This document shows, piece after piece, positions 1 to 64,000 of a stretch of 64,000 bases of DNA (positions within the stretch are counted from its first letter, which is position 1; each line of letters starts with the position of its first letter). The notes beneath the pieces were generated by a model that did no database searches, was not told where the DNA came from, and saw only the letters and a list, made by a program, of their open reading frames with translations. The stretch covers positions 124,001 to 188,000 of the forward strand of contig JAOARJ010000002.1 of the NCBI GenBank assembly GCA_025210615.1, written 5' to 3'. The position numbers and the translations under genes are program-made. This DNA comes from Candidatus Altimarinota bacterium (GTDB lineage Bacteria; Patescibacteriota; Gracilibacteria; BD1-5; UBA6164).

Positions 1-2
1 AT

Positions 3-2351
3 AGAAAATGAGTTTATACTGGAATGGAGCAAAGTTTAAAAGATATATTACTTGAAAGTGTAAAAATAGCTTCCAGTTTTTCAAAACCTAAAGCGAGTAT
101 TGAAGATTTTATTTTAGCATTAATTTCTAGTAATAGCTGGTTTAATAGAATTTTAGATTTCGTATGAATAAACCCTAGTGATTTAGAAAATCATTTGATA
201 GATTTAAATAAATCTGGTAGCGTAGATTGAAAAATAGATAAAAATACTTTTAATGCGTGAGATGAGTGAATTGAAAAATTACTTTGAGCATTAACTGATA
301 ATTTAATGTGATGATGAGATGATGGAATTGACTGAATTCCAAATATAAATATAGACGCGCCGCATGAAAAACAAAAATGAAAAGATGATAGCATGACTCC
401 TGTATTAGATTTTTTCGCTAGTGATTTAACTAGTGAAGCGAAAAATTGAGAAATTTGAAAAGTTATTTGAAGAGAAACTGAAATAGAAAGATTAATAGCT
501 ATTATAAATAGAAAGACAAAAAATAATCCTGTTTTAGTTTGAGAACCAGGGACTTGAAAAACAGCCGTCGTAGAATGATTAGCACAAAGAATAGCAGAAG
601 GAACTGTCCCTTTTTCTATGAAAGATAAAAAGATTATGGCACTGGATATGTCTAGTTTAGTTGCGTGAACAAAATATAGATGAGAATTTGAAAATAGAAT
701 TAAACAAATTATTGAAGAAGCATCAAAAGCTGAAAATGAAGTTGTTTTATTTATTGATGAAATCCATACTATTATTTGAGCTGGTGGGACTGAATGAAGC
801 TTAGATGCTAGTAATATATTAAAACCTGCGATGTGACGTTGAAAAATTAGAGTTATTTGAGCTACTACACTAAACGAATACCAAAAATATATTGAAAAAG
901 ATGCTGCGCTAGAGAGAAGATTTCAAAGAATTGCTGTTGATGAACCAAATTATAATACAGCTTTAGAAATTATTTCTTGAATAAAAGAAAGTTTTGAAGA
1001 ATATCATAATTTAATTATAACTGATGAAGCTGTAGAAGAAGCTGTAAAATTATCTACAAGATATATTACAGATAGATTTTTACCGGATAAGGCGATAGAT
1101 TTAGTTGATGAAGCTTGTAGTTTAAAAAGTATGAAATATAATCATAATGAAGAAGAAGTTCAAAAAATTAAAGAACAAATTGTTTCTTTAAATAAAAGAA
1201 TTGAAAATTCAGTCATCGCTCAACATTATAAAGAAGCTAATAGATTAAAAGAAGAAGTAAGTATTTTAGAGAAGAAGATACAAGAAAAAAAGAGAAAATT
1301 TAATATTCCTAGAGAAAAAAGATTTAAAGTTACTCCTCTTGATATTCAAAAAGTATTAAGTATTGCGACTGGAATACCTGTTACTGATTTAAATCCTAGT
1401 GATATTTCTAAATTAAAAAATTTACCTAAAAAATTAAAAAAATATATTATCGGACAAGATGATGCTGTAAAATCTATTGTCAGCTCTATAATGAGAAGTA
1501 AAGCTGGTATAGCAAGTGAAGCTCGTCCTGTTTGAAGTTTTTTATTTTTAGGTCCTACTTGAGTCGGTAAAACTGAGTTAGTAAAAGTATTAGCTCGTGA
1601 ATTTTATGGTGATGAAAAAGCTTTGATAAAAATCGATATGAGTGAATATAATGACAAAACTTGAGTAAATAAACTTATTTGAGCTAGTGCTTGATATGTT
1701 TGATATGAAGAGTGATGACTGCTTACTGAAAAAGTAAGAAAAAAACCTTATAGCGTAGTTTTATTTGATGAAATTGAAAAAGCTGATTTTGAAATTTATA
1801 ATTTATTATTACAAATTCTTGAAGAATGAAGATTAACAGATAGTAAATGAAGAGAAGTAAATTTCAAAAATACTGTAATAATTATGACAAGTAATATTGG
1901 TCAAGAAGAATTTAATTCTAAGGCTGAGATGATTTGATTTAATGTAACTGACAGTGAAAAAGATAAAATTCAAAATGATTTTGAAAAAGCTAAAAACAAT
2001 ATTATAGATAATTTAACGAATTATTTTGCTCCTGAATTTATAAATAGAGTTGATAAAACTATTGTTTTTAATCCATTAGATAAAAAAATAATTAGAAAAA
2101 TAGTTATTTTAGCTTTAGAAGATTTAGAAAATAGATTAAAAAATAAAAATTTAGAATTCACTTATGATGATAAAATTTTGCCTTATATAACGAAAGAAGT
2201 TTATAATCCTGAATTTTGAGCAAGAGAAGTTAGAAGATATATTCAAGATAATATTGAAGATGAGATTGCAAATATCTTGATTACTAAGAAAAAGTGTGTT
2301 AAAATTCATTTATCTAAGGATAAATTTTGATTAAAAATTACTTCTAAATAA
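3..2351 (+). CDS. clpC: ClpC-type AAA+ ATPase, 5' end missing
   Basis: Hexameric Hsp100 unfoldase that feeds proteins to ClpP or resolves aggregates. The frame is open from the window edge, so the start and part of the N-domain are missing; 782 residues are visible of a usual 810-850. The first AAA module has Walker A GEPGTGKT at 540-563 (two of its glycines are TGA) and a FIDEIHT Walker B near 745. A short coiled-coil linker with a UVR-like [10 protein letters not shown] stretch follows, then the second Walker A GPTGVGKT at 1551-1574. The short linker favours ClpC over ClpB. Stop TAA. The next gene begins 18 nt downstream without an obvious SD. Family is certain; the ClpC/ClpB choice less so. 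Confidence 0.93.
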
Positions 2352-2369
2352 AAATAAATATTTAAAAAT

Positions 2370-4523
2370 ATGAAAAAAATCTCTTTTATTATATTTTCTG
2401 TCTTAATTTTGTTTTCTAGTATTAATAATGTTAATGCTAAAACTTATAGTATTTGAGAACTTGCTTGAGAACTTCAAAAAGAATACTCTTTTTTTGATGA
2501 TGATAATATTTTTGAAAAAATAGATTCTTGAGAAATGCAAATTCAAGAAGCTATGATTGAAGTAAATTTAAAATGAAATGATAAAGATTGAAAAATAGAT
2601 GATGCTTTGGCTGAATTTTCTTATGGTATGTGAATGCAGGCTGAGTTTAAGTGAGCTACAGCTAAAAAATTAAAGCAAATTTATGAAGAAAAATGAGATT
2701 ATTTAAAAGTTTTAGCTTCAATGGTTAATTTAGAAAATAGAGAAACCTTAACACAAGAAGAGTTACATAAATTATCTCAAATAGTAAAATGATATTATAA
2801 AATATCTAAACAAGAATGAGAAAAACAAAACGAGCAGTTATTTAAATTAAGTAATATTTGAGTTTATTCTGATTGAAATACTAACAACTCCCCTTTTGAT
2901 TTAATAGAAGATTTAGATGATATTAATGCACTTTTGTATTGAGAAGAAGATCCTTATGATCCAGATGATATGGAAAAATGATGAACTGCTGATTGAGTAT
3001 ACGATTTATTAAATAATAATACTGAAGATCCTTCTAAATATGAAGCTGATAAAAATAGTAGAAGTAGTAATTTAAGTGTTACTCAGGCTAATGTATGACA
3101 AAACGTAGAATTAAATCCACAAACAAAACAAGCTATAGAATTAGCTCTATGAAATATTTGAATAGTTACTTTAGATGAATTTAGAGCAAATTTTTTAAAG
3201 ATGTTGAATGATATAAATATGGAACCTGAAATTCGTGATTGAATTATGGATTTATTGGATAATGTAATTTCTGTTGCGAAATTAAAAGAAAATATTGAAA
3301 ATATCTTAAAATGATTGTGAGTTAATTCCGATATTATTAATGAAGTTTTGGATGTAGTTGATAAAACTCCTGATTTAAATGAAATGAAAAATCTTGTTGT
3401 AAATATCTTAAAAACAACTTGAGTTCAAAATGAAATTATAGTACAAGTTGAAGAAATTTTTGAAAATATTTGAATTCCTTATGATGTTATTGATGCTATT
3501 GATAGAATGCTAAAAAATGCTTGAATTAGTCAAGCTGCTAGAGATAACCTTAGGAAATATTTAGAAAGTTTTTCTGTAAATAAAACTCTCGAGCAACAAG
3601 CTGATTATGTTTGATGAAAACTTAGATGTGCAATAGACAATTCTTGACTTAGTATTGAGGCTCTTTGAGTATTAGAAAATCCTGCAAATAGAAATCATGA
3701 AACTGATAATTGATTTGATGATATGCTTAAAGATATGAATCCAGAAATTCATCTTTCATCTGGCTCTTGAATGAGTCAAAGTAATTGATGAGTAACAGCT
3801 GAAACTTGAACTTGAGTATATGTCCCCTTTTCTGAAGAATTTCCTTGTTCTCCTGATGATGTTTTTTGTGTTTTAGTGAAGATGAAAATGTACACTCAAA
3901 ATATGATTTGAGAATATAAATCAGATAAATTATGAACTAGTTTATCGGCTATTGTTTCTACTTATAATGAGAATTTTAGGGATTGAGCTTATAGTCGGCT
4001 TGCACAGAAAAAAATGACAATAAATAATTTTGAATTTGGTTATCCTCTTGATTTAGCTGATATTTTTTCAAATTCTTTGCTTATTTATTATCAACCAATG
4101 CCTTTATATAATGTTCGGAGAGAAGAAGAATGAAAAACGACGAGTTTTCCTAAAGATTTAGTAGAAAAAGACAGAATTATAAAGAATTCTTTTGATGCTT
4201 ATTGACTTGATTATTATAATCCAAATAATTTAGCCTTAGCGGAAAAAGAGTTATACAAAAAAACTAATTTATGAAATTCGTCATCTGGAAAAATAAGTAA
4301 AACTTGAAAACAAGATTATAAGGCTAAAGATTTATTAGATAATCAACAAAATGAACTAATAAAAATAGAATTACAAATAGAAAAAATGATGTCAGAGCAA
4401 AACGATTTTACTGATTTCAATACTTCTTTTGTACAAATGAAATGAATTTTTGACTGAATGAAGAGTTTTGCGAAAAATTTAAGAGCAATAGCTAATAGAA
4501 TGAAACAAATTCAATATAAATAA
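2370..4523 (+). CDS. large exported protein of unknown function
   Basis: 717 residues starting with a typical signal peptide (KK, hydrophobic core, cut near residue 23 after NVNA). The mature part is acidic and Asn/Asp/Ser-rich. An EF-hand/dockerin-like loop, NDKDGKID, sits near residue 70, which hints at calcium binding. The middle holds repeated short helices of the form 'ILKxxGVxxEII' (about residues 290-400). The C-terminal 250 residues hold a FPCSPDDVFC cysteine pair and a final amphipathic helix. I recognise no family. It is the first of three consecutive exported proteins on this strand, with gaps of about 30-36 nt and no SD, so probably one transcript. Extracellular location is inferred from the signal peptide only. 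Confidence 0.8.
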
Positions 4524-4552
4524 ATCTAACTTAACAAATAATTTTCAAGATT

Positions 4553-6151
4553 ATGAAAAAGCTAATATTAATAATTTCTATATTTGTAAGCTGAATATAT
4601 TTAGCTAATTTTATTAGCGCAATTACTGTAACTAAAAACTCTTGAGAAGTATTAGATAATATTACTTGGACAAATATTTCTAATTTAACTAATAAAATAG
4701 ATGTTAGTTCTAGTGATATAAAATTAAACTGAAAATTATATGTGACTTGAAAATTATGTGATAATTCTTGAAAATGTTTATGAGATTGACCTAAATGAAC
4801 GGAGAATAATCCTGGTTTATCGTGTAATGATATTTTAATTTCTTGAAATAGTACCTGAAGTTGAAATTATTATATAAAACCTACTTGATATATATGAAAC
4901 GCTTTTCAAACTTATTGTGATATGGATAATGCTGATTGAGGATGGACTCATGTAATGACATTTGGTTCTAATTCTATACTAACAGACAATGCAGTTTGAT
5001 GAATTAATGATGCATCATTTAAATATAATACAGATACTATAAATAAATTGTTATGATGAACTAGTTGAGAAATAATGATTGATTTCTGAAATTGAAAAAG
5101 AAATTTTCTAAAATTAGCTCGTTGACCTCTTAAATTGAATACACAAACAACTTATTTTAAAACTAACTACAATAATAATTATAATAATTATTGTACACAT
5201 AATACTCAAGAAAGTGGCTCAGGATGATGAGTTCGGAATTACTTTTTTATAAAAGCTAAATGTGATAGTTTTTGAGTAAATTGTGTTTGTCAAGCTAGTA
5301 ACTATGAAGGTATGGTTTATAAGCCTAGTGGGTTTTATGATTGATGAGCAAATTTTTGGTGATGATTATGATACTCAGAAAACTATAAAATGTACGTAAA
5401 ATCTATTCCTAGATGAGAATCTAATGTATGATTATCTTGTAAAGATATTTTATATTCTGGGGAATCTACTTGAAATTGAATATATTATATCGATCCAAAT
5501 TGATGAGATGATTCTGATAAATTTCAAGTTTATTGTGATATGACAACTGACTGATGAGGCTGGACTTTACTTTGAAAAACCATTGCTGATTATCCTCCTG
5601 CAAATTGGTTAACAACTAATATTTGAACAACTCCGTCTTCCCTATCGACAAATGCTCTATATTCAATAAATGGTTCTAAAATAAATTTTACTGAGCTTAT
5701 CGCTTGAATAAATTGAGATACTACGAAACATTATTGATTTAATATTCCTTGAGACTTTGAAAGAAATAGATTCTTTGAAGAAACTAAAACTTGATCTGAA
5801 ACTTGTACAAAGCATGAAATGTATTATACAACAGATTCTTGAAGTACAAAAAAATGATTTTATTCTTGAATATATAAAGAAACATTAATTTCTGATAGAA
5901 GGAGTCCTACAAAATGATGATTAGATTTTGCTAGTTTAAATTGTAGTGGTTCTAATAATGAATTAGCAGTTTTTCGTGAAAACGATAATCATAGTTGTAG
6001 TGCTTGAATTTGTTTATGATGAATTTATTCTTATTCTTCTTTTAGTGGTTTTTATCAAGATTGACCGACTCAATCTTATGTAACTGCAAAATGAACAACT
6101 CCATTATATTCTTGAAGTTCTAAAAGTCCTGTTTGGATTATGGTTAGATAA
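4553..6151 (+). CDS. exported protein with two fibrinogen-like (FReD) N-subdomain repeats
   Basis: 532 residues. Signal peptide or membrane anchor at residues 1-23. Two related repeats, at about 90-135 and 295-340, each read SC-[NK]-DIL-x-SG-x-STG-x-G-x-YYI ... YCDM ... DGGWT. This is the signature of the N-terminal part of fibrinogen-related domains (disulfide-linked, carbohydrate-binding in animals, and also found in some bacteria). The segments after each repeat are Trp/Gly/Cys-rich and may complete the domains. Most glycines are TGA, so the gene follows the host code. Likely a surface adhesin or lectin, perhaps for attachment to a host cell; that role is inference. The motif assignment is good, the boundaries approximate. 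Confidence 0.8.
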
Positions 6152-6187
6152 TATAAATAAATAAAAAATATAAAATAAATTTTTATT

Positions 6188-7720
6188 ATGAAAAAAATAT
6201 TGAGCTTAATAATTATCTGAATTATATTACTAGTAAATATTTTTACTGGATTTTTATGAGTACCTATTGAAATAAGTTATGCTTGAAGTACTAAATGTTC
6301 TATTGAAAATTGAACTCCAGAATTAAATAAATATATTGCTGATATAAGAGCTCAATTAAGAGTTACTATCTATAAAATAATAAAAAATCCTGAATATAAC
6401 CCTGATTTAAATAAAAAATTAACGACTAAACAAAGATTACAAAAAGAGCGTGAAGAAGCATTAGAAGCTGATTGAAAAGATAGTAATGAAAGTTTTGGTG
6501 ATAAAGTAGAAAAAGAAGCTAATAGACAGTATGAAAAAATAAAAAACGAAGAATGAAAAATCGTTTATGAAAAAACAAAAAATTATTTATATAATCAAAA
6601 AGAAAAGCTAGTAAATCTTTGATGACAATTTTTTAGAACTCCAGCTGAACGGGATAATTATCTTTTGTCCGCTTGATTTTGGATTTGAGCAATTCGGTAT
6701 GATTATAGTATTCCTATTGCGATAAAAAGAGATTTTGATAGAGTTAGATGAGAATCAGATAGAATAAAAACTTATATGGATAATCTTATAAACTCTTGAA
6801 TAAATGTAGATCCAGAATTTGATAAAACTAGTTATATTATAGGGATTCCATGATTACTTGAGTTAAATACTCTTATGGAATATGCTATAATGTGAGCTGT
6901 AGCTAAATGATTCAAAAGTAATGATGACCGGATTACAAAACAAGCACAAAAGACAAGAAGTGATTTACAAGCTTATATTGATAAATATTATTTAAATTTA
7001 GATTTAGATTTTCTAGATGAATATACAAGAATTATCCAAAATGAAGAATGTAGAATGGATGGTAGTATTGTAGAAACTGCAATGAAACAAATAAAAGAAA
7101 TTTGGGAAAACTGATTTGAGTGAGTATGGGATGAATGGAATGAAGCTTTTGATTTAGCAATATGAGCTGGTCTTTGGTGAGAAGCTACTCCTAAACAAAA
7201 ACGTATGGCAGAAAAAAAAGAGAGAGAGTTACTGAAAAAACTTTATTGAAGACTAGCTTGAGATGATGAAAGTGTTGATACATTTCTTGAAAATTTAAAA
7301 GATCCATTATCTTGGAAAAGGTTAAATCCAATAAGTGATAAAACTAAGCAAGAAGTTAATAATTTTATGCAATATATAGATCAATTAGAAGAACAATTAT
7401 CAGATTTATGAGATAAATTTACTTCTTTTTGAGAAGATGTTCCTATAAAAGTTAAAGATATGCAACAAAATTCTGACACTCAATTATCAAAAATAGAAAA
7501 AACAATAGAGATAAGAAATGTGTATGAGGAACTTAAATTTTTGGTTCCTTGAAGAGCTAAAGAACATGTAGATTTAAAAAGGAAAATATTAAATAATCAT
7601 AAAACAATTGCAGAATGAGTATTAATATTAGAACAAACAACAAAAATTTCTGAAAAAGTTTGTAAATCTCAATGAGTTTGAATGTGAAAATGTGATGCTA
7701 GAGATTATACTGATAATTAA
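6188..7720 (+). CDS. exported or membrane-anchored helical protein, unknown
   Basis: 510 residues with an N-terminal hydrophobic segment (about 5-24) followed by a Tyr-Ala signal-like region. The rest is charged and predicted largely helical, with long Lys/Glu-rich stretches (about 75-150) and a coiled-coil-like segment near 395-440 (QLEEQLSDLGDKF). Two cysteines lie in the last 25 residues. No family recognised. It follows the fibrinogen-like gene by 36 nt and precedes map by 14 nt, all on one strand, so it may belong to the same extracellular structure as the two genes before it. The start is the first ATG before the hydrophobic core. Confidence 0.75.
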
Positions 7721-7734
7721 TAATTTTTATAATT

Positions 7735-8481
7735 ATGCTTACAAAACCTAAAAATCAAATAGAATTAAATCAAATTAGGAAAAATTGAGAAATACATAAA
7801 AAAATTATAGAAGAAGTAAAGAAAATAGCTATAGAGTGAACAAATTGAAAACAAATAAATGATTTAGTTTTAAATTTATGTAAACATTATAATGTAGAAC
7901 CGGCTTTTACCTGAATAATGTGATTTAAGTGAGCGATTTGTATTAATATAAATCATTGTGTAGCTCATTGAGAACCAAGTAAATATAAATTTCAATCTTG
8001 AGATGTTGTAACTTTTGATTTTTGAATCCGTGATAAAGAACTTTGATTGAATACTGATGCCGCTTTTACTATGATAATTTGAACGCCAGCTCACCCGGAA
8101 GTAGAAAGATTTCTAAGAATAAATCAAGGAGCCTTAATGGCTTGAATAAAAAAAGCTGTTCCTTGAAATAGAGTTTGAGATATCTGAGAAGCTATAGAAA
8201 AGTTTTTAGAGAACTCTTGATTTCATATTATTAAAGATTTAAAATGACATTGAATTTGATATAAAGTGCATGAAAAACCAAATATTTTAAATTATAAAAC
8301 AACTGATAAATGACAAAGACTACTTGAAAATATGACAATATGTATTGAACCTTTATTATGATTTAATTCGTGAAAAATTAGTCAAGATGAAAATTGAATA
8401 TATGTAGATGATTGAAGTTTATGAAGTCAATTTGAACATATGATTGTAATCAAAAAACCTTACCCTGAAATTATAGTTTAA
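7735..8481 (+). CDS. map: methionine aminopeptidase, type I
   Basis: Removes the N-terminal Met from nascent proteins in the cytoplasm. 248 residues, the normal length for type I. The five metal ligands of the pita-bread fold are present in order: D in FDFG, D in NTDAAF, H in GHGIG, E in CIEPLL and E in QFEHMIV. The substrate-site His is seen in INHCVAHG. Most glycines are TGA. Start ATG 14 nt after the previous stop, no SD. Unlike the usual bacterial arrangement it is not beside secY, adk or infA; adk lies 34 kb away. Confidence 0.96.
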
Positions 8482-8491
8482 TTATAAAATA

Positions 8492-9406
8492 ATGTTATTT
8501 AAAAAAGCTCACTTAGATTTTCTAGATTGGTTAGAAGATATAAAGGATAAATCTCCAAGGACTGTTGAACAATACAACAGACATTTATCTTTTTTTCAAA
8601 GTTTTTTAAATTCTAAAAAACTAGAAGATTTTAAAGTTGAAGAAATAACATTAGAATTAACAAATAAATTTAGAAAATATATTAGAAAACAAAAATGAGA
8701 AGTTAGTATAAAAACTAGAAACGCCTATATGATAAGCCTTAGAGCTTTTTTAAAATATTGTGAGAAACAAGGAGTAAAAACCCTTGCTCCTACTGCAATA
8801 GACTTGATGAAACAACCTCCAAGAATGGTTGAGTTCTTAACTAAAGATGAATTAGAAAGATTATTTTTAGCTCCAGATATAAACTGTATTACATGAAAAA
8901 GAGACTTAGCTATAATAAGATGTATTTATGCAACTTGACTCCGTATTAGTGAATTAGTCGCTTTAAATAAACAAGATATAAATTTTAAAACAAAAGAATT
9001 TGCCGTGAGATGAAAATGAAAAAAAGTAAGAACTGTGTTTTTAACTGATGATGCAGTTATAGTTTTAAAAGCTTATTTAGATTCTAGAATCGACCCATAC
9101 TCCCCCCTTTTTATAAGACATAATTATAAGGATTGAGACTTTAAAGCTTTTCAGGACGAGCAAATGAGACTATCAAGAAATTTTATTTCTACATTAATAA
9201 AAAAATATGCAAACAAAGCTTTTATTTTAAAAAGTATTTCAGCGCATACTTTAAGGCATTCTTTTGCTACAACTTTATTACAGAATTGAGCAGATATTAG
9301 AGCTATACAAGAATTATTATGACACGCAAGTATAAATACGACGCAAGTTTATACGCATGTAACAAACCCTCAATTAAAGGAAATACACCATAAATATTTA
9401 AGATAA
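8492..9406 (+). CDS. xerC: tyrosine recombinase, XerC/XerD-like
   Basis: Site-specific DNA recombinase that probably resolves chromosome dimers. 304 residues, the normal Xer length. An N-terminal SAM-like core-binding domain (about 1-95) is followed by the catalytic domain with the R-K-H-x-x-R-H-Y set: R151 in GLRISEL, H252 and R255 in HTLRHSFA, H278 in LLGHASI, and nucleophile Y287 in TQVYTHV. It starts 10 nt after map. No phage or integron gene and no att-like repeats are visible nearby, so a housekeeping Xer role is more likely than a mobile-element integrase. XerC cannot be told from XerD or an archaeal-type XerA here. Confidence 0.93.
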
Positions 9407-9431
9407 AAAATAAATTTTAATAATAAAAAAT

Positions 9432-11141
9432 ATGTCTAATAATACTGATAATCAAGAAAAAATTATTTTAATAAAAAAATGTAAGTTTTGTAATAGTGAA
9501 TTTAATATTACAGATAAAGATAGGAGATTTTATGAAAGAGTTTCTCCTATTTTAAATTGAAAAAAATATAATATTCCCTTCCCTAATTTATGTGTAGATT
9601 GTAGAAATAAACAAAAATTAGCTTTTAGAAATGAAAGAAATTTATACAAAAGAAAATGTGATTTAACTTGAAAAGAAATAATTTCCATATATAATCCAGA
9701 TAGACCTTGAGTTGTCTATGATTTTAAAGAACGGTGGACTGATAAATGGGAATGACTAGATTATTGACAAGACTTTGATTTCGATAAAAATTTCTTTAAC
9801 CAATTTCATGAAGTTTTATTAAAAGCACCTAAAATGTCTGTAGTTCAGCAACGATCTGAAAACTCGGATTATGCTAATGAATCATGAAATTTAAAAAATT
9901 GTTATTTATGTTTTAGTTCTTGAAATGTTAATGATTCTTTATACGTTTCAGACATTGCAAGATCTGAAAGAATAGTAGAATCTACTTGAGCTGTACATAG
10001 TACTATATGATACAATTTAATAAATTGTAATAATTGTTATCATTTATTTCATTCTATTAAAAGCGATTCTTGTAAATTTTCATACTACTTATATGATTGT
10101 AATAATTGCAAAAATTGTTTTATGTGTGTTAGCTTAAAAAATAAACAATACTGTATTTTAAATGAACAATATACAAAAGAAGAATATAAACAAAAAGTAA
10201 AAAAGATTTTTGATAATTTAGATGAATATTTAGAAAAATATGAAAATTTAATTATAAAGACACCTAAAAGACTATATCATTGAAACCAAAATGATAATTC
10301 TACTTGAGACTTATTATTTAATACTAAAAACTGTCAAGATTGTTTTGAAATAACTGAAAGTAAAGATTTAAAAAATTGTATTAGACTTTCTTTTGCAGAA
10401 AATTGTATGGATGTAACATATTTTTGATTTTTTATGGAAAGATGTTATATGTGTCTCAGTAGCTGAGATCATGCAAATAATCTTTTATATTCTATTTCAT
10501 GCTTTAATAATGTCACAAATCTAACCTATTGTGTTTATTGCGTAAATTGTCAAGATTGTTTCTGATGCGTATCATTAAAAGATAAAAAATATTGTATATT
10601 AAATAAACAATACACAAAAGAAGAGTATGAAGAACTAGTGCCAAAAATTATTTCGCATATGGAAAAAGCTTGAGAATGGGGAGAATTTTTTCCTTATCAA
10701 TTAAGTCCTTTTTGATATAATCAAAGCGCCGCTAATAGTTATTATCCGCTAGATAAACAGCAAGCACTCGAAGAATGATTTAATTGGTCTGATTATGAAA
10801 CGCCAGCTCCTAATGTAGAAAAAATTATTCCAGCAAATAAGCTTCCCAAAAACATAAAAGACATTCCTGATGATATTTTAAATTGGGCTATAAAATGTGA
10901 AATTACTAATAAACCTTATAGAATCGTAAAGCAGGAATTAGATTTTTATAGAAAATATAATTTACCTATCCCTAAAAAACATCCAGACCAAAGATATTTA
11001 GAAAGAATTCAAAAGAAAAATCCTAGAAAAATTTTTGATAGAAACTGCGCAAAATGCTGAAAAGATATTCAAACAAGCTATCCGCCAAATTCTTCTGAAA
11101 TTGTATACTGCAGCGAATGCTATAATAAGGAATTTTATTAA
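9432..11141 (+). CDS. Cys-rich zinc-ribbon-like protein of CPR type
   Basis: 569 residues. It opens with a zinc-ribbon-like region (CKFC and LCVDC within the first 60 residues). Two internal repeats follow, each with many C-x2-C pairs (NCNNCYH, DCNNCKNC, YCVNCQDC) and each ending in the same block: YCILN-[EK]-QYTKEEY, near 10150 and 10595. A second zinc ribbon (CAKCGKD ... YCSEC) closes the protein. The layout recurs in candidate-phylum genomes, where it is sometimes mislabelled CaiB/BaiF; nothing here resembles a CoA-transferase. Probably metal-binding, function unknown. The stop lies just before a bidirectional terminator shared with the minus-strand gene. Confidence 0.85.
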
Positions 11142-11145
11142 AATA

Positions 11146-11172
11146 AAAACTCTAATTAATTTAGAGTTTTTT
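11146..11172. terminator. bidirectional terminator
   Basis: AAAACTCTA / TAGAGTTTT stem with a short AT loop and U-runs on both strands, between two convergent genes. The stop codon of the minus-strand gene lies inside the hairpin. Confidence 0.8.
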
Positions 11173-11577
11173 TATTTCTGAAATATCCTCTGTAAAACTA
11201 TATATTTCATCAAAATTATTTATAAATTTACTGAATTTTTTATCTCTTATTAAGTCTTGTTTTATAATTAGTATTATTTTTTGTTTTAATTCTACGGCTT
11301 TATCAAGTTCTAATTGCATTCATTTACTCATTTTATCAGATGTAATATATGCGATAAAAATATTACTTTTTTCTTGTTCTTCTAAACAATATTTATAAAT
11401 ATCATCTTCTGACATATTATTTTTTTCAAAAAATTCTTGCATCCATAAACTACAAAAATATTCGCTATTACTAGGGAATAGTTCATCTCTAATATAAGAT
11501 AAATCTTTGTTTATATCTTCATATTTTAATCCTGTAAATTTATGTGATAAAAAATACTTATCTTTATTTTTTTTCAT
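11161..11577 (-). CDS. nucleoside 2-deoxyribosyltransferase/TIR-like fold protein
   Basis: 138 residues. The N-terminus KYFLSHKFTGL resembles the first strand and loop of the deoxyribosyltransferase-like/TIR-like fold. The middle, SNIFIAYITSDKMSKGMQLE followed by a helix and KQKIILIIK, matches the 'D..IA..T....G...E...A....K.II.I' pattern of that fold, where the Glu is the usual catalytic residue. Could be a nucleoside-processing enzyme or an NAD-cleaving immune effector; the sequence alone does not decide, and the family call is by fold pattern. No RNA-level signals are visible except the terminator overlapping its stop. 26 nt downstream of the yebC stop, same strand. Confidence 0.65.
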
Positions 11578-11603
11578 AATTTTTATTGAGAAGTTAAAGT
11601 TTT

Positions 11604-12383
11604 TTAGCTTTTAAAAGAATTTTTTTCTATAAAATCATCGACTTCTTTTTGTAAATTACTCGAAATATTTGCATTATTATAAACATTTTCTACATCTTCA
11701 TCTTCTTCAAACATTTCCATCATTTTTGTAATTTTCAGTGCTTTATCCATTTCTGTAACTTCTGCTTGATTATCAGCAATATAATCAAAATCTGCAAATT
11801 CTAATTCTATATTTTTTCATTCAAAAAACGCTTTAGTATCCTTAAAATCTTCTACTGTCGTAAAAACTCTAAACATTCAATCTTCTTCACTATAATCTTC
11901 TGCACTAGTTTCAAAAATAAGCTCTTCAAGTTCGTCAAAAGAATATTTTTCAAGAGAGATAATAATTACTCATTTTTTATTAAACATCCAAGAAACAGCT
12001 CAAGATTCTCATAAATTTCCTCAAAATTTTGAAAAAGTATGACGAATATTACTAGCCGTTCTATTTTTATTATCAGTTAAAGTTTTTACAATAACAGCAA
12101 CTCAACCTGGAGCATATCATTCATAAGTTATTTCTTGAATTTGAGCGGCTGATTTATCTTCTCAGGTTCATTTTTTTATTGCTCTATCAATATTATCATT
12201 TGGTACATTATCAGCTTTAGCTTTAGCTATTGCATCAGCTAAACTAGGATTTAAATCCGGATCTCATCATCATTGAGCAGCTAACGCTATAAGTTTTGCA
12301 TGTATAGAAAATACTTTTCATCTTTGTGAGTCTGCTGCGGCTTTTTTATGTTTTATATTGTGCCATTTACTGTGTCCTGCCAT
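11604..12383 (-). CDS. yebC: YebC/PmpR family protein
   Basis: 259 residues beginning [16 protein letters not shown], the invariant start of the YebC family, followed by [15 protein letters not shown] and the [14 protein letters not shown] box. Members act as transcriptional regulators or, as recently shown for several, relieve ribosome stalling at proline-rich stretches. The C-terminal about 20 residues (acidic, then [11 protein letters not shown]) extend past the usual 240-250. Preceded on the same strand by a promoter-like pair (12417-12444). No SD. Confidence 0.95.
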
Positions 12384-12416
12384 TTTATCATCTAATTATT
12401 TTATAAAGTTGGATTT

Positions 12417-12444
12417 AATATACGTATTTTTTCTTTTTTTTCAA
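12417..12444 (-). promoter_or_regulatory. sigma-70-type promoter for yebC
   Basis: On the minus strand: TTGAAA (12439-12444), 16-nt spacer, TATATT (12417-12422), about 30 nt before the yebC start. The -35 box lies inside an 18-nt string, CTTTAAACTTGAAAAAAA, that follows the upstream terminator and recurs at 36.29 kb. Confidence 0.55.
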
Positions 12445-12450
12445 GTTTAA

Positions 12451-12474
12451 AGCCCCGTATTTGGATACGAGGCT
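12451..12474 (-). terminator. terminator hairpin after the small exported-protein unit
   Basis: On the minus strand a 10-bp stem AGCCTCGTAT / ATACGGGGCT (one U-G pair) with loop CCAA. It ends the 12.5-12.9 kb transcript and directly abuts the yebC promoter. It is built exactly like the hairpin at 36299-36322 (10-bp stem, U-G at the same place, 4-nt loop). No clear U-run follows. Confidence 0.6.
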
Positions 12475-12478
12475 GTTT

Positions 12479-12490
12479 TTATGCTTTCAT
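12479..12490 (-). other. three-codon mini-ORF with strong SD
   Basis: On the minus strand AAAGGAG is followed after 7 nt by ATG AAA GCA TAA (Met-Lys-Ala-stop). The ATG sits in the loop of a small ATGCTT / AAGCAT hairpin. It lies between the 140-residue gene and the terminator. Whether it is translated is unknown; the arrangement resembles the ATG-TAA in the small RNA at 37.3 kb. Confidence 0.45.
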
Positions 12491-12516
12491 AAGCATTCTC
12501 CTTTTTTTATTATTTT

Positions 12517-12939
12517 TTATGTTTTTTTATTTTCTCTTTTTAATGTAGTACTTATCTCATCTAAAATAGCTGTATATTTCTTTTTTGGTACTAAGAAATT
12601 CACTCTTTTGTTTATAGAGTATATTATTAGTTGTTTTTCTAAATATTGTAATCTAAAAAAATTATTTCCCTTTTTAAAAAATAATACAAAACCACCTAAA
12701 TTATCATCTTCAATTTTACAACTTAATACTGTAAATATTTTATCGCCAATATTTATAGGTATTTCATTGTGATGGTTCCGAGGCTTTTTTTTATATTTTG
12801 TAGTAATAAGATTGTGAATATCATATATTGTTACCCTGTTTCTTATTTTTTTCTTGTTTCCTGATGCTAAAGTTTTTTGAGGAAATATAATAAACAAAAT
12901 AATTAAAATACATGCAGCCCATTTAACCCCTTTTTTCAT
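12517..12939 (-). CDS. small exported protein, GGN-only glycine codons
   Basis: 140 residues: signal peptide at 1-26 (MKKGVKW, hydrophobic core, cut near ALA-SG), then a basic, beta-rich domain (NKKKIRNRVTIYDIHNLI ... IGDKIFTVLSCKIEDDNLGG ... NFFRLQYLEKQ). No family recognised. The gene differs from its neighbours: a clear SD (AGGGGGAT, 5 nt before ATG), a promoter with a 16-nt spacer, and seven glycines all encoded by GGN with no TGA. It is one of several such small units in this window. It would read identically under the standard code, so horizontal origin is possible but not shown. Confidence 0.8.
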   Translation of the reverse strand: MKKGVKWAACILIILFIIFPQKTLASGNKKKIRNRVTIYDIHNLITTKYKKKPRNHHNEIPINIGDKIFTVLSCKIEDDNLGGFVLFFKKGNNFFRLQYLEKQLIIYSINKRVNFLVPKKKYTAILDEISTTLKRENKKT

Positions 12940-12990
12940 TTCTTATCCCCCTGATATTAAAGTTTACTTGCCACTAAAAGACAAGTTGGG

Positions 12991-13018
12991 ATAATATTAA
13001 TTTTTTCTATAAAATCAA
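12991..13018 (-). promoter_or_regulatory. promoter of the small exported protein
   Basis: Minus strand TTGATT (13013-13018), 16 nt, TATTAT (12991-12996). The leader that follows holds an ACTTG / CAAGT inverted repeat (12965-12985) and then the SD of the gene starting at 12939. Confidence 0.55.
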
Positions 13019-13037
13019 GGTTTAGACAAATAAAAAA

Positions 13038-13052
13038 CAAGAATTAATCTTG
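13038..13052 (-). terminator. terminator after the beta-repeat protein
   Basis: CAAGA / TCTTG stem with an AT loop, followed on the minus strand by a T-rich tract; about 25 nt after the stop at 13077. Confidence 0.5.
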
Positions 13053-13076
13053 CTTTTTAAATTTATGTTTTATAAT

Positions 13077-14072
13077 TTAATCTTCACTAAAGATTTCTTT
13101 TAGTAAATCACTGTTAGAACTTTCTCATCTTTCTTTTAATACATATTCAGAAAGGGCTACAATACCTTTTAATAATTTAGTATTACTAACTGAGAATTTT
13201 TTATTTTCTAGTAATAGATTTACCTTTTTAATTATTCCTTGAATATATTCATTATCTTTTTCAGAGAAAATATCCATTATAAAGATAACTTCTACTTTAG
13301 ATAAACCATTTATTTCTGGAATTTTCATTTCTTCTTTTTTGTCTTCTTTATCTTCATTTTCTTTATTTTCTACTTTTGTAGTTGTACTAACTTTTTTAGA
13401 TTTAAATCTTTTTAGTGTAGCTTTTGTAAAATTTAATCTTTTTGCAATATAAGCATCATATCTTTCTTGTTCTTCTTCTTGAATGTAATCTATTAATAAA
13501 TTTTCATATAAATCTCTTCTATTTTCTGTAAGTTTTTCTTTAATTTCATCTAAATCTTTTCCTTCTTTTTGTAATTTTTTTAATTCTTGCATTAATTCAT
13601 TATATTCTTTATCTGCTACAATAACAATTTCATCTAATACCATTTTTTCATCTTCAGTAGTTAATTCAACTTTTAAGAAAGGATCTACTCAAATAAAAGT
13701 TCTATTTGTAATTTCAGGAGATAATTCATTATCTCAAATTATTTTTGTTGTTCAAGTTACATATAATCTACCAGTTCATTTTAAATCTCAAACAACTTTA
13801 AAATTTCAGTCTACTCTAAATTTTCAATTAATCGTTAAATCAGAAGTAACTGATAAATCTCATTTTATATATACATTTCAATTAATTTCTTTACCAAAAA
13901 AGAAAGCTTCTTCTTCTGTTCAATCTATAATTTCATATTTATCTTTTTTTACATCAAAATTATGAGAATCAACATCTTCTCATTTTATAGTAAATTCTGC
14001 TCAAGCTGTTAGTCCACTAACAGATAGTAAAAAAACACTTGTTAGTGCTACAATTTTTTTTGTAATACTCAT
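13077..14072 (-). CDS. exported protein with bactofilin-like beta-repeats and coiled coil
   Basis: 331 residues. Signal peptide at 1-23 (SITKKIVALTSVFLLSVSG, cut near AGA). Residues about 50-115 are short repeats of the type 'GDLxVxxDLxINGKFxVDGNFKVVGDLKGTG'. This is a six-residue rhythm typical of right-handed beta-helices such as bactofilins, although an exported one is unusual. The C-terminal half is a charged helical region (DKEYNELMQELKKL ... ENKENEDKEDKKEE), probably coiled coil. Most glycines are TGA. Likely a cell-surface structural protein; no enzyme motif is seen. Confidence 0.75.
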
Positions 14073-14152
14073 ATATAAATATATAACATAATAAAATACG
14101 TAAAGATAATATATCATATATTATATAAAATGCAAGTATTTTGTCTTGATTT

Positions 14153-16357
14153 TTATATTTTTTTAATCGGAGCTATTTTTAGGCTCATTTTTTTGGTTCA
14201 AAATCAAGAAAAACTAATTGTAGCAAGTTCTCAAGTGATATTAGTTATAACTCATTGTCAAAATTTAGGATGTTCAACACGATTTCAAGAAGAAAAATCA
14301 GCTACATTATTAAATGTTTTTTTAGTAATTCAAGGTACTTTATATGCTCAAGAAGTCTTACTAGAAGACGCGTTTGTAGTATTTTTAATTCTATACGGAT
14401 TATTAAAGAAATTTGCTTCTCTTTGTAACTCTTCTTTTTCTATGTTTTCTTCCGGAAGTTCACCTAAAAATCTACTTGGGGGATTTTGAATATAATTTCA
14501 AAAGCTAAACCTTTCTTTACTTCTAAGTAAAAAAGCTTCTTTTTTCGCTCTGGTAACCCCTACATACATGAGTCTTCTCTCTTCTTCAAGTTCTGTATTA
14601 TCTTCTAAAGCTCTTGCGTGAGGAAAAATTCATTCTTCGAGTCAAGTTATAAAAACACGATTAAATTCAAGTCATTTAGATGTATGAAGAGTCATAAGTG
14701 TTACGAAATTATCTTCTACTCACTCAGCTGCTTGTCTATCTAAATCAGTTAATAAAGCTACTTCTTCTAAGAAAGTATCGAGCGCTTCCTGCGTATCCAT
14801 TCAATCAAATTTACTAGCTTGATTTACTAATTCATCAATATTTTCAATTTTAGATAAAACTTCGTCACTTCAAAAATTCGCTCTTAAAAATTGTTCATAC
14901 TCAGTTTTATTAATTATCTCTTGCAATAATTCACTAAGTGATAGTTTCTCTTTATTTTCTATAAAATAATTCATTAAATTATAGAAATTTCTGATATTAT
15001 TTTTTGCTCAATTATTTAATTCTTCAACTTCATCAATATTTGCTATTACTGTTATAAAAGGTTCTCAAAAAGCATTTACATAATTTACGATAGTTTGCAC
15101 ACTAGTATCCCCTATTTTACGCTTCGGAGTATTAATAATTCTTCTAATTGATACTTCATCTTTTGGATTTTGAATGGTTCTTAAATAAGCAAGTAAATCT
15201 TTTATTTCTTTTCTGTCATAAAATTTAAATCCACCATAAATTTTATATGGAATTCACGCATATATTAAGGCTTCTTCTAAAGCTCTAGATTGACCATTTG
15301 TTCTATATAATATTAAATTATCACTATATTTTCAATTTGATTTTTCTTTTATTATATTAGCTACGCGTTTTGCTTCTTCCCTATCTGAAAAAGTTTCTAT
15401 AATCTTTATTTTTTCTCAAATTTCATTTTCTGTAAACAAAGTTTTTTCTAATGCTGATTTATTATTTTTAATTAAATTATTCGCAGCCGAAATTATATTT
15501 TTTGTACTTCTATAATTTTGTTCTAATTTTATAATTTTAGCATTTTCATAATCACGTTTAAAATTTAGAATATTTTGCATATTCGCTCAACGCCAAGAAT
15601 AAATTGACTGCCAGTCATCTCAAACTACACATAAATTCTTATATTTATAAGCGATTTTATTAATAATTCTATATTGAACTTCATTCGTATCTTGATACTC
15701 GTCCACTAGAATATATTTATATTTTTCTTGTAAAATTTCTAAAATTTCTGGATTTTTTAAAATTTCTAGAGTTTTTATTAAAATATCATCAAAATCAAGT
15801 GCGTTATTTTTCTTTAATCTTTCTTCGTACATTTTATAAACATCCGCTGTTTTTCTTTGAATATCGCTTTGTACAGCAGCTTCGTATTGTTCTACCGAAA
15901 TTAAATGATTTTTCGCATTACTAATATAAGAATGGATTTGTCTTATTGGATAAAGTTTTTCTTCCAAATGAAAATATTTATAAATATCTTTAATTATAGC
16001 TTTTTGGTCTTCGCTGTCATAAATCAAAAAATTCTTATCGTATCAAAGCGTGTCAATAAATTGTCTCAAAAAATACACTCAAATCGAATGAAAAGTTCAC
16101 ACAAGTGGAAAATTATTAGCAACCACGCTTCTTGGAGTTTGTTTATTTAATATTTTTGCTAATTTATGTCTTAATTCTCAGGCTGCTTTATTAGTAAAAG
16201 TAACACATAAAATATTTTCTGGATCTATATTGCAATCTGTTATCATATGTTCTACTCTTGCTGTAAGAGTTGTTGTTTTTCAGCTTCCAGCTCCTGCTAT
16301 TATAAGTAATGGTCCATTTATACATTGTTTCGCTTCTTCTTGTCTTGGATTTAACAT
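14153..16357 (-). CDS. pcrA: UvrD/PcrA-family superfamily 1 DNA helicase
   Basis: 734 residues, the usual PcrA length. 3'-5' helicase used in repair and replication-fork maintenance. Motif Ia region NPRQEEAK, Walker A GAGSGKT (22-28), [12 protein letters not shown], the [10 protein letters not shown] Walker B near residue 220, [33 protein letters not shown] and [12 protein letters not shown] all occur in order. The C-terminal RVEHPKFGQGVITNITGELA is the Tudor-like RNA-polymerase-binding domain of PcrA/UvrD. Many glycines are TGA. The start is the ATG directly before LNPRQEEA. No SD. Confidence 0.96.
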
Positions 16358-16502
16358 TTTTATAATTTTTCTTTTATTTTCTAAATTTAATTTTAGTTTA
16401 TTTAAATAAATAATTTTTGCAAGATAAAATAATTATTTTCAAATTAATATAAAAATATAACAATACCCACGTATATCTTTTGATGTTTTTATATAAATTG
16501 GC

Positions 16503-16530
16503 TTGACTTTGCGGATAAAATAAATATATT
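16503..16530 (+). promoter_or_regulatory. promoter of the 71-residue gene
   Basis: TTGACT (16503-16508), 16-nt spacer, TATATT (16525-16530). The roughly 85-nt leader contains inverted repeats (GATAATCT / AGATTATT) that may fold before the SD. Confidence 0.6.
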
Positions 16531-16622
16531 ATTCTCTTAAGGATAATCTATTATTTTAAAATGAAAATTTTAGTGATAAGATTATTCTAGACTTAATGAT
16601 TTTTTTAAAAGAGGGGACCTTT

Positions 16623-16838
16623 ATGAGTTTAGAGGAGAAAATTATCCAATTTCTTAATGAAGTTGGACAAGGTGAATACATTAATAAAGTACATCTTGTT
16701 AATCGTATTTACCATTATTTGGATTTTCCGCCTAAAGGGAAAATCATCAAAGAACTCAATAAATTAATTGAGTTAGGTAGAATTTCTATTGTATCCTCAA
16801 TAGGAGGTACAATTTCGGAAGTTTTGGTTAATAATTAA
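16623..16838 (+). CDS. small winged-helix-like protein, GGN-only
   Basis: 71 residues (MSLEEKIIQFLNEVGQGEY ... FPPKGKIIKELNKLIELGRI ... GGTISEVLVNN). The helix-helix-hairpin pattern resembles a small winged helix; no family is recognised. An upstream ATG at 16596 is in frame, but the strong GAGGGG SD lies 7 nt before 16623, so I chose that start. All six glycines are GGN, none TGA. It has its own consensus promoter and a GC-rich terminator, so it is a free-standing unit. Its translation signals differ from those of the large genes on either side. Confidence 0.75.
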   Translation: MSLEEKIIQFLNEVGQGEYINKVHLVNRIYHYLDFPPKGKIIKELNKLIELGRISIVSSIGGTISEVLVNN

Positions 16839-16846
16839 TTCACGAC

Positions 16847-16886
16847 TCGGACCAACCGCCAAACGGCATTGTTGGTCCGAAGTTTT
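16847..16886 (+). terminator. GC-rich rho-independent terminator
   Basis: TCGGACCAAC / GTTGGTCCGA 10-bp stem with an inner GCC / GGC, followed by AGTTTTTT. Strikingly GC-rich for this genome. Confidence 0.85.
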
Positions 16887-16915
16887 TTATAAAGACATTA
16901 AATATATTTTATAGA

Positions 16916-16940
16916 CTAATTTTATATTAGTTTTTTATTT
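16916..16940 (+). terminator. second weak terminator-like hairpin
   Basis: ACTAAT / ATTAGT stem followed by a T-run; lies between the GC-rich terminator and the rlmN promoter. Confidence 0.4.
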
Positions 16941-16969
16941 TTGTTATAAAAAGTTTGTCTGCTTTAATT

Positions 16970-16996
16970 TTGACTTTTATTTTTTTTGAATATAAT
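16970..16996 (+). promoter_or_regulatory. promoter of rlmN-secD
   Basis: TTGACT (16970-16975), 15-nt spacer, TATAAT (16991-16996), 27 nt before the rlmN start. Confidence 0.6.
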
Positions 16997-17023
16997 TTGC
17001 TGGCTAATAAAAACTATAAAATT

Positions 17024-18085
17024 ATGAAATATTCAATACATGACGAAGAAAAAGTTTTAGAAATATTACAGCAATATTGATTTAAACCTTTTAGGTATAA
17101 GCAGATTGAAAATGCTATATATAAAAACTTTATCAAAGATTTTAATGAAATAAATACTGTTTCTAAAGATACTAGAGAAATTTTAAATAAACATTTTTTC
17201 TTTCAGGAATTAGAATTAGTTGACAGACAAAATAGTTCTAACAATCAGACTACTAAACTACTTTGGAAAACTCGTGACTGACATTTTGTAGAAAGTGTTA
17301 TTATGAGACATTTATCTTGAAGAAATACATTATGTGTTAGTTCTCAGGTATGATGCGCTATGAAATGTAGTTTCTGTGCTACTTGAAAATTATGACTCAC
17401 GAGAAATTTAGACTTTTATGAAATAGTTGAACAAATATTATATGTGTCAGATATTTTATCTCAAAACGGCGAATGATGACTTAGGAATATCGTTTATATG
17501 TGAATGTGAGAGCCATTTAATAACTACGCGGAAGTCAAAAAATCTATTGAAATAGCTTTAGACCAAAAGAAAATAAATTTAGCAAATAGAAGAGTCACTA
17601 TATCAACTTGTTGAATAGTTCCGATGATAAAAGAGTTTGCAAAAGATTTTCCTCAAACAAGTTTAGCGATAAGCTTACACGCTCCTAATGATAAAATTAG
17701 AAATGAATTAATGCCTGTAAATAAAGCGTATCCATTAGAAAAATTAATCTGAGCATTAGATGAATATATAGCGAGTACTAATAAAAAGATTTTTTACGAA
17801 TATATAATGATAAGAGATTTAAATGACTTACCAGAGCATGCTGAGCAATTATGACAATTACTCAAGCATCAAAAAATAGCTCACGTAAATTTTATTCCGT
17901 ATAACCCTTGAGAAGCAGCTAGTTGACTAACTTATGAGGCTACAAATAAAGCTAGAATAATAAAATTTCAAAAAATTCTTGAAAAATATTGAATTCCGTC
18001 TACAATAAGAGCGACTTTATGAGATGATATTGATGCTGCGTGTGGTCAATTAGCAGCTAAAGCCAAAAATAAAAACAAACTTTAA
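17024..18085 (+). CDS. rlmN: 23S rRNA/tRNA adenine-C2 methyltransferase
   Basis: Radical-SAM enzyme that methylates C2 of A2503 in 23S rRNA and A37 in some tRNAs. 353 residues, normal length. The iron-sulfur motif is C111-x3-C115-x2-C118 in [26 protein letters not shown] follows, then SLHAPND, and the catalytic C-terminal Cys340 in DAACGQLA. Many glycines, including those around the cluster, are TGA. A promoter with TATAAT lies 27 nt upstream; secD starts 26 nt downstream on the same strand. Confidence 0.96.
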
Positions 18086-18111
18086 ATTATTTTACAACTA
18101 ACAATTTAACA

Positions 18112-19860
18112 ATGAAAAATAAATTTTTTAAATTAAGTTTAATATTAATATTTATTATCTGATTTATTTATTTAGCGACTCCTTGGAGTTATTTTGGATT
18201 AAATAATATTGAACAAACTACTCCTTATAGATTAGGTTTAGATTTAAGTTGAGGTATAGAACTTGATTATAAAGTTGATTTAGATGAGGCTAGAAAAGAT
18301 GAAAATTTTACTAAAAAAGAAGAAAATAATACTGTAGAAAGTCTTAAAAAAATCGTAGATAAAAGAATTTCTAATTTAAATATAAATGACAGCGTGATAA
18401 CTACTTCTTCTTATTGAGATGAAAAACATATTATTGTTCAAATTCCTTTAAAATGAAATGATAGTTTGCAAGATGAAGCGAATATTAAAAAAGCAAAAGA
18501 AGCTATTTGAAAAGTTGTAAAGATTGAATTTAAAGAAAGAAAAACAGAAATTACACCAAAAGATTATGCAGAAAGAAAACAAATCGCTGATAAAGCACTT
18601 ACTGAAATAGAACAATCTAACGCTATATTCTCAGTAACAGCTAAAAAATATCAAGATACTTATCCAAATGTTGTATTTACTGAAGATTTTGTAGCATGAG
18701 ATGATGAATTTTTTCAAAAATATGGACTTAATGTAGATGAATTACAAACTTGATTAATAGATAAAGTTATTACTACTAAAGCTGATAGCGTGCAAGTTGA
18801 CTTTAAAGATGGACAAGTAATTTCAAACTGATGAGAATGATATGCTATCTTTTATATAAAAAATATAGAAAATAAAACTATCAAAGAGAAAAAAGAAGAT
18901 AGTGAAGAGGAAATTGAAAAAACAATACAAGAACTAAAATTTGATAAATTATTTATAAATGCTAAACCTAGTGAGTGGAAAATTGCTTTAGATGAAGAAG
19001 GAAGAGCTTTAACTGATAAATATTTTACTAGAGCAACTGCTACAAAAAACCAAGCATTCCAATATCAAATTGAACTTCAATTTAATGATGAGTGAGCTAA
19101 AATTTTCTGAGATTTATCAACAAGATTATTAAAAAAACAAATCGCTATATTTGTATGAGGAGAATTAATTACAGCACCAACTGTACAAACTCCTATCCTT
19201 GATGGTAGAGCTGTTATTACTGGTGGTTATGATTCAAAAACAGCTAGAAAAACAGCGAGTGATATAAATGCTTGAGTTATTCCTGCTCCAATATATTTAA
19301 CAAGCGAAAGAAGTATCGATTCAAAACTATGATTAAATTCATTAAATAAATTAATTTTCTCTTGAATTTTATGATTTGCATTAGTATTCTTATTCTTAAT
19401 TGTAGTTTATAGAGCTTCTGGAATTTTAGCTTGAATAGCATTATTCTCTTATGTAACAGTAGTTTTAGCTATATTAAAAGCCGGATGAAGTGTTATGACT
19501 TTAGCTACAATTGCTTGACTTGTTTTATCTATTTGAATGGCAATAGATGCTAATATTCTAATCTTTGAAAGAATAAAAGACGAACTTAATAAATGAAGAA
19601 ATATTGTCGTAGCTACTAAAAATTGATTTGAAAAATCATGGTCAGCAATTTGGGATACAAATTTCACTTGATTAATTATCGCGATAATCCTATATATTTT
19701 CTGAGTAAATATGATTAAATGATTTGGTTTAACTCTTATGATTTGAACTATTGTCAGCTTATTCACAGTGATGTATATTTCAAAAGTTATGATTTACGTA
19801 TTAGCTAGTAAGAAAAATATTAAGTTAAAAAACTTTGTAGGATATAAAGAAGATAAATAA
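18112..19860 (+). CDS. secD: protein translocase subunit SecD
   Basis: 582 residues. Uses the proton-motive force to help pull exported proteins through SecYEG. N-terminal membrane segment (about 6-24), then the GLDLSGGIEL motif (D1), a large periplasmic P1 head (about 60-390), the IYLTSERSIDS linker, and a block of five membrane segments with GIAL and GMAIDANILIFERIKDE (D4-D6). A separate secF lies on the opposite strand 18 kb away, so the usual secD-secF pairing is broken. A terminator follows. Confidence 0.95.
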
Positions 19861-19881
19861 TAATTATTAAATATATTAAAG

Positions 19882-19908
19882 CTAGAAATTAATTTTTCTA
19901 GTTTTTTT
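19882..19908 (+). terminator. terminator after secD
   Basis: CTAGAAA / TTTCTAG stem with an AT loop followed by T7. Confidence 0.7.
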
Positions 19909-19995
19909 ATTTGAAAATATTTTTATTAAAAATAAATTTGACTAAAATATAAAAATATATAATATAAGTATATATTAAGATTTAAATTATAAAAA

Positions 19996-21078
19996 ATGGA
20001 GGATAAAATTTATTTAGCGGCATTACATAAACTTATTTTCAATCATGAAAAATTATTCTGTTTAATAGATGTGAAGAAAAATACTTATAAAGATATTTAT
20101 AAGAATTTAAGTAGTGATATTTTAGTGAGTATTTGATATAAAAAAATCGCTAGAATACAAGAAATTTTAGATAATTATAAAAAATTTAATTTAAAAAAAT
20201 TAGAAGAAAAAATTAATAAAGAAAATATAGAAATTATAAGTTATTATGATGAAAATTATCCAAATCAATTAAAAAATATACCGAATATTCCTTTTGTTAT
20301 TTATGTGAAATGAAAAATTCCAGAATGAAAAAATTTTTGAATTGTTTGAAGTAGAAAAATCAGCTCTTATTGAGAAAAAGTTATTTGAAAAATATCAATA
20401 GACTTAGCTCCACATTTTAATATTATAAGCTGATGAGCTGCTTGATGCGATACAAAAGCTCATAATGAAGCTATAAAAAATAAAACAAAAACAGTAGTTT
20501 GTCTTTGAACTTGAATAGACTTAATCTACCCTAGTGAAAATAGAAACTTATATAATAAAATAGCATATGAAGATAAATGATGTTTATTGTCAATCTTCCC
20601 TATTTGATGTCCTGGAAGTACTTTTACTTTTCCTATTAGAAATGAAATTATCGCTTGATTATCAGATTGAATTATAATTATTGAAGCAAAAGAAAAATCT
20701 GGAAGCCTTATTACTGCTAGACTTGCTTTAGAATTAAATAAAGATTTATTTGCTATTCCTTGAGAAGCTTTTAATATAAATTCAGCTTGAACAAACGCTT
20801 TAATCAAAAAATGAGAAGCAAAATTAGTTACAGAATCTAAAGATATTTTAGAAGAATATTGACTAGAGGAATCAAAAAAATGAAAAGTAGAAATTCCTGC
20901 TTTTAGTGATGAATTAGAATTAAATATTTTTAAAAATTTATTGGAAAAACCATTTTTAGCTGATGAATTAGTAAAAAAATTAAATATCTCTATAATAGAA
21001 ATAAATTGAAAACTATCAAAATTAGAACTACTTGGAACGATTTTTAAAGATAAAAACGGAAAATACGCGATAAAATAA
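19996..21078 (+). CDS. dprA: DNA-processing protein DprA
   Basis: Loads RecA onto incoming single-stranded DNA during natural transformation. 360 residues. An N-terminal SAM-like segment precedes the Rossmann core with the conserved [44 protein letters not shown] and the [13 protein letters not shown] / LFAIPGE blocks; a C-terminal winged helix ends the protein. The TTGACT at 19938 and TATAAT at 19958 upstream are a possible promoter with a short 14-nt spacer. DprA fits uptake of environmental DNA, common in reduced epibionts; a pilin-like gene is at 39.3 kb. Confidence 0.94.
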
Positions 21079-21194
21079 AGTGAAATAATTATTAACAAAA
21101 ATTTTTCACAAGTTTTTAATGTTTTTTAGTAAAATAAATTTGATAAATTAAAGAAAAAAAGTATAAATATAACAATAAAAATTACTTTTAAAAT

Positions 21195-22037
21195 ATGTGA
21201 GGTTGAGTTAGTTTGCTTTTTTATAGAATTGAAATTTTATTTTTTGTCATATCTGCGTGATATGCAATTTATTATGCGTCTTGAAAATTCAGTGAAATTT
21301 ATAAATTTACAAGCAGTATATTTAAGAAGAATAAATACATAGAACAAATAAAAAAACAGCAAAAAGAAGAAAAAAAGTCTAATAATAAAAAAGAGAAATC
21401 AGAAAATATAAATCATAAACAATATAAAAAAGAAGTACAAGAATTAAATGAATTAGATAAGAAAAAAATAAAAGATTTACTTAAACAAATTCATTTAACA
21501 AAGGCTAGATGAGAATATGATATTGCTAAGAATTATATTATAGAAGCGCTTTTAATTGATAAATTTAATAAAGAAATAAATATTGAACTTGCGAGTTTAT
21601 ATATTATTGACTGAGATTTTATAAAAGCAGAATACATCTATAAAGACCTTTTACTTGTACATAATGATGATTTTGATATTTTGAAAAAATTATGATTTGT
21701 ACTTTCTCATCAAGAAAAATATGATTTAGCTATAGAAATTTATAGAAAGGCTCACGAGTTAAATAAACAGGACTTAGAAACGATAAATATGCTTGCAAAT
21801 TTATATTTCTATAGATGAGATTATATTAACGCGGAATTTTTCTTGAAGAAATTTTTAAAAGAAAGACCTAGACATGCAGATAATTTATTAACTTTATCTG
21901 AAACTTATGAGAAAATGTCAAATCATAGAAGTGCTATAATTACTTTGAAAAAACTTTTAGAATTTGAACCATACAACGAGCAAGCTAAAGAAAAATTAAA
22001 AATTCTTGAAACTCCAGAGATAAAAGAAACTTTGTAA
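21195..22037 (+). CDS. membrane-anchored TPR protein
   Basis: 280 residues. An N-terminal membrane segment (about 6-28) is followed by a Lys/Glu-rich spacer (about 45-95). Five or so tetratricopeptide repeats follow: AKNYIIEALLID, AEYIYKDLLLVH, AIEIYRKAHELN, AEFFLKKFLKERP and AIITLKKLLEFEP end successive repeats. TPRs are protein-interaction scaffolds; the partner is unknown. The start ATG lies directly before GGGVS. dnaB follows 30 nt later, without an SD. Confidence 0.85.
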
Positions 22038-22067
22038 TAAAAATTTAATAATAAAAATTAATTGAAA

Positions 22068-23469
22068 ATGTTAAAAATCCCTCCACATAATATGGAAGCT
22101 GAACAAGCTGTTTTATGAAGTATTTTAATTGATAAACAAGGGCTTACAGTAGTTTGAGATAAATTAAAAAAAGATGATTTTTATGAAGAGATTCATTGAG
22201 ATATTTATGTATCTTTGGTTGAATTGAATGAAAAACATAAGCCTATTGATTTATTAACTCTATCAAATCATTTAAAAAACAAAAATTTACTTGATAAGGT
22301 TTGATGAAATTCTTATTTAGCTGAACTTACAAATATTGTACCAACTTCTTCTAATGTATGAGAATATGCCGATATTGTAAAACATAAAAGCGTTTTAAGA
22401 AAATTAGCGTTAGCTTGAAATTCTATATTGAAACAATCTTATGAAGAAGATGAAAAATTGTCAGAACTTTTAGAAAAAGCTGAAAAAGCTCTTTTTGAAG
22501 TAACTCAAACTTTTGTAGATAATAGACTGACTCATGTAAAAGAAATTGTAGAAAATAGAATGGAAGAAATTGCTGAACTTAATGAGCATCCTGAACTTAT
22601 AGAAAGATATTCTGTAAAATTATGATACGATCATTTAGATAACTTGCTTTGAGGTTTAAAACCTGGGGATTTGTCTATACTTGCGGCCCGTCCTGCGATG
22701 TGAAAGACTGCATTTGCTTTGAATCTTGCGAGAAATGTTTGAATGACTACTAAAGAAGATAAGAATAGTAAAAAAAGTATGAAAAACTGTTGCTATATTC
22801 TCTCTTGAAATGTCTAAAGAACAATTAACAGATAGGATGATTTCTGCTAGTGTTTGAATAAATTCTTGGAAATTAGCAAAATGAGATATTAGTGACGAAG
22901 AATTAGTGAAAGTTTGAGAGGCAATGGAAGAATTATCAAAAATAAATATTTATATTGATGATAGCGCTTGATGAAATTTAATGGATTTAAAAAGTAAAGC
23001 TAGAAGACTTAAGATACAACACTGAGTGGATTTAATAGTTATTGATTACCTGCAATTAATGAGTAATTGAAATTCACTAAACAGAGTACAAGAAATTTCA
23101 GAAATTTCAAGAGGATTAAAAGGACTTGCTAGAGAACTTGAAATACCTGTTATTGCTCTATCACAATTATCGCGTGCCGTTGAAAATAGAACAGATAAAA
23201 GACCTATATTATCAGACTTAAGAGAATCAGGTTCGATAGAACAAGATGCCGATAGTGTAATGATGCTTTATAGAGAGGATTATTATGATACAGACTCGGG
23301 AGCTTTTGAAGAAATTGACGAAGAAGAAAAGAAAAAAACAGAAGGTTTGACAAAATTATTTGTTAGAAAAAATAGAAGTGGTCCTGTTTGAGATGTTGAT
23401 TTGAAATTTGAAAAACAATTCCAAAAATTCATTTCAGTTGATAATAGACACGATGACAATTATATGTAA
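22068..23469 (+). CDS. dnaB: replicative DNA helicase DnaB, reading frame broken at an A7 tract
   Basis: Hexameric helicase that unwinds DNA at the replication fork. The N-terminal part ([17 protein letters not shown], then LAARPAMGKTAFALN Walker A) reads in one frame to about 22776. The rest ([62 protein letters not shown]) reads in the +1 frame to TAA at 23467. The switch lies at seven A's, 22770-22776. With six A's the frame is continuous (…[17 protein letters not shown]). Without it the first frame would stop within 15 codons. Either a base-calling error in the homopolymer or slippage at A7; everything else in the gene looks functional. Confidence 0.9.
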
Positions 23470-23487
23470 TAAATTTTTAGTAAATAT

Positions 23488-24441
23488 ATGAAATTAATTA
23501 TTCAAATTCCATGTTTAAATGAGGAAAAAACTCTTCCTCTTGTTTTTGAGTGAATGCCCAAAAAAATTGATGGAATTGATATAATTGAAACAATGATTAT
23601 AGATGATGGTTCTAGTGATAAAACAATTAAGGTAGCGAGAAAATTAGGTGTTAATCATATTGTTATTCATAAACAAAATAAAGGTCTTTGAGTCGCATTT
23701 AAGACTTGAATAAACAAAGCCCTTTTAGAATGAGCTGATATTTTAGTTAATACGGATTGAGATAATCAATATCCTTCAAAATATATTGAAGAGCTTGTAA
23801 GGCCTATTATAGAAGATAAGGCTGATATTGTTATCTGAGATAGACAAACTTCAAAAGTAGCTCATTTTTCTTTATTAAAAAAGTTTTTACAATGGCTTTG
23901 AAGTACTTTAGTTAGATTCTTATCGTGAAGTAAAGTACCTGATAGCGTAAGTTGATTCAGGGCTTATTCAAGAGAAAGTTTATTACGTCTTAACATAACT
24001 ACGAGATTTTCATACGTACTTGATACTATAATTCAAGCATCGAAAAAATGATTAAAAACTGATTATATAAAAATCACGACAAACTCCCCTACTCGCCCAT
24101 CAAGACTTTTTAAAAATATGTTCCAACATATTATAAAATCAACAAAAGATTTATTCAGAGTCTACGCAATGCATAATCCAATAAGATTATTTTTCGCTTT
24201 ATGATTACCTTTCTTAATTATTTGATTATTTTGAATATCTAGATTTTTATATTTCTATTATTTAAATCCTATTGATACTTGAAAAGTTCAATCTTTAATT
24301 TTAGCTTGAACAAGCTTAATTATTGCTATACAATTTTTTGCTCTATGAATTATCTGAGATATAATAAATAAAAATAAGCTATTACTTGAAGATAATTTAT
24401 ATTTAACAAAGAAAAATTATTACAAAAAAAACTCTAATTAA
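23488..24441 (+). CDS. family 2 glycosyltransferase, polyprenol-phosphate type
   Basis: 317 residues. The GT-A domain has IPCLNEEKTLP, the DDGSSDKT nucleotide-sugar motif, HKQNKGLG, and NTDGDNQYPSKYI (the DxD-like metal site, as in dolichyl-phosphate-mannose synthases). Two C-terminal membrane segments (about 230-255 and 270-295) anchor it. Probably moves a sugar from a nucleotide donor to undecaprenyl phosphate for surface glycans. The stop codon lies inside the terminator hairpin. It follows dnaB by 18 nt. Confidence 0.9.
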
Positions 24442-24450
24442 GAGTTTTTT
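24428..24450. terminator. bidirectional terminator
   Basis: AAAACTCT / AGAGTTTT stem with loop AATTA, T-runs on both sides; between convergent genes. Confidence 0.75.
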
Positions 24451-24950
24451 TATATTGAATCTAAATTTAAATAATAAGCGAAAAGATTTCAAAAACAATC
24501 TGGACCATGTTTTCATCATATTTCTGCAATTTCTTTTCATTTTTGTTTATGTTGTTTTTTATCTTCTGCATCTGCATATTTTTTTTCAAAGAAAGAACTT
24601 ATTAATTCTTTAGTTTTTTCTATTTCATTATTAAAACTTTCTACAAACATAAAGGCTCTTAATTCTTTAAAAAAAGATTTCAAATCAGTAGGTAAAATAT
24701 ATCCACTAAAAGATAGAGACAAAATTTTTTCCATTGTATTATATAATCAAAGTTCTAACAACATACTAGAATATTTACAACAATCACAAAGTTCCTGAGG
24801 ATCATTACATAATACAATTTCCTTTACTCATTTTATCATTTCTTCAACTATTATTGAGGCTTCTTGTGAAGTAATATCTTTTGGATATTTTCTCTGATTA
24901 ATACATAATAAAGGTGTCCTTTTACCTCCTTGTTCTAGCACTACAGTCAT
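24450..24950 (-). CDS. unknown cytoplasmic protein
   Basis: 166 residues, no membrane segment. Cysteines cluster at about 55-65 (LCNDPQELCDCCKY). The middle is helical (FFKELRAFMFVESFNNEIEKTKELISSFFEKK), and GGKHGPDCFGNLF lies near the end. No family recognised. Its own promoter (24978-25005) lies just upstream. Possibly mixed codon use for glycine (GGA GGT early, TGA later). Confidence 0.65.
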
Positions 24951-24977
24951 AATAAAAAAGTTAGAGGTTAAGAATTA

Positions 24978-25005
24978 ATTATACTTTTTTAGCAAAAAAT
25001 CTCAA
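24978..25005 (-). promoter_or_regulatory. promoter of the gene starting at 24950
   Basis: Minus strand TTGAGA (25000-25005), 16 nt, TATAAT (24978-24983); 27 nt before the ATG. Confidence 0.6.
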
Positions 25006-25112
25006 ATCTTTTTTATATACTTATAAGTAACTATTATTAATAAGCGAAAAAATAAAATATATACCGCAAGTGTGTATATATTTTAAGTTCTAATTTTTTG
25101 TACAAAATTATT

Positions 25113-25565
25113 TTAAACTCTTTGAGGATAATAATCTAAATCAGGAGAATAAATATTTATTTCTTCTCATCAAATTTTCCATTTTCAAATTGGTCTATCA
25201 CTGTCATTTCCTCTATTTGTTCATAATAAAGAAGTAACCATTCAAGTAAAATCTGTTATATCTTCTGAACCTTTAATTTCTACAGTTTTACTAGAAGAAG
25301 AAGTTATTGTCATTGCTGATACAACTTCGTCTTTTGTTTCTCAAGTAATATCTCAAATTTCTTGTTTTGCTAAAAATCTTTTGTGAACTTTTTCTTTTAG
25401 TTCTTTCATTTTTTCTTGACCATCTGGACTATATGTAGCAAGTGTAAAAATAGCTTTCTCCTTTCAATTTAAAAAAGAATAAAACTCAGGACTTCATTCT
25501 TCCGGGAAGTCTACACCGTTATAACTACTATCCCCAATAGTAGTATTAACTCATGTATATGTCAT
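25113..25565 (-). CDS. unknown protein
   Basis: 150 residues starting MTYTGVNTTIGDSSYNGVDFPEE. A helical KEKMKELKEKVHKRFLAKQEI segment is followed by a strand-rich part with many Ser/Thr and a Trp-containing KWKIGGEEINIYSP near the end. No signal peptide or membrane segment. No family recognised. Glycine codons are mostly TGA. It lies between two other unknown minus-strand genes, each with separate transcription signals. Confidence 0.65.
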
Positions 25566-25618
25566 TGTTTAGTTTGTATAATTGGCTAAAATATACACTA
25601 TATTATTTAATGAAAAAC

Positions 25619-25657
25619 GAAAAAAAGTCAAGAGAAAATTAAACTTTTTTCTTGACT
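25619..25657 (-). terminator. terminator after the gene ending at 25678
   Basis: Minus strand AGTCAAGA / TCTTGACT stem followed by T7. The TTGACT arm could double as a -35 box for the next gene (AAATAA or TAATAT downstream), but the spacing is not clean. Confidence 0.65.
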
Positions 25658-25677
25658 AAAAATTTTAGTATTATTTT

Positions 25678-26121
25678 TTATGATGCTTTAGCATAATCAT
25701 ATTCTGAATCTGAAGATGATTTAAATTGTGTTATTTTTCAAAATAATTTATTAAAATGTGCTATATTTTCACCAATATATTTATTTGTAATTTCCTCTAC
25801 TGACGATCATTTTTCCTGATTAGCCGAAGATAAAATATCAGAAATTTTTCATTTCATTTTTTCAGAAAAATTAAAATATTTCTTCATTATTTCTCCCATT
25901 CAAATATTTTGTACTATTCAACTAGGATTTCTAAGGTCTCTATTAGTTGAAATATGAGTAGTTCTTGATTTTAATAAAACAGCTCTCACACGTTCTATAT
26001 AATCTTCTGCTATGACTCAATTAATAATATCACTTTCAATAGTAACCTTTTCAACTTGATTTGTTTCTAAGTGATTATCTAATCCTGATAAAAATTCTTC
26101 TTGTGTTTGATGTATTTCCAT
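25678..26121 (-). CDS. unknown helical protein
   Basis: 147 residues, acidic and mostly helical: MEIHQTQEEFLSGLDNHLE, then VIAEDYIERVRAVLLKSRTT, MKKYFNFSEKMKGKISDI and a Ser/Asp-rich tail. No membrane segment or known motif. Promoter at 26159-26186. Function unknown. Confidence 0.65.
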
Positions 26122-26158
26122 ATAATTTAAATTAATAATATTAAAATATCTTCACCAA

Positions 26159-26186
26159 ATTTTATTCTTTTAAAAAGCTATGTCAA
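26159..26186 (-). promoter_or_regulatory. promoter of the gene starting at 26121
   Basis: Minus strand TTGACA (26181-26186), 16 nt, TAAAAT (26159-26164). Confidence 0.5.
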
Positions 26187-26445
26187 AAGAATTGTATATT
26201 TTAAACTTGCTTTTATATATTTTTTGTTTATAAATTATTTTTCATTAAAATATACACTCCCCCCCCCCTTAGAATACTTTAAAAAATAAAAAAAATTTGA
26301 CTTTTTAATTAAAAAACATAAACTTTGGTGGCTTATAATAAAAACAGCATAGGTATATAGCCTATAAAAAATAATAAAAATCTCTCCCACGCGATTTTTT
26401 TAGGAATTACGAACCTAATATTTTATTAATAATTTCGCGTATATT
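26187..26445 (+). other. intergenic region upstream of rplY
   Basis: Contains a run of ten C's (26259-26268) in otherwise AT-rich DNA and a TTGACT (26297-26302) with a weak TAAACT at 16 nt. A TATAAT at 26334 has no good -35. A small ATAGG / CCTAT hairpin near 26347-26363 and a C-rich TCTCCCACGCG stretch precede the L25 gene. This may be a ribosomal-protein leader, but I recognise no known leader structure. Confidence 0.35.
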
Positions 26446-27003
26446 ATGGCAAAAATTACTATAAAAGCTGAAAAAAGAACAGCTAATGAAAAATTAAATC
26501 TTTTAAGAATTGATGGATTATTTCCAGCAGTAGCTTATGGAAAATGAGCTGAACCTATTGTTGTAAAATTATCTCAATCAGAATTTCTAAAAACTTATAG
26601 AAAGGCTGGTCAATATAATATTATAACTTTAGATGTAGAATGAGAAAAAGTTGAAACTATCGTTCATGATTTTCAATTACATCCAGTTACTTGAGATTTC
26701 TTACATGTTGATTTTATGATTATTTCAAAAGAAAACCCTGTTACAGCTAAAATCCCTTTAGTTAAAACTGGTGAATCTAAAGCTATTAAAGCTTGAAATA
26801 TGTTACATCAACAACAAAAAGTTTTAAAAGTTAAATGTCTAGCTAAAGATTTGGTTAATGAAATTAAATTTGATATAGCTAAATTAGAAGAAGCTGGTGA
26901 TAATATCGCTGTTAGAGACTTAGATATTGATACTAAAAAATTCAAAGTATTAGATAATGAATTCAATGTTATTGCTAGTGCTGTTAAATTAAGATGAGGA
27001 TAA
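26446..27003 (+). CDS. rplY: 50S ribosomal protein L25/CTC
   Basis: 185 residues, the long CTC form. Binds 5S rRNA. The N-terminal L25 domain (ITIKAEKRTANEKLNLLRIDGLFPAVAYG, then HDFQLHPVTGDFLHVDF) is followed by the TL5/CTC beta-domain with VKTGESKAIKAGN, DLVNEIKFDIAKLEEAGD and IAVRDLDI. About half of its glycines are GGN, more than in most neighbours, as expected of a highly expressed gene. The stop TAA follows TGA-GGA (Gly-Gly). A strong terminator lies 17 nt downstream. Confidence 0.95.
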
Positions 27004-27019
27004 AATCTCTTGAAAAATT

Positions 27020-27055
27020 AATAATCTTAGATACAATATCTAGGATTATTTTTAT
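27020..27055 (+). terminator. terminator after rplY
   Basis: Long hairpin AATAATCTTAGATA / TATCTAGGATTATT with loop CAA, followed by a T-rich tract. Confidence 0.8.
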
Positions 27056-27071
27056 TTAGTAAAAAATTAAT

Positions 27072-27389
27072 ATGGAGATAAAAATTATTTGAGATTGAAA
27101 AGATGTTGAAAAATTAAATAAAATTACAATAGAAGTTATAAAAGAACTTGAATTAGAGGATTTTTTAAAAGCCAATATTCTTAATTTAGAGGAAGAAACT
27201 AAACAATTACTTAACATAACTAAACAACCGGCTTTTGTGATTTGTGAGCCTGAAATAGACTTTGAAGACTTGATTTTTGAATGATTTATTCCAGAAAAAG
27301 AAGATTTAAAAAATATGATTTTAGGTCTTGTTTGATTTTGATGAAATTCTTCTTGCTCATGAAATTGTTCTTGATGTTCTGGATGTTAA
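27072..27389 (+). CDS. thioredoxin-fold protein without CxxC, with a Cys-rich tail
   Basis: 105 residues. The order strand-helix-strand (KIIGDGKDVEKLNKI, IKELELEDFLKANI), then NITKQPAFVICEP with a cis-Pro-like QPAFVI and a final FEGFIPEKEDLKNMIL helix, matches small thioredoxin-like proteins. The N-terminal CxxC is replaced by GDGKD. Cysteines instead crowd a C-terminal tail (NSSCSGNCSGCSGC), a metal- or thiol-binding pattern. Probably redox or metal related; it neighbours an HxlR regulator and an AhpD-like protein. TGA supplies most tail glycines. Confidence 0.7.
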
Positions 27390-27412
27390 AAAACTACTAA
27401 TTAAAGCAGTTT
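27388..27412. terminator. terminator between convergent genes
   Basis: AAACTACT / AGCAGTTT stem with one mismatch and a T-run; lies at the meeting point of the thioredoxin-like and HxlR genes. Confidence 0.6.
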
Positions 27413-27733
27413 TTATTTTATATTCTCATTGTATGCTATATCTGATATTTTTCAAATTTGCAGCGATATTAATTTTCATTTTTCAGTTAAAATATAAGTT
27501 GTTCTTCAATTTTTTTTATCAATATCAAATTTTACTATTCAACTATCTGATAATTGAGTTAATCTTTCTGATAAAACTTTAGGATTTAATTTTGTTAGTA
27601 TTCTCAAAATAGAATTAAAGGAATTATATCAATTTTCTATCAAATAAATTATAAAAATTGTCCATTTTTTACCTAAAACATCAAATAAATTATAAACCTT
27701 ACATTCACTTGTCCACTTTGTTAAATCTTGCAT
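27413..27733 (-). CDS. HxlR-family winged-helix regulator
   Basis: 106 residues. Matches the family layout: an N-terminal Cys (C11 in WTSECKVYN), the LFDVLGKKWTIFIIYLI helix, LTKLNPKVLSERLTQLSDSGIV (recognition helix) and a TTYILTEKGKLI wing. HxlR proteins with a Cys near position 6-14 (YodB, HypR) sense thiol-reactive or oxidising agents. The gene is divergent from the AhpD-like gene at 27891, with 157 nt between, which is where the operator would be expected. Not visible when TGA is read as stop. Confidence 0.88.
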
Positions 27734-27890
27734 ATTTAATTTATTTTATTAATTAACTTACTTTTTAGAAAGTTGAAATTACCATTTCCCTATTGAAATA
27801 TTTTTCCTAAAAAATAAAATATTACTCGCTTATTATAAATTTTTTAAATAAATAAGCAAAATATTTTAATAATTTTTATCTAAAATAATT

Positions 27891-28460
27891 ATGGAAAATA
27901 AAAAAATCAGTAGATACCCAGTTCCTAGTTTTGAAAAAATGCCAAGAGATATTCAAGAAATGGTTAAAGGAGCTGAAAAAAGTTATGGTTTTATACCAAA
28001 TGTAATAAAAGCATTAGCGCATAGACCAGCAGAATTAAGAGCCTTTATGACTTATAATGAAGCCCTAACAAATAAAGAAAGCTGACTAACTCCTGAAGAA
28101 AGAGAGTTGATGATAGTTGCTTTTTCTGGATATAACGGATGCCTATACTGTGTAGCATCTCATAGTGCAGCTTATAGATGAATGTCTTGAAATATTTCTA
28201 AAGCTGATCAAGTCGCTGTAAATTATCACGAAGCAAATATAACTCCTCGTGAAAAAGTTATTATAGAATTCTCTATGAAGCTTACAAAAAATCCAGCAGA
28301 AATGAATGAAGATGATTTTGAAAAATTGAGAAAACAAGGTCTTAGTGATGAAGATATTTGGGATGTAGCTTGATTTACAGCATTCTTTAACTTATCTAAC
28401 CGCATGATGATATTTTTAGCTGTAAAACCTGATGAAGAATTTTATTCAATGGGAAAATAA
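27891..28460 (+). CDS. AhpD/carboxymuconolactone-decarboxylase-like peroxidase-related protein
   Basis: 189 residues. The family core is clear: YGFIPNVIKALAHRPAELRAFMTYNEAL, LTPEERELMIVAFSGYNGC, CLYCVASHSAAYRG with the redox C-x2-C and following His, then FNLSNRMMIFLAVKPDEEFY. Such proteins reduce peroxides or alkyl radicals using the thiol pair, in the cytoplasm. The divergent HxlR regulator probably controls it. Stop TAA, then a bidirectional terminator. Confidence 0.9.
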
Positions 28461-28462
28461 GA

Positions 28463-28488
28463 AAAACTCACTTAAATTAGTGAGTTTT
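28463..28488. terminator. bidirectional terminator
   Basis: AAAACTCACT / AGTGAGTTTT stem with loop TAAATT. The same 26-nt hairpin recurs exactly at 55675-55700. Confidence 0.8.
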
Positions 28489-28492
28489 ATTT

Positions 28493-30748
28493 TTAACATT
28501 CTTCTATTTTTTTAATTTTTATATCATATAATTTTTCTCATAATTTATATTTAGCTCTTTCTACAAAAGACTCTATACGTAAATAATCTGAATCTTTAAA
28601 TTCTAAAACTAATGTAAATTCTTGAGTGGAATATTTTTTTCTGCTTGTATTAATATCATCAATATTAATATCCATATCAAATAAAATATCACAAATTTTT
28701 TTTAACATTCAAACTGTATTTTCAGACTCTATTACCACAGTAACACGTAAAATTCAATCTTCCAATCCTTCCCAACGAGCTGGTATAAATCTATCAGATT
28801 TAGTATTTTTTACAAAATGACATTCTCTATCATGAATAGTTACATTCCCCTTGCTTGTAACATATCAGACGATTTTATTATGAATTGTCGGCTCACAACA
28901 TTTTCATAAAGTATAAGGAATATCATTATCTCAAGCGATAATTACTTTGTTTTTTGTATTATCTTCTTCAATATTTTCTGGTATTTTCTTTTCTGTTTTA
29001 TCTAAATTTTCTGCTTGATTTTCTTGTAATTTTTGATTATTTCTATCTAAAATTATTTTATTTGCCTTTACTATTCTTTTTATGACTGTATTTGGTGGTT
29101 GAGAAAAGTTCCCTACTTGTTCTAAAATACTCCAACGGTCATCCATATTTCTAATTTGACCATCTATATTTTTTAAATAAGTTAAATCTTTATCAAGTTT
29201 TTCAAGTCAAACTTTTTCCAAATAATTATTCAAAATTTCTTTTCACCTTTCTCTATTTTTTTCTTTATCTTCACTACTTAAATATGATTTTATTCTACTT
29301 CTTGCTTTTGTTGTTTTTACTGATCACAACCAAAAAGGATTGGGTTTTCTAGATTTATCTGTAACTATTTCAACTACATCTCAATTCTTTAATTTTTGAT
29401 CAAGCGGTACAATTTTACTATTCACCCTTGCAATAGAAATATGATTTCAAAGATCAGAATGTATTTCATAAGCAAAATCAACAGGAGTTGATCCAGCTGG
29501 AAGATTTAAAGCATCTCAATTAGGCGTTAAAACAAAAATTCTATCTCTAAAAGCATCCACTTTAAGTGATTTCATCCAATCTTTATTTCATAAATCTTGA
29601 CTTAATTCATTAAGTTCTTTTACCCAGTCAATGTCAGTTGCTATCTTACTTCCCTTTTCTTTGTATTCAAAATGCGCTGCTACTCAAATATCAGCAACTT
29701 TATGCATTTCGTAAGTTCTTATTTGAATTTCTGTTGGTTGTTTTCTATAATCTTTTAATAATCAAATTATCGTAGTATGTAATGATCTATATCAATTATC
29801 TTTAGGAAGAGCTATATAGTCTTTAAATCTCTTTGGTAAAGGTTTCCAAAATTTATGTATAATTCATAGAATTAAATAACAATTTGTTACAGTATCAGTT
29901 GTTATTCTAATACCAAAAATATCATATAAATCTCATAAATTCTCTAAATGTTTAGATTGCATTTTTTTATAAATTGAATAAATAGATTTTACTCTAAAAT
30001 CCAAATTATAATTACCTATTTTTTCACTTAGTGCGGTATCTATTTCTTTTTTTACATTTTTAATAAAAGTTGCTCTAACTCTTTTTAATTTATTTAATTC
30101 TTTTTGACATTTTTTATATTCCTTAGGTTTCAATACTTTAAAACATTCTTCTTCTAGTTGATTTTTTAGTTCATAGATTCATAGTCTTTCTGCTATTGGA
30201 GAATAAACATTTAATGTTTCTAAAGCGATTCTTTCTCTTTTTTCTTTTTTAGGATGGTGTTTTAATGTTTGCATATTATGAAGTCTATCAGCAATTTTTA
30301 TAAAAATTACTCTAATATCTTCAGCCATTGAAACAAACATTTTTCTAAGTGTTGTAATAGCTCTTTCTTCTCATCTATATTTTATTGTCGAAACTTTTTC
30401 CATTCATTCACATAAATTCATTACAATTTCTCAAAATTCATCTTCAATTTCTTCTAAAGTTCTTGGAGTATCCTCTACTACATCGTGTAAAAGACAGGCC
30501 TGGATAGTCGGAATATCAGGTCTAAGACTTAATAAAATTTCAGTCGACTTAACAGGGTGAATTATATAAGGTTCTCCAGATTTCCTAAAATCCCCTTCGT
30601 GAGCCTCTCTAGCATAATTATACGCTTTATTAATTTCAAATCTCACAAAAGTTTCATCTAAAGAAGAATAATCCACCACAGTTTTTATAATCTTATTTAT
30701 GTCATCTTCTAATTTTTTATAAAATTCCTCTAAATTTATTTTTTCCAT
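28493..30748 (-). CDS. relA: bifunctional (p)ppGpp synthetase/hydrolase, Rel/SpoT type
   Basis: 751 residues, full Rel length. Makes and destroys (p)ppGpp in the stringent response. The HD hydrolase domain is N-terminal ([31 protein letters not shown]), then the synthetase region, a TGS domain in the middle ([21 protein letters not shown]), the [12 protein letters not shown] zinc-finger/RIS region and an ACT domain ([13 protein letters not shown]) at the end. HD and synthetase halves both look intact. It is the longest minus-strand gene here and faces the AhpD-like gene across the terminator. Confidence 0.95.
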
Positions 30749-30903
30749 TTATTTTTGATTATAATTTAATTATAACAAACTATATTGTATCTAATTTTTT
30801 GATTATTACAAGATTATTTCTTGATTTTTTTGGCTTTTTCCCTAAAATATTTCAGCAATTTAAAATAAAAATATTTAACTAAAATTATATAATTTTTAAT
30901 AAT

Positions 30904-32619
30904 ATGACTAAAAATAAAAATTTAGACAATAATATAACCGAAGAAGAAAAAAATAATATGCTTGATGAAATTATTTCAGAAAGCAATAAAAATCCTGATA
31001 TTTCAAGAAATGATTTTCAAAAATTAAAAAACGCTATATATAAAGAATATAAGATAAATAAGCCAATAGCTAGTATAGAAATTCTTAATCATTATTATAA
31101 AAAAATAAAAAACTGAGAACTGGAAGAAAATTCCAAATTAATAAAATTATTTAGAAAAAGATGAGTTAGAAGCCTTTCTTGAGTAACTGTTATTTCTTTA
31201 TTAACAAAGCCTTTTTGATGTCCTTGAGAATGTATTTTTTGTCCTAGTTATCCAGACTTACCGAAATCTTATATTCCAAATGAACCAGCGGTAGCGAGGG
31301 CTGAATTAAATAAATTTGATCCGGTAAAACAAATTCATAATAGACTTAGAGCATTAGAGGTTACAGGTCATAAAATAGATAAAAATGATGTAAGAATTAT
31401 TGGTTGAACTTGGAATTTTTATGACGAAGAATATAGAGAAGAATTTATGAAATGAATTTATGACGCGTTCAATACTTATTGAGAAATGAAAAATCATATT
31501 GAAGAAACGAATTTTTGATCAGAAAAATTTGCTGATTTTAAATTGAAAGATTGATATAAATTAAGTTTATCTAAATCTTTAGATGAAGCAAAAAAAACAA
31601 ATGAATCGGCGACTGCAAGAGTCATCTGAGTCGCTGTAGAAACTCGTCCAGACTTTATAAATCCTGATGAATTAAAATGTTTTAACCGTCACTGAGTTAC
31701 AAGAGTTGAAATCTGATACCAAACGACTTTCGACGAAATAAATAAATTAAATAAAAGATGACATTGAAATAAAGAATCTATAGAAGCGACTAAATTATTA
31801 AAAGACGCTTGATTTAAAGTTGTAGCACATATGATGCCAAATTTATACTGAAGTAATATTGAAATGGATAAACAGTCTATGAAAGAAATGAGAGATAATC
31901 CTGGATTTAGACCAGATGAACTAAAAATTTATCCTTGTGTAGTAACTCCTTATAGTGAATTAGAAGAACTTTATAAACAATGAAAACATAAACCTTATAC
32001 TGACGAAGAATTAATAAATCTAACGGCAGATTTACAGGAAATTGTACCAGAATATATTAGATTAAATAGAACTTATAGAGATATTCCAGCAAATCATATT
32101 TTATGATGAAGTACGATAAGTAACTTGCGTCAAATTGTAGACAAAAAAATGGCTGAGAGATGACAAATCGCACTAGACGTTAGAGCTAGAGAAATAAAAG
32201 ATAAAACAAATGACCCAACTAAAGCTGTCCTACATGAAATAGATTATGAAGCGTCTAAGTGAAAAGAACATTTTCTGACTTTTGAAGACCCAGAAGATAG
32301 AACAATTTTTTCTCTATTAAGATTAAGAATACCAAGTCAACATTTCACAAAAGAAAAACATTTTATAGAAGAGCTTGAATGATGTGCTATTATTAGAGAA
32401 TTGCATACATTTGGTGATCAACTTTGAATCTGAGAAAAATGAAGTACTTTTGGACAACATATTTGATTTTGAAAAAGATTAGTAACTAGAGCTGAGGAAA
32501 TAGCTAAATCTTATTGAATAAAAAAGATGGCCGTTATTTCTTGAGTATGAGTAAGAGCTTATTATGAAAAAAGATGATATAAACTAAAGTGAGAATATAT
32601 GATAAAAACGCTTGACTAA
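30904..32619 (+). CDS. elp3: Elp3-family tRNA U34 acetyltransferase
   Basis: 571 residues. Radical-SAM plus GNAT enzyme that carboxymethylates wobble uridine of tRNAs. The cluster motif is C106-x3-C110-x2-C113 (GCPGECIFCPSYPDLPKSY), followed by NEPAVARA, ATARVIGVAVETRPDFI, RVEIGYQTTFDE and VAHMMPNLYGSN. The GNAT part has CAIIRELHTFGDQLGIG, GFGKRLVTRAEEIA and YYEKRGYKL. Single-subunit Elp3 is typical of archaea and some bacteria; no Elp1/2 is expected. Many cluster-region glycines are TGA. Terminator follows. Confidence 0.93.
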
Positions 32620-32623
32620 AATT

Positions 32624-32646
32624 AAAGGCTTTATATAGCCTTTTTT
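32624..32646 (+). terminator. terminator after elp3
   Basis: AAGGCT / AGCCTT stem with loop TTATAT followed by T-run. Confidence 0.75.
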
Positions 32647-32771
32647 ATTATTATATAAAATTAATAATAAATATACACTATTGTATTGTCAAAAGTTTTT
32701 ATATAACTCAAGTTGATAATTTTAATAATAAATATAAAATTACTCCTAGATTATTATATATTTTATTTAAC

Positions 32772-32795
32772 TTAAGTTTAGTTTGTTAAACTTAA
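32772..32795 (+). repeat. inverted repeat upstream of the EAL gene
   Basis: TTAAGTTTA / TAAACTTAA, 6-nt loop, in the leader about 32 nt before the EAL-gene ATG. Operator or leader hairpin; no further evidence. Confidence 0.35.
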
Positions 32796-32826
32796 TAATA
32801 ATTTAGATTTTAAAAGCAATGTAACA

Positions 32827-34038
32827 ATGAATACACAAAATACAAGGGAATTTTCTACTCAAGAAGCTAACGAAGCTCTATTAGATGTATCTACTCTTTC
32901 TGAATGACAATTATGAGAATGGGGAGAGGCTATAAAATGAGAACTAGATAAAGCTAGATCTGATATAGATACTATGGAGGCTGCAATAAATTCAATGGCT
33001 TATAAAGCAAGGGAGTTATGACTTGAAGAAATACAACTAAAAAAAGTTGAAAATCTTGATTCTGATAAGATTGAAGTACCTGCAAAAATGACTAGACTAA
33101 CAATGAAATTAAAAAAAATTGCTGAGTTAGCTGAGGAAAATAACCTTCCTCCCAAAGAAGTAGAAGAGGCAGAAATGTTATATCATATTTGTGATGCTAT
33201 AGCTCATCATAAACAAAGAATTGTACCTTATTTTCAACCAATAAATAAAATTACTCCTGACTGAGAAGTAATGGAAGCAAAAAAGGAAGTATTAGTTAGA
33301 TTAGAAAGGGATAATGGTTCCCCTTTCCCTCCATGAAAATTTTTACATATAGCAGAAAAATATCAATTTAATAATAGAATAGCAGATATAACTTTTAATA
33401 AAGCTTTAACTATAGCTAAAGAATACGATACTGAAATTTCTTTAAATTTTGGTACTCCTGAATTAAGTGATATGAATTTCTTAAAATGATTTGTAAATAA
33501 TGTCGCTGAAAAATGATTAGACTCAAGAAAAATTTGAGTTGAGGTTTTGGAAACTTCAGATTTAGAAAATTATAAAGTATTAGCAGGTATAGATTTTTTA
33601 AGAGAAATATGATTTAAAATGATTGTAGATGATTTTGGTTGAGAAAGATGAGCTACAATGGAACATGTTTATATGATACAACCAGATGTAATAAAGTTAG
33701 ACAGAGGTACTATGCAAGAAATTGTAAAATCAAGATCATGAGAAAATAAGCAAGAAATACCTGATGATGTTTTAAAAGTATTAAATTACGCAAGAGAATA
33801 TGATTGTCCTATGGTGTGTGAGTGAATCGAAGAAAATAAAGAGTTAGATATAATAAAAAAATTAGCAGAAGAATATGAAATAGAAATGTTATATCAATGA
33901 TACTTACTTTGAAAACCAGAAAGCCCAGAAAGTTTTACATCAAGAGAAATAAAAATGGGTGACATAAAAAATATAACTGATTTTCAACCAGATCCAAACT
34001 CTCCAGCTTGATGAGCAGTTATTCCTGATGTTGCATAA
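32827..34038 (+). CDS. EAL-domain protein, probable c-di-GMP phosphodiesterase
   Basis: 403 residues. The first 120 residues are helical and charged. The EAL domain follows: VPYFQPINKI, KEVLVRLERDNG (EVL in place of EAL, keeping the catalytic Glu), EISLNFGTPEL (metal-binding Asn), IGVEVLETSD (Glu), FKMIVDDFGGERGATMEH (DD), PDVIKLDR (Lys), MVCEGIEENKEL and LYQGYLLGKPESPE. The ligands I can check are present, so activity is likely. No GGDEF domain is present in it or in the window. No membrane segment. Confidence 0.85.
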
Positions 34039-34097
34039 AACTTGAGAAAATTAACTAAATAATTATACTATCATAAATTTATAAAAAACTATGATTT

Positions 34098-35804
34098 ATG
34101 ATAAAAAAAATAATTAAAAATTTAATAATAATATTATTTTTCACTCTCCCGCTTATAAATTCCTATTTACTAAAATATTTAGGATTTATATCGGGAGATT
34201 TTTCTATTTGATGGGAATACCCAAAGGTTCTATTTTTTCTTATTTTTTCTTGAATAATAAACTTTTTCTTTATTTTTTACCTAATCAAAAATAAAATTAA
34301 ATATAATTATTTTTGGCTTTATTTATTTTTAATTTTTAGTTTTATTTCATGTTTATTCTCTAATTTTTTCTTAAAATCAGTATTCCCTACACCAGAAAAA
34401 TGACACAGCTTTTTAATATTTTTATCACTATCAAGTCTATTTATAATAATTAATGAAATTAAATCTAAAAAATTTATAAAGAATTTATTTTTAGCTTCTA
34501 GTTTTTCTCTAATATTTTCTAATATTTTTTGACTATTAAATTTAAAATATAATTTTACTCTCGCGTGAGAATTATTAAATAGAAACTTTGCTACTTTCGG
34601 ACATCCAAATTATCTTGCTTTATTTATATTAATATTACTTCCCTACTGGCTAAAAAATATTTTTTATAACAAATCTAAATTAAATTTATTTTTTCTAGTT
34701 TTTAATTTTATAGCTTTAATATTATCAAAAAGTTATCTAGCAATATTTTTATTTATCACTTATTTAATCTATTTTTTATTTAAATTTCATAAAATAAAAA
34801 CTAAATATTTTTACTACTTTTTACTAATTTTTTTATGAATATGATTCATTATTTTATACTTAAATATTAGTAAAGCTAATAGTTTTTTATCGAGATTTTT
34901 CATTTGTCAATCTACTTTAGAAATTATTTTTAGTGATATAAAAAATATTATTTTTTGATTATGATTTGAAAATTTATGAGAATTAAGTGTTAATTATAAA
35001 AATAAAATGCTTTATATTTTTGAAAATTTTTGATTTTTTCCCGATAGACCTCATAATATTTTTTTATTAATTTTAAATAGTTTATGATTAATTTGATCAT
35101 GATTTTTTACTTTATTATTATATAAAATTTATAATAATTATACTAAAGAAAAGTTTATTTATCTGTCTAGTTTTGTATTAGGTGTAATATTTTTGTGTTT
35201 TAATTTTGCTAGTATTTCAACTTATTCATTGTTAATCTTGATATTAATAAAATTACTTGATTTTTCTTCTGAAAATAAAATCAATAATATTTTTTATAAA
35301 TTAAATAAATATTTTATTAGCATTATTTTAATTATTAATATTTTTTGATGATATATTTGATTTTTAGCTTATAGTTCAGTAATTTTAGAAAATAAGCAAA
35401 AATACAGACAGGCTTATAATATTTATAAATTTAATTTTAAAAATAAATATTATAGTAATAATTTTGAAATAAAAAATGAGTTTTTAGAAAAAAATAAAAG
35501 CTATAATTATTATAGTGCTAAACTAAATTTTTCACCGAATAAAGAAAATATTAATGAATTTTTAAATAAATATAATTCTATTGAAAGTTATATTTTTGTG
35601 TGAAATATTTTGTATAATTTTTGAAGAGAATTTGAAGCTATAGAATATTATAAAACTTGATTAAATAAACTAGAAAAAATACTAAAATCTAAAAATTATT
35701 TTGATTTTTTAATTACTAAAAAAAGACTGGAATGAGCCAAAATAAGGTTAAATAAATATTGACTTTGAGAAGTTAAACAAAAAATAAAAACAGCTAATTA
35801 TTAA
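34098..35804 (+). CDS. O-antigen ligase/polymerase-like membrane protein
   Basis: 568 residues, polytopic: about ten to twelve hydrophobic segments across residues 1-420, extremely Phe/Ile/Leu-rich. Features of the WaaL/Wzy family are the NRNFATFGHPNYLALF segment and a large loop ending in GFFPDRPHNIFLLILNSLG, where the RPHN is typical. The C-terminal 110 residues are hydrophilic with a TPR-like helix pair. Probably joins or polymerises glycan onto a surface carrier. Start chosen at 34098, since an ATG at 34091 runs into a stop. Confidence 0.8.
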
Positions 35805-35810
35805 GCTGTT
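35784..35810 (-). terminator. terminator of the minus-strand gene
   Basis: AACAGCT / AGCTGTT stem; the T-tract is on the minus strand, after the gene ending at 35823. Confidence 0.65.
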
Positions 35811-35822
35811 CTTAAATTGAAA

Positions 35823-36233
35823 TTATTTTTTATCTTCTTCTTTATATCTTTTAAATTTAGGATAATGGAATCCAAATAAGAAAATAAATACAATAAACCA
35901 AGCTCCTGCTGTAATCATATCTTCTTTTAATCTAAATCTTCTCTCTGTAATTAAATCTTTTCTAACTTCCTCTTTACAAGCCTCTATTTCTTCTTTTGTT
36001 TTCGGTGTATTTATATTTCTTTCTCAAACTTCTATAGTTTTAGTTATAGCTACATTATCATTTTCACAATTATCTAATCTATAACTGTATCTTGAAGCGA
36101 TATATTCGCTATCCGAAATAATAAAAAATCTACCAATCATTGTTAAAATAACTCCTAAATTTATTGCAATAGCAAGAATAGAAAATATAGAAACTACCCC
36201 TAAATAAACATTAAATAATTTACTTTTTTGCAT
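35823..36233 (-). CDS. two-span membrane protein, unknown
   Basis: 136 residues with membrane segments at about 9-34 (VYLGVVSIFSILAIAINLGV) and 105-122 (ITAGAWFIVFIFLFGFH). The loop between them is hydrophilic (RYSYRLDNCENDNVAITKTIEV ... TKEEIEACKEEVRKD) and has two cysteines. A short basic-acidic tail closes it. No family recognised. A TTGAAA/TAATAA promoter lies just upstream, abutting the terminator of the tiny-gene unit. Confidence 0.75.
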
Positions 36234-36263
36234 AATAATTTACTTTAAAGAATATTATATCTC

Positions 36264-36292
36264 TTATTATATTGATTTTAAATTTTTTTCAA
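36264..36292 (-). promoter_or_regulatory. promoter of the gene starting at 36233
   Basis: Minus strand TTGAAA (36287-36292), 17 nt, TAATAA (36264-36269). The -35 lies inside the CTTTAAACTTGAAAAAAA string shared with the yebC promoter. Confidence 0.45.
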
Positions 36293-36298
36293 GTTTAA

Positions 36299-36322
36299 AG
36301 ACCCTTGGCATACCAAGAGTCT
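36299..36322 (-). terminator. terminator of the tiny membrane-peptide unit
   Basis: Minus strand AGACTCTTGG / CCAAGGGTCT 10-bp stem (one U-G), 4-nt loop; overlaps the stop of the 46-residue gene. Same build as 12451-12474. Confidence 0.6.
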
Positions 36323-36461
36323 AATTATCCCCCTTTTTTTTACACTTATAATCATCGCATTTGCTAAACTTTATTAGCAAACATACAATCACCGTTAGTG
36401 CAAAGCACATATAAATTCCCACTCCTAGGCCTACAATTTGAAGAAAAGTTAAGTCTTTCAT
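36321..36461 (-). CDS. 46-residue membrane peptide
   Basis: MKDLTFLQIVGLGVGIYM, then a hydrophobic stretch (CFALTVIVCLLIKF) and a Cys/Lys-rich hydrophilic tail (SKCDDYKCKKKGDN). One membrane helix at about 8-33. The SD AAGGAG lies 7 nt before the ATG. All four glycines are GGN. The start overlaps the end of the upstream tiny gene as ATGA, suggesting coupled translation. Function unknown; the size and shape resemble small membrane toxins or regulators, but this is only a resemblance. Confidence 0.65.
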   Translation of the reverse strand: MKDLTFLQIVGLGVGIYMCFALTVIVCLLIKFSKCDDYKCKKKGDN

Positions 36462-36574
36462 TTTTTTCTCCTTAAAGAATTTTTAAGCATTCCTATTATA
36501 ACACAGCAAACATTATTTGTTGTGCATAGAATTGCTCCTATAAATAACAATATAAAAAAATCAAAGGCCTCCAT
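36449..36574 (-). CDS. short membrane peptide, upstream partner
   Basis: MEAFDFFILLFIGAILC, then TTNNVCCVIIGMLKNSLRRKK: one or two hydrophobic stretches and a basic end. With TGA as Gly it is 41 residues (stop TAA at 36449); with TGA as stop it is 38 residues and ends exactly at the ATGA overlap with the next gene. SD GGGGGGA lies close before the ATG at 36574; an earlier in-frame ATG at 36589 lacks an SD. Its two glycines are GGA. Confidence 0.6.
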
Positions 36575-36625
36575 AATTCCCCCCTTCATTTTTTTAATTC
36601 ATTTTTCTTTTTGTATTAGTATATT

Positions 36626-36654
36626 ATTATATAAAAAATCATATAGAAAGTCAA
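36626..36654 (-). promoter_or_regulatory. promoter of the tiny membrane-peptide unit
   Basis: Minus strand TTGACT (36649-36654), 17-nt spacer, TATAAT (36626-36631): near-perfect consensus. Confidence 0.75.
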
Positions 36655-36741
36655 AAGTTTTTTATATTAAATTAAATACTTAACTAATTTTATATTTATT
36701 ATTTAATTTATATATACTCTTGATTTTTTGAAAGTATTTTT

Positions 36742-36769
36742 TTGACAAGTATTCTAAAAAATATATAAT
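36742..36769 (+). promoter_or_regulatory. promoter of module A protein
   Basis: TTGACA (36742-36747), 16 nt, TATAAT (36764-36769). The spacer shares GTATTC and most other bases with the module B promoter at 37480. Confidence 0.75.
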
Positions 36770-36798
36770 ACAACATTATATCATTATTTTGTTTTCTT

Positions 36799-37245
36799 AT
36801 GAATACAACAGAAATGTCTAATATAAACAAAGAAAATAATGTGTCATCTAGAATAATAAAAATATCTAGAGAGGAATTTTATTTATTTTTTAAAGAAATA
36901 GAGGATTTTTTCTTTAAATATTGAATCATAGATTTTCCAAGTGAAGATCTTTGTAATATAAAAAAAGATATTATACGATTAGATCAGATTATACTTGAAG
37001 AATTAGTTATTTATTATTACAATGCTTACTACAAAAGAAATCAACTCCTAATTCCTGAAAATAATGAAAAATTTTTTACTATACTAATGAAATTTTGCTA
37101 TAATTTTTGTATAAAAAAATGAAAAAATACTTCTAAGAAAATTTACAGATTTCTAGAAAAACATAAATTAGCTATCAAATCTGATAATATTTCTGAACTT
37201 ATTGAAGAAGTTACTAAAAAAGTTAGTAGAGATATTATTAATTAA
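36799..37245 (+). CDS. module A protein, unknown
   Basis: 148 residues, helical, no membrane segment. It shares an F-x2-I-x2-K-x-CYN-x2-I-[KR] block (here FFTILMKFCYNFCIKK, about residues 93-108) and a similar position for it with the protein encoded at 37537, so the two are probably distant paralogues. Rich in Glu/Lys/Ile/Phe. No SD. Both its glycines are TGA. Its stop at 37243 is followed after 2 nt by the promoter of a structured RNA. No known family recognised. Confidence 0.7.
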
Positions 37246-37247
37246 AA

Positions 37248-37274
37248 TTGACTTATAATTATTTTTATTATAAT
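37248..37274 (+). promoter_or_regulatory. promoter of small RNA A
   Basis: TTGACT (37248-37253), 15 nt, TATAAT (37269-37274), beginning 2 nt after the stop of the module A gene. Confidence 0.65.
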
Positions 37275-37280
37275 ACAGTG

Positions 37281-37424
37281 GGACATAAAGAATCCTAAAA
37301 ACAAAAGGAGGTTGCCTATGTAACAAGGCGCTAGTAAATAAGAGGGGGGTAAATTACTAAACACTCTTTCAAAAAATCCCCCTCTTATGATATATCTGAT
37401 TATCTTTGATAATCGGATTTTTTT
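37281..37424 (+). ncRNA. structured small RNA A with a start-stop mini-ORF
   Basis: About 144 nt from the promoter at 37248 to a terminator. From 5' to 3': AAAAGGAGG SD (37303-37311) with optimal 6-nt spacing to ATG-TAA (37318-37323) set in the loop of a GCCT / AGGC hairpin; a perfect 11-bp stem ATAAGAGGGGG / CCCCCTCTTAT (37338-37348 with 37378-37388), which hides a second SD-like purine run; then a terminator, ATCTGATTATC / GATAATCGGAT (37394-37418) with T7. No frame longer than a few codons, so it acts as RNA or as a ribosome trap. Not recognised as any known RNA family. Confidence 0.65.
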
Positions 37425-37479
37425 ATTTAACTCTTTTTATATTTATTTTTTAAAATATATACTTAGTTAACATTTTTAT

Positions 37480-37507
37480 TTGACTGGTATTCAAAATAAT
37501 ATATAAT
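37480..37507 (+). promoter_or_regulatory. promoter of module B protein
   Basis: TTGACT (37480-37485), 16 nt, TATAAT (37502-37507); spacer closely similar to the module A promoter. Confidence 0.75.
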
Positions 37508-37536
37508 TTTGAGAAATATTTTCTAACTATTTTTTT

Positions 37537-37995
37537 ATGAATAAAGCAACCTCTTTACAGGATTATACATTTATAAAAGAAGTTGAACTTTTACAAGAAG
37601 AGGTAGAAATAATAGTAGAAGCTATAAATGATTTTTTTCAGACCCATGAAATAATAAATCCTGAAAATAAGCCTACTGTAAAAATACAAAAAGAAGTTTT
37701 AATAGATTTAGACACTGAAACTTTAGATAAGTTGGTAAAATTACTTAATGATCCGATAGGTTATGAAATTGGCTGTTGTCCTGGTTTTTATAGAATATTT
37801 TTTAAAATCTGTTATAATTATTGGATAAGAAATGTTGATGAACCTTGAAGTTTTTCATTAGATGTTTTAGACTTTTTAATAGATAATTTAAAAAATATGA
37901 ACAGTGAAAGAAGTAAAAAAGTTTTAGAACTTGTTATAGATACTTCAAAAAGAACTAGAGAAATTGTAATTTTTAAAAAACTACCTTATTGTTAA
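37537..37995 (+). CDS. module B protein, unknown, paralogous to module A
   Basis: 152 residues, acidic, helical (VELLQEEVEIIVEAINDFFQ). A CC pair lies before the shared block FYRIFFKICYNYWIRN, aligned with FFTILMKFCYNFCIKK of the module A protein. The C-terminus is DTSKRTREIVIFKKLPYC. One glycine is TGA (at 37846-37848), three are GGN, so the host code is used. No SD. Own promoter at 37480 and a structured RNA just downstream. Function unknown. Confidence 0.7.
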
Positions 37996-38004
37996 TAAAA
38001 AAAT

Positions 38005-38031
38005 TTGACTTACAAAATATTATAATATAAT
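38005..38031 (+). promoter_or_regulatory. promoter of small RNA B
   Basis: TTGACT (38005-38010), 15 nt, TATAAT (38026-38031), 10 nt after the module B stop. A second overlapping TATAAT starts at 38021. Confidence 0.65.
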
Positions 38032-38037
38032 ATGTAG

Positions 38038-38179
38038 GCTTTTCAGGCAGTTAAAACCAAAGGAGGTGATGTCTTATAAGCACTTAGTATAATAAAGGAG
38101 GTAATTAGCAAATGTATTTTGAAACCAGAACTGTCAACTATTTTTAAGATGAACGCTAATTACCTCCTCCCACTTTTTT
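38038..38179 (+). ncRNA. structured small RNA B with extended SD and SD-sequestering terminator
   Basis: About 142 nt. First SD is AAAGGAGGTGAT (38059-38070), a 12-nt perfect match to the usual complement of the 16S rRNA 3' end, with an ATG overlapping it that opens a 7-codon frame (MSYKHLV). A second AAAGGAGG (38094-38101) lies 10 nt before an 11-codon frame (38112-38147, MYFETRTVNYF). Its GGAGGTAATTAGC (38097-38109) pairs perfectly over 13 bp with GCTAATTACCTCC (38155-38167), and a T6 tract follows: the terminator hairpin buries the SD and encloses the mini-ORF. Same architecture as RNA A. Confidence 0.65.
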
Positions 38180-38192
38180 AAAATACAAACTA

Positions 38193-38218
38193 AAAACTCT
38201 CTGAAATAGAGAGTTTTT
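38193..38218. terminator. bidirectional terminator
   Basis: AACTCTCT / AGAGAGTT stem, loop GAAAT, T-runs on both strands; separates small RNA B from convergent secF. Confidence 0.8.
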
Positions 38219-38232
38219 TAATTGATTATTTT

Positions 38233-39225
38233 TTAATCTTCGTCTTTTGGCTCTTCATACTTTTTAAGAATTTTATTTTTATTTAATTCAAATAATATTG
38301 GAGAAGCGATAAATATAGATGAGAATGTTCAAACAATAGTACCGAATACCATAACTAATACAAATCCTTTAACTGTTTCTGGACCAAAGAATAAGATAGA
38401 TAATAACACTGCTAGTACTGTTAATGAAGTATAAATACTTCTTGTTATTGTTTCATTTACTGAGTCATTAATAATAACTTCTAGACTTTTTCCTCTTCCT
38501 CCATAAACTTTTAAGTTTGCTCTAATTCTGTCTAATACTACAATAGTATCATTAATAGAATATCATAAAATAGTTAATAATGCCGTGATGAAGAATGTAT
38601 CAATTTGAAATTCTGGTAATATACTTGAAGTAATTATATATAATCCTGATGAGATAAATACATCATGAAATAATGTAATAATAGTGATAGTTGCAAATGA
38701 TAAAGCGCTTATTCCAGCTACATGTCAATTAAATGCATAAGCGATATATAACGCGATAGAAATTATAGCTACAATTAGTGTTAAAAATGCTGTATTTTTA
38801 ATATAATCTCAAAAACTTTTTCAAATACTTGTATAATTATCTTCACTAAATTCAGTTCATAATTTCATAGTTAATTCATCTTTATATTGTTTTTTTAGGT
38901 CTTCTAAACTAATATCTTTAGTATTTTTTATTTCATCAAATCAAGCTACTACAACAACAGTATTTTCTCAAGCAACTTTATAACTTTGAGTATTATTTAT
39001 AATTCAATTATTTTTTTTATCAAATTCTTCAGTAAAACTTTTTACCTCTGATTTAAATTTATCTAGATCTAACTCATGAGTATAACTATATTCAATTTTT
39101 TCTCAACCAGTCATATCTATTCAAAGATTTAACGGTAAAAATCAAATAGCAAATATAGAAAACAAAAATAAAACTCAAGAAATAATATAAGAAATAAATC
39201 TTATTTTTATAGCATTTAATTTCAT
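38233..39225 (-). CDS. secF: protein translocase subunit SecF
   Basis: 330 residues. N-terminal membrane segment (about 9-32), GIDMTGGEKIEYSY (the D1-like motif), a periplasmic head, then five membrane segments with ITALLTILGYSINDTIVVLDRIRAN (D4-D5) and RSIYTSLTVLAVLL (D6). Partner of SecD at 18.1 kb. Start at the ATG preceding KLNAIKIRF; no SD. Between it and the pilin-like gene upstream lies about 90 nt of AT-rich DNA. Confidence 0.95.
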
Positions 39226-39314
39226 AATAATTTTTTAAAATCTAAAATTGTCTAATAAAAACGGATAAAATATAAGAAAAAATTTATAAAAATCAATATT
39301 TTTTTGATATAAAA

Positions 39315-39992
39315 TTAATTTAAAGCTTTCCAATTTGATAAAAAAGTTTCAAATTCAACTGAATAAGGTTGTTCTCTAGAAGAATCTACCCACATAACTT
39401 TTGAAGTAATTTTCATAAACTCTCAGTTTGAATCTGTTGCGATATTAGGATTATAACTCGCTCAAAGTTTATCGCTATCAAAATAAGTAACTATAATTTC
39501 TCTTGTAAATGGTGTAAATTTTGTTGTATCAGCTGTTGTTTCTTGCGTATAAAATCACTCTCCATTACTATCAGTAGTAAAAATTTTATAATCATCTCTA
39601 TAAGTGTCTGTTTTATAATCTCTTAGTTCATTTCATAAAGTTATTTCATCTAATTTCCATTTATAATCAGTGTTATCTTGATAAATTATATAACTCGCTT
39701 CTTTAATGTCAGTTGTTGTAGTATTATTTCAAACACAATTTGTATCATAATTCAAAGTATTCCAACAATTTTTATTATCCGTAGAAAGCATTTTCCAATT
39801 CGTATCACGAATATTTGTCATGGCTTCTATTCCCTCTCTAGCTATCTGAATTGCTTGTATTTTCATATCAAGATTATTTGACATTTTTTGAGAATTTCAA
39901 TAAATTGCATACATTCAGGTTACTCAAGAAACAACGATTATCATAATAACCATAACTTCCACAAGAGAACTACCCTTAAAATTCTTTTTCAT
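39315..39992 (-). CDS. type IV pilin/pseudopilin-like protein
   Basis: 225 residues. The N-terminus is short and basic (MKKNFKG) followed by SSLVEVMVIMIIVVSGVTGMYAIYG. This is the prepilin pattern: cleavage after Gly7, Glu at mature position 5, long hydrophobic helix. The rest is a Thr/Asp/Asn-rich globular part with one disulfide-capable pair (NCWN ... NCVG). Probably a pilus subunit or minor pseudopilin. Together with dprA it would fit DNA uptake. No pilB/C/D seen in the window. Confidence 0.85.
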
Positions 39993-40067
39993 AAGATTAA
40001 TTTAAAAATATTTTATTTATTATACATAATATTTTATTTAATCAAGATATTTTCTCTTATTTAAGCC

Positions 40068-40095
40068 TTGAAAGATATATTTTTTGTCATATAAT
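40068..40095 (+). promoter_or_regulatory. promoter of the 49-residue peptide
   Basis: TTGAAA (40068-40073), 16 nt, TATAAT (40090-40095). Confidence 0.65.
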
Positions 40096-40104
40096 ATACT
40101 CTGC

Positions 40105-40178
40105 AATGCTGAATTAGTTAAAAAATGGGGATTTCAGCATTAAATTTCAAAAAATACCTTAGTCAAAAAAAGCTAAGG
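40105..40178 (+). promoter_or_regulatory. two hairpins in the 5' leader
   Basis: AATGCTGAA / TTCAGCATT (40105-40113 with 40133-40141), then CCTTAG / CTAAGG (40157-40162 with 40173-40178), just before the SD of the peptide. A cis-regulatory leader is likely. An ATG at 40125 in the first loop is in frame with the peptide but has no SD. Confidence 0.45.
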
Positions 40179-40196
40179 GAAGCAAGGGAGGTAATA

Positions 40197-40346
40197 ATGA
40201 CAGCAGAAACAGCAGAAATAATAACTATTCTTGGAAGATGCGCAATTGTGTGTTTTGCCTTGATTGCAGTAGGAATAGTATTCTTTAAAAAAGACAAAAA
40301 GGATAATCAATTGCGTCCTTTTTGCAAAATAAATGGTACCTGCTAA
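40197..40346 (+). CDS. 49-residue membrane peptide
   Basis: Sequence features: MTAETAEIITILGR, then a membrane helix (CAIVCFALIAVGIVFF), a Lys/Asp stretch (KKDKKDNQ) and a Cys-containing end. The SD GGGAGG lies 5-6 nt before ATG 40197, so I prefer it to the ATG at 40125. Three glycines, all GGN. Own promoter, structured leader, own terminator. It resembles the 46-residue peptide at 36321 in size, topology and expression signals. Function unknown. Confidence 0.65.
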   Translation: MTAETAEIITILGRCAIVCFALIAVGIVFFKKDKKDNQLRPFCKINGTC

Positions 40347-40392
40347 TTTTTTCTAAAACTAAGTAAGGAATATCTAATGTCATTGCATTAAA

Positions 40393-40427
40393 GCCCCGGT
40401 ACAATTAAGTAACCGGGGCAAACTTTA
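40393..40427 (+). terminator. GC-rich terminator hairpin
   Basis: GCCCCGGT / ACCGGGGC perfect 8-bp stem with an 11-nt loop, followed by AAACTTTATTT (poor U-run). Confidence 0.6.
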
Positions 40428-40433
40428 TTTAAA

Positions 40434-41585
40434 TTATTTAATTTTTAATTTAAAAATCTCTCTTCAAACAAGTTGATTATCTCTAATATATAACAAACTT
40501 CAGAATTTACTAGCATTAAAACAAGGTGTATCAAGCCTTATAATTTCACAATTTTTTTCTAAAATAGGATATATTTCTTCAAGATAACAATATTTACCTT
40601 TTAAATTCCAAAAAGGAAAACTTATTATAATATTTCAATCAAATTTTATCTTCTTTAGATTGCTAAAAAAGTCTTTATAAATTGCTGATAAAATCTTTCT
40701 TTGTTTCTCTATTTTTTCAATACTTATTCATCTCTTTGTCATAATTTCTCATAAATATCATTCCGTTACGATATTTATTTTTTTATTTATAAAATCTGAT
40801 TTATCTATTTCTCCTGCGTTTAATCTCGCTATTTCAAAATTAAAATCCAAATTATACTCGCGTTTTGCTTTTTCTAAATTATCTATTGAAAATTCCACCA
40901 TATTTATACTTATATCACTTCAATAAGTATTTTTATCTCATCTTAAAACAGCTTCTATTAAAACTGTTCAAAGTCCACAAAAAGGGTCATACACATCTTT
41001 ATCTCAAGCTAAATTTAACATCATTTGTGATAATTTTGGTGGAAGCATTCAAGTTTGCATATCTCTTTGTTTTTCATAATCTCTTTTTGAATACGCATCT
41101 ATATCTTGCACAAAAATTGTTTCTCAAAAATAATAATTTCATTCAACTTCTATAAAATTAAAATCACTTTTTGTATCTACTAATTTTTCTTTTATAATAT
41201 GCGCTGAAGACAAGTTTTTAAAGTCTTTATTTACAAATCTTGAAGAAATTTTTTTCTCTTTTAATGTTTTTTTTGTATCTATTAATAATTCCCTATTTTT
41301 TATATTTTTAGAAAAATTATTTATAGCATAAGCGTATTTTTTATTTCCCTTATTTTTTATAATTTCTTCTATATAATCAGCTTTATTGTCTAGTTTATTA
41401 AGTTTAAATATTTTAATAGTTCATCATAAAATATTTGCTTTATTTAATATTTCTTCTTCTAGAACTCACTCTATAATTAGTACTTTTTTATCACAATAAA
41501 AAACGCTAGCAGTATTGAATACTTCTAGTATTTCTTTAATTGATAATTTAAATTCTCTCCCTAATAAAAATCAAATTTTATTCAT
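40434..41585 (-). CDS. Trm11-like tRNA guanine-N2 methyltransferase
   Basis: 383 residues. N-terminal half THUMP/ferredoxin-like (LLGREFKLSIKEI ... YAINNFSKNIKNRELL). SAM-binding half: MQTGMLPPKLSQMMLNLAG, then the DPFCGLGTVLIEAVL motif I, GSDIS, and ITEGYLGE where Trm11 relatives have (T)EPYLG in place of NPPY. Modifies G10 of tRNA in archaea and eukaryotes; the exact target is not shown here. Faces the 49-residue peptide across a terminator and is 6 nt from adk. Confidence 0.8.
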
Positions 41586-41591
41586 TATTTT

Positions 41592-42224
41592 TTATTTTAA
41601 ATTTAATTTAGAAATAATATCTTCAGTTACTCATTCTATTGAATTATCAGCATTAACTTCAACTAATTTTCACTCTTGTTCATACATTTTTATAACTGGT
41701 AATGTTTCATCAAAGAAAATATTTATTCTTGTTTTTATCGCTTGTTCATCTTGATCATCATCTCTTCTTACTAATACTCAAGTTTCGCAGTTATCACATT
41801 TATCTCCTTCATAAACAGATGGGAATACTTTTTTACAGTTATTGCAAGTTCTTCTTCCAAGTAGTCTTGCTTCTACTTTTTCTTTTGGTAAATCTAGAGA
41901 TAAAACTTTATAATCAAATTTATTAAAAATTTTATCCATAAATTCTTTTTGTACTTTATTTCTAGGAATACCATCAAAAATAACATTATCATCAGGTTTT
42001 AAACTTTCTATAAACTCTTTTACAATCTCTTCAATAATCTCTACTCAAACTAACTGCCCAGCATCAATAACTGCTTTAACTTTTTTTCAAATTTCGCTGT
42101 TAGCGGCTATATGTTTTCTAAGTTCTCATCCTGTTTCAAAGATTTTAAAACCAAATTTTTCTTCTAAAATTCTTCCTTGAGTCCCTTTTCCAGACCCTTG
42201 TACACCTGATAATATTATAAACAT
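41592..42224 (-). CDS. adk: adenylate kinase with zinc LID domain
   Basis: Converts ATP + AMP to 2 ADP. 210 residues. P-loop GVQGSGKGTQ (7-16), then FKIFETGGELRKH (AMP site), FDGIPRN (the DGFPR motif as DGIPR), and the LID with a four-Cys zinc site, CNNCKKVFPSVYEGDKCDNC, flanked by LLGRRT and RRDDDQDEQAIKTR. Zinc LID is typical of Gram-positive and thermophile enzymes. Its stop is 6 nt before the Trm11-like start, so the two form an operon. Confidence 0.95.
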
Positions 42225-42257
42225 AACTTCTTTTTTATAATTTTAAATTTATTTAAT

Positions 42258-42628
42258 TAATCTGAGTAATAAGCCGGATTCTGTATCTCGGTATCAATCT
42301 ATCCAGGCTTATAGTTACCTATAAGCTCAAGCTCGGTAAGTTTTTATTTAGCGTTTAGAAGACCGTAATCCAAATAAAAACTCCATTCCAATTGCACCCC
42401 ATAAGGTTTACCAAAATAATTTACATTATCTTCATTAGTAGCGTGAACATCTAATGACTTTTCACCTTTCACTGACAAGTCAGTTAGTATAGTCTCTGTG
42501 GCACTAGCTATAGATTAGTCTTAATTTTTATACACTAATCCCGAGGTCGTTATCCTCTATGGTGTCTTCGTGGTGTCCAGACTTTCCTCTCCTAGAATTT
42601 CTAGCAGTAGATACCTTCCCAGATTAAC
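42258..42628 (-). ncRNA. rnpB: RNase P RNA
   Basis: About 370-nt RNA on the minus strand. The conserved P4 5' part GAGAGGAAAGTCTGGACACC is at about 42577-42596, ACGACCTCGGG near 42541-42555, GTGCCACAGAGACT in the specificity domain near 42490, GGGGTGCAATTGG (P15 region) near 42395, and the 3' P4 strand AATCCGGCTTAT at 42269-42280. The ends pair as P1 (TTAATCTG with CAGATTAA). Cleaves the 5' leader of pre-tRNAs. Type A-like; I saw nothing to suggest a missing core helix, though the specificity domain is small. Confidence 0.93.
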
Positions 42629-42634
42629 TTCATT

Positions 42635-42661
42635 ATTATATGGATTTTTCAGAAAATACAA
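42635..42661 (-). promoter_or_regulatory. promoter of rnpB
   Basis: Minus strand TTGTAT (42656-42661), 15 nt, TATAAT (42635-42640); predicts a start about where the RNase P RNA begins. Confidence 0.6.
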
Positions 42662-42741
42662 GAGAAAATATTTCTCAAAATAATTTGCGTAAAAAAATAA
42701 ATAATATATACTAGAAAAAGTTTAAATATTAAATAATAAAT

Positions 42742-43683
42742 ATGACAAAAAATATCGCTGTACTATTTAATGAATGACACAAAGAAATTTTAGATTATAT
42801 AAAATATTATTATAAATTAAAATGAGTTTTTAAAGAAGAAAATTTAAATCTATATACTGTTTTTACTGATGAATATGACTATAAAACTAAAAAATTTAAT
42901 GTCTATAATATTTATGAAAATAGTATTGAATTAATAGAAAATTCTGAAGATATAAATTTTGATTTAATATTGCATAGAAATTCTCATGTAGACTATACAG
43001 TAAAAGATATTGAAGATAATTATAATTTAATGAATCCTACAAAATTTACAATGCTTGCTAGTTCAAAAATAAATTCAGCAAAGTTTTTACAAAAATATTC
43101 ACCAATAACTTATCATTTTAGTAAAATAAGAAATAATAAAGATTTATTAGAAGAATTTAAAACTAGTTCTATTGTTATAAAGCCTGAGGACTGACACTGA
43201 TGAACTTGAGTAGAAAAAATAAAATTGGAAGAATTAAAAAATAACTTTGAAAATATTTATAAAGAAAAAACTAATTATATTGCGCAAGAATTTATAGATA
43301 TGTCAGACTGAATTAAATGACTAGTAAAATGATTCCATGATTTAAGATATATGATTTTCTGAGATACTATAGATTATCCAGTCCTTAGATATCCTAAAAA
43401 ATGAGATTTTAGATCAAATTACTGTTCTTGATGAAAAAAATATTTTTTAAAAAAAGAGCAAGTTCCAGAAGAAATTACAAAAAAAGCTCAAGAAATAGCA
43501 AATGAATTAATAAAAGAATTTTGAATTATATTTGCTAGTATAGATTTAGCTCAAGATAAAGAAAAATGACTTATTTTAGTAGAAATAAATAGTAGTTGTT
43601 GAGTATTAAATATTGATTCAGATTGAGTAGAAAATGTAGATTTACATAAAAGAATTGCAAAATTTGTAAAAGATTTCTCATAA
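42742..43683 (+). CDS. ATP-grasp protein, RimK/glutathione-synthetase-like
   Basis: 313 residues. Pre-ATP-grasp domain (about 1-110), then KFTMLASSKINSAKFL, SSIVIKPEDGHGGTGVEKI (the ATP-binding P-loop-like strand and Gly-rich loop), YIAQEFIDMSDGIKGL, DLRYMIFGDTI, and the metal site LILVEINSSCGVLNIDSDG. The fold is clear; substrate unknown. Ligase of an amino acid or peptide, possibly to a small molecule. No SD. Convergent with the DUF1704 gene, 12 nt apart, with no hairpin seen between them. Confidence 0.85.
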
Positions 43684-43695
43684 AAAGAGGAGTCT

Positions 43696-45237
43696 TTATT
43701 TATCTATTAAATTTAAAATTTTATTTAAACTTTTTTTATTGTTTAATATTTTATTTTTTATTAACTCTCTATATTTTTCACCAGAAGTTATAAACTCAAA
43801 ATTAATAAAATAATACTTTTTTTCTAAATAATTTATAAATTTTTCTATATTAAAATCAGAAAAATTATTTATATTTAAAAAATTATATTTAATAAATTCT
43901 GTTATAAAACAAGGTAAAACTCTTTTTATTTCTTGTTTTTTTGCTATTTTTTTGATTAATTTTAAATCAGAAAATCATACTCTTCATACAAATAAATCTT
44001 CCCAAAAAATTGTTTTTCAAATTTCTTTTTGTAATTTTAAATAACCTCTTGTATAAGAAGTATCCTTGTGTTGAACTCATTTTTCATATAAACTATAATT
44101 TCTTTTTCTTCTATATAAAACTGTTACGTTACACATATTTTTATCATATTTTGATAATTTTCAGCAAAATTCTAAAGCTTCGTTAGTCTCTAATAATTCA
44201 AACGCTAAAATCCTTAAAAATACTTGCCTTACTCCCCTTTTTGTGATTACATCTTGATTAATCGTGTATTCCATTAAAGTCGCTAGTCATTCCTCTAGAG
44301 GTAGTTTATTAGCCCCTTGAATATTTCATAAATTTAAGTGATTAGCATGGAGAGTTAAAATATGTCTTTCAACTTCGTGAACTATTAATTTTGTAAGTTC
44401 TCTAAAAGTGAAAGTTTTATATTTTTCAGATTCTGGAAATTCTAAAAAATTAGGTCAATCATAAATATTTCCTCTATCTGGAGATGTTCTTATATCAAAT
44501 TTATCCTCGATTCAATATATTTTTAAAACTTCTCTAAAAATTTCTAAATATTTTTCTTGAGGGATTTTTTTATTTAAAATTTCTTCTCTTTTTTTATCTT
44601 TTTTTTCTATTTTACAATCTTTTTCACAAATATTTTTTAAATTATAATTAGTATTATAATCGTTATTTATAATATTAATAAAATTTTCAAAATATAATTT
44701 ATCTTCTGTAGAATATTTTTTATAATGTTTCGCTAAAAAATTCACGCATAATTCTATTTCTTCAGGATTATCTTTTATTTGTCATCAAAATAATTGCTCA
44801 TCTATTTTCTTTACTTTATTTAATGCTTTTTGTTTATCTTCTCAGGATAATATTCTTAAATTTTTATAAATTTTTTCTACTTCAAAAACAAGTCAATATT
44901 TCGCCATTAATAGAGTTTTTTTAGTATATTCAAGCGTTCTGATTATAAAATCTAATCTAATATCATCTTTATTTTTTTGTTTAATTTTTTCTTCTTTTAT
45001 ATCTGAGATTAAATTATTTATTTCTTTTATTTTCGAATTTAATTTATCTTTAGTAATCTTAATTATTTCATCTATATTTAAATTATTTTCTCTATTTATT
45101 CACGCAAAATCACAAAATAAAGTCTCATTTAATTTTCATCAAGATAAAGTGTCACTATAAACATAAGTGATTTCTTGAATTGAAATAAGAGCCTTATTTT
45201 CGTATAATTTTTCGATTTTTTTGAAAATTTTTTGCAT
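43696..45237 (-). CDS. DUF1704/MATCAP-like metallopeptidase, copy 2
   Basis: 513 residues. The zinc-peptidase signature is HEVERHILTLHAN (H-E-x3-H) followed, about 15 residues later, by QGANKLPLEEGLATLMEY, the family's EGLA motif. N-terminal 150 residues are helical. Glycines at KYGL and GGK are TGA. Immediately downstream, 64 nt away, of a longer paralogue on the same strand. Families with this motif include the tubulin detyrosinase MATCAP; bacterial members are of unknown substrate. Confidence 0.8.
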
Positions 45238-45301
45238 ATTTTTTATTTTTTACCTAATATTTATATATTTTATAAATTTTTTCTAAAAAATAAAGTTTTT
45301 A

Positions 45302-47146
45302 TTAATTCTCTCTGTTTTTTCTGTTATTATATTTATTTATCGCTCTATTAGAAAAATAATCTAAATTAGCTTCTTCTGTAAAAATTTCATCTTCAATAAT
45401 GTATAAAATATGTCTTACTGCGTCTTTTTGATACCCAGTAAATTCTTGAATTACATTTTTATAATGCTCATCTAAATTTAAAAATGGATATTTTTCTTTT
45501 AAATAATCTAAAAAATTCTCGTAATTATTTTTTTGTTCTCAAATTCAATATCTATCACTTTCTACTAATATAAATTTAATTAATTCAGCTAAAAATACTG
45601 GTAAAAATGCTTTATTTGTTTCTGTTGAGTTTAGTGAAGTTCAAGTTATATTTTTCATATTTTCTAAATCATTAAAACCAGCTTTTCATAGAAATAAAGC
45701 TGCCATATTTTCTGGATTATTTTGATTTTCTTTTACGTATTTTATAGTTTTAAGTAATCATCTAAAATAAACTGTATCTTTATGTTGAGTTCACGGCTCG
45801 TTCATTGGATAATTTCTTTTTAATCTATTTTTTCTAGCTTCTCACCATTTTATTCAATCATATTCTCAAAGTTTATTACAAAATTCAAAAGCGTCATCTA
45901 TATTTAAGACTTCTGCTGCCAAAATTCTTGGAAAATTCGACACTAATTTTATATCCTCAAGTTTTTTTCAAGATAAAACTTCTTCCATAAGTTTTGCGAC
46001 TCATTCTTCAAGAGGGAGTTTATCACCTCATTCTAACATTCAAATATTATCTTTATTTGCTTTAAAAGTTAACAAATGTCTTTCTATTTCGTGAGCGAGA
46101 AGGGATAATACCCATCAAATAGTTTTTTCTTGATATTGCTCTCCTGTATCAAAATCTAATCACGAAAAAGAATCATAAATACTTCATCTTCAACTAGAGG
46201 TAGTTATCTTAAAATCATCATTTAATCAATAAATTTCAAAAGCTAATCTAAAAATCTTTAAATATTGTTTTTGAGAAATTTTTGTATCTAAAATATTTTT
46301 TATTTTATCTTGTTTTTCAGCTTCTTTTATAGATAATTCACTATTATTAGTGTCAGTATTATTATAAATTTCTTCTAAAGAATAATTAAATCAAGTTGAA
46401 ATATTAATTTTATTAATAATGTCTTGAAAATATTCTTTATCTTCTTCTGAAAAATCTCAATAAAAATCAGCAATATATTGAACACAAGCTTGTGTTTCTT
46501 CTGAATTATCTATAATTCTTCATCAAAATAATTCCCCTTCTAAAAACTCTATTTCTTCTAAAATTTTTTCTCTATTTTCTTCATCTAAAATAGTTATTCA
46601 AGATATTTTTTCAGCTTCAAATTCAACTCAAGCAAAAGCTAACAATAAAGTTTTTTTAGTATATTCTAGGCTATTAATATAAAATTCTATTTTTATTTTT
46701 TCTGACTCTTCTAAAATATTTTTATCTATAAAATCTTTTAATTTATCTATAAAATAGTCTATTTGTTTTATTTTATTTAGTAAAGCTTTTTTAGTATCTT
46801 TAATAATTTCTCACAGGGAAACTCTATTATTTTGAGCTGTTTTTTCTATATCGACTTTATTAAATCAAGCAAAATCTATAAACAAAGTTTCATTAATTTT
46901 TCATTTAAATAATTCTTCATAGATATATTCATCTTCTTCTATTTTATTTTTCTTATTATTAGAATTTTCATCTTCACCTTCATCTTTTTTTATTTTAGAA
47001 ATTCTTCTTTTTTCTGTAATAGTAATATCACTGTATCTATAAGTTACTTCTTGAATAGCTTTTAATGATTTATTATCTAAAAAATTCTGAATTTCTTTTT
47101 GTAAGTCTTCAAAATTATTTTTATGTTCTTGTAATTGATTTACCAT
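45302..47146 (-). CDS. DUF1704/MATCAP-like metallopeptidase, copy 1
   Basis: 614 residues. Same layout as its neighbour: an N-terminal helical region with ISKIKKDEGEDENSNNKKNK as an extra acidic-basic insert, then WVLSLLAHEIERHLLTFKAN (H-E-x3-H) and EGGDKLPLEEGVAKLMEEV (EGVA instead of EGLA). Further shared blocks are NEPWTQHKDTVYFRG and the FAGVEFEAEKI helix. About 100 residues longer than copy 2, mostly from the insert and linker. A tandem duplication followed by divergence. Confidence 0.8.
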
Positions 47147-47451
47147 ATTTTTCTTATTTTATTTAATCTACCCTTATTATATCAAATTTTTATTTTTTTG
47201 TAAATTTTTTCTATATAAAATATATTAAAAAATAAATATATTAATTATCAAATTGACAATATTCTAGTATTTAAAAATTTTATTATTATACAATATTTAC
47301 TTATATAAAGTCATTAATAGTATACTCTAAAATATGTATATATAAAAAATAATGATTATACCTTTTTGAAAAACTTTTTATTTTTTTATTTTGACTTTAC
47401 AAAAAAAAATAATATTGTGTTGACATACTTATACCTTAACTTGTATTAAAT
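47147..47451 (+). other. AT-rich intergenic region
   Basis: About 300 nt of very AT-rich DNA between divergent genes. Two TTGAC boxes (47391, 47420) precede the next plus-strand gene; TTGACT with TATTGT at 16 nt is the better promoter candidate. I see no ORF, RNA or clear repeat. Confidence 0.4.
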
Positions 47452-48015
47452 ATGCTTTTAGAAAGTGTGCCTTGAGCTAATCCAAATTCTTATACTTCTA
47501 TATTAGATATTTGTGAATCAAATATAAAAGAAAATTTGCTTCAAGCGATAAAAGAAATGGCAGAACTTCGTAAAAACTGAGAACCTATTTCTGCTTTAAG
47601 AGAAAAAAGAGAAATGTTACGTAAACAAGTAAAATCTTCTTTGTCTGAATGTAAAGTCTGAGATAGAATAGTCTTTGAAGTTCCTGAAAATTTAAAAGTT
47701 GTTGCTAAATTTATTATAACAGAAGCTTTGGCTTCCAGTTATGAATTGGCTTCTTCTATAGTAAGTATTACAACTTATGACTCTAATATAGAATCATCTT
47801 GTGGTGAATACAGAGATGTTGATGTTCAAGAATTATATAAACCTGTAGATGGAAAATGAAATGAAGAAATTTCAAATGTTATTTCAGAAAAATCTTTTCT
47901 TTTAGTAGATGAAACAATATTAGCTAGGGAAAAAAGTGATAAATTAAGAAGTGCTTTTTCTAAAGCTGTAAAAGATATAAGACAGCCAGAAAATTCTCAT
48001 GCTATGGCAGCTTAA
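47452..48015 (+). CDS. unknown cytoplasmic protein
   Basis: 187 residues. Charged N-terminal helix (IKENLLQAIKEMAELRKNGEPISALREKREML), then a strand-rich middle (GDRIVFEVPENLKVVAKFIITEALASSYELASSIVSITTYD) and a helical end. No membrane segment, no known motif. The first residues (MLLESVPGANPNSYTS) lack a signal peptide. A terminator follows at 48033. Function unknown. Confidence 0.65.
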
Positions 48016-48032
48016 TTATATTTATATTATCT

Positions 48033-48062
48033 AACTCTAAATTTTATTTTTTAGAGTTTTTT
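48033..48062 (+). terminator. terminator
   Basis: AACTCTAAA / TTTAGAGTT stem with T-run. Confidence 0.75.
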
Positions 48063-48241
48063 ATTTATAATTTTAAAAATTAGTATTTATATTTTAGAGG
48101 ATTAAATATTTTTAAATATTTTTATTAAAAATAAATTTGCAAAATAAATATTTTTGTATATTATTCTCTCGTATATATTTTCGGTTTATATTTAGATATA
48201 ATTTAAAAATATTTTTTTATAGTAAATTAAATAGTAATAAA

Positions 48242-48625
48242 ATGATGACATATTCATTAAGTAAAGAAAAAATAAATTCAATAGAAAAAATCAAAGAAGA
48301 AGTTATTAATTTAACAAATAAAGATTTGTCAGAAGATAAAATTTTTTATGATAATATTTATTGAGAAAGACAAGTAGATCTATTTGATGATGATTATAAT
48401 ATTGGTTATGAAATAAGTATTCCCAGTATTATTGATTCTATTTATAGTGAAGAAGAATTATGAGATTATATAGATGAAACTATGAAAAAAATAGAAATGG
48501 ATAGCAGAATTAGAGAGGATTTATGAGAAGATAATTATAGAATTATCTGGATTTTTAAAAATCCTAGTGAAACATTATTTAAATTATTAACAGAGTATGA
48601 CTTTGAATATGCTGTAATTAATTAA
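48242..48625 (+). CDS. unknown small acidic protein
   Basis: 127 residues from ATG 48242 (a second ATG follows directly). Very acidic and Ile/Asp/Glu-rich (DLSEDKIFYDNIYGERQVDL, DDDYNIGYEIS, YIDETMKKIEM). An earlier in-frame ATG at 48137 would add 35 hydrophobic residues rich in Phe/Tyr, but its codons run through the promoter-like AT stretch, so I prefer 48242. No known motif. Confidence 0.6.
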
Positions 48626-48708
48626 TTTTTATATTTTTTAAAAAAGTGTAACATTTTTTGAATTTTTGATTATAATAAGCGAGATAATATACAACCTAAT
48701 AAATTTTT

Positions 48709-50238
48709 ATGAAAATAAAAAAAAGATTTCTCGCTCTATATTTTATTGCTTTAGTTGGAATATTTCTATCAATCTGACTTTATATTAATGCATTAAAATA
48801 TAATTCAAACTTTATAAATTTTAGTAAAGATTATTTTAATAATAATATAACTTATGCTCAGCAGTTAGCTAATAATCTAGATAATAATATTTTTTTAGAA
48901 AATATAGATAAAATAAAAAATAATCTAAATAAAGCTAAAAATAAACAAGATTTAAAAGAAATAAATAATAATTTAAACTCCTTAATAATTACACTTTTAC
49001 ATAAAACTTATTCAATTCAAGATTATAAAAATTATTTAACAAATATTTATAATTTAGATAGTAATGAAGATTATATATATAGTTTTGATGATGAAAATTG
49101 AAATTTTGAAAAAGTAAAAAATAATTTTATTTTAGAATTAGAAAAAGCAAAGAATTATAGTGAAATAGAAAAAAGCAAACAAAAATTTGAAGAATATGTT
49201 TTTGATAAAACTTATTCAAAAAATATTATAACAATAAAGTGATTATTAACTGACATTAAAGCTATTTATATAATAGTAGAAAATAATTTAGAAAAAAAAG
49301 ATAGAAAAAAACTAGATAATAATATTGATTATTTAAATAAGCTATTCTCTGATATTAGTTATGTTAAACAATGAACAAAAGTAGATTTTTTTGAAAAAAC
49401 TTTATTAATCAATGAATTTTATAGTAAATACGAAGAAGTATCTTCTCAGTTATATTTCTTAGAAAACTTACAAAAAAATTGAGAAACTCCTGATATGATT
49501 TTAGACAATCAAATTCAAAATATTAAACAGGAATTAGTAACAAACGCTATAAATATAAAAGATGCCGATGATTATTTACAGCAAGTAAATCTTATAGAAT
49601 CTCAGATGATTAATATTTCTAATCCTGATGATTATATAGCCTTAAATAATGCGATTGTTTGACTTAGCGAAGATATAAATTTTTTAAATATAGAAGAACC
49701 TGATGTAAATAATTTTATTAATTATAAAGATGATAATTACTCAGAAGAATTACAAAATAGCAATTTAGAAAGATTAGATTATTTAATAAAAAAACTAAAT
49801 AAGGTTCTCTTAAATTGAGAAAATAAAACAGCTAAAATTTATTTAGAAAAAGCAAATAAAACAAAAAATAATTCAAGTGTAAATAATGTATTTGTACAAG
49901 AAGAGGAAATAAATCTGTTGGAAAACGAAATCTATAATTCATGAGTTTTTGATGATTTGCTATATTGAGAATACGCAAATATTACTGATTTAATTCTCAC
50001 AGAAAAAGCGTTTATGGAGGATAATATAGATAATTTATTAGAAAGAATTAATTCATCAAATATAAATTTAGATAATAAAAATTATTTAATAGAAGAAGTA
50101 AAAAAAATTAAAGAAAAACTTGAAAATATAGATATTAATAATAAAGAAAATGTAGAATATATTTATGAATTATCTGGGGAATTATTTGAAATAGACAATA
50201 AATTTAGTAATATTTTATTTAATAATCATCAAAAATAA
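48709..50238 (+). CDS. membrane-anchored extracytoplasmic coiled-coil protein
   Basis: 509 residues. Basic start and one membrane segment (about 6-26: FLALYFIALVGIFLSIGLYI), then a long Asn/Lys/Asp/Glu-rich helical domain with repeated 'NNLDNNIFLENIDKIKNNLNKAK' type heptads. No catalytic motif. The sigma-factor gene starts immediately after its stop (TAA-ATG) and an anti-sigma-like gene overlaps that. It is thus probably the sensor or cargo of an envelope-stress operon. Function otherwise unknown. Confidence 0.75.
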
Positions 50239-50829
50239 ATGGGAAAAGCTCTAACTTTGGAGGAGCAAAAAATCATTTTAGAGAAAATAAAAATAGATAA
50301 AACTTGTTTTTGAGAAATATATGATGCTTATTTTGATGAAATCTATAGCTATATAGAAAGAAGAGTCGATAATGAAGAAAATGCTTATGATATAGCTGCT
50401 AAAACGTTTTATAATGCCTTAAACACTATTGAAAAATTTAAATTTAAGTGAATAAGTATTTCTTCTCGGCTTTATAAAATAGCATCAAATGAAATGAAAA
50501 AATATTACAGAAAGTCTAGTTTATTTCCTAAAGTTGATTTAACTCCTTTTGAGGATTTTATCGCTGATGAGGTTACTGCTGACACAGATTTAAAAGAAAA
50601 AGAATTTGATAATTTTAATAAAAATAATTATAATCTTTTAAAAAAAGCGTTAGAAAAACTCAAACCAACTCAAAAAGAAACTTTAATTCTTAGATTTTGG
50701 GAGAAAAAAAGTATTAAAGAAATCTCTCAAATAACAGGACAAAGTGAATCTAATACAAAAGTGATTTTACATCGTAGTACAAAAAAATTACAAAAAATTT
50801 TACCAAATAATATGCTTGATTATGACTAA
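50239..50829 (+). CDS. ECF-type sigma factor
   Basis: 196 residues. Region 2 (FGEIYDAYFDEIYSYIERR ... DIAAKTFYNALNTIEKF) and region 4 (ALEKLKPTQKETLILRFWEKKSIKEISQITGQSESNTKVILHRSTKKLQK) are recognisable, with the region-4 helix-turn-helix. No region 1 or 3, so group 4. Starts directly after the stop of the membrane protein. Probably directs polymerase to an envelope-response regulon, with the next gene as its antagonist. Confidence 0.9.
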
Positions 50830-51235
50830 AAATATCGAAAACATATTCAATCAAACAAACTATAAATCAAAAATAGACAAGCAAAAGAAAAATGAAATCA
50901 GACATTTTTTAATGATAGAAGCTGAAAAAATGAATAAAAAATCTAAAAAAATCTGTGTTTTTAAATTTATTTGAGCTACTGGACTTGCTTTTGTTTTTAG
51001 TTTATTTTTGTTGAATATAAATTTAATTATTTGAGATTTTTGATGAAATAAAACCGATATAACAAATAAAGTCAATATAGAAAAAATCGCTTACAAAAAG
51101 TATTTATGAAACAACAAAAGTATTTCTATATTAAATTCTGATAAAATTGAATCTGAAAAATTACTTTATAAAGTGAGGAAAAGTAAACAAAATTTTCAAA
51201 AATTAAATACAATGGCGTTCAATTATCAAAAATAA
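50822..51235 (+). CDS. membrane protein overlapping the sigma gene, probable anti-sigma factor
   Basis: 137 residues; overlaps the sigma gene by 8 nt, typical of translational coupling. Cytoplasmic part about 1-45 (KSKIDKQKKNEIRHFLMIEAEKMNKK), one membrane helix (about 50-72: FKFIGATGLAFVFSLFLLNINLI), then a charged extracytoplasmic tail. That topology and position match anti-sigma factors of ECF systems; no zinc (ZAS) motif HxxxCxxC is visible, so the identity rests on context. Confidence 0.65.
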
Positions 51236-51253
51236 TAATTTTTTAAAAAAGTT

Positions 51254-51281
51254 TTGACAATAAAAAAATATTTTATATATT
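51254..51281 (+). promoter_or_regulatory. promoter of the aro/asp operon
   Basis: TTGACA (51254-51259), 16 nt, TATATT (51276-51281). Predicted transcript starts near 51288, leaving a 200-nt leader before the first structural gene. Confidence 0.65.
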
Positions 51282-51314
51282 AAACAGTAGTTTTTAAAGA
51301 TTAATTTATTTGAA

Positions 51315-51380
51315 ATGAATATTTTGAATATTACATCTCCTGCAGTTAACTTTTATTTTTACTTCTTTACTAAAACATAG
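51315..51380 (+). CDS. aromatic leader peptide of an attenuator
   Basis: A 21-codon frame, ATG 51315 to TAG 51378-51380. Residues 13-18 are Phe-Tyr-Phe-Tyr-Phe-Phe (TTT TAT TTT TAC TTC TTT, 51351-51368), preceded by Asn-Ile-Leu-Asn-Ile-Thr-Ser-Pro-Ala-Val-Asn. Its stop codon overlaps the first strand of the antiterminator (51378-51386). Six consecutive aromatic codons match the logic of phe/tyr leader peptides: when charged Phe/Tyr-tRNA is scarce, the ribosome stalls there. No strong SD is visible. Translation is inferred, not shown. Confidence 0.75.
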   Translation: MNILNITSPAVNFYFYFFTKT

Positions 51381-51460
51381 TAGAGGTGTTTAAATAGGTC
51401 TTAAAAACTAAATCAAAAAACTTAACCAAACTCCCCTACTAAAAAGTACGGGAGTTTTTA
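51378..51460 (+). promoter_or_regulatory. transcription attenuator (antiterminator/terminator)
   Basis: Strand 2: TAGTAGAGG at 51378-51386. Strand 3: CCCCTACTA at 51433-51441, complementary to strand 2 with one mismatch. Terminator: AAACTCCC (51428-51435) with GGGAGTTT (51450-51457), extended by TAC / GTA, followed by a T5 tract. Strand 3 is shared, so the two structures exclude each other. A ribosome stalled on the aromatic codons leaves strand 2 free (read-through); one at the stop codon covers it (termination). This arrangement is the textbook attenuator. Confidence 0.75.
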
Positions 51461-51488
51461 TTTAATTTAATTACATAACTATAAAATT

Positions 51489-52283
51489 ATGCATTTATGA
51501 AAAGAAATTAGATTATCAAGAATAATCAATCCAGTAAGTAAAAAAACTATTATCGTACCTATGGACCATCATTGAACTTGAATTGTTCCAATTAAATGAA
51601 TAGAAGATCCTGCTATTTTATCAGAAAAATTAGTAAACGGTTGAGCTGATGCTATTTTAGCTCATACTTGAACACTTAAACATTGATTTGCGAAAACTTG
51701 TATCTGAAAATGAGCTGGCTCTATATTACATATGTGCGTAACTAGCTGACTAAGCCCAAAGCCAAATAGAAAAATGATAGTTAATACTTTAAAAACAGCA
51801 ATTACTATGTGAGTTGATGCTGTTTCTACTCAATTAAATTTATGAGATGAAAACGAAAATGAAATGATACAAGATTTAGCTCTCCTAGCTAATGAATGTA
51901 ATGAATGGTGAATACCTTTAATCGCTATGGTATATGTTAGGTGACACGATTTAAAAGAGGTTGATTTAGATAATTTAAAGCTGTCAGCTCGTATTGCTAG
52001 TGAACTTTGATGTGATATGGTGAAAATTCCTTACATTTGAAATTCTAAAGAAATGGAAGAGATTGTTAATTCTACTCAAATACCTGTTGTAATAGCTTGA
52101 GGAAGTAAAATGTCAGATATTGAAACTTTAGAAATGATTTCTGGAGCTATGGAGGCTGGATGTTCTTGACTAAGCGTTTGAAGAAATGTTTTTGCTAGAA
52201 AAAATCCTGAAGAATTCTTAAATATCGTTAAAAAAATCGTTCACGAATGATTAAACCTAGAAGAAGCAAAAAAAATGTTATAA
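51489..52283 (+). CDS. 2-amino-3,7-dideoxy-D-threo-hept-6-ulosonate synthase-like (AroA') class I aldolase
   Basis: 264 residues. (beta/alpha)8 aldolase of the archaeal FbaB/AroA' family: IVPMDHHGTGIVPIKGIED, LAHTGTLKHGF, MVYVRGHD, CDMVKIPYIGN (Schiff-base Lys), VVIAGGSKMSD and GLSVGRNVFARKNPEE. Condenses aspartate semialdehyde with a six-carbon ketosugar phosphate to start the archaeal shikimate route, or with DHAP in the GriI/3-amino-4-hydroxybenzoate route. Identity is based on the family plus the following DHQ-synthase-II gene. Preceded by the attenuator. No SD. Many glycines are TGA. Confidence 0.85.
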
Positions 52284-52307
52284 ATATTAAAAATTAATAA
52301 AAATATT

Positions 52308-53306
52308 ATGAAAAAATTATTCTACTTAAAAATAAATAAATTTGATAAAGAAATTATTACAACGGCTATTGAATCTTGAGTTGATGCAATTCTCGCTCCT
52401 GATGAAATAAAAGATAAAATAAAACAATTAGCTATTATAAAAGTTATTTCAAAAAATGGAGATTTAAAAATTTGAAAAGATATTGAGATAAAAAAGATAA
52501 CTAAAAAAGCTGATGAAGATGCGATAGTAAAATTATGATGAAAAATCCCAGTAATAATAGAAAATTTAGACTGGACAATTATTCCTCTTGAAAATCTATT
52601 ATCTAAAACAACAAATATAATTCAATCAGTAAATAATTCAAAAGAAGCTGATTTAGCGTTAGAAACTATGGAAAAGTGAGCTAGTTGAATTTGTCTTGAA
52701 ACTACTGATTTAAATGAAATTAAAAAAACAGCTAAAATAATTTGAAAAAACAGTAGTGTAAAAATGAGCTTACAAGAAGCAGAAATAATAGAAACTAAAC
52801 AAACAACTTTGGCTTCTCGTTGTTGTATAGATACGGCTTCTATGTTAAATCCTGGAGAATGATTATTAGTTTGAGATTGAAGTTCTGGAATGTTTTTAGT
52901 TTATAATGAAAATGTTGAGTCGCCATATTGTGATACTAGACCTTTCAGAGTAAATGCTTGATGAGTTCATGCTTACGTTATGTGCCCTGGTAATAAAACA
53001 AAATATTTATGAGAAGTAAAAAGTGGAGATGAAGTATTAGTAGTAAATCCAAAATGAGAAACTTCTGTAGCTGTTGTTGGCAGAAATAAGATAGAGAAAA
53101 GACCTATGATGCTAGTTAGAGCTAAAGTTTGAGATAAAGAATTTAGCTTAATAATGCAAAATGCTGAAACAATAAGACTTACTGATATAAAATGAAATCC
53201 TATCTCGGTTACTAAATTAAAACCAGGAGATAAAGTTCTCGCTCACGTTGAAAATCAGGCTAGACATTTCTGAGTAAAAATAGAAGAAACTATAGAAGAG
53301 CAATAA
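52308..53306 (+). CDS. 3-dehydroquinate synthase II-like (AroB')
   Basis: 332 residues. Family landmarks: GVDAILAPDE near the start; LEKGASGICLETTD; the conserved [83 protein letters not shown]; and the C-terminal GVKIEETI. In archaea this NAD-dependent enzyme turns the AroA' product into 3-dehydroquinate; its homologue GriH makes 3-amino-4-hydroxybenzoate. 24 nt after aroA', 21 nt before aspartokinase. Confidence 0.88.
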
Positions 53307-53327
53307 TTTAAATTTAATAAATCTATT

Positions 53328-54674
53328 ATGGAGAAAGTTATAATAAATAAATTCGGGGGCGAAATTATGTGAACCCCCGAGTTAAATAAACTGCTGTTAA
53401 ATCATATAAAAGAGCAGAAAAATTCTGGAAATAAAATTATTGTAGTTTGTTCAGCTTTGACAAAAGTTACTGATACTTTAATAAACTGAGTAGATGAAAT
53501 TGTCAAATCTAACTCAATTAAAAAAATAGATATTTTATGTGATAATTTATTTGAAATACATATAAATCATATAAAAAAAATATTAAATAATAAAAAAAAT
53601 ATTCTAAAATTAGAAGAAATAATTTCTGGTGAATTAAAGCAGTTAAAAGATAGTTTAAAATTTATTCTAGATTTTTGATATGTTGATTTTGTTACATCTA
53701 AAATAATTTCATTTTGAGAAAAATTATCAACTCATATTATAAAATTTTATTTGGAAGAAAACAATATAGAAGCCAAAAGATTTACATGAGAAGAATTAGG
53801 AATAATTACTGATAATAATTATGGGGATGCTAATATTAATTATGATTTATCTAAAGAAAAAGTTAAAAAAAATTTGGAAAATAATAAAAATATTGTAAAT
53901 ATTATCGCTTGATTTACTTGAATTGATAATTTTTGAAGAACGACTATTTTATGAAGATGAGGAACTGATACAACAGCTTGTTTTATTTGAAGTGTTCTGA
54001 AAGCAGATAAAGTTATTTTATGGAAAAATGTAGAATGAGTTTTAACAAGTGATCCCAGAATAGTAGAAAATACTAACACTATAAAAATCCTTGATTATGA
54101 TGAAGCTGAAGAGTCTTGAAAAGTTGTATGTAATAAAGCTATCACATACTTAAAAAATCATAACTCGCCTATGGAAGTCGCTTTTATAAAGAATAAAAAT
54201 ATATTTACAAAGGTTTGTAATAAAAAAGATTTATCTAAAAAAGTAAAATTATTATCTTATAAAAAAGATTGTAGTTTATTAAAAATAAAGAGTGAAAGAA
54301 TGACAAAATCAGGTTTTTTATATAACATTTCTGCTATTTTTGAAGAATTAAATATAAATATGAGTTTTATCAGAAATACTAGAGATACAATGTATATTTC
54401 TATTGATAATAATCAGAAAAATTTAGAAAAATTATTTCAAAATCTAGAGAAAATTTGCTCACTTGAAAAAAATAACTGTTCAATGATAAATATTATTTGA
54501 AATTTAAATTGGGATTTAGCTATGGAAGTGAATTTACAATTGAAAAAAATTTCAAAAAACTTGCAAATATGAGTTTTTCCTCATGAAAATTGTTCGCGTT
54601 TAGAAGCTATTGTTGATAATAATGAGTTAGAAAAAATTTTAAATCACTTCCATCAAATATTTATTAATACATAA
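53328..54674 (+). CDS. lysC: aspartate kinase
   Basis: 448 residues. Phosphorylates aspartate to feed aspartate semialdehyde synthesis. KFGGEIMGTPE at the N-terminus (the usual KFGGTSV), VVCSALTKVTD, the IIAGFTGIDNFGRTTILGRGGTD(T)TA nucleotide/Asp-binding stretch, ADKVILWKNVEGVLTSDPRIV and a C-terminal pair of ACT-like domains (MTKSGFLYNISAIFEELNINMSF). ACT domains suggest feedback control by an amino acid. Glycines mix GGN and TGA. Only 4 nt before asd. Confidence 0.9.
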
Positions 54675-54678
54675 AATT

Positions 54679-55692
54679 ATGAAAAAATATAATATCGCTA
54701 TTGTATGAGCCTCTTGAGCTGTTTGAATAGAAATAATAAATTGTCTAGATAATCTAAAAATTCCAGTAAATAATTTAAAATTATTAGGTTCTAAAAGGTC
54801 TGCCTGAAATATTCAACAAACTCCTTTTTGAGATATAAAAATAGAATTATTAGATGAAAATTCTTTTAAAAATATAGATTTTGCATTATTTTCAGCTGGA
54901 TGAAAAATTAGTGAAAAATTCGCTCCTATCGCTGTAAAATCTTGAGCAAGGGTAATTGACAATTCTTCTCATTTTAGATATGATAAAAATATTCCTCTAA
55001 TAGTTCCTGAAATAAATTCTGGTGAAATAAAAAACGCTAAAATTATAGCAAATCCAAATTGTACAACCGCTATAGCTTCAGTTGCATTATTCCCTATTTA
55101 TAAGCATTTTTGAATTAAAAAAATTATTATATCAACCTATCAAGCTACAAGTTGATGATGAGCAAAAGCGATGCAAGAGTTAATTGATTCTACAAAAAGT
55201 TATTTAGATTGACAAGAATTTCAAAATAAAGTTTTTTCTCATAATATAGCATTTAATTTAATCCCTCATATTGATAATTTTTGTGAAAATGATTATACTA
55301 AAGAAGAAATGAAAGTTACCTGGGAAACTCAAAAAATTTTTTGAGATGAAAATATAAAAATAAGTTGTACAGCCGTGCGTATCCCTACTATTAGAGCGCA
55401 TAGTGAGAGTGTTACTATAGAAACAGAAAAAGAAATAAATCCTCAAGAAGTAAAAAATTTACTTAAAAAATCCCCTTGAGTAAAGGTTGTTGATAATATT
55501 AAAAATAATACTTATCCAATGCCAAAAACAGCAACTTGAAAATATGACATAGAAATATGAAGAATTAGACAAAATTTAGTCTTTTGAAAAAAATGACTTG
55601 ATTTATTTATAAGTGGTGATCAATTACTAAAATGAGCAGCACTAAATGCAGTACAAATATTAAATGAAATAATAAAAACTCACTTAAATTAG
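54679..55692 (+). CDS. asd: aspartate-semialdehyde dehydrogenase
   Basis: 337 residues. Reduces aspartyl phosphate to aspartate semialdehyde, the substrate of the AroA' aldolase. GASGAVG nucleotide motif (9-15), [24 protein letters not shown], the catalytic Cys128 in [25 protein letters not shown], and [17 protein letters not shown]. With aspartokinase this supplies the semialdehyde on site, so the four-gene operon is self-contained from aspartate plus a sugar phosphate. Its stop lies inside the terminator. Confidence 0.95.
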
Positions 55693-55702
55693 TGAGTTTT
55701 TT
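55675..55702. terminator. bidirectional terminator
   Basis: AAAACTCACT / AGTGAGTTTT stem, loop TAAATT; identical over 26 nt to 28463-28488. Between asd and the convergent ABC gene. Confidence 0.8.
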
Positions 55703-55706
55703 ATTT

Positions 55707-57371
55707 TTAATGCTGCTTTATTATTTTTCAATCTTCAAAAACTATCGTTCTATCCATATATTTCATAAAATTTATTTCATGAGAAATAGCGATTACTGTT
55801 TTATCTTCAAAAATTCTTCTTAGATTTTCCCGTATATTAGCTGAAGTCTTTCTGTCTAAATTCGCTGTTATTTCATCTAAAATTATAATTTTTTTATCCA
55901 TTGCAAATGCTCTTGCAATATTAATTCTTTGTTTTTCTCAAGCAGATACTTTCGTTCATCTTTCTCATAAAATTTCGTTTTCGTTTCATCATAATCTGTC
56001 GTATAATAATTCTTCTAAGTCAGCCATTTTTACTATTTGCTTAAATTTTTTATCGCTTACTTTTTTTCATAACAAAATATTATCTTTAAACGACATATCA
56101 AGTAGCTCTACTTCTTGTGATATATAAACAAAATTATCTTCAAAAAACTTCTCTGAAACATCTGTATAATCAGTTTTATTTATCAATATTTTTCAAGTTT
56201 TTGGAATAATATTTCTAGAAAGTAAATTTAAAAAAGTAGTTTTTCAGGCTCAACTTGTTCAAATAATTCATATTTTTTCTCAAGAATTTATTTCTAAATT
56301 ATCAACTTTATGCTCAAATAACCTATCATCTGATTTATAAGAATAATAAGTATTTTCAAAAGTTATGTTATTAAATTTCTTAATATTTTTATCTCAAAAT
56401 TTATCTGTTTTTTCTTCAAAAACTGTTTTTAATAAATCTAAATCTGCCTTATTTTGAGCTATTCTCCTATAAAGTTTCATATAGTAAGTTAGGAATCTTG
56501 TAAAAATTGATTGCATTGATACAAAAATAACTATTATTCATAATGAATCTTGTCAATTTAGTGTTAAGAAAAAATAATATCAGATAGGTACTACAAAAAT
56601 TAAATATAATAAGAATTCTAAAACAAACCGTTGAAAAGCGTTTAATTTTATAACTTTTTCTATTTTATTTAATAATGTAGATTGCTCTTCTATAAGTGTT
56701 TCTTCTGGAAAATTTTTTACATATAATTTTTTTAATGTCTTTATATTACTAAGTAAATCAAAATATGTTTTGTCAAAATTTGCTCATTGTTTTATTGATA
56801 CTTGTAGATATTTTAATCTGTATTGATAACTTTTCCAAATATAAACTAATAAAATTACCAAAATAATTATCATATATAATAACAAATATCCACTTAAATT
56901 AAAGGAATATATAAAAAATAAAAATAATGTTGTCGCATAAGGGATTATTGAATGGAAAATACAAAATAGAAAATCAGCTACTCATCTTGAAATCTTTTTT
57001 ACAGCCGAAGCATTGTATCAAGTAGAGTTATTCAGATGCCAAACAAACGGCATATTATATAATTTAAAAAAGAAATATTGTTCTATATTTAATCTGATAA
57101 CATTTTCACATAACATTTCAAAATAATTTCTATAAAACCATCTAGTTGAAAAAGTTAGAGCAGAAAAAGCAGTAAATAACCAAAAAAACTTAGTTGCAAC
57201 ATGATAATTATGTTCTGACAAATAAGTCACAAATTTTGATAAAAAATAAGGAGCGAAAAATAATGCTATTCAATTTGAAATAGAAGCGATAAACATTAAA
57301 AAAACTTGTAGTCTATTATTTTTTGAGTTTTCCCACGCTAAATGTAACGCAAATATAAATGATTTTAACAT
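55707..57371 (-). CDS. ABC exporter half-transporter
   Basis: 554 residues. N-terminal membrane domain of about six segments (residues 1-290), then the nucleotide-binding domain: GIIGTSGAGKTTFLNLLS (Walker A), the YISQEVELL Q-loop, VSAGEKQRINIARAFAM (signature with SAGEK), IIILDEIT (Walker B with DE) and AISHEI H-loop. Type I exporter. Starts 13 nt after the neighbouring half-transporter on this strand, so the two probably form a heterodimer exporting a lipid, peptide or drug. Confidence 0.9.
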
Positions 57372-57384
57372 AATTTTATTTTTA

Positions 57385-59184
57385 TTATTTTTCTAAATTT
57401 TGCATATCCCATAATTTTTTGAATTCTCAATTTTTATTTAATAATTCAGTAAAATTTCAGGATTCTATTATTCTTCAATTTTCAAAGACGTATATTTTGT
57501 CAACATTCCTAATGGTGGCTAATCTATGCGCTATAACTATCATTGTATTATTTTCAAAAGTTTTTTCTATTGTTTGTTGGATTTCTTTTTCATTTATTGA
57601 GTCTAATGCGCTCGTCGCTTCGTCAAAAATTATAATTTCTTTTTCACTAGCTAAAGCTCTTGCTATTGCTAACCTTTGTTTTTCTCAACCTGATAATTTT
57701 ACTCATCTTTCTCAAATTAAAGTGTTTTCCTTGCAAGGCAAATTATTAACTAAATCTGATAAATTTGCCTTTTTGATATATTCTTGTAATTTTTCAGGAT
57801 TTTTTGCACTTATTAAAATATTATCTTTTATTGAAATATCAAATAATTCTGGCTCTTGCAATACCATTGTCATATGATTTAATAACTCTTGTGTTTTGAT
57901 ATTATTTATATTAATATCTCAAATTTTTATTTCTCAAGAAGTTACTAAATATTGTTTTAAAAGTAGTTTTGCGAGTGTTGACTTCCCTGCTCAAGAAGTT
58001 CACACTAAAGCTATTTTCTCTCACACATTTATTTCTAAATTTAAGTTATCAAAAATTTCAGCTTTTTTGTTATACTTAAATCAAATTTTATTAAATTCTA
58101 TTTTTTGCCAGTTATCATTAAATTTTTGAAGAGGAGCTATATCAAAATTATCTGGTTTTTGTTCTAATAATTTGTAATATCTAACAAATCAAACTTTTAC
58201 TTCCAAAAAATCAATATAAGATTGAGATACTGCTTCTATCCTATCCCAAGCCGTTTTTCATAACATAAAAATCATTAAAAAACTTCAAATAGTTATATTT
58301 CAAGCTATCAAATCAGATAGAGCAACAAGAGAAATAACTGAAAATCATAATAATCAAATCATATTATCTACTGTAAAAATCTTGATATTTAATAATCAAA
58401 AATATTTTTCAAAATTTTTTATTCATCTAGTTTCTCAATCTTGAATTCTTCATAAAACTTGTTTTTGTAGGTTAGAAGACTTTATAGTCCTAATACTAGA
58501 AATAAATTCATAGTTTTTTCATAAAATATTTTCAAAAAAATTGTTTAGAACTTCATTTGCCTTATTAAGAGGATTTATAAATAATCTAAATCAAGTAAAA
58601 TAGATAATCATATAGCCAACAAAAAATAGCATATATTTTATATTATCTATGTATAAAAATGAAATTAATAAAGCCAATATACTAGCGAAAAATGGAATAA
58701 AAGTCCATGAAAAAATCATAATAATACTATCAAAATTATTTCTTCATTTTATCACTCTTTGAAGCTTGCTTCATGTTCACGCTTTTTCATGCCAATCTAA
58801 ACTTTGATTCATTAAATGATTTAGTCAAAAAACGGTTAATTCTTGTTTTATTCTACTTCTAAGTAATAATTCAGACTTAAAGACTAGTAATTGAATAAAC
58901 CCTATTGCCATTAATACAATATAAATTCAAAACAAAAAATACACTTTCTCTGGATTAGTTTGAAACTCTACTCAAGTTATATAATCAGTGATAATTTTTA
59001 TCATTATTGGCGCACTAATAAGCAAAATACTTCTAATAATTCTGTTTATTATATAAAAAGTCGTACTTATTTTATATTTTCTAATAAAAAAATATAACCA
59101 TCAAAAAAAACTATTAGGAATTTTTTGTTTATAATATTCTTCTAGATGCGAAATATCTATTTTATTATTTTTTACTCTTTCCAT
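57385..59184 (-). CDS. ABC exporter half-transporter, partner
   Basis: 599 residues. N-terminal cytoplasmic region (about 1-45), about six membrane segments to 330, then GIKYNKKAEIF-type A-loop (FKYNKKAEIF), ALVGTSGAGKSTLAKLLL (Walker A), VLQEPELFD Q-loop, LSGGEKQRLAIARALAS (signature), IIIFDEATSALDS (Walker B, D-loop) and VIAHRLATI (H-loop). Complete catalytic set in this subunit; the partner has SAGEK for SGGEK. First gene of the pair. Confidence 0.92.
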
Positions 59185-59289
59185 TTTTTAAAATAAAAAT
59201 TTATTATCTAAAACAGTATATCTAAATATTGCTTTTTTGTCAAAAAATTGATATAAATAATTATTATAAATTAATTTTTATAGTAAAAA

Positions 59290-59322
59290 AACAAACAACT
59301 TACTATTAAAATAAGTTGTTTT
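59290..59322. terminator. bidirectional terminator
   Basis: ACAACTTA / TAAGTTGT stem with an A/T loop; ends the ThyX-like transcript on the minus strand. Confidence 0.7.
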
Positions 59323-59333
59323 ATAAAATTATT

Positions 59334-60989
59334 CTATATTTTTCAGTCTTTTTTCTTTTTGAAATATTTTATAGCTTGATTAAGTCTTCATAATTTAACT
59401 TCTTCTCTATTGCATCAAATATATTTACAAAAATATGGAAGTTTTTTAGCCATTTTTTCATGTAATTCTTGAGCGATTTCTCTATAAGATTCATGTCCTT
59501 GTGGCGCACTTCTTAGTTCTACAAAATATTGAATTTGTCTAGGATTCCAAGAATACATCGTTCTATACTTGTAAGCGTATGGAACTATATATTGCGCTTG
59601 ATATGGAAAATCTTTATAAATTTTTTTATAAAAAATATCAGCTTTTTTCATTGCTTTTTGATAAATTTCTTCACATCCTGATTCTATTACTAAAGAAGGG
59701 GTTTCATATCAGTGGAAAGTATTAGAGTTTTGTCTAGTAAGAGTTCCCATTCTGTGTCTATGAATATCTCTATATCATCCATAATCCATTAAAGTTTCAA
59801 AAGTTATACTTCCAGAATGCTCTACTTCTCTTAAAGTAGGAGTAAATCTATCCTTATCTTTATACGCTATATCCATAATCTTTTCTACAAAATCTGGATT
59901 ATTTTTTATTTCATCATAAACTTGAGTAAAACTTCAGTTACTGTATTTATAAGCAATAGAAGCGGTAATATAAGCATCATCTAACACTCTATTAGGCTGC
60001 ATTTCTACTCTATCAGTTACTTCAAAATTTTCCTCTTTTTCAAAAGAAAAATTATTTTTAACAAAATCAAATAATCTATTTTCAATATCTATTAAATTTT
60101 CATCTCTTTTAGAATGACATTTTTCTCATAAAAACACTGGAAAAACTGACTCTCTTCATTCATCTAAAAGCATTTGTCATACTTCATTTGCTTCTTTTAA
60201 AGGACTTGATAAAAGTCTTGTAATCATATATTCCAAAGTTCTAAGATTCATACTTAATGCCATTGAAGTCGGCATAGAAGGGACTAATAAATATCTACTT
60301 GCATCAAAAGATTTTCATTTACAAGCCTTTTTAAACCCTAGTTTAACAACATCTTTATTATCTTCTGGAGTTTCATTCATTAGCTCAGTAAAATAATCCT
60401 TATTAGACTCCTCTACATATTTAGAAACTTTTTCAGTACATTCAATATAAGCATTATGTAAATCTTTTAAAGTTTGAGAATATTCTTCAGCATATTTTGA
60501 ATTAGCAATATCTTTATCAATAAAATTATTATCTAATACATTTGTCCAATCTATATATCTTGTAGATTTCACAATCGGAGAAGTAAGTCTTCTTCAAACT
60601 ATATCTGAAGCTACTAAATCTGATACTCATTCAATACAAATTCTCGCGTGAGATAATTCTTTTAATGAATTATGACCATAATCTTGTACCCATTTTTGGA
60701 TAAATTTTCTCGCTTTTTCTTGAATTTTTGAATCTTCTTTTTTTTCTTTATCATTTTTTACTGCAACTAAAATTTCTTCAGCGCTAAAATCGTCATCTTC
60801 AATCGCTTTTAGTAATCTTTGTCTGAATCAAATATGTGTCCTGGAGTATGCTCAAGCTAAAGTAGCCCATTGTTCATCAGGAAGTGTATCATAAACATAA
60901 AAAATTGGTTTATCAATATTTGATACATAATACGACAAAATATCCTTTATTTGCTCATCAGTAAATTTATCAGATTTATAACTTATCAT
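59334..60989 (-). CDS. double ThyX-like protein
   Basis: 551 residues, twice a single ThyX. N-terminal half: YGHNSLKELSHARICIEGVS then GRRLTSPIVKSTRYIDW, matching ThyX's RHR-x7-S...RY with the His lost. C-terminal half: YGGYRDIHRHRMGTLTRQNSNTFHW (RHR-x7 followed by Asn where ThyX has Ser), then PQGHESYREIAQELHEKM. FAD-dependent thymidylate synthases make dTMP with FAD; this long form recurs in candidate phyla, but the altered motifs leave activity uncertain. No thyA seen in the window. Own terminator; long AT-rich leader. Confidence 0.75.
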
Positions 60990-61090
60990 TATTATAAATT
61001 TTAAAAAATAAAATAAATAATTTCACAAAATTGATTATAGTTTTTTTAAATAAAAAGTAAAGAATTTAATTAATATTTTTATAAAAAAAT

Positions 61091-61116
61091 AAAAAAAGAG
61101 CCTATTTTTAGACTCT
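61091..61116 (-). terminator. terminator of the symporter gene
   Basis: Minus strand AAAGAG-t-CTA / TAG-g-CTCTTT stem followed by T-run. Confidence 0.7.
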
Positions 61117-61127
61117 TTATATAACTA

Positions 61128-62522
61128 TTATTTTATTTTACAGAACTTTGTCATAATAGAGAATACTAATAGGTTAGCAAAAATTCATACTATTAATCAA
61201 TCAAATCAATATGGATTAGATAATGCATAAGTCCAAACTAATACAGCTCCTAATCCAGCAAAACTACTTCATAAAAATATTTTTAAGTTTGATTTATATC
61301 CCAATATAGTAGCCGCTAGTGGAACTAATATAATAGGAGCCCAGAAATTATAAGCATAAATTAAGATATCTAATATTTTTTCAATTTTTACAGCGAATAA
61401 TATTGCTAATGCTCAAGTTATAAAAGTAGAAAGGCGAGCAAATAATAATAATTTTTTCTCTCAGTGGTCTTTTTTAGAAACTGGTTTTAATATATCATTT
61501 ACGAAAGCTACTGAAGCTGAATTAAGAAAAGAGTCAGCTGATGACATAACTACAGCAATCATTCAAGCAACAACAATTCATTTTAATCAGATTGGTAATA
61601 CTGTATTTATAGTAAACGGCAGAGCTGTATTTGATGATTCTAAACTTGGATCAATAGCGAAAGCAATTAATCAGATTAATCAAGCTATAATAAAGAAAGG
61701 AATAGAGAATATACCACTCCAGAATGTTCATTTTTCTGTTGTTTTAGAGTCTTTTGAGATAAAAAGACGTCTAACATAAGGAGGAACTAGAGTTTCTCAA
61801 AGTAAGAAAGTCAAGAATAATGAGATAAACGCTACTAGATTTAATCCACTAAATAAAGAAGAAAAATCAAAATAAGAACTAGGAACTTTAGTTACTAAAC
61901 TATCCCAACCTCAAACATGCATTAATCAGAATATAAATGTCAAAGGAATTCAAATAGCAAGTGTAATAAATTGAATAACATCAGTTAAAACTACTGATTT
62001 CATTCCTCAAACAGTATCATAAATTATCACAATTCATGTTCAGATTAATATTCAATAAAGAGGTTCTATTCATAAAAATATATTAAATATTGCTCAAATT
62101 GCTCATACTTGAGCTCATAAAATTCAAGCACACAATAATACTGAAAATATACCTGTTATTATTTTTCAAGTTTTTCAATAGTTTGTTTCCATAATATCTC
62201 ATACAGATAGAATATTTTTGAAGTTTTTTGTTCTTGGTGCTATAACTTTAGCTACAATTATTTCTTTTAAACTGAATCATAGTAAAGCTACAATAGCTGC
62301 AACTCAAGTTAAATAAACTTTTCAAGCGATACCAGTAGTAAAACCTCCTCAAATAAAAGACGCTGAGAGTGTTGCAAAAATTATAAAGGCTCCGAAGTTT
62401 CTATTCGCGACAGAATATTCTTTAAAATTTTTCACTCAGCGTCATACATATATACCTAGTCATAAGGTAAATAACAGATATATTATTATTATAATATTGT
62501 CTATTGTCCAAAGTCAATTCAT
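61128..62522 (-). CDS. sodium:solute symporter (SSF family)
   Basis: 464 residues, about 12-13 membrane segments. SSF signature features: YSVANRNFGAFIIFATLSASFIGGG (start of the family motif), GAQVGAIGAIF, VYDTVGGMKSVVLTD (conserved GG-x-K-x2-x-x-TD), GETLVPPYVRRLFISKDSK and AVVMSSADSFLNSASVAFVND. Takes up an organic solute with sodium. Substrate not deducible. Start ATG before NGLWTIDN. Terminator follows. Confidence 0.9.
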
Positions 62523-62668
62523 AGGCTTAAATTAATAAATAAACTTAACTCACCTTATCTATTTTAGAAAATAAAGCAAATAAATTTTAAAATACTCTAA
62601 AATTAACTTGATTTTTATAAATAAAAGTATATATTTAAGAAGTTATTTTTTAAAAGCGAGTAAAAAAT

Positions 62669-63583
62669 ATGATTCCAAAATTCAATAAAACAATGCTTCC
62701 TATTCTAGAGGCTATTTCTGATTGAAAAGAATATACTTTAAGTGAAGTAGTAGAGAGACTTTATCTAGTTTTTAATGTATCAGATGAAGAAAAAAAAGAA
62801 AAAGTTGCTAATTGAACTTTATCTTTTAACAATAAAGTTTGATGGTGAAAATCTTATATTAGGCAAGCTTGATTAATATCTCATCCTAAAAGATGAGTTT
62901 TTAAGATTACTAAAGAATGAAAAAATGTTTTATCTGAAAATTTAGATGAAATAACTGTTGATTATCTAAAGAAATATCCTAGTTTTGTGAAGTTTATAAC
63001 TCCAAATAAAAAACAAAAAATAGATAATAAAGATAATAATAGTAATAATATAGATAATATTGAAAATATCGATGATTTAACTCCAATGGATTTAATAAAA
63101 CAATGATACGATAATTTAAATAAGGTATTACAAAGTGAATTATTAGAAGAACTAAAAAAAGTTGATCCTTATCGTTTTGAAAAAATTATTTTAGAGTTAT
63201 TTAAAAAAATGTGATATTGAGATTTTGAAGAAACACCAAAAAGCTGAGATGGTTGAATAGATTGAATTATACATCAAGATCAATTATGAATAGAAAGAAT
63301 CTATACACAAGCCAAAAGATATACAAAAAACAAAGTATGAGAAAGAGATATAAGAAATTTTATTTGAGCTATGAGTGGAGATGTCAATAAATGAATTTTT
63401 GTTACAACTTCAGATTTTGATAAAAAAGCGATTAAGAAGGCTAAGGAAGCTAAACTTCATAAAATCATTTTAATAAATTGAGATGATTTAATTGATTTGA
63501 TGATAAAATATGATATTTGAGTCCAAGTAAAAAATGTTTATAAAATTAAGAAAGTTGATTCAGATTTTTTCAGTGATAATTAA
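62669..63583 (+). CDS. mrr: Mrr-type restriction endonuclease
   Basis: 304 residues. N-terminal winged-helix domain (MLPILEAISDGKEYTLSEVV ... WGKSYIRQAGLI-HPKRGVFKIT), an Asn/Asp-rich linker (about 110-135), then the PD-(D/E)xK nuclease: KVDPYRFEKIILELFKKMGYG, the catalytic GDGGIDGIIHQDQLG and YTQAKRY (Q-A-K core). Cuts foreign modified DNA (type IV restriction) in the cytoplasm. No partner methyltransferase nearby, as expected for Mrr. Confidence 0.9.
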
Positions 63584-63606
63584 AAGATAGCTTATTGAAA
63601 TAATCT

Positions 63607-63915
63607 TTATTTATTTTTTGACAATAAAAGACGAAGTTTTCTTACAAATTCTTTTCTCATAGAACTGTAAGACTCCGTCTTTATTTTTGATTTCTTATTC
63701 TTATTTGCCTTATTATTTGTATTATTATTCTTCATTATTATCGCATTAATTCACATCGATATAATAATCGTGAGCAACAAGACAATACATGCCTTATTGG
63801 TATCAATACTCGCAGTCTTCGCTGTCAAACTAACGCCCGCAATAACCGAGAGGTTATTTACAGACATATCCGTCAAGACCTTCTTGAGTAATTTTAGTAA
63901 AGCTATCTTCTTCAT
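63607..63915 (-). CDS. small membrane protein with atypical codon use
   Basis: 102 residues. Basic-hydrophobic start (MKKIALLKLLKKVLTDM), a membrane helix (about 48-66: ACIVLLLTIIISMGINAIIM) and a strongly basic, Asn/Lys-rich tail. Codon choice differs from all neighbours: AAG for Lys, GTC, CTC, ACG, GCG, GGC and ACC in the first half. One glycine is TGA, so it was translated with, or adapted to, this code. The last 60 nt can fold into a long hairpin (AAAGACG / CGTCTTT). Function unknown. Convergent with the Mrr gene, 24 nt apart. Confidence 0.65.
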
Positions 63916-63936
63916 ATTAATTAATTTTATAAAAAT

Positions 63937-63968
63937 AAAAATCTCTATTTCTAGAGATATTTTTGTGA
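63937..63968. terminator. terminator-like hairpin near the window end
   Basis: ATCTCTA / TAGAGAT stem, loop TTTC, with T-runs on both strands. Probably ends a minus-strand gene that enters from beyond 64000; only a few codons of it could be inside, so I do not call it. Confidence 0.5.
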
Positions 63969-64000
63969 TTTATATAAGTAATATTACAAAAACTCTCTAG

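What the first reader, a model, noticed from the sequence alone, without database searches (positions are those of the whole stretch)
36742..38179. Duplicated two-part module: small protein gene plus structured, SD-rich small RNA
Module A: promoter 36742, 148-residue protein, promoter 37248, RNA 37281-37424. Module B: promoter 37480, 152-residue protein, promoter 38005, RNA 38038-38179. Protein promoters share their spacers (TTGAC.., GTATTC, TATAAT). Proteins share an F-x2-I-x2-K-x-CYN-x2-I block. Each RNA has a strong SD, a tiny frame, a second SD-like run locked in a long stem and its own terminator. The RNA promoter begins within 2-10 nt of the protein stop. Repetition of the whole layout argues for a functional unit; a protein-RNA toxin-antitoxin or ribosome-targeting system is possible. 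I recognise no known family.
Basis: partly seen in the sequence, partly recalled or inferred. Interest (0 to 1): 0.88.

Follow-up and report, generated by a model that had tools for sequence, protein, structure and literature searches.

The report
Twin protein genes with ribosome-binding RNAs
A recoded bacterium whose genes almost never carry the usual ribosome-docking signal has two side-by-side copies of a unit, an unknown small protein plus a short folded RNA that carries that signal twice, which may be a way of catching or steering ribosomes.

Summary
In detail: two tandem units, each a strong promoter, an orphan ~150-residue protein, a second promoter 2-9 nt past the stop, and a ~143-nt terminated RNA with one strong Shine-Dalgarno (SD) near its 5' end and a second SD buried in a 13-14 bp stem. 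The proteins are real paralogues (29% identity). The 5' half of the RNAs, SD1 included, is conserved beyond 2000 shuffles.

Added here: the contig is practically SD-less (3 of 308 ORFs of 150 aa or more have an SD), so these SDs stand out. Other strong intergenic SDs mostly lead small membrane/lipoprotein ORFs that avoid the TGA-glycine codon and look foreign.

No credible relative of protein or RNA was found in the genome, 99 related and 379 phylum genomes, viral contigs or family libraries, so the co-occurrence test could not be run.

Most likely: a duplicated protein-plus-sRNA unit whose RNA docks on, and titrates or signals, 30S subunits with a free anti-SD. This is inferred; SD1 of copy A is predicted mostly paired. 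Rivals: tiny-peptide mRNAs or decayed SD-led cassettes; a protein-RNA toxin-antitoxin pair (unsupported but not excluded).

The parts
36742..36769 (+). promoter of protein gene A, TTGACA-16-TATAAT with shared GTATTC spacer
36799..37245 (+). orphan protein A, 148 aa, code 25 (both glycines are TGA), no SD upstream, pI 8.6
37248..37274 (+). promoter of RNA A, TTGACT-15-TATAAT, starts 2 nt past the stop codon
   Evidence: same hexamers and spacing in copy B
37281..37424 (+). RNA A, about 144 nt, folded, terminated
   Evidence: z -4.3
37305..37311 (+). SD1 of RNA A (AAGGAGG), 6 nt before ATG-TAA at 37318-37323
   Evidence: P(unpaired) 0.30
37338..37388 (+). SD2 hairpin of RNA A: AUAAGAGGGGG pairs with CCCCCUCUUAU
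37394..37424 (+). intrinsic terminator of RNA A
37480..37507 (+). promoter of protein gene B, TTGACT-16-TATAAT with shared GTATTC spacer
37537..37995 (+). orphan protein B, 152 aa, code 25 (one TGA glycine, three GGN), no SD upstream, pI 4.8
38005..38031 (+). promoter of RNA B, TTGACT-15-TATAAT, starts 9 nt past the stop codon
38038..38180 (+). RNA B, about 142 nt, folded
   Evidence: z -4.1
38060..38066 (+). SD1 of RNA B, part of AAAGGAGGTGAT, complementary over 12 nt to the assumed 16S tail (-19.2 kcal/mol); 7-codon ATG frame 38069-38092
38096..38168 (+). SD2 hairpin of RNA B, AGGAGGUAAUUAGC pairs with GCUAAUUACCUCCU, then CCCACUUUUUU (likely terminator); 11-codon frame 38112-38147 in its loop
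38192..38218 (-). terminator-like hairpin behind the convergent secF gene

Best explanation
Each unit makes (1) an SD-less mRNA for an orphan, probably mostly helical protein and (2), from a promoter inside the gene's 3' untranslated region, a short stable RNA. SHOWN from sequence: the layout, the paralogy, the conserved SD1, and the SD2 locked in a stem. INFERRED: the RNA works by its SDs. Where mRNAs almost never use an SD, SD1 docks by 9-12 bp on the 3' tail of 16S rRNA in 30S subunits whose anti-SD is free. Because the frame behind SD1 ends at once (ATG-TAA in A, seven codons in B), the docked ribosome makes nothing: the RNA is a decoy mRNA that titrates such subunits, or a sensor in which docking opens or protects the neighbouring hairpin. 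The hairpin holds a built-in SD:anti-SD helix that could also stabilise and end the RNA. The partner protein would bind the RNA or the complex (weakest step). One consequence would be control of the SD-led small genes of the same genome.
For: 3 of 308 ORFs of 150 aa or more on the contig have an SD at -6 kcal/mol or lower upstream of the first ATG (median +2.0), against -12.3 to -13.1 for the four SDs of the two RNAs. 3 of the 23 AAGGAGG found on the contig lie in the two RNAs. SD1 survived in both copies (15 nt at 93%) though the proteins are only 38 of 130 residues identical and third codon positions 68 of 130; the 5' parts align better than all 2000 shuffles. SD2 is paired in both although the stems are in different registers. 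The reading frames are not conserved while SDs and stem are. SD-led small ORFs exist as possible clients. Precedent: in SD-less Flavobacterium a ribosome subpopulation lacking bS21 selects extended SDs (PMC9976891, abstract and outline only).
Against: SD1 of RNA A is predicted mostly paired (unpaired 0.30; B 0.71). Whole-RNA similarity is modest: 6 of 2000 shuffles reach the core score, and the best shuffle beats the whole-length score. With two sequences the one covarying pair proves nothing (255 of 500 shuffles). ATG in RNA B is only 2 nt behind GGAGG. The 16S gene is missing from the assembly, so the anti-SD is assumed; bS21, the protein that makes the Flavobacterium mechanism work, was not found. 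No relatives, so no comparative test of RNA with protein. The two proteins differ in charge (pI 8.6 and 4.8), which does not suggest a common RNA-binding face.
Confidence: 0.33

Rival explanations
1. The two RNAs are mRNAs of tiny peptides, or decayed relics, of the SD-led small-gene cassettes scattered in this genome; the orphan proteins are merely neighbours that were duplicated with them.
For: The genome carries a class of short SD-led ORFs, some of 23-34 codons and in pairs; RNA B has two SDs each followed by a short frame (7 and 11 codons); the divergent operon 36321-36574 next door belongs to that class.
Against: RNA A has only ATG-TAA and no start behind SD2; frames are not conserved between copies, SDs and the stem are. 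Of the SD-led ORFs listed none has its SD in a perfect stem of the kind scanned.
Confidence: 0.27
2. Protein-RNA toxin-antitoxin or other RNP pair (type III-like): the RNA binds and holds the protein in check, or the protein holds a toxic ribosome-trapping minigene RNA in check.
For: Small protein gene plus adjacent independently promoted structured RNA, kept together through a duplication. Very short frames behind strong SDs are known to trap ribosomes or peptidyl-tRNA (minigenes; recalled, and abstract beginnings in the listing).
Against: No match above cut-off in Pfam, none in NCBIfam, PHROGs or PADLOC models, no RNA repeat array, RNA behind and not before the gene, own promoter; low-confidence models, and the one searched gives no fold match.
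Confidence: 0.15
3. Cis-acting 3' untranslated region: the RNA mainly ends and stabilises the protein mRNA, its promoter-like sequence being a chance product of A+T-rich DNA.
For: No terminator lies between protein stop and RNA; the promoter spacers are a suboptimal 15 nt; promoter-like sites are common here (25 found against 19.4 expected).
Against: The hexamers, their spacing and the TTGACTTA sequence are conserved between copies; a plain terminator would not keep SD1.
Confidence: 0.13
4. Sponge for a GGA-binding protein such as CsrA rather than for ribosomes.
For: SD1 contains AAGGA; CsrA binds GGA motifs and is sequestered by small RNAs (abstract beginning of PMC4894983, listing).
Against: Only one or two exposed GGA motifs per RNA, none in a hairpin loop as recalled for CsrA sponges; presence of CsrA was not tested.
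Confidence: 0.04

Closest known systems
Extended-SD autoregulation of rpsU in SD-less Bacteroidota (PMC9976891, abstract and outline only)
   Same: An SD-less genome with a few exceptionally strong SDs, around -13 kcal/mol, read by a ribosome subpopulation
   Different: There the SD leads the bS21 gene; here it leads no gene, and bS21 was not found in this genome
Code-11-compatible phages of Gracilibacteria/Absconditabacteria (PMC10746230, passages)
   Same: Genes without in-frame TGA in or for a code-25 host, like the SD-led small ORFs around this locus
   Different: The two protein genes here do use TGA for glycine, and no phage family was matched
Type III toxin-antitoxin systems (ToxIN and relatives; abstract beginnings)
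   Same: Small protein gene adjacent to a structured RNA
   Different: No repeat array, opposite order, own promoter, no sequence match
3'UTR-derived small RNAs with their own promoter (recalled; a 3'UTR sRNA is in the listing, PMC10703908)
   Same: RNA promoter just behind a stop codon, shared terminator with the mRNA
   Different: Those pair with mRNAs; this one is built round two SDs

Membership tests
Type III toxin-antitoxin | toxin of a known endoribonuclease family | tested here: not met
   no family match above cut-off for either protein; remote similarity below detection not excluded
Type III toxin-antitoxin | RNA made of tandem repeats (recalled; also an abstract) | tested here: not met
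   no tandem repeat in either RNA
Type III toxin-antitoxin | RNA binds and neutralises the protein | not testable with these tools
   needs an experiment
rpsU-type extended SD regulation | exceptionally strong SD in an SD-less genome | tested here: met
   3 of 308 ORFs with an SD; RNA B SD1 -13.1 (-19.2 with the longer assumed tail), RNA A SD1 -12.5 (-13.0); anti-SD assumed
rpsU-type extended SD regulation | SD leads rpsU (bS21) | tested here: not met
   no bS21 match in the genome (96% complete)
SD-led TGA-avoiding small-gene cassette of this genome | SD followed by an ORF of at least 20 codons | tested here: not met
   frames of 1, 7 and 11 codons
Rfam RNA families | reaches a gathering score | tested here: not met
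   none in 36600-38250; best 23.2 bits against 55
CsrA/RsmE sponge RNA | many GGA motifs in hairpin loops (recalled) | tested here: inconclusive
   GGA of the SDs lies outside loops; CsrA itself not searched

The most novel reading that the evidence does not exclude
A new kind of ribosome-directed module: in a recoded, SD-less lineage, a protein works with a small RNA that displays a free extended SD next to an internal copy of the SD:anti-SD helix, and so captures 30S subunits with a free anti-SD. It would starve or time the SD-led, standard-code (foreign or phage-like) messages in the same cell.
Probability: 0.12. Interest if true: 0.9.

Novelty: new variant of a known kind. Interest (0 to 1): 0.55.

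Why it matters
If true, an organism that gave up the SD as its general start signal kept it as a private channel: a decoy or sensor RNA and a set of SD-led small genes addressed to a ribosome subpopulation. That would be a second, unrelated case of specialised ribosomes beside Bacteroidota rpsU, and a possible barrier to, or tool of, standard-code phages in a code-25 host. Even if false, the split between SD-less TGA-using genes and SD-led TGA-avoiding small genes is a directly testable feature of this lineage.

Tried and rejected
Homologues: protein A in 99 related genomes (own included), 21 of 99 at E <= 1, none credible outside the own genome (best 8.9e-4 in a frame with stops); protein B 8 of 99, best outside 0.008; the two-row profile in 379 phylum genomes, 4 of 379 at 0.01 including the own; genome contigs none; viral contigs none; phage records with B and plasmid records with A, none; solved structures, one match at E 0.77. 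RNA model R1: only A and B in the own genome below E 1. Outside: 8 of the other 378 phylum genomes at 0.1 and 24 of the other 98 relatives at 1, with stricter filters and capped candidates. I read the best two phylum hits and four of the relatives: none shows the SD layout, so I take them as chance; the rest were not read. The two weak own-genome hits read lie in ordinary sequence. DNA patterns for the RNA and the promoter in viral contigs: 0. Structure models too poor to use (pLDDT 49 and 55); fold searches with the second found nothing at E <= 0.001. Base-pairing of RNA arms with start regions: the 3' arm of B pairs best with SD-led genes, but that follows from its CCUCC and the arm is locked in the stem, so it is not counted as evidence. 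A list of marginal protein hits was first read on the wrong strand and redone. A first, hand-picked list of 16 SD-led ORFs left out sites with TGA-using frames (C4:345801, C4:254052, minus strand) and some SD-led frames; I therefore repeated it by a fixed rule.

Full report
WHAT IS THERE. The window is from a code-25 genome (TGA = glycine: 4892 TGA against 1877 GGN glycine codons in 308 ORFs of 150 aa or more on its contig). It is G000 contig C4:124001-188000 of a 1.25-Mb assembly in 16 contigs. The finding sits between a two-gene operon of tiny membrane proteins (36321-36574, minus strand) and secF (38233-39225, minus strand; name from its sequence, recalled).

THE TWO COPIES ARE RELATED. Proteins A and B align globally with a score of 69.5 against a shuffled mean of -5.4, sd 11.8, best of 1000 shuffles 45; 38 of 130 aligned residues and 68 of 130 third codon positions are identical, so the duplication is old. 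The protein promoters are 85% identical over 33 nt, and promoter and start codon both keep a spacing of exactly 738 nt. The RNA promoters share hexamers, TTGACTTA and spacing. The first ~80 nt of the RNAs align better than all 2000 dinucleotide shuffles; the core up to the end of the stem is reached by 6 of 2000; over the full length the best shuffle exceeds the observed score (z 3.7). What is conserved is AAAACnAAAGGAGGT (SD1), TAGTA..ATAA and the GGRGG of SD2, not the reading frames.

STRUCTURE. Both RNAs fold far better than shuffles. SD2 is buried in both, but the stems run in different registers (A: AUAAGAGGGGG; B: AGGAGGUAAUUAGC), sharing only the GGRGG:CCYCC core. One core pair differs on both sides (G-C in A, A-U in B), but with two sequences this has no statistical weight (255 of 500 shuffles reach it). 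SD1 is mostly free in B (0.71) and mostly paired in A (0.30) in the predicted ensemble. That is a real weakness of a model that needs SD1 exposed, although the pairing in A is a short hairpin.

WHY THE SDs ARE STRIKING. On the contig only 3 of 308 ORFs of 150 aa or more have an SD at -6 kcal/mol or lower before the first ATG, and 6 of 130 smaller ones (starts were called by a simple rule, and the anti-SD is assumed, as no 16S gene is in the assembly). Stretches of two related genomes look alike: 2 of 139, 2 of 83 and 0 of 63. Against that background the four SDs of the two RNAs score -12.3 to -13.1. In the list of 50 intergenic sites at -8.5 or lower only the minus-strand complement of RNA B's own hairpin is lower (-13.2); the next outside the RNAs are -12.8 (window 40186), -12.5 and -12.2. 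With a longer assumed tail RNA B SD1 reaches -19.2; one other site on C4, not in that intergenic list, reaches -22.0, so it is not unique in the raw sequence.

WHAT OTHER STRONG SDs DO. A fixed rule (ATG/GTG with an SD at -8.5 or lower, ORF of 20 codons or more, not inside a large TGA-using ORF) gives 14 ORFs on the contig. They are short (23-139 codons), mostly with a hydrophobic span or a lipoprotein-like start, and hold 8 TGA against 58 GGN codons, where large ORFs have 72% TGA; 12 of the 14 have no TGA, 7 of the 8 TGA lie in one ORF (C4:253446-253679), and the last is the ATGA overlap of the operon next to the module, which reads naturally as a stop. These genes look acquired from standard-code donors, or like the code-11-compatible phages described for these phyla (PMC10746230, passages). 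The module's own proteins are native: A has 2 TGA and 0 GGN, B 1 TGA and 3 GGN.

SEARCH FOR RELATIVES. None credible for protein or RNA (see Tried and rejected). The nearest relatives share only about 50-60% SecF identity and no other genome of the genus appears among the relatives, so absence of fast-evolving small genes is expected and says little.

MECHANISM. The most economical reading of what was conserved (SD1, buried SD2, terminated RNA, non-conserved frames) is an RNA that acts through 16S pairing: a decoy or sensor for 30S subunits with a free anti-SD. Shown: architecture and conservation. Inferred: transcription, ribosome binding, role of the protein, clients. The Flavobacterium precedent shows that such subunits can exist in an SD-less organism (PMC9976891, abstract), but its agent, bS21, was not found here, so another cause would be needed. 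Rivals and their weights are listed in their sections.

KNOWN OR NEW. No Rfam, Pfam, NCBIfam, PHROGs or PADLOC family fits. Paper searches turned up no described RNA of this kind in these phyla in the titles and abstract beginnings listed; that is a statement about those searches only. I rate it a new variant of a known kind (independently promoted 3'-end sRNA, strong-SD regulation in an SD-less genome) with an uncertain mechanism.

Noticed in passing
window 36321-36461 and 36449-36574 (minus strand): Two-gene operon of 46- and 38-residue hydrophobic small proteins with strong SDs; the first ends in TGA overlapping the second ATG, as in the standard code, although the genome reads TGA as glycine.
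   Followed up: partly
C4 of the own genome, e.g. L052 19232-19657 (-), L052 13371-14005 (-), window 40197-40346 (+): A class of short SD-led, TGA-avoiding membrane/lipoprotein-like ORFs between native genes of an SD-less, TGA-rich genome (14 by rule: 8 TGA, 58 GGN). Two small ORF products searched outside: no relatives.
   Followed up: partly
C4:400880-401068 (-), in L058: Another orphan structured RNA of about 188 nt with its own TTGACA-TATAAT promoter behind a 51-residue SD-led membrane ORF; folds at -65.6 kcal/mol with GGGAGGG and GGAGG in its hairpins; no Rfam match at cut-off.
   Followed up: partly
C4:281348 (-), in L052 13348: An SD with no start codon behind it, in a small hairpin between a lipoprotein-like gene and its terminator.
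   Followed up: no
L112 about 8180-8462 (-), related genome G001: SD-led membrane ORF with a TGA in a natural stop position, so the SD-led class may also occur in another genus.
   Followed up: no
L127 about 1690-1720, related genome G042: Back-to-back AAAGGAGG motifs around a CCTCCTTTAAGCTTAAAGGAGG palindrome between genes, one with a 4-codon frame in a hairpin.
   Followed up: no
whole assembly: No 16S rRNA and no bS21 gene found.
   Followed up: yes
window 42254-42626 (-): RNase P RNA class A, the only Rfam hit of the window at cut-off.
   Followed up: no

Follow-up and report, generated by a model that had tools for sequence, protein, structure and literature searches.

The leader in front of the ADTH-synthase/DHQ-synthase-II operon of a Candidatus Altimarinota bacterium is very likely a ribosome-mediated transcription attenuator. 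We put the probability of this reading at about 0.88, and there are no expression data. The operon lies in a stretch of 64,000 nucleotides (the window; contig JAOARJ010000002.1). We consider the reading very probable because the parts of an attenuator are present, they are rare in the genome, and the design, including the 2:3 pairing, recurs in three other members of the class (G134, G135, and G144). By its testable features the element is of a known kind, the classical leader-peptide attenuator; its setting is undescribed in the part of the literature that we searched.

Parts of the leader and the proposed switch

The following features were located in the leader.

51254..51281, + strand: sigma-70-type promoter, TTGACA-N16-TATATT, score 11/12
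51315..51380, + strand: leader peptide frame of 21 codons, MNILNITSPAVNFYFYFFTKT, with ATG at 51315 and stop codon TAG at 51378-51380
51351..51368, + strand: aromatic run of six codons, TTT TAT TTT TAC TTC TTT (Phe-Tyr-Phe-Tyr-Phe-Phe)
51365..51372, + strand: strand 1, CTTTACTA, overlapping the final aromatic codons (minimum-energy fold)
51378..51388, + strand: strand 2, starting at the stop codon; TAGTAGAGG is 51378-51386
51430..51441, + strand: strand 3, complement of strand 2 and also the 5' arm of the terminator; CCCCTACTA is 51433-51441
51428..51457, + strand: 3:4 intrinsic terminator hairpin, AAACTCCC...GGGAGTTT, -14.0 kcal/mol, with a U-rich tail to about 51463

The original prediction, made from the sequence alone, had named the promoter, the 21-codon frame, its six aromatic codons, the stop in strand 2, strand 3, and the terminator, and all of these held at the positions it gave. 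Its description of five T at the terminator also held, with the detail that they begin within the stem, so that the free tail reads TT-A-TTT. Strand 1 had not been listed. It was found in the minimum-energy fold, in which 51365-51372 pairs with TAGTAGAG (51378-51385) in a 1:2 hairpin. Because strand 1 also exists, the leader has the complete classical set of 1:2, 2:3, and 3:4 pairings. Strand 2 (51378-51386) and strand 3 (51433-51441) form eight of nine possible pairs, and the 3:4 stem joins 51428-51435 to 51450-51457. The fold of the whole 184-nt leader had a z-score of -3.5, and 0 of 200 shuffled sequences folded equally well. The presence of these parts and their pairing are shown.

In the window's genome, sequences of the form TTGACA-N15-18-TATAWT had about 19 times the density in intergenic DNA that they had in coding DNA (34 in 185 kb versus 10 in 1024 kb), and another gene (L032) is preceded by the same promoter block. 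No Shine-Dalgarno sequence was found 5' of the leader frame, and the same was true for 948 of the 965 gene-length ATG frames (≥120 codons) of the genome. Since a Shine-Dalgarno-like sequence stands before just 17 of these 965 frames, its lack is no argument against translation of the leader. The leader frame contains no TGA and therefore reads identically under code 25 and the standard code.

The proposed mechanism is inferred in several respects: that the frame is translated, that this translation is coupled to transcription, that transcription terminates, in which direction the switch responds, and which amino acids it senses. RNA polymerase would start just 3' of 51281, and a ribosome would translate the small frame close behind it. 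With charged Phe-tRNA and Tyr-tRNA available, the ribosome would clear the six aromatic codons, reach the stop within strand 2, and cover this strand. Strands 3 and 4 would then pair, and the U-tailed hairpin would terminate transcription near 51460. Under a shortage of charged tRNA, the ribosome would halt in 51351-51368 with strand 1 covered and strand 2 free. The 2:3 pairing would then form and block the terminator, and the four genes of the aspartate-semialdehyde/ADTH route to dehydroquinate would be transcribed. Tuning by Phe- and Tyr-tRNA charging, as originally predicted, is supported as a reading; sensing and coupling are still inferences.

Rarity in the genome and recurrence in the class

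Two chance screens covered 97% of the genome (1.21 Mb). The first counted small frames with at least five consecutive aromatic codons outside same-strand long frames, and found 103 of them. A terminator-like hairpin lay 3' of just two, and the 2:3 pairing was present in the window frame only (-12.5 kcal/mol, versus -2.1 kcal/mol for the other terminator-bearing frame). The second screen was blind to the peptide: terminator-like hairpins preceding genes were collected, and pairing of a small-frame stop region with the terminator arm was then sought. Such hairpins preceded 82 genes and the pairing was found at four, the top two being the window leader and a paralogous leader at C4:27.1 kb. The rarity of the combined parts in the genome is shown. 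The paralogue (L033; G000:C4:27116-27312, minus strand) keeps strands 2, 3, and 4 and has a Phe-Tyr-Phe run in its peptide, MNNSLRTLIKFYFTDNQ. Its downstream gene encodes a 229-residue protein without a Pfam match, and we have no explanation why this gene should respond to aromatic supply.

These counts bear on a first alternative explanation: the hairpin would merely end the transcripts of the upstream gene, or be a 5' terminator without regulation, and the aromatic frame would have arisen by chance in AT-rich DNA. TTT and TAT are indeed frequent in such DNA, and the genome has 103 small frames with aromatic runs. However, a single one of the 103 has both a terminator and the 2:3 pairing, and it precedes an aromatic-pathway gene, as do three homologues of unrelated sequence that precede the orthologue. 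Moreover, the promoter sits between the leader and the upstream gene, which ends at 51235, and the hairpin lies about 190 nt past the upstream stop codon. We regard this explanation as very unlikely.

The original prediction could have been refuted by a lack of conservation in relatives, and this test was run. Among the 353 genomes of the class set, eleven have a close orthologue of the aldolase gene that follows the leader. A leader was found in three of these besides the window's genome.

G135, Candidatus Gracilibacteria McD1.9: leader peptide MNTNRFYFYGFYFWIT, then stop
G134, Candidatus Peregrinibacteria bin10060: leader peptide MKKMTWYFGFFFYA, then stop
G144, Candidatus Gracilibacteria PL25b_bin.48: leader peptide VILSQKQAFWGFYFYYFSS, then stop; GTG start

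In each, the orthologous gene follows an aromatic-run frame whose stop lies within or next to strand 2; strands 2 and 3 can form the antiterminator, and strands 3 and 4 a terminator with a U tail. The frame and the pairing design therefore recur, and the prediction was not refuted. Sequence identity to the window leader is not recognisable in these leaders while the design is shared, which is the pattern that selection on an attenuator predicts. This recurrence with different sequence before the orthologue is shown. Aromatic codons make up 7-8 of the 14-19 codons of the three frames, and the final one lies 1-2 codons from the stop, versus 3 in the window. In comparison with dinucleotide shuffles, the 2:3 pairing gave p = 0.047 in the window (-10.6 kcal/mol; marginal), 0.004 in the paralogue, 0.002 in G135, 0.06 in G134, and 0.0005 in G144, and the combined Fisher p for the five leaders was 2e-7. 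The strand 2 of G135 and that of G144 each fitted its own strand 3 far better than those of the other leaders. The 1:2 hairpin is clear in G134 as well.

Both positions of the ribosome were simulated by folding the leaders with the ribosome-covered RNA removed. With the ribosome on the stop codon, the terminator formed in 5/5 leaders. With the ribosome stalled mid-run, the 2:3 pairing formed in G134, G135, and G144. The stall-mode fold of the complete window leader retained the terminator, and 2:3 was obtained only before strand 4 was made. With the terminator at -14.0 kcal/mol and the less stable antiterminator at -10.3 kcal/mol, antitermination in the window would hinge on folding order.

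The predicted setting in a code-25 group held only in part: the three comparators use the standard code, and within the code-25 order the element was found in the window's genome only. In the remaining seven of the eleven genomes, namely G127 and six members of family f10, no such leader stands before the gene. An aromatic frame in G127 (L011) was excluded from the count as a product of the terminator U-tract that runs nearly into the gene. A DNA search with the leader in all 77 genomes of the order gave no convincing second copy in the 76 others; besides the window and its paralogue, the matches inspected (8 loci) were short, AT-rich, mostly inside gene-length frames, without an attenuator, and chance-like. 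Leaders were also absent from the 30 scanned loci of prephenate dehydratase genes of the class, from the scanned loci of distant aldolase homologues of the phylum (wider set), and, by reading, from the region 5' of this genome's own prephenate dehydratase operon.

The operon and its relation to known attenuators

The four genes that the original prediction placed behind the leader were confirmed and identified as an archaeal-type ADTH/DHQ route.

51489..52283, + strand: ADTH-synthase-type aldolase of the DeoC/DhnA family (aroA'), PF01791, 20 TGA codons read as Gly
52308..53306, + strand: 3-dehydroquinate synthase II (aroB'), PF01959 390.6 bits, NF002627 above cut-off, 17 TGA codons read as Gly
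53328..54674, + strand: aspartate kinase, TIGR00657 above cut-off, 15 TGA codons read as Gly
54679..55692, + strand: aspartate-semialdehyde dehydrogenase, TIGR01296 above cut-off, 19 TGA codons read as Gly

The aldolase scored 283.9 bits with NF005556 (above the cut-off of 241) and 267.8 bits with TIGR01949 (below the cut-off of 299.45). In total, 71 TGA codons are read as Gly in the four frames, and code 25 is therefore correct. From general knowledge of these families, we take the operon to be the archaeal-type route from aspartate to dehydroquinate. By profile, ADTH synthase and DHQ synthase II place the operon in the aromatic pathway, yet the later shikimate genes went undetected: no shikimate dehydrogenase, chorismate synthase, or chorismate-binding enzyme was found in this 96%-complete genome. 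The same genome does have a prephenate dehydratase and an aminotransferase-like frame. Chorismate synthase was undetected in G135 and G127 too, though both have aroA', and was found in G134, G144, G141, and the code-25 family member G082. The missing genes may lie in assembly gaps, or the organism may exchange pathway intermediates; the leader does not discriminate between these possibilities.

The gap in the pathway raises a second explanation, namely that a once-working attenuator remains on a decaying or transferred operon, whose route ends at dehydroquinate and no longer serves the supply of aromatic amino acids. The absence of shikimate dehydrogenase and chorismate synthase from the 96%-complete assembly speaks for it. 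So do the facts that the operon is unique within the host's family and that the window aldolase is a very long branch in the aldolase tree. However, the leader is intact, and the four frames are intact and adapted to code 25 with their 71 TGA-Gly codons. In addition, the prephenate dehydratase and the aminotransferase-like frame are present, and the missing genes could be in assembly gaps. This explanation is very unlikely in our judgement.

Among the closest known relatives in design of the attenuator that we infer is the pheL/pheA-type Phe attenuator of gammaproteobacteria (RF01859, Phe_leader). The two share an aromatic codon run in a short frame, a stop adjoining strand 2, 2:3 and 3:4 hairpins that exclude each other, and a U-tailed terminator before an aromatic-pathway gene. 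Full-length matches (1-125) to Phe_leader were obtained for the G135 leader (L002; 31.3 bits) and the window leader (17.5 bits), both below the gathering cut-off of 55. Unlike that system, the window leader lies in a different phylum, would sense mixed Phe/Tyr (plus Trp in three homologues) rather than Phe, and would control ADTH synthase and DHQ synthase II instead of prephenate dehydratase. The trpL-type attenuators of Proteobacteria and the classical trp attenuators of Actinobacteria (PMC1262725) share the alternative-hairpin logic and the stop position with the window, and differ in amino acids sensed, genes controlled, and lineage. In bacilli, the His leader peptide that precedes hisS/hisZ (PMC2965389) is likewise such a system in another phylum, with histidine and different genes; according to its authors it was the first outside Proteobacteria and Actinobacteria, ermC aside, and they suggest that leader-peptide systems may emerge repeatedly (PMC2965389). 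In the T-box leaders of Firmicutes and Actinobacteria, tRNA charging also controls transcription via a terminator, but the tRNA is sensed directly, without a translated frame. The T-box covariance model gave no match in the window leader (Rfam matches with E up to 5).

Comparative papers place leader-peptide attenuators in Proteobacteria and Actinobacteria (PMC1262725), with the bacilli His case in addition (PMC2965389). The original prediction mentioned proteobacterial attenuators only, and these reports correct it in that the known systems extend beyond Proteobacteria. Its statement that no attenuator has been described in this group agreed with our partial literature search, in which no paper on a leader peptide or attenuation in Gracilibacteria, Patescibacteria, or the Candidate Phyla Radiation was found. 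The class holds further candidates, such as Trp-Trp leaders. A conserved leader of this kind was observed near chorismate-binding (trpE-type) genes of family f15 (L251, L252, L257, L258, L270, L271, L272, and L275), with the pattern H[QK]Y..RLGWWQ... and ends like ...RLGWWQALTQSAVR before the stop. Our scan detected a terminator for four of the eight f15 trpE-type loci. These leaders overlap a TrpR-box-like TTGTACCGGTGCATAAGTACA, and a sub-threshold Rfam scan of the loci gave no known family at the Trp-Trp leaders.

A third explanation is that the window terminator is governed by a protein, a riboswitch, a T-box, or general ribosome load, and not by aromatic tRNA charging. The overlap of trp-type leaders of the class with TrpR-box-like sequence favours it, as protein control may exist nearby. 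However, Rfam gave no T-box or riboswitch match on the window leader, and a ligand sensor needs no aromatic codon runs conserved over four genomes without conserved RNA sequence. We therefore hold this explanation to be very unlikely as well, and retain aromatic attenuation as the preferred reading.

Ribosome-mediated attenuation works only with a ribosome close behind RNA polymerase, and most documented cases come from Proteobacteria, Actinobacteria, and a few Firmicutes. The aromatic and Trp-Trp leaders with terminators in this Patescibacteria class suggest that its small-genome bacteria couple translation to transcription. They also suggest that these bacteria regulate amino acid pathways by tRNA charging.

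Aromatic frames before aroA' in Methanomicrobiales

At 54 of 56 Methanomicrobiales loci (L038-L097), aroA' is preceded by a small frame whose last 14 codons include five or more aromatic ones, compared with 1 of 294 other gene starts of those loci treated alike. The frame ends 35-77 nt 5' of aroA', within a leader region about 35-240 nt upstream; examples are YFGYFGYFA-stop and FSFYYRFYYWY-stop. The first paired base past the stop codon has a median offset of 1 nt. The post-stop hairpin was more stable than shuffles (mean z -1.55; 21/54 below -2), and it hides or abuts the aroA' Shine-Dalgarno, which was at least half paired in 28/53. For one archaeal group, the automatic consensus fold yielded no structure, since the aligned sequences were out of register. 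The hairpins were judged instead from folds of single leaders and from a test of each arm against its own and foreign partners. In this test, the 5' arm paired with its own 3' part at -14.3 kcal/mol and with foreign ones at -9.7 kcal/mol (permutation p = 2e-4, the minimum attainable with 5000 permutations). A few compensatory pairs were seen in the hairpin, in one group.

We propose that a ribosome stalled at the final aromatic codons would mask the 5' arm, so that the Shine-Dalgarno would stay free. The archaeal leader could thus be akin to a translational attenuator, a possibility for which function is not shown. In a bolder reading, towards which we lean slightly, the archaeal-type ADTH synthase gene is controlled by amino-acid-specific leader peptides in both Bacteria and Archaea, by a terminator switch in Patescibacteria and a translational switch in Methanomicrobiales. 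If this is true for the archaeal leaders, leader-peptide control of amino acid synthesis is not a bacterial speciality any more. The partial literature searched describes no archaeal leader-peptide attenuator that responds to an amino acid, and holds no paper dealing in substance with a leader peptide or attenuation in Methanomicrobiales. The aldolase tree leaves unresolved whether the leader-bearing Patescibacteria and Methanomicrobiales are sisters, and the window copy is a very long branch; for these reasons it is undecided whether leader and gene spread together or the leader evolved on two occasions. No comparable aromatic-rich frame was found in the scanned orthologues of Bathyarchaeota, Lokiarchaeota, Hydrothermarchaeota, Desulfobacterales, and Spirochaetes, and one weak 16-codon match was obtained at a Helarchaeota locus in the same scan.

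A motif like GGTGARTGTTTTT occurs near the start of the archaeal frame at 33 of the 55 loci examined, and by reading it is repeated two or three times in many of them. It may act as an operator or belong to the peptide. The repeats, seen in L039, L040, L052, L056, L061, L062, L089, and others, have an 18-nt period and directly follow a TATA-like box at about -250 to -190, at the 5' end of the leader frame. Finally, a contig labelled Bacteroidales (L037; JALONU010000028.1) carries a Methanomicrobiales-type aroA' with its leader, and is probably mis-binned.
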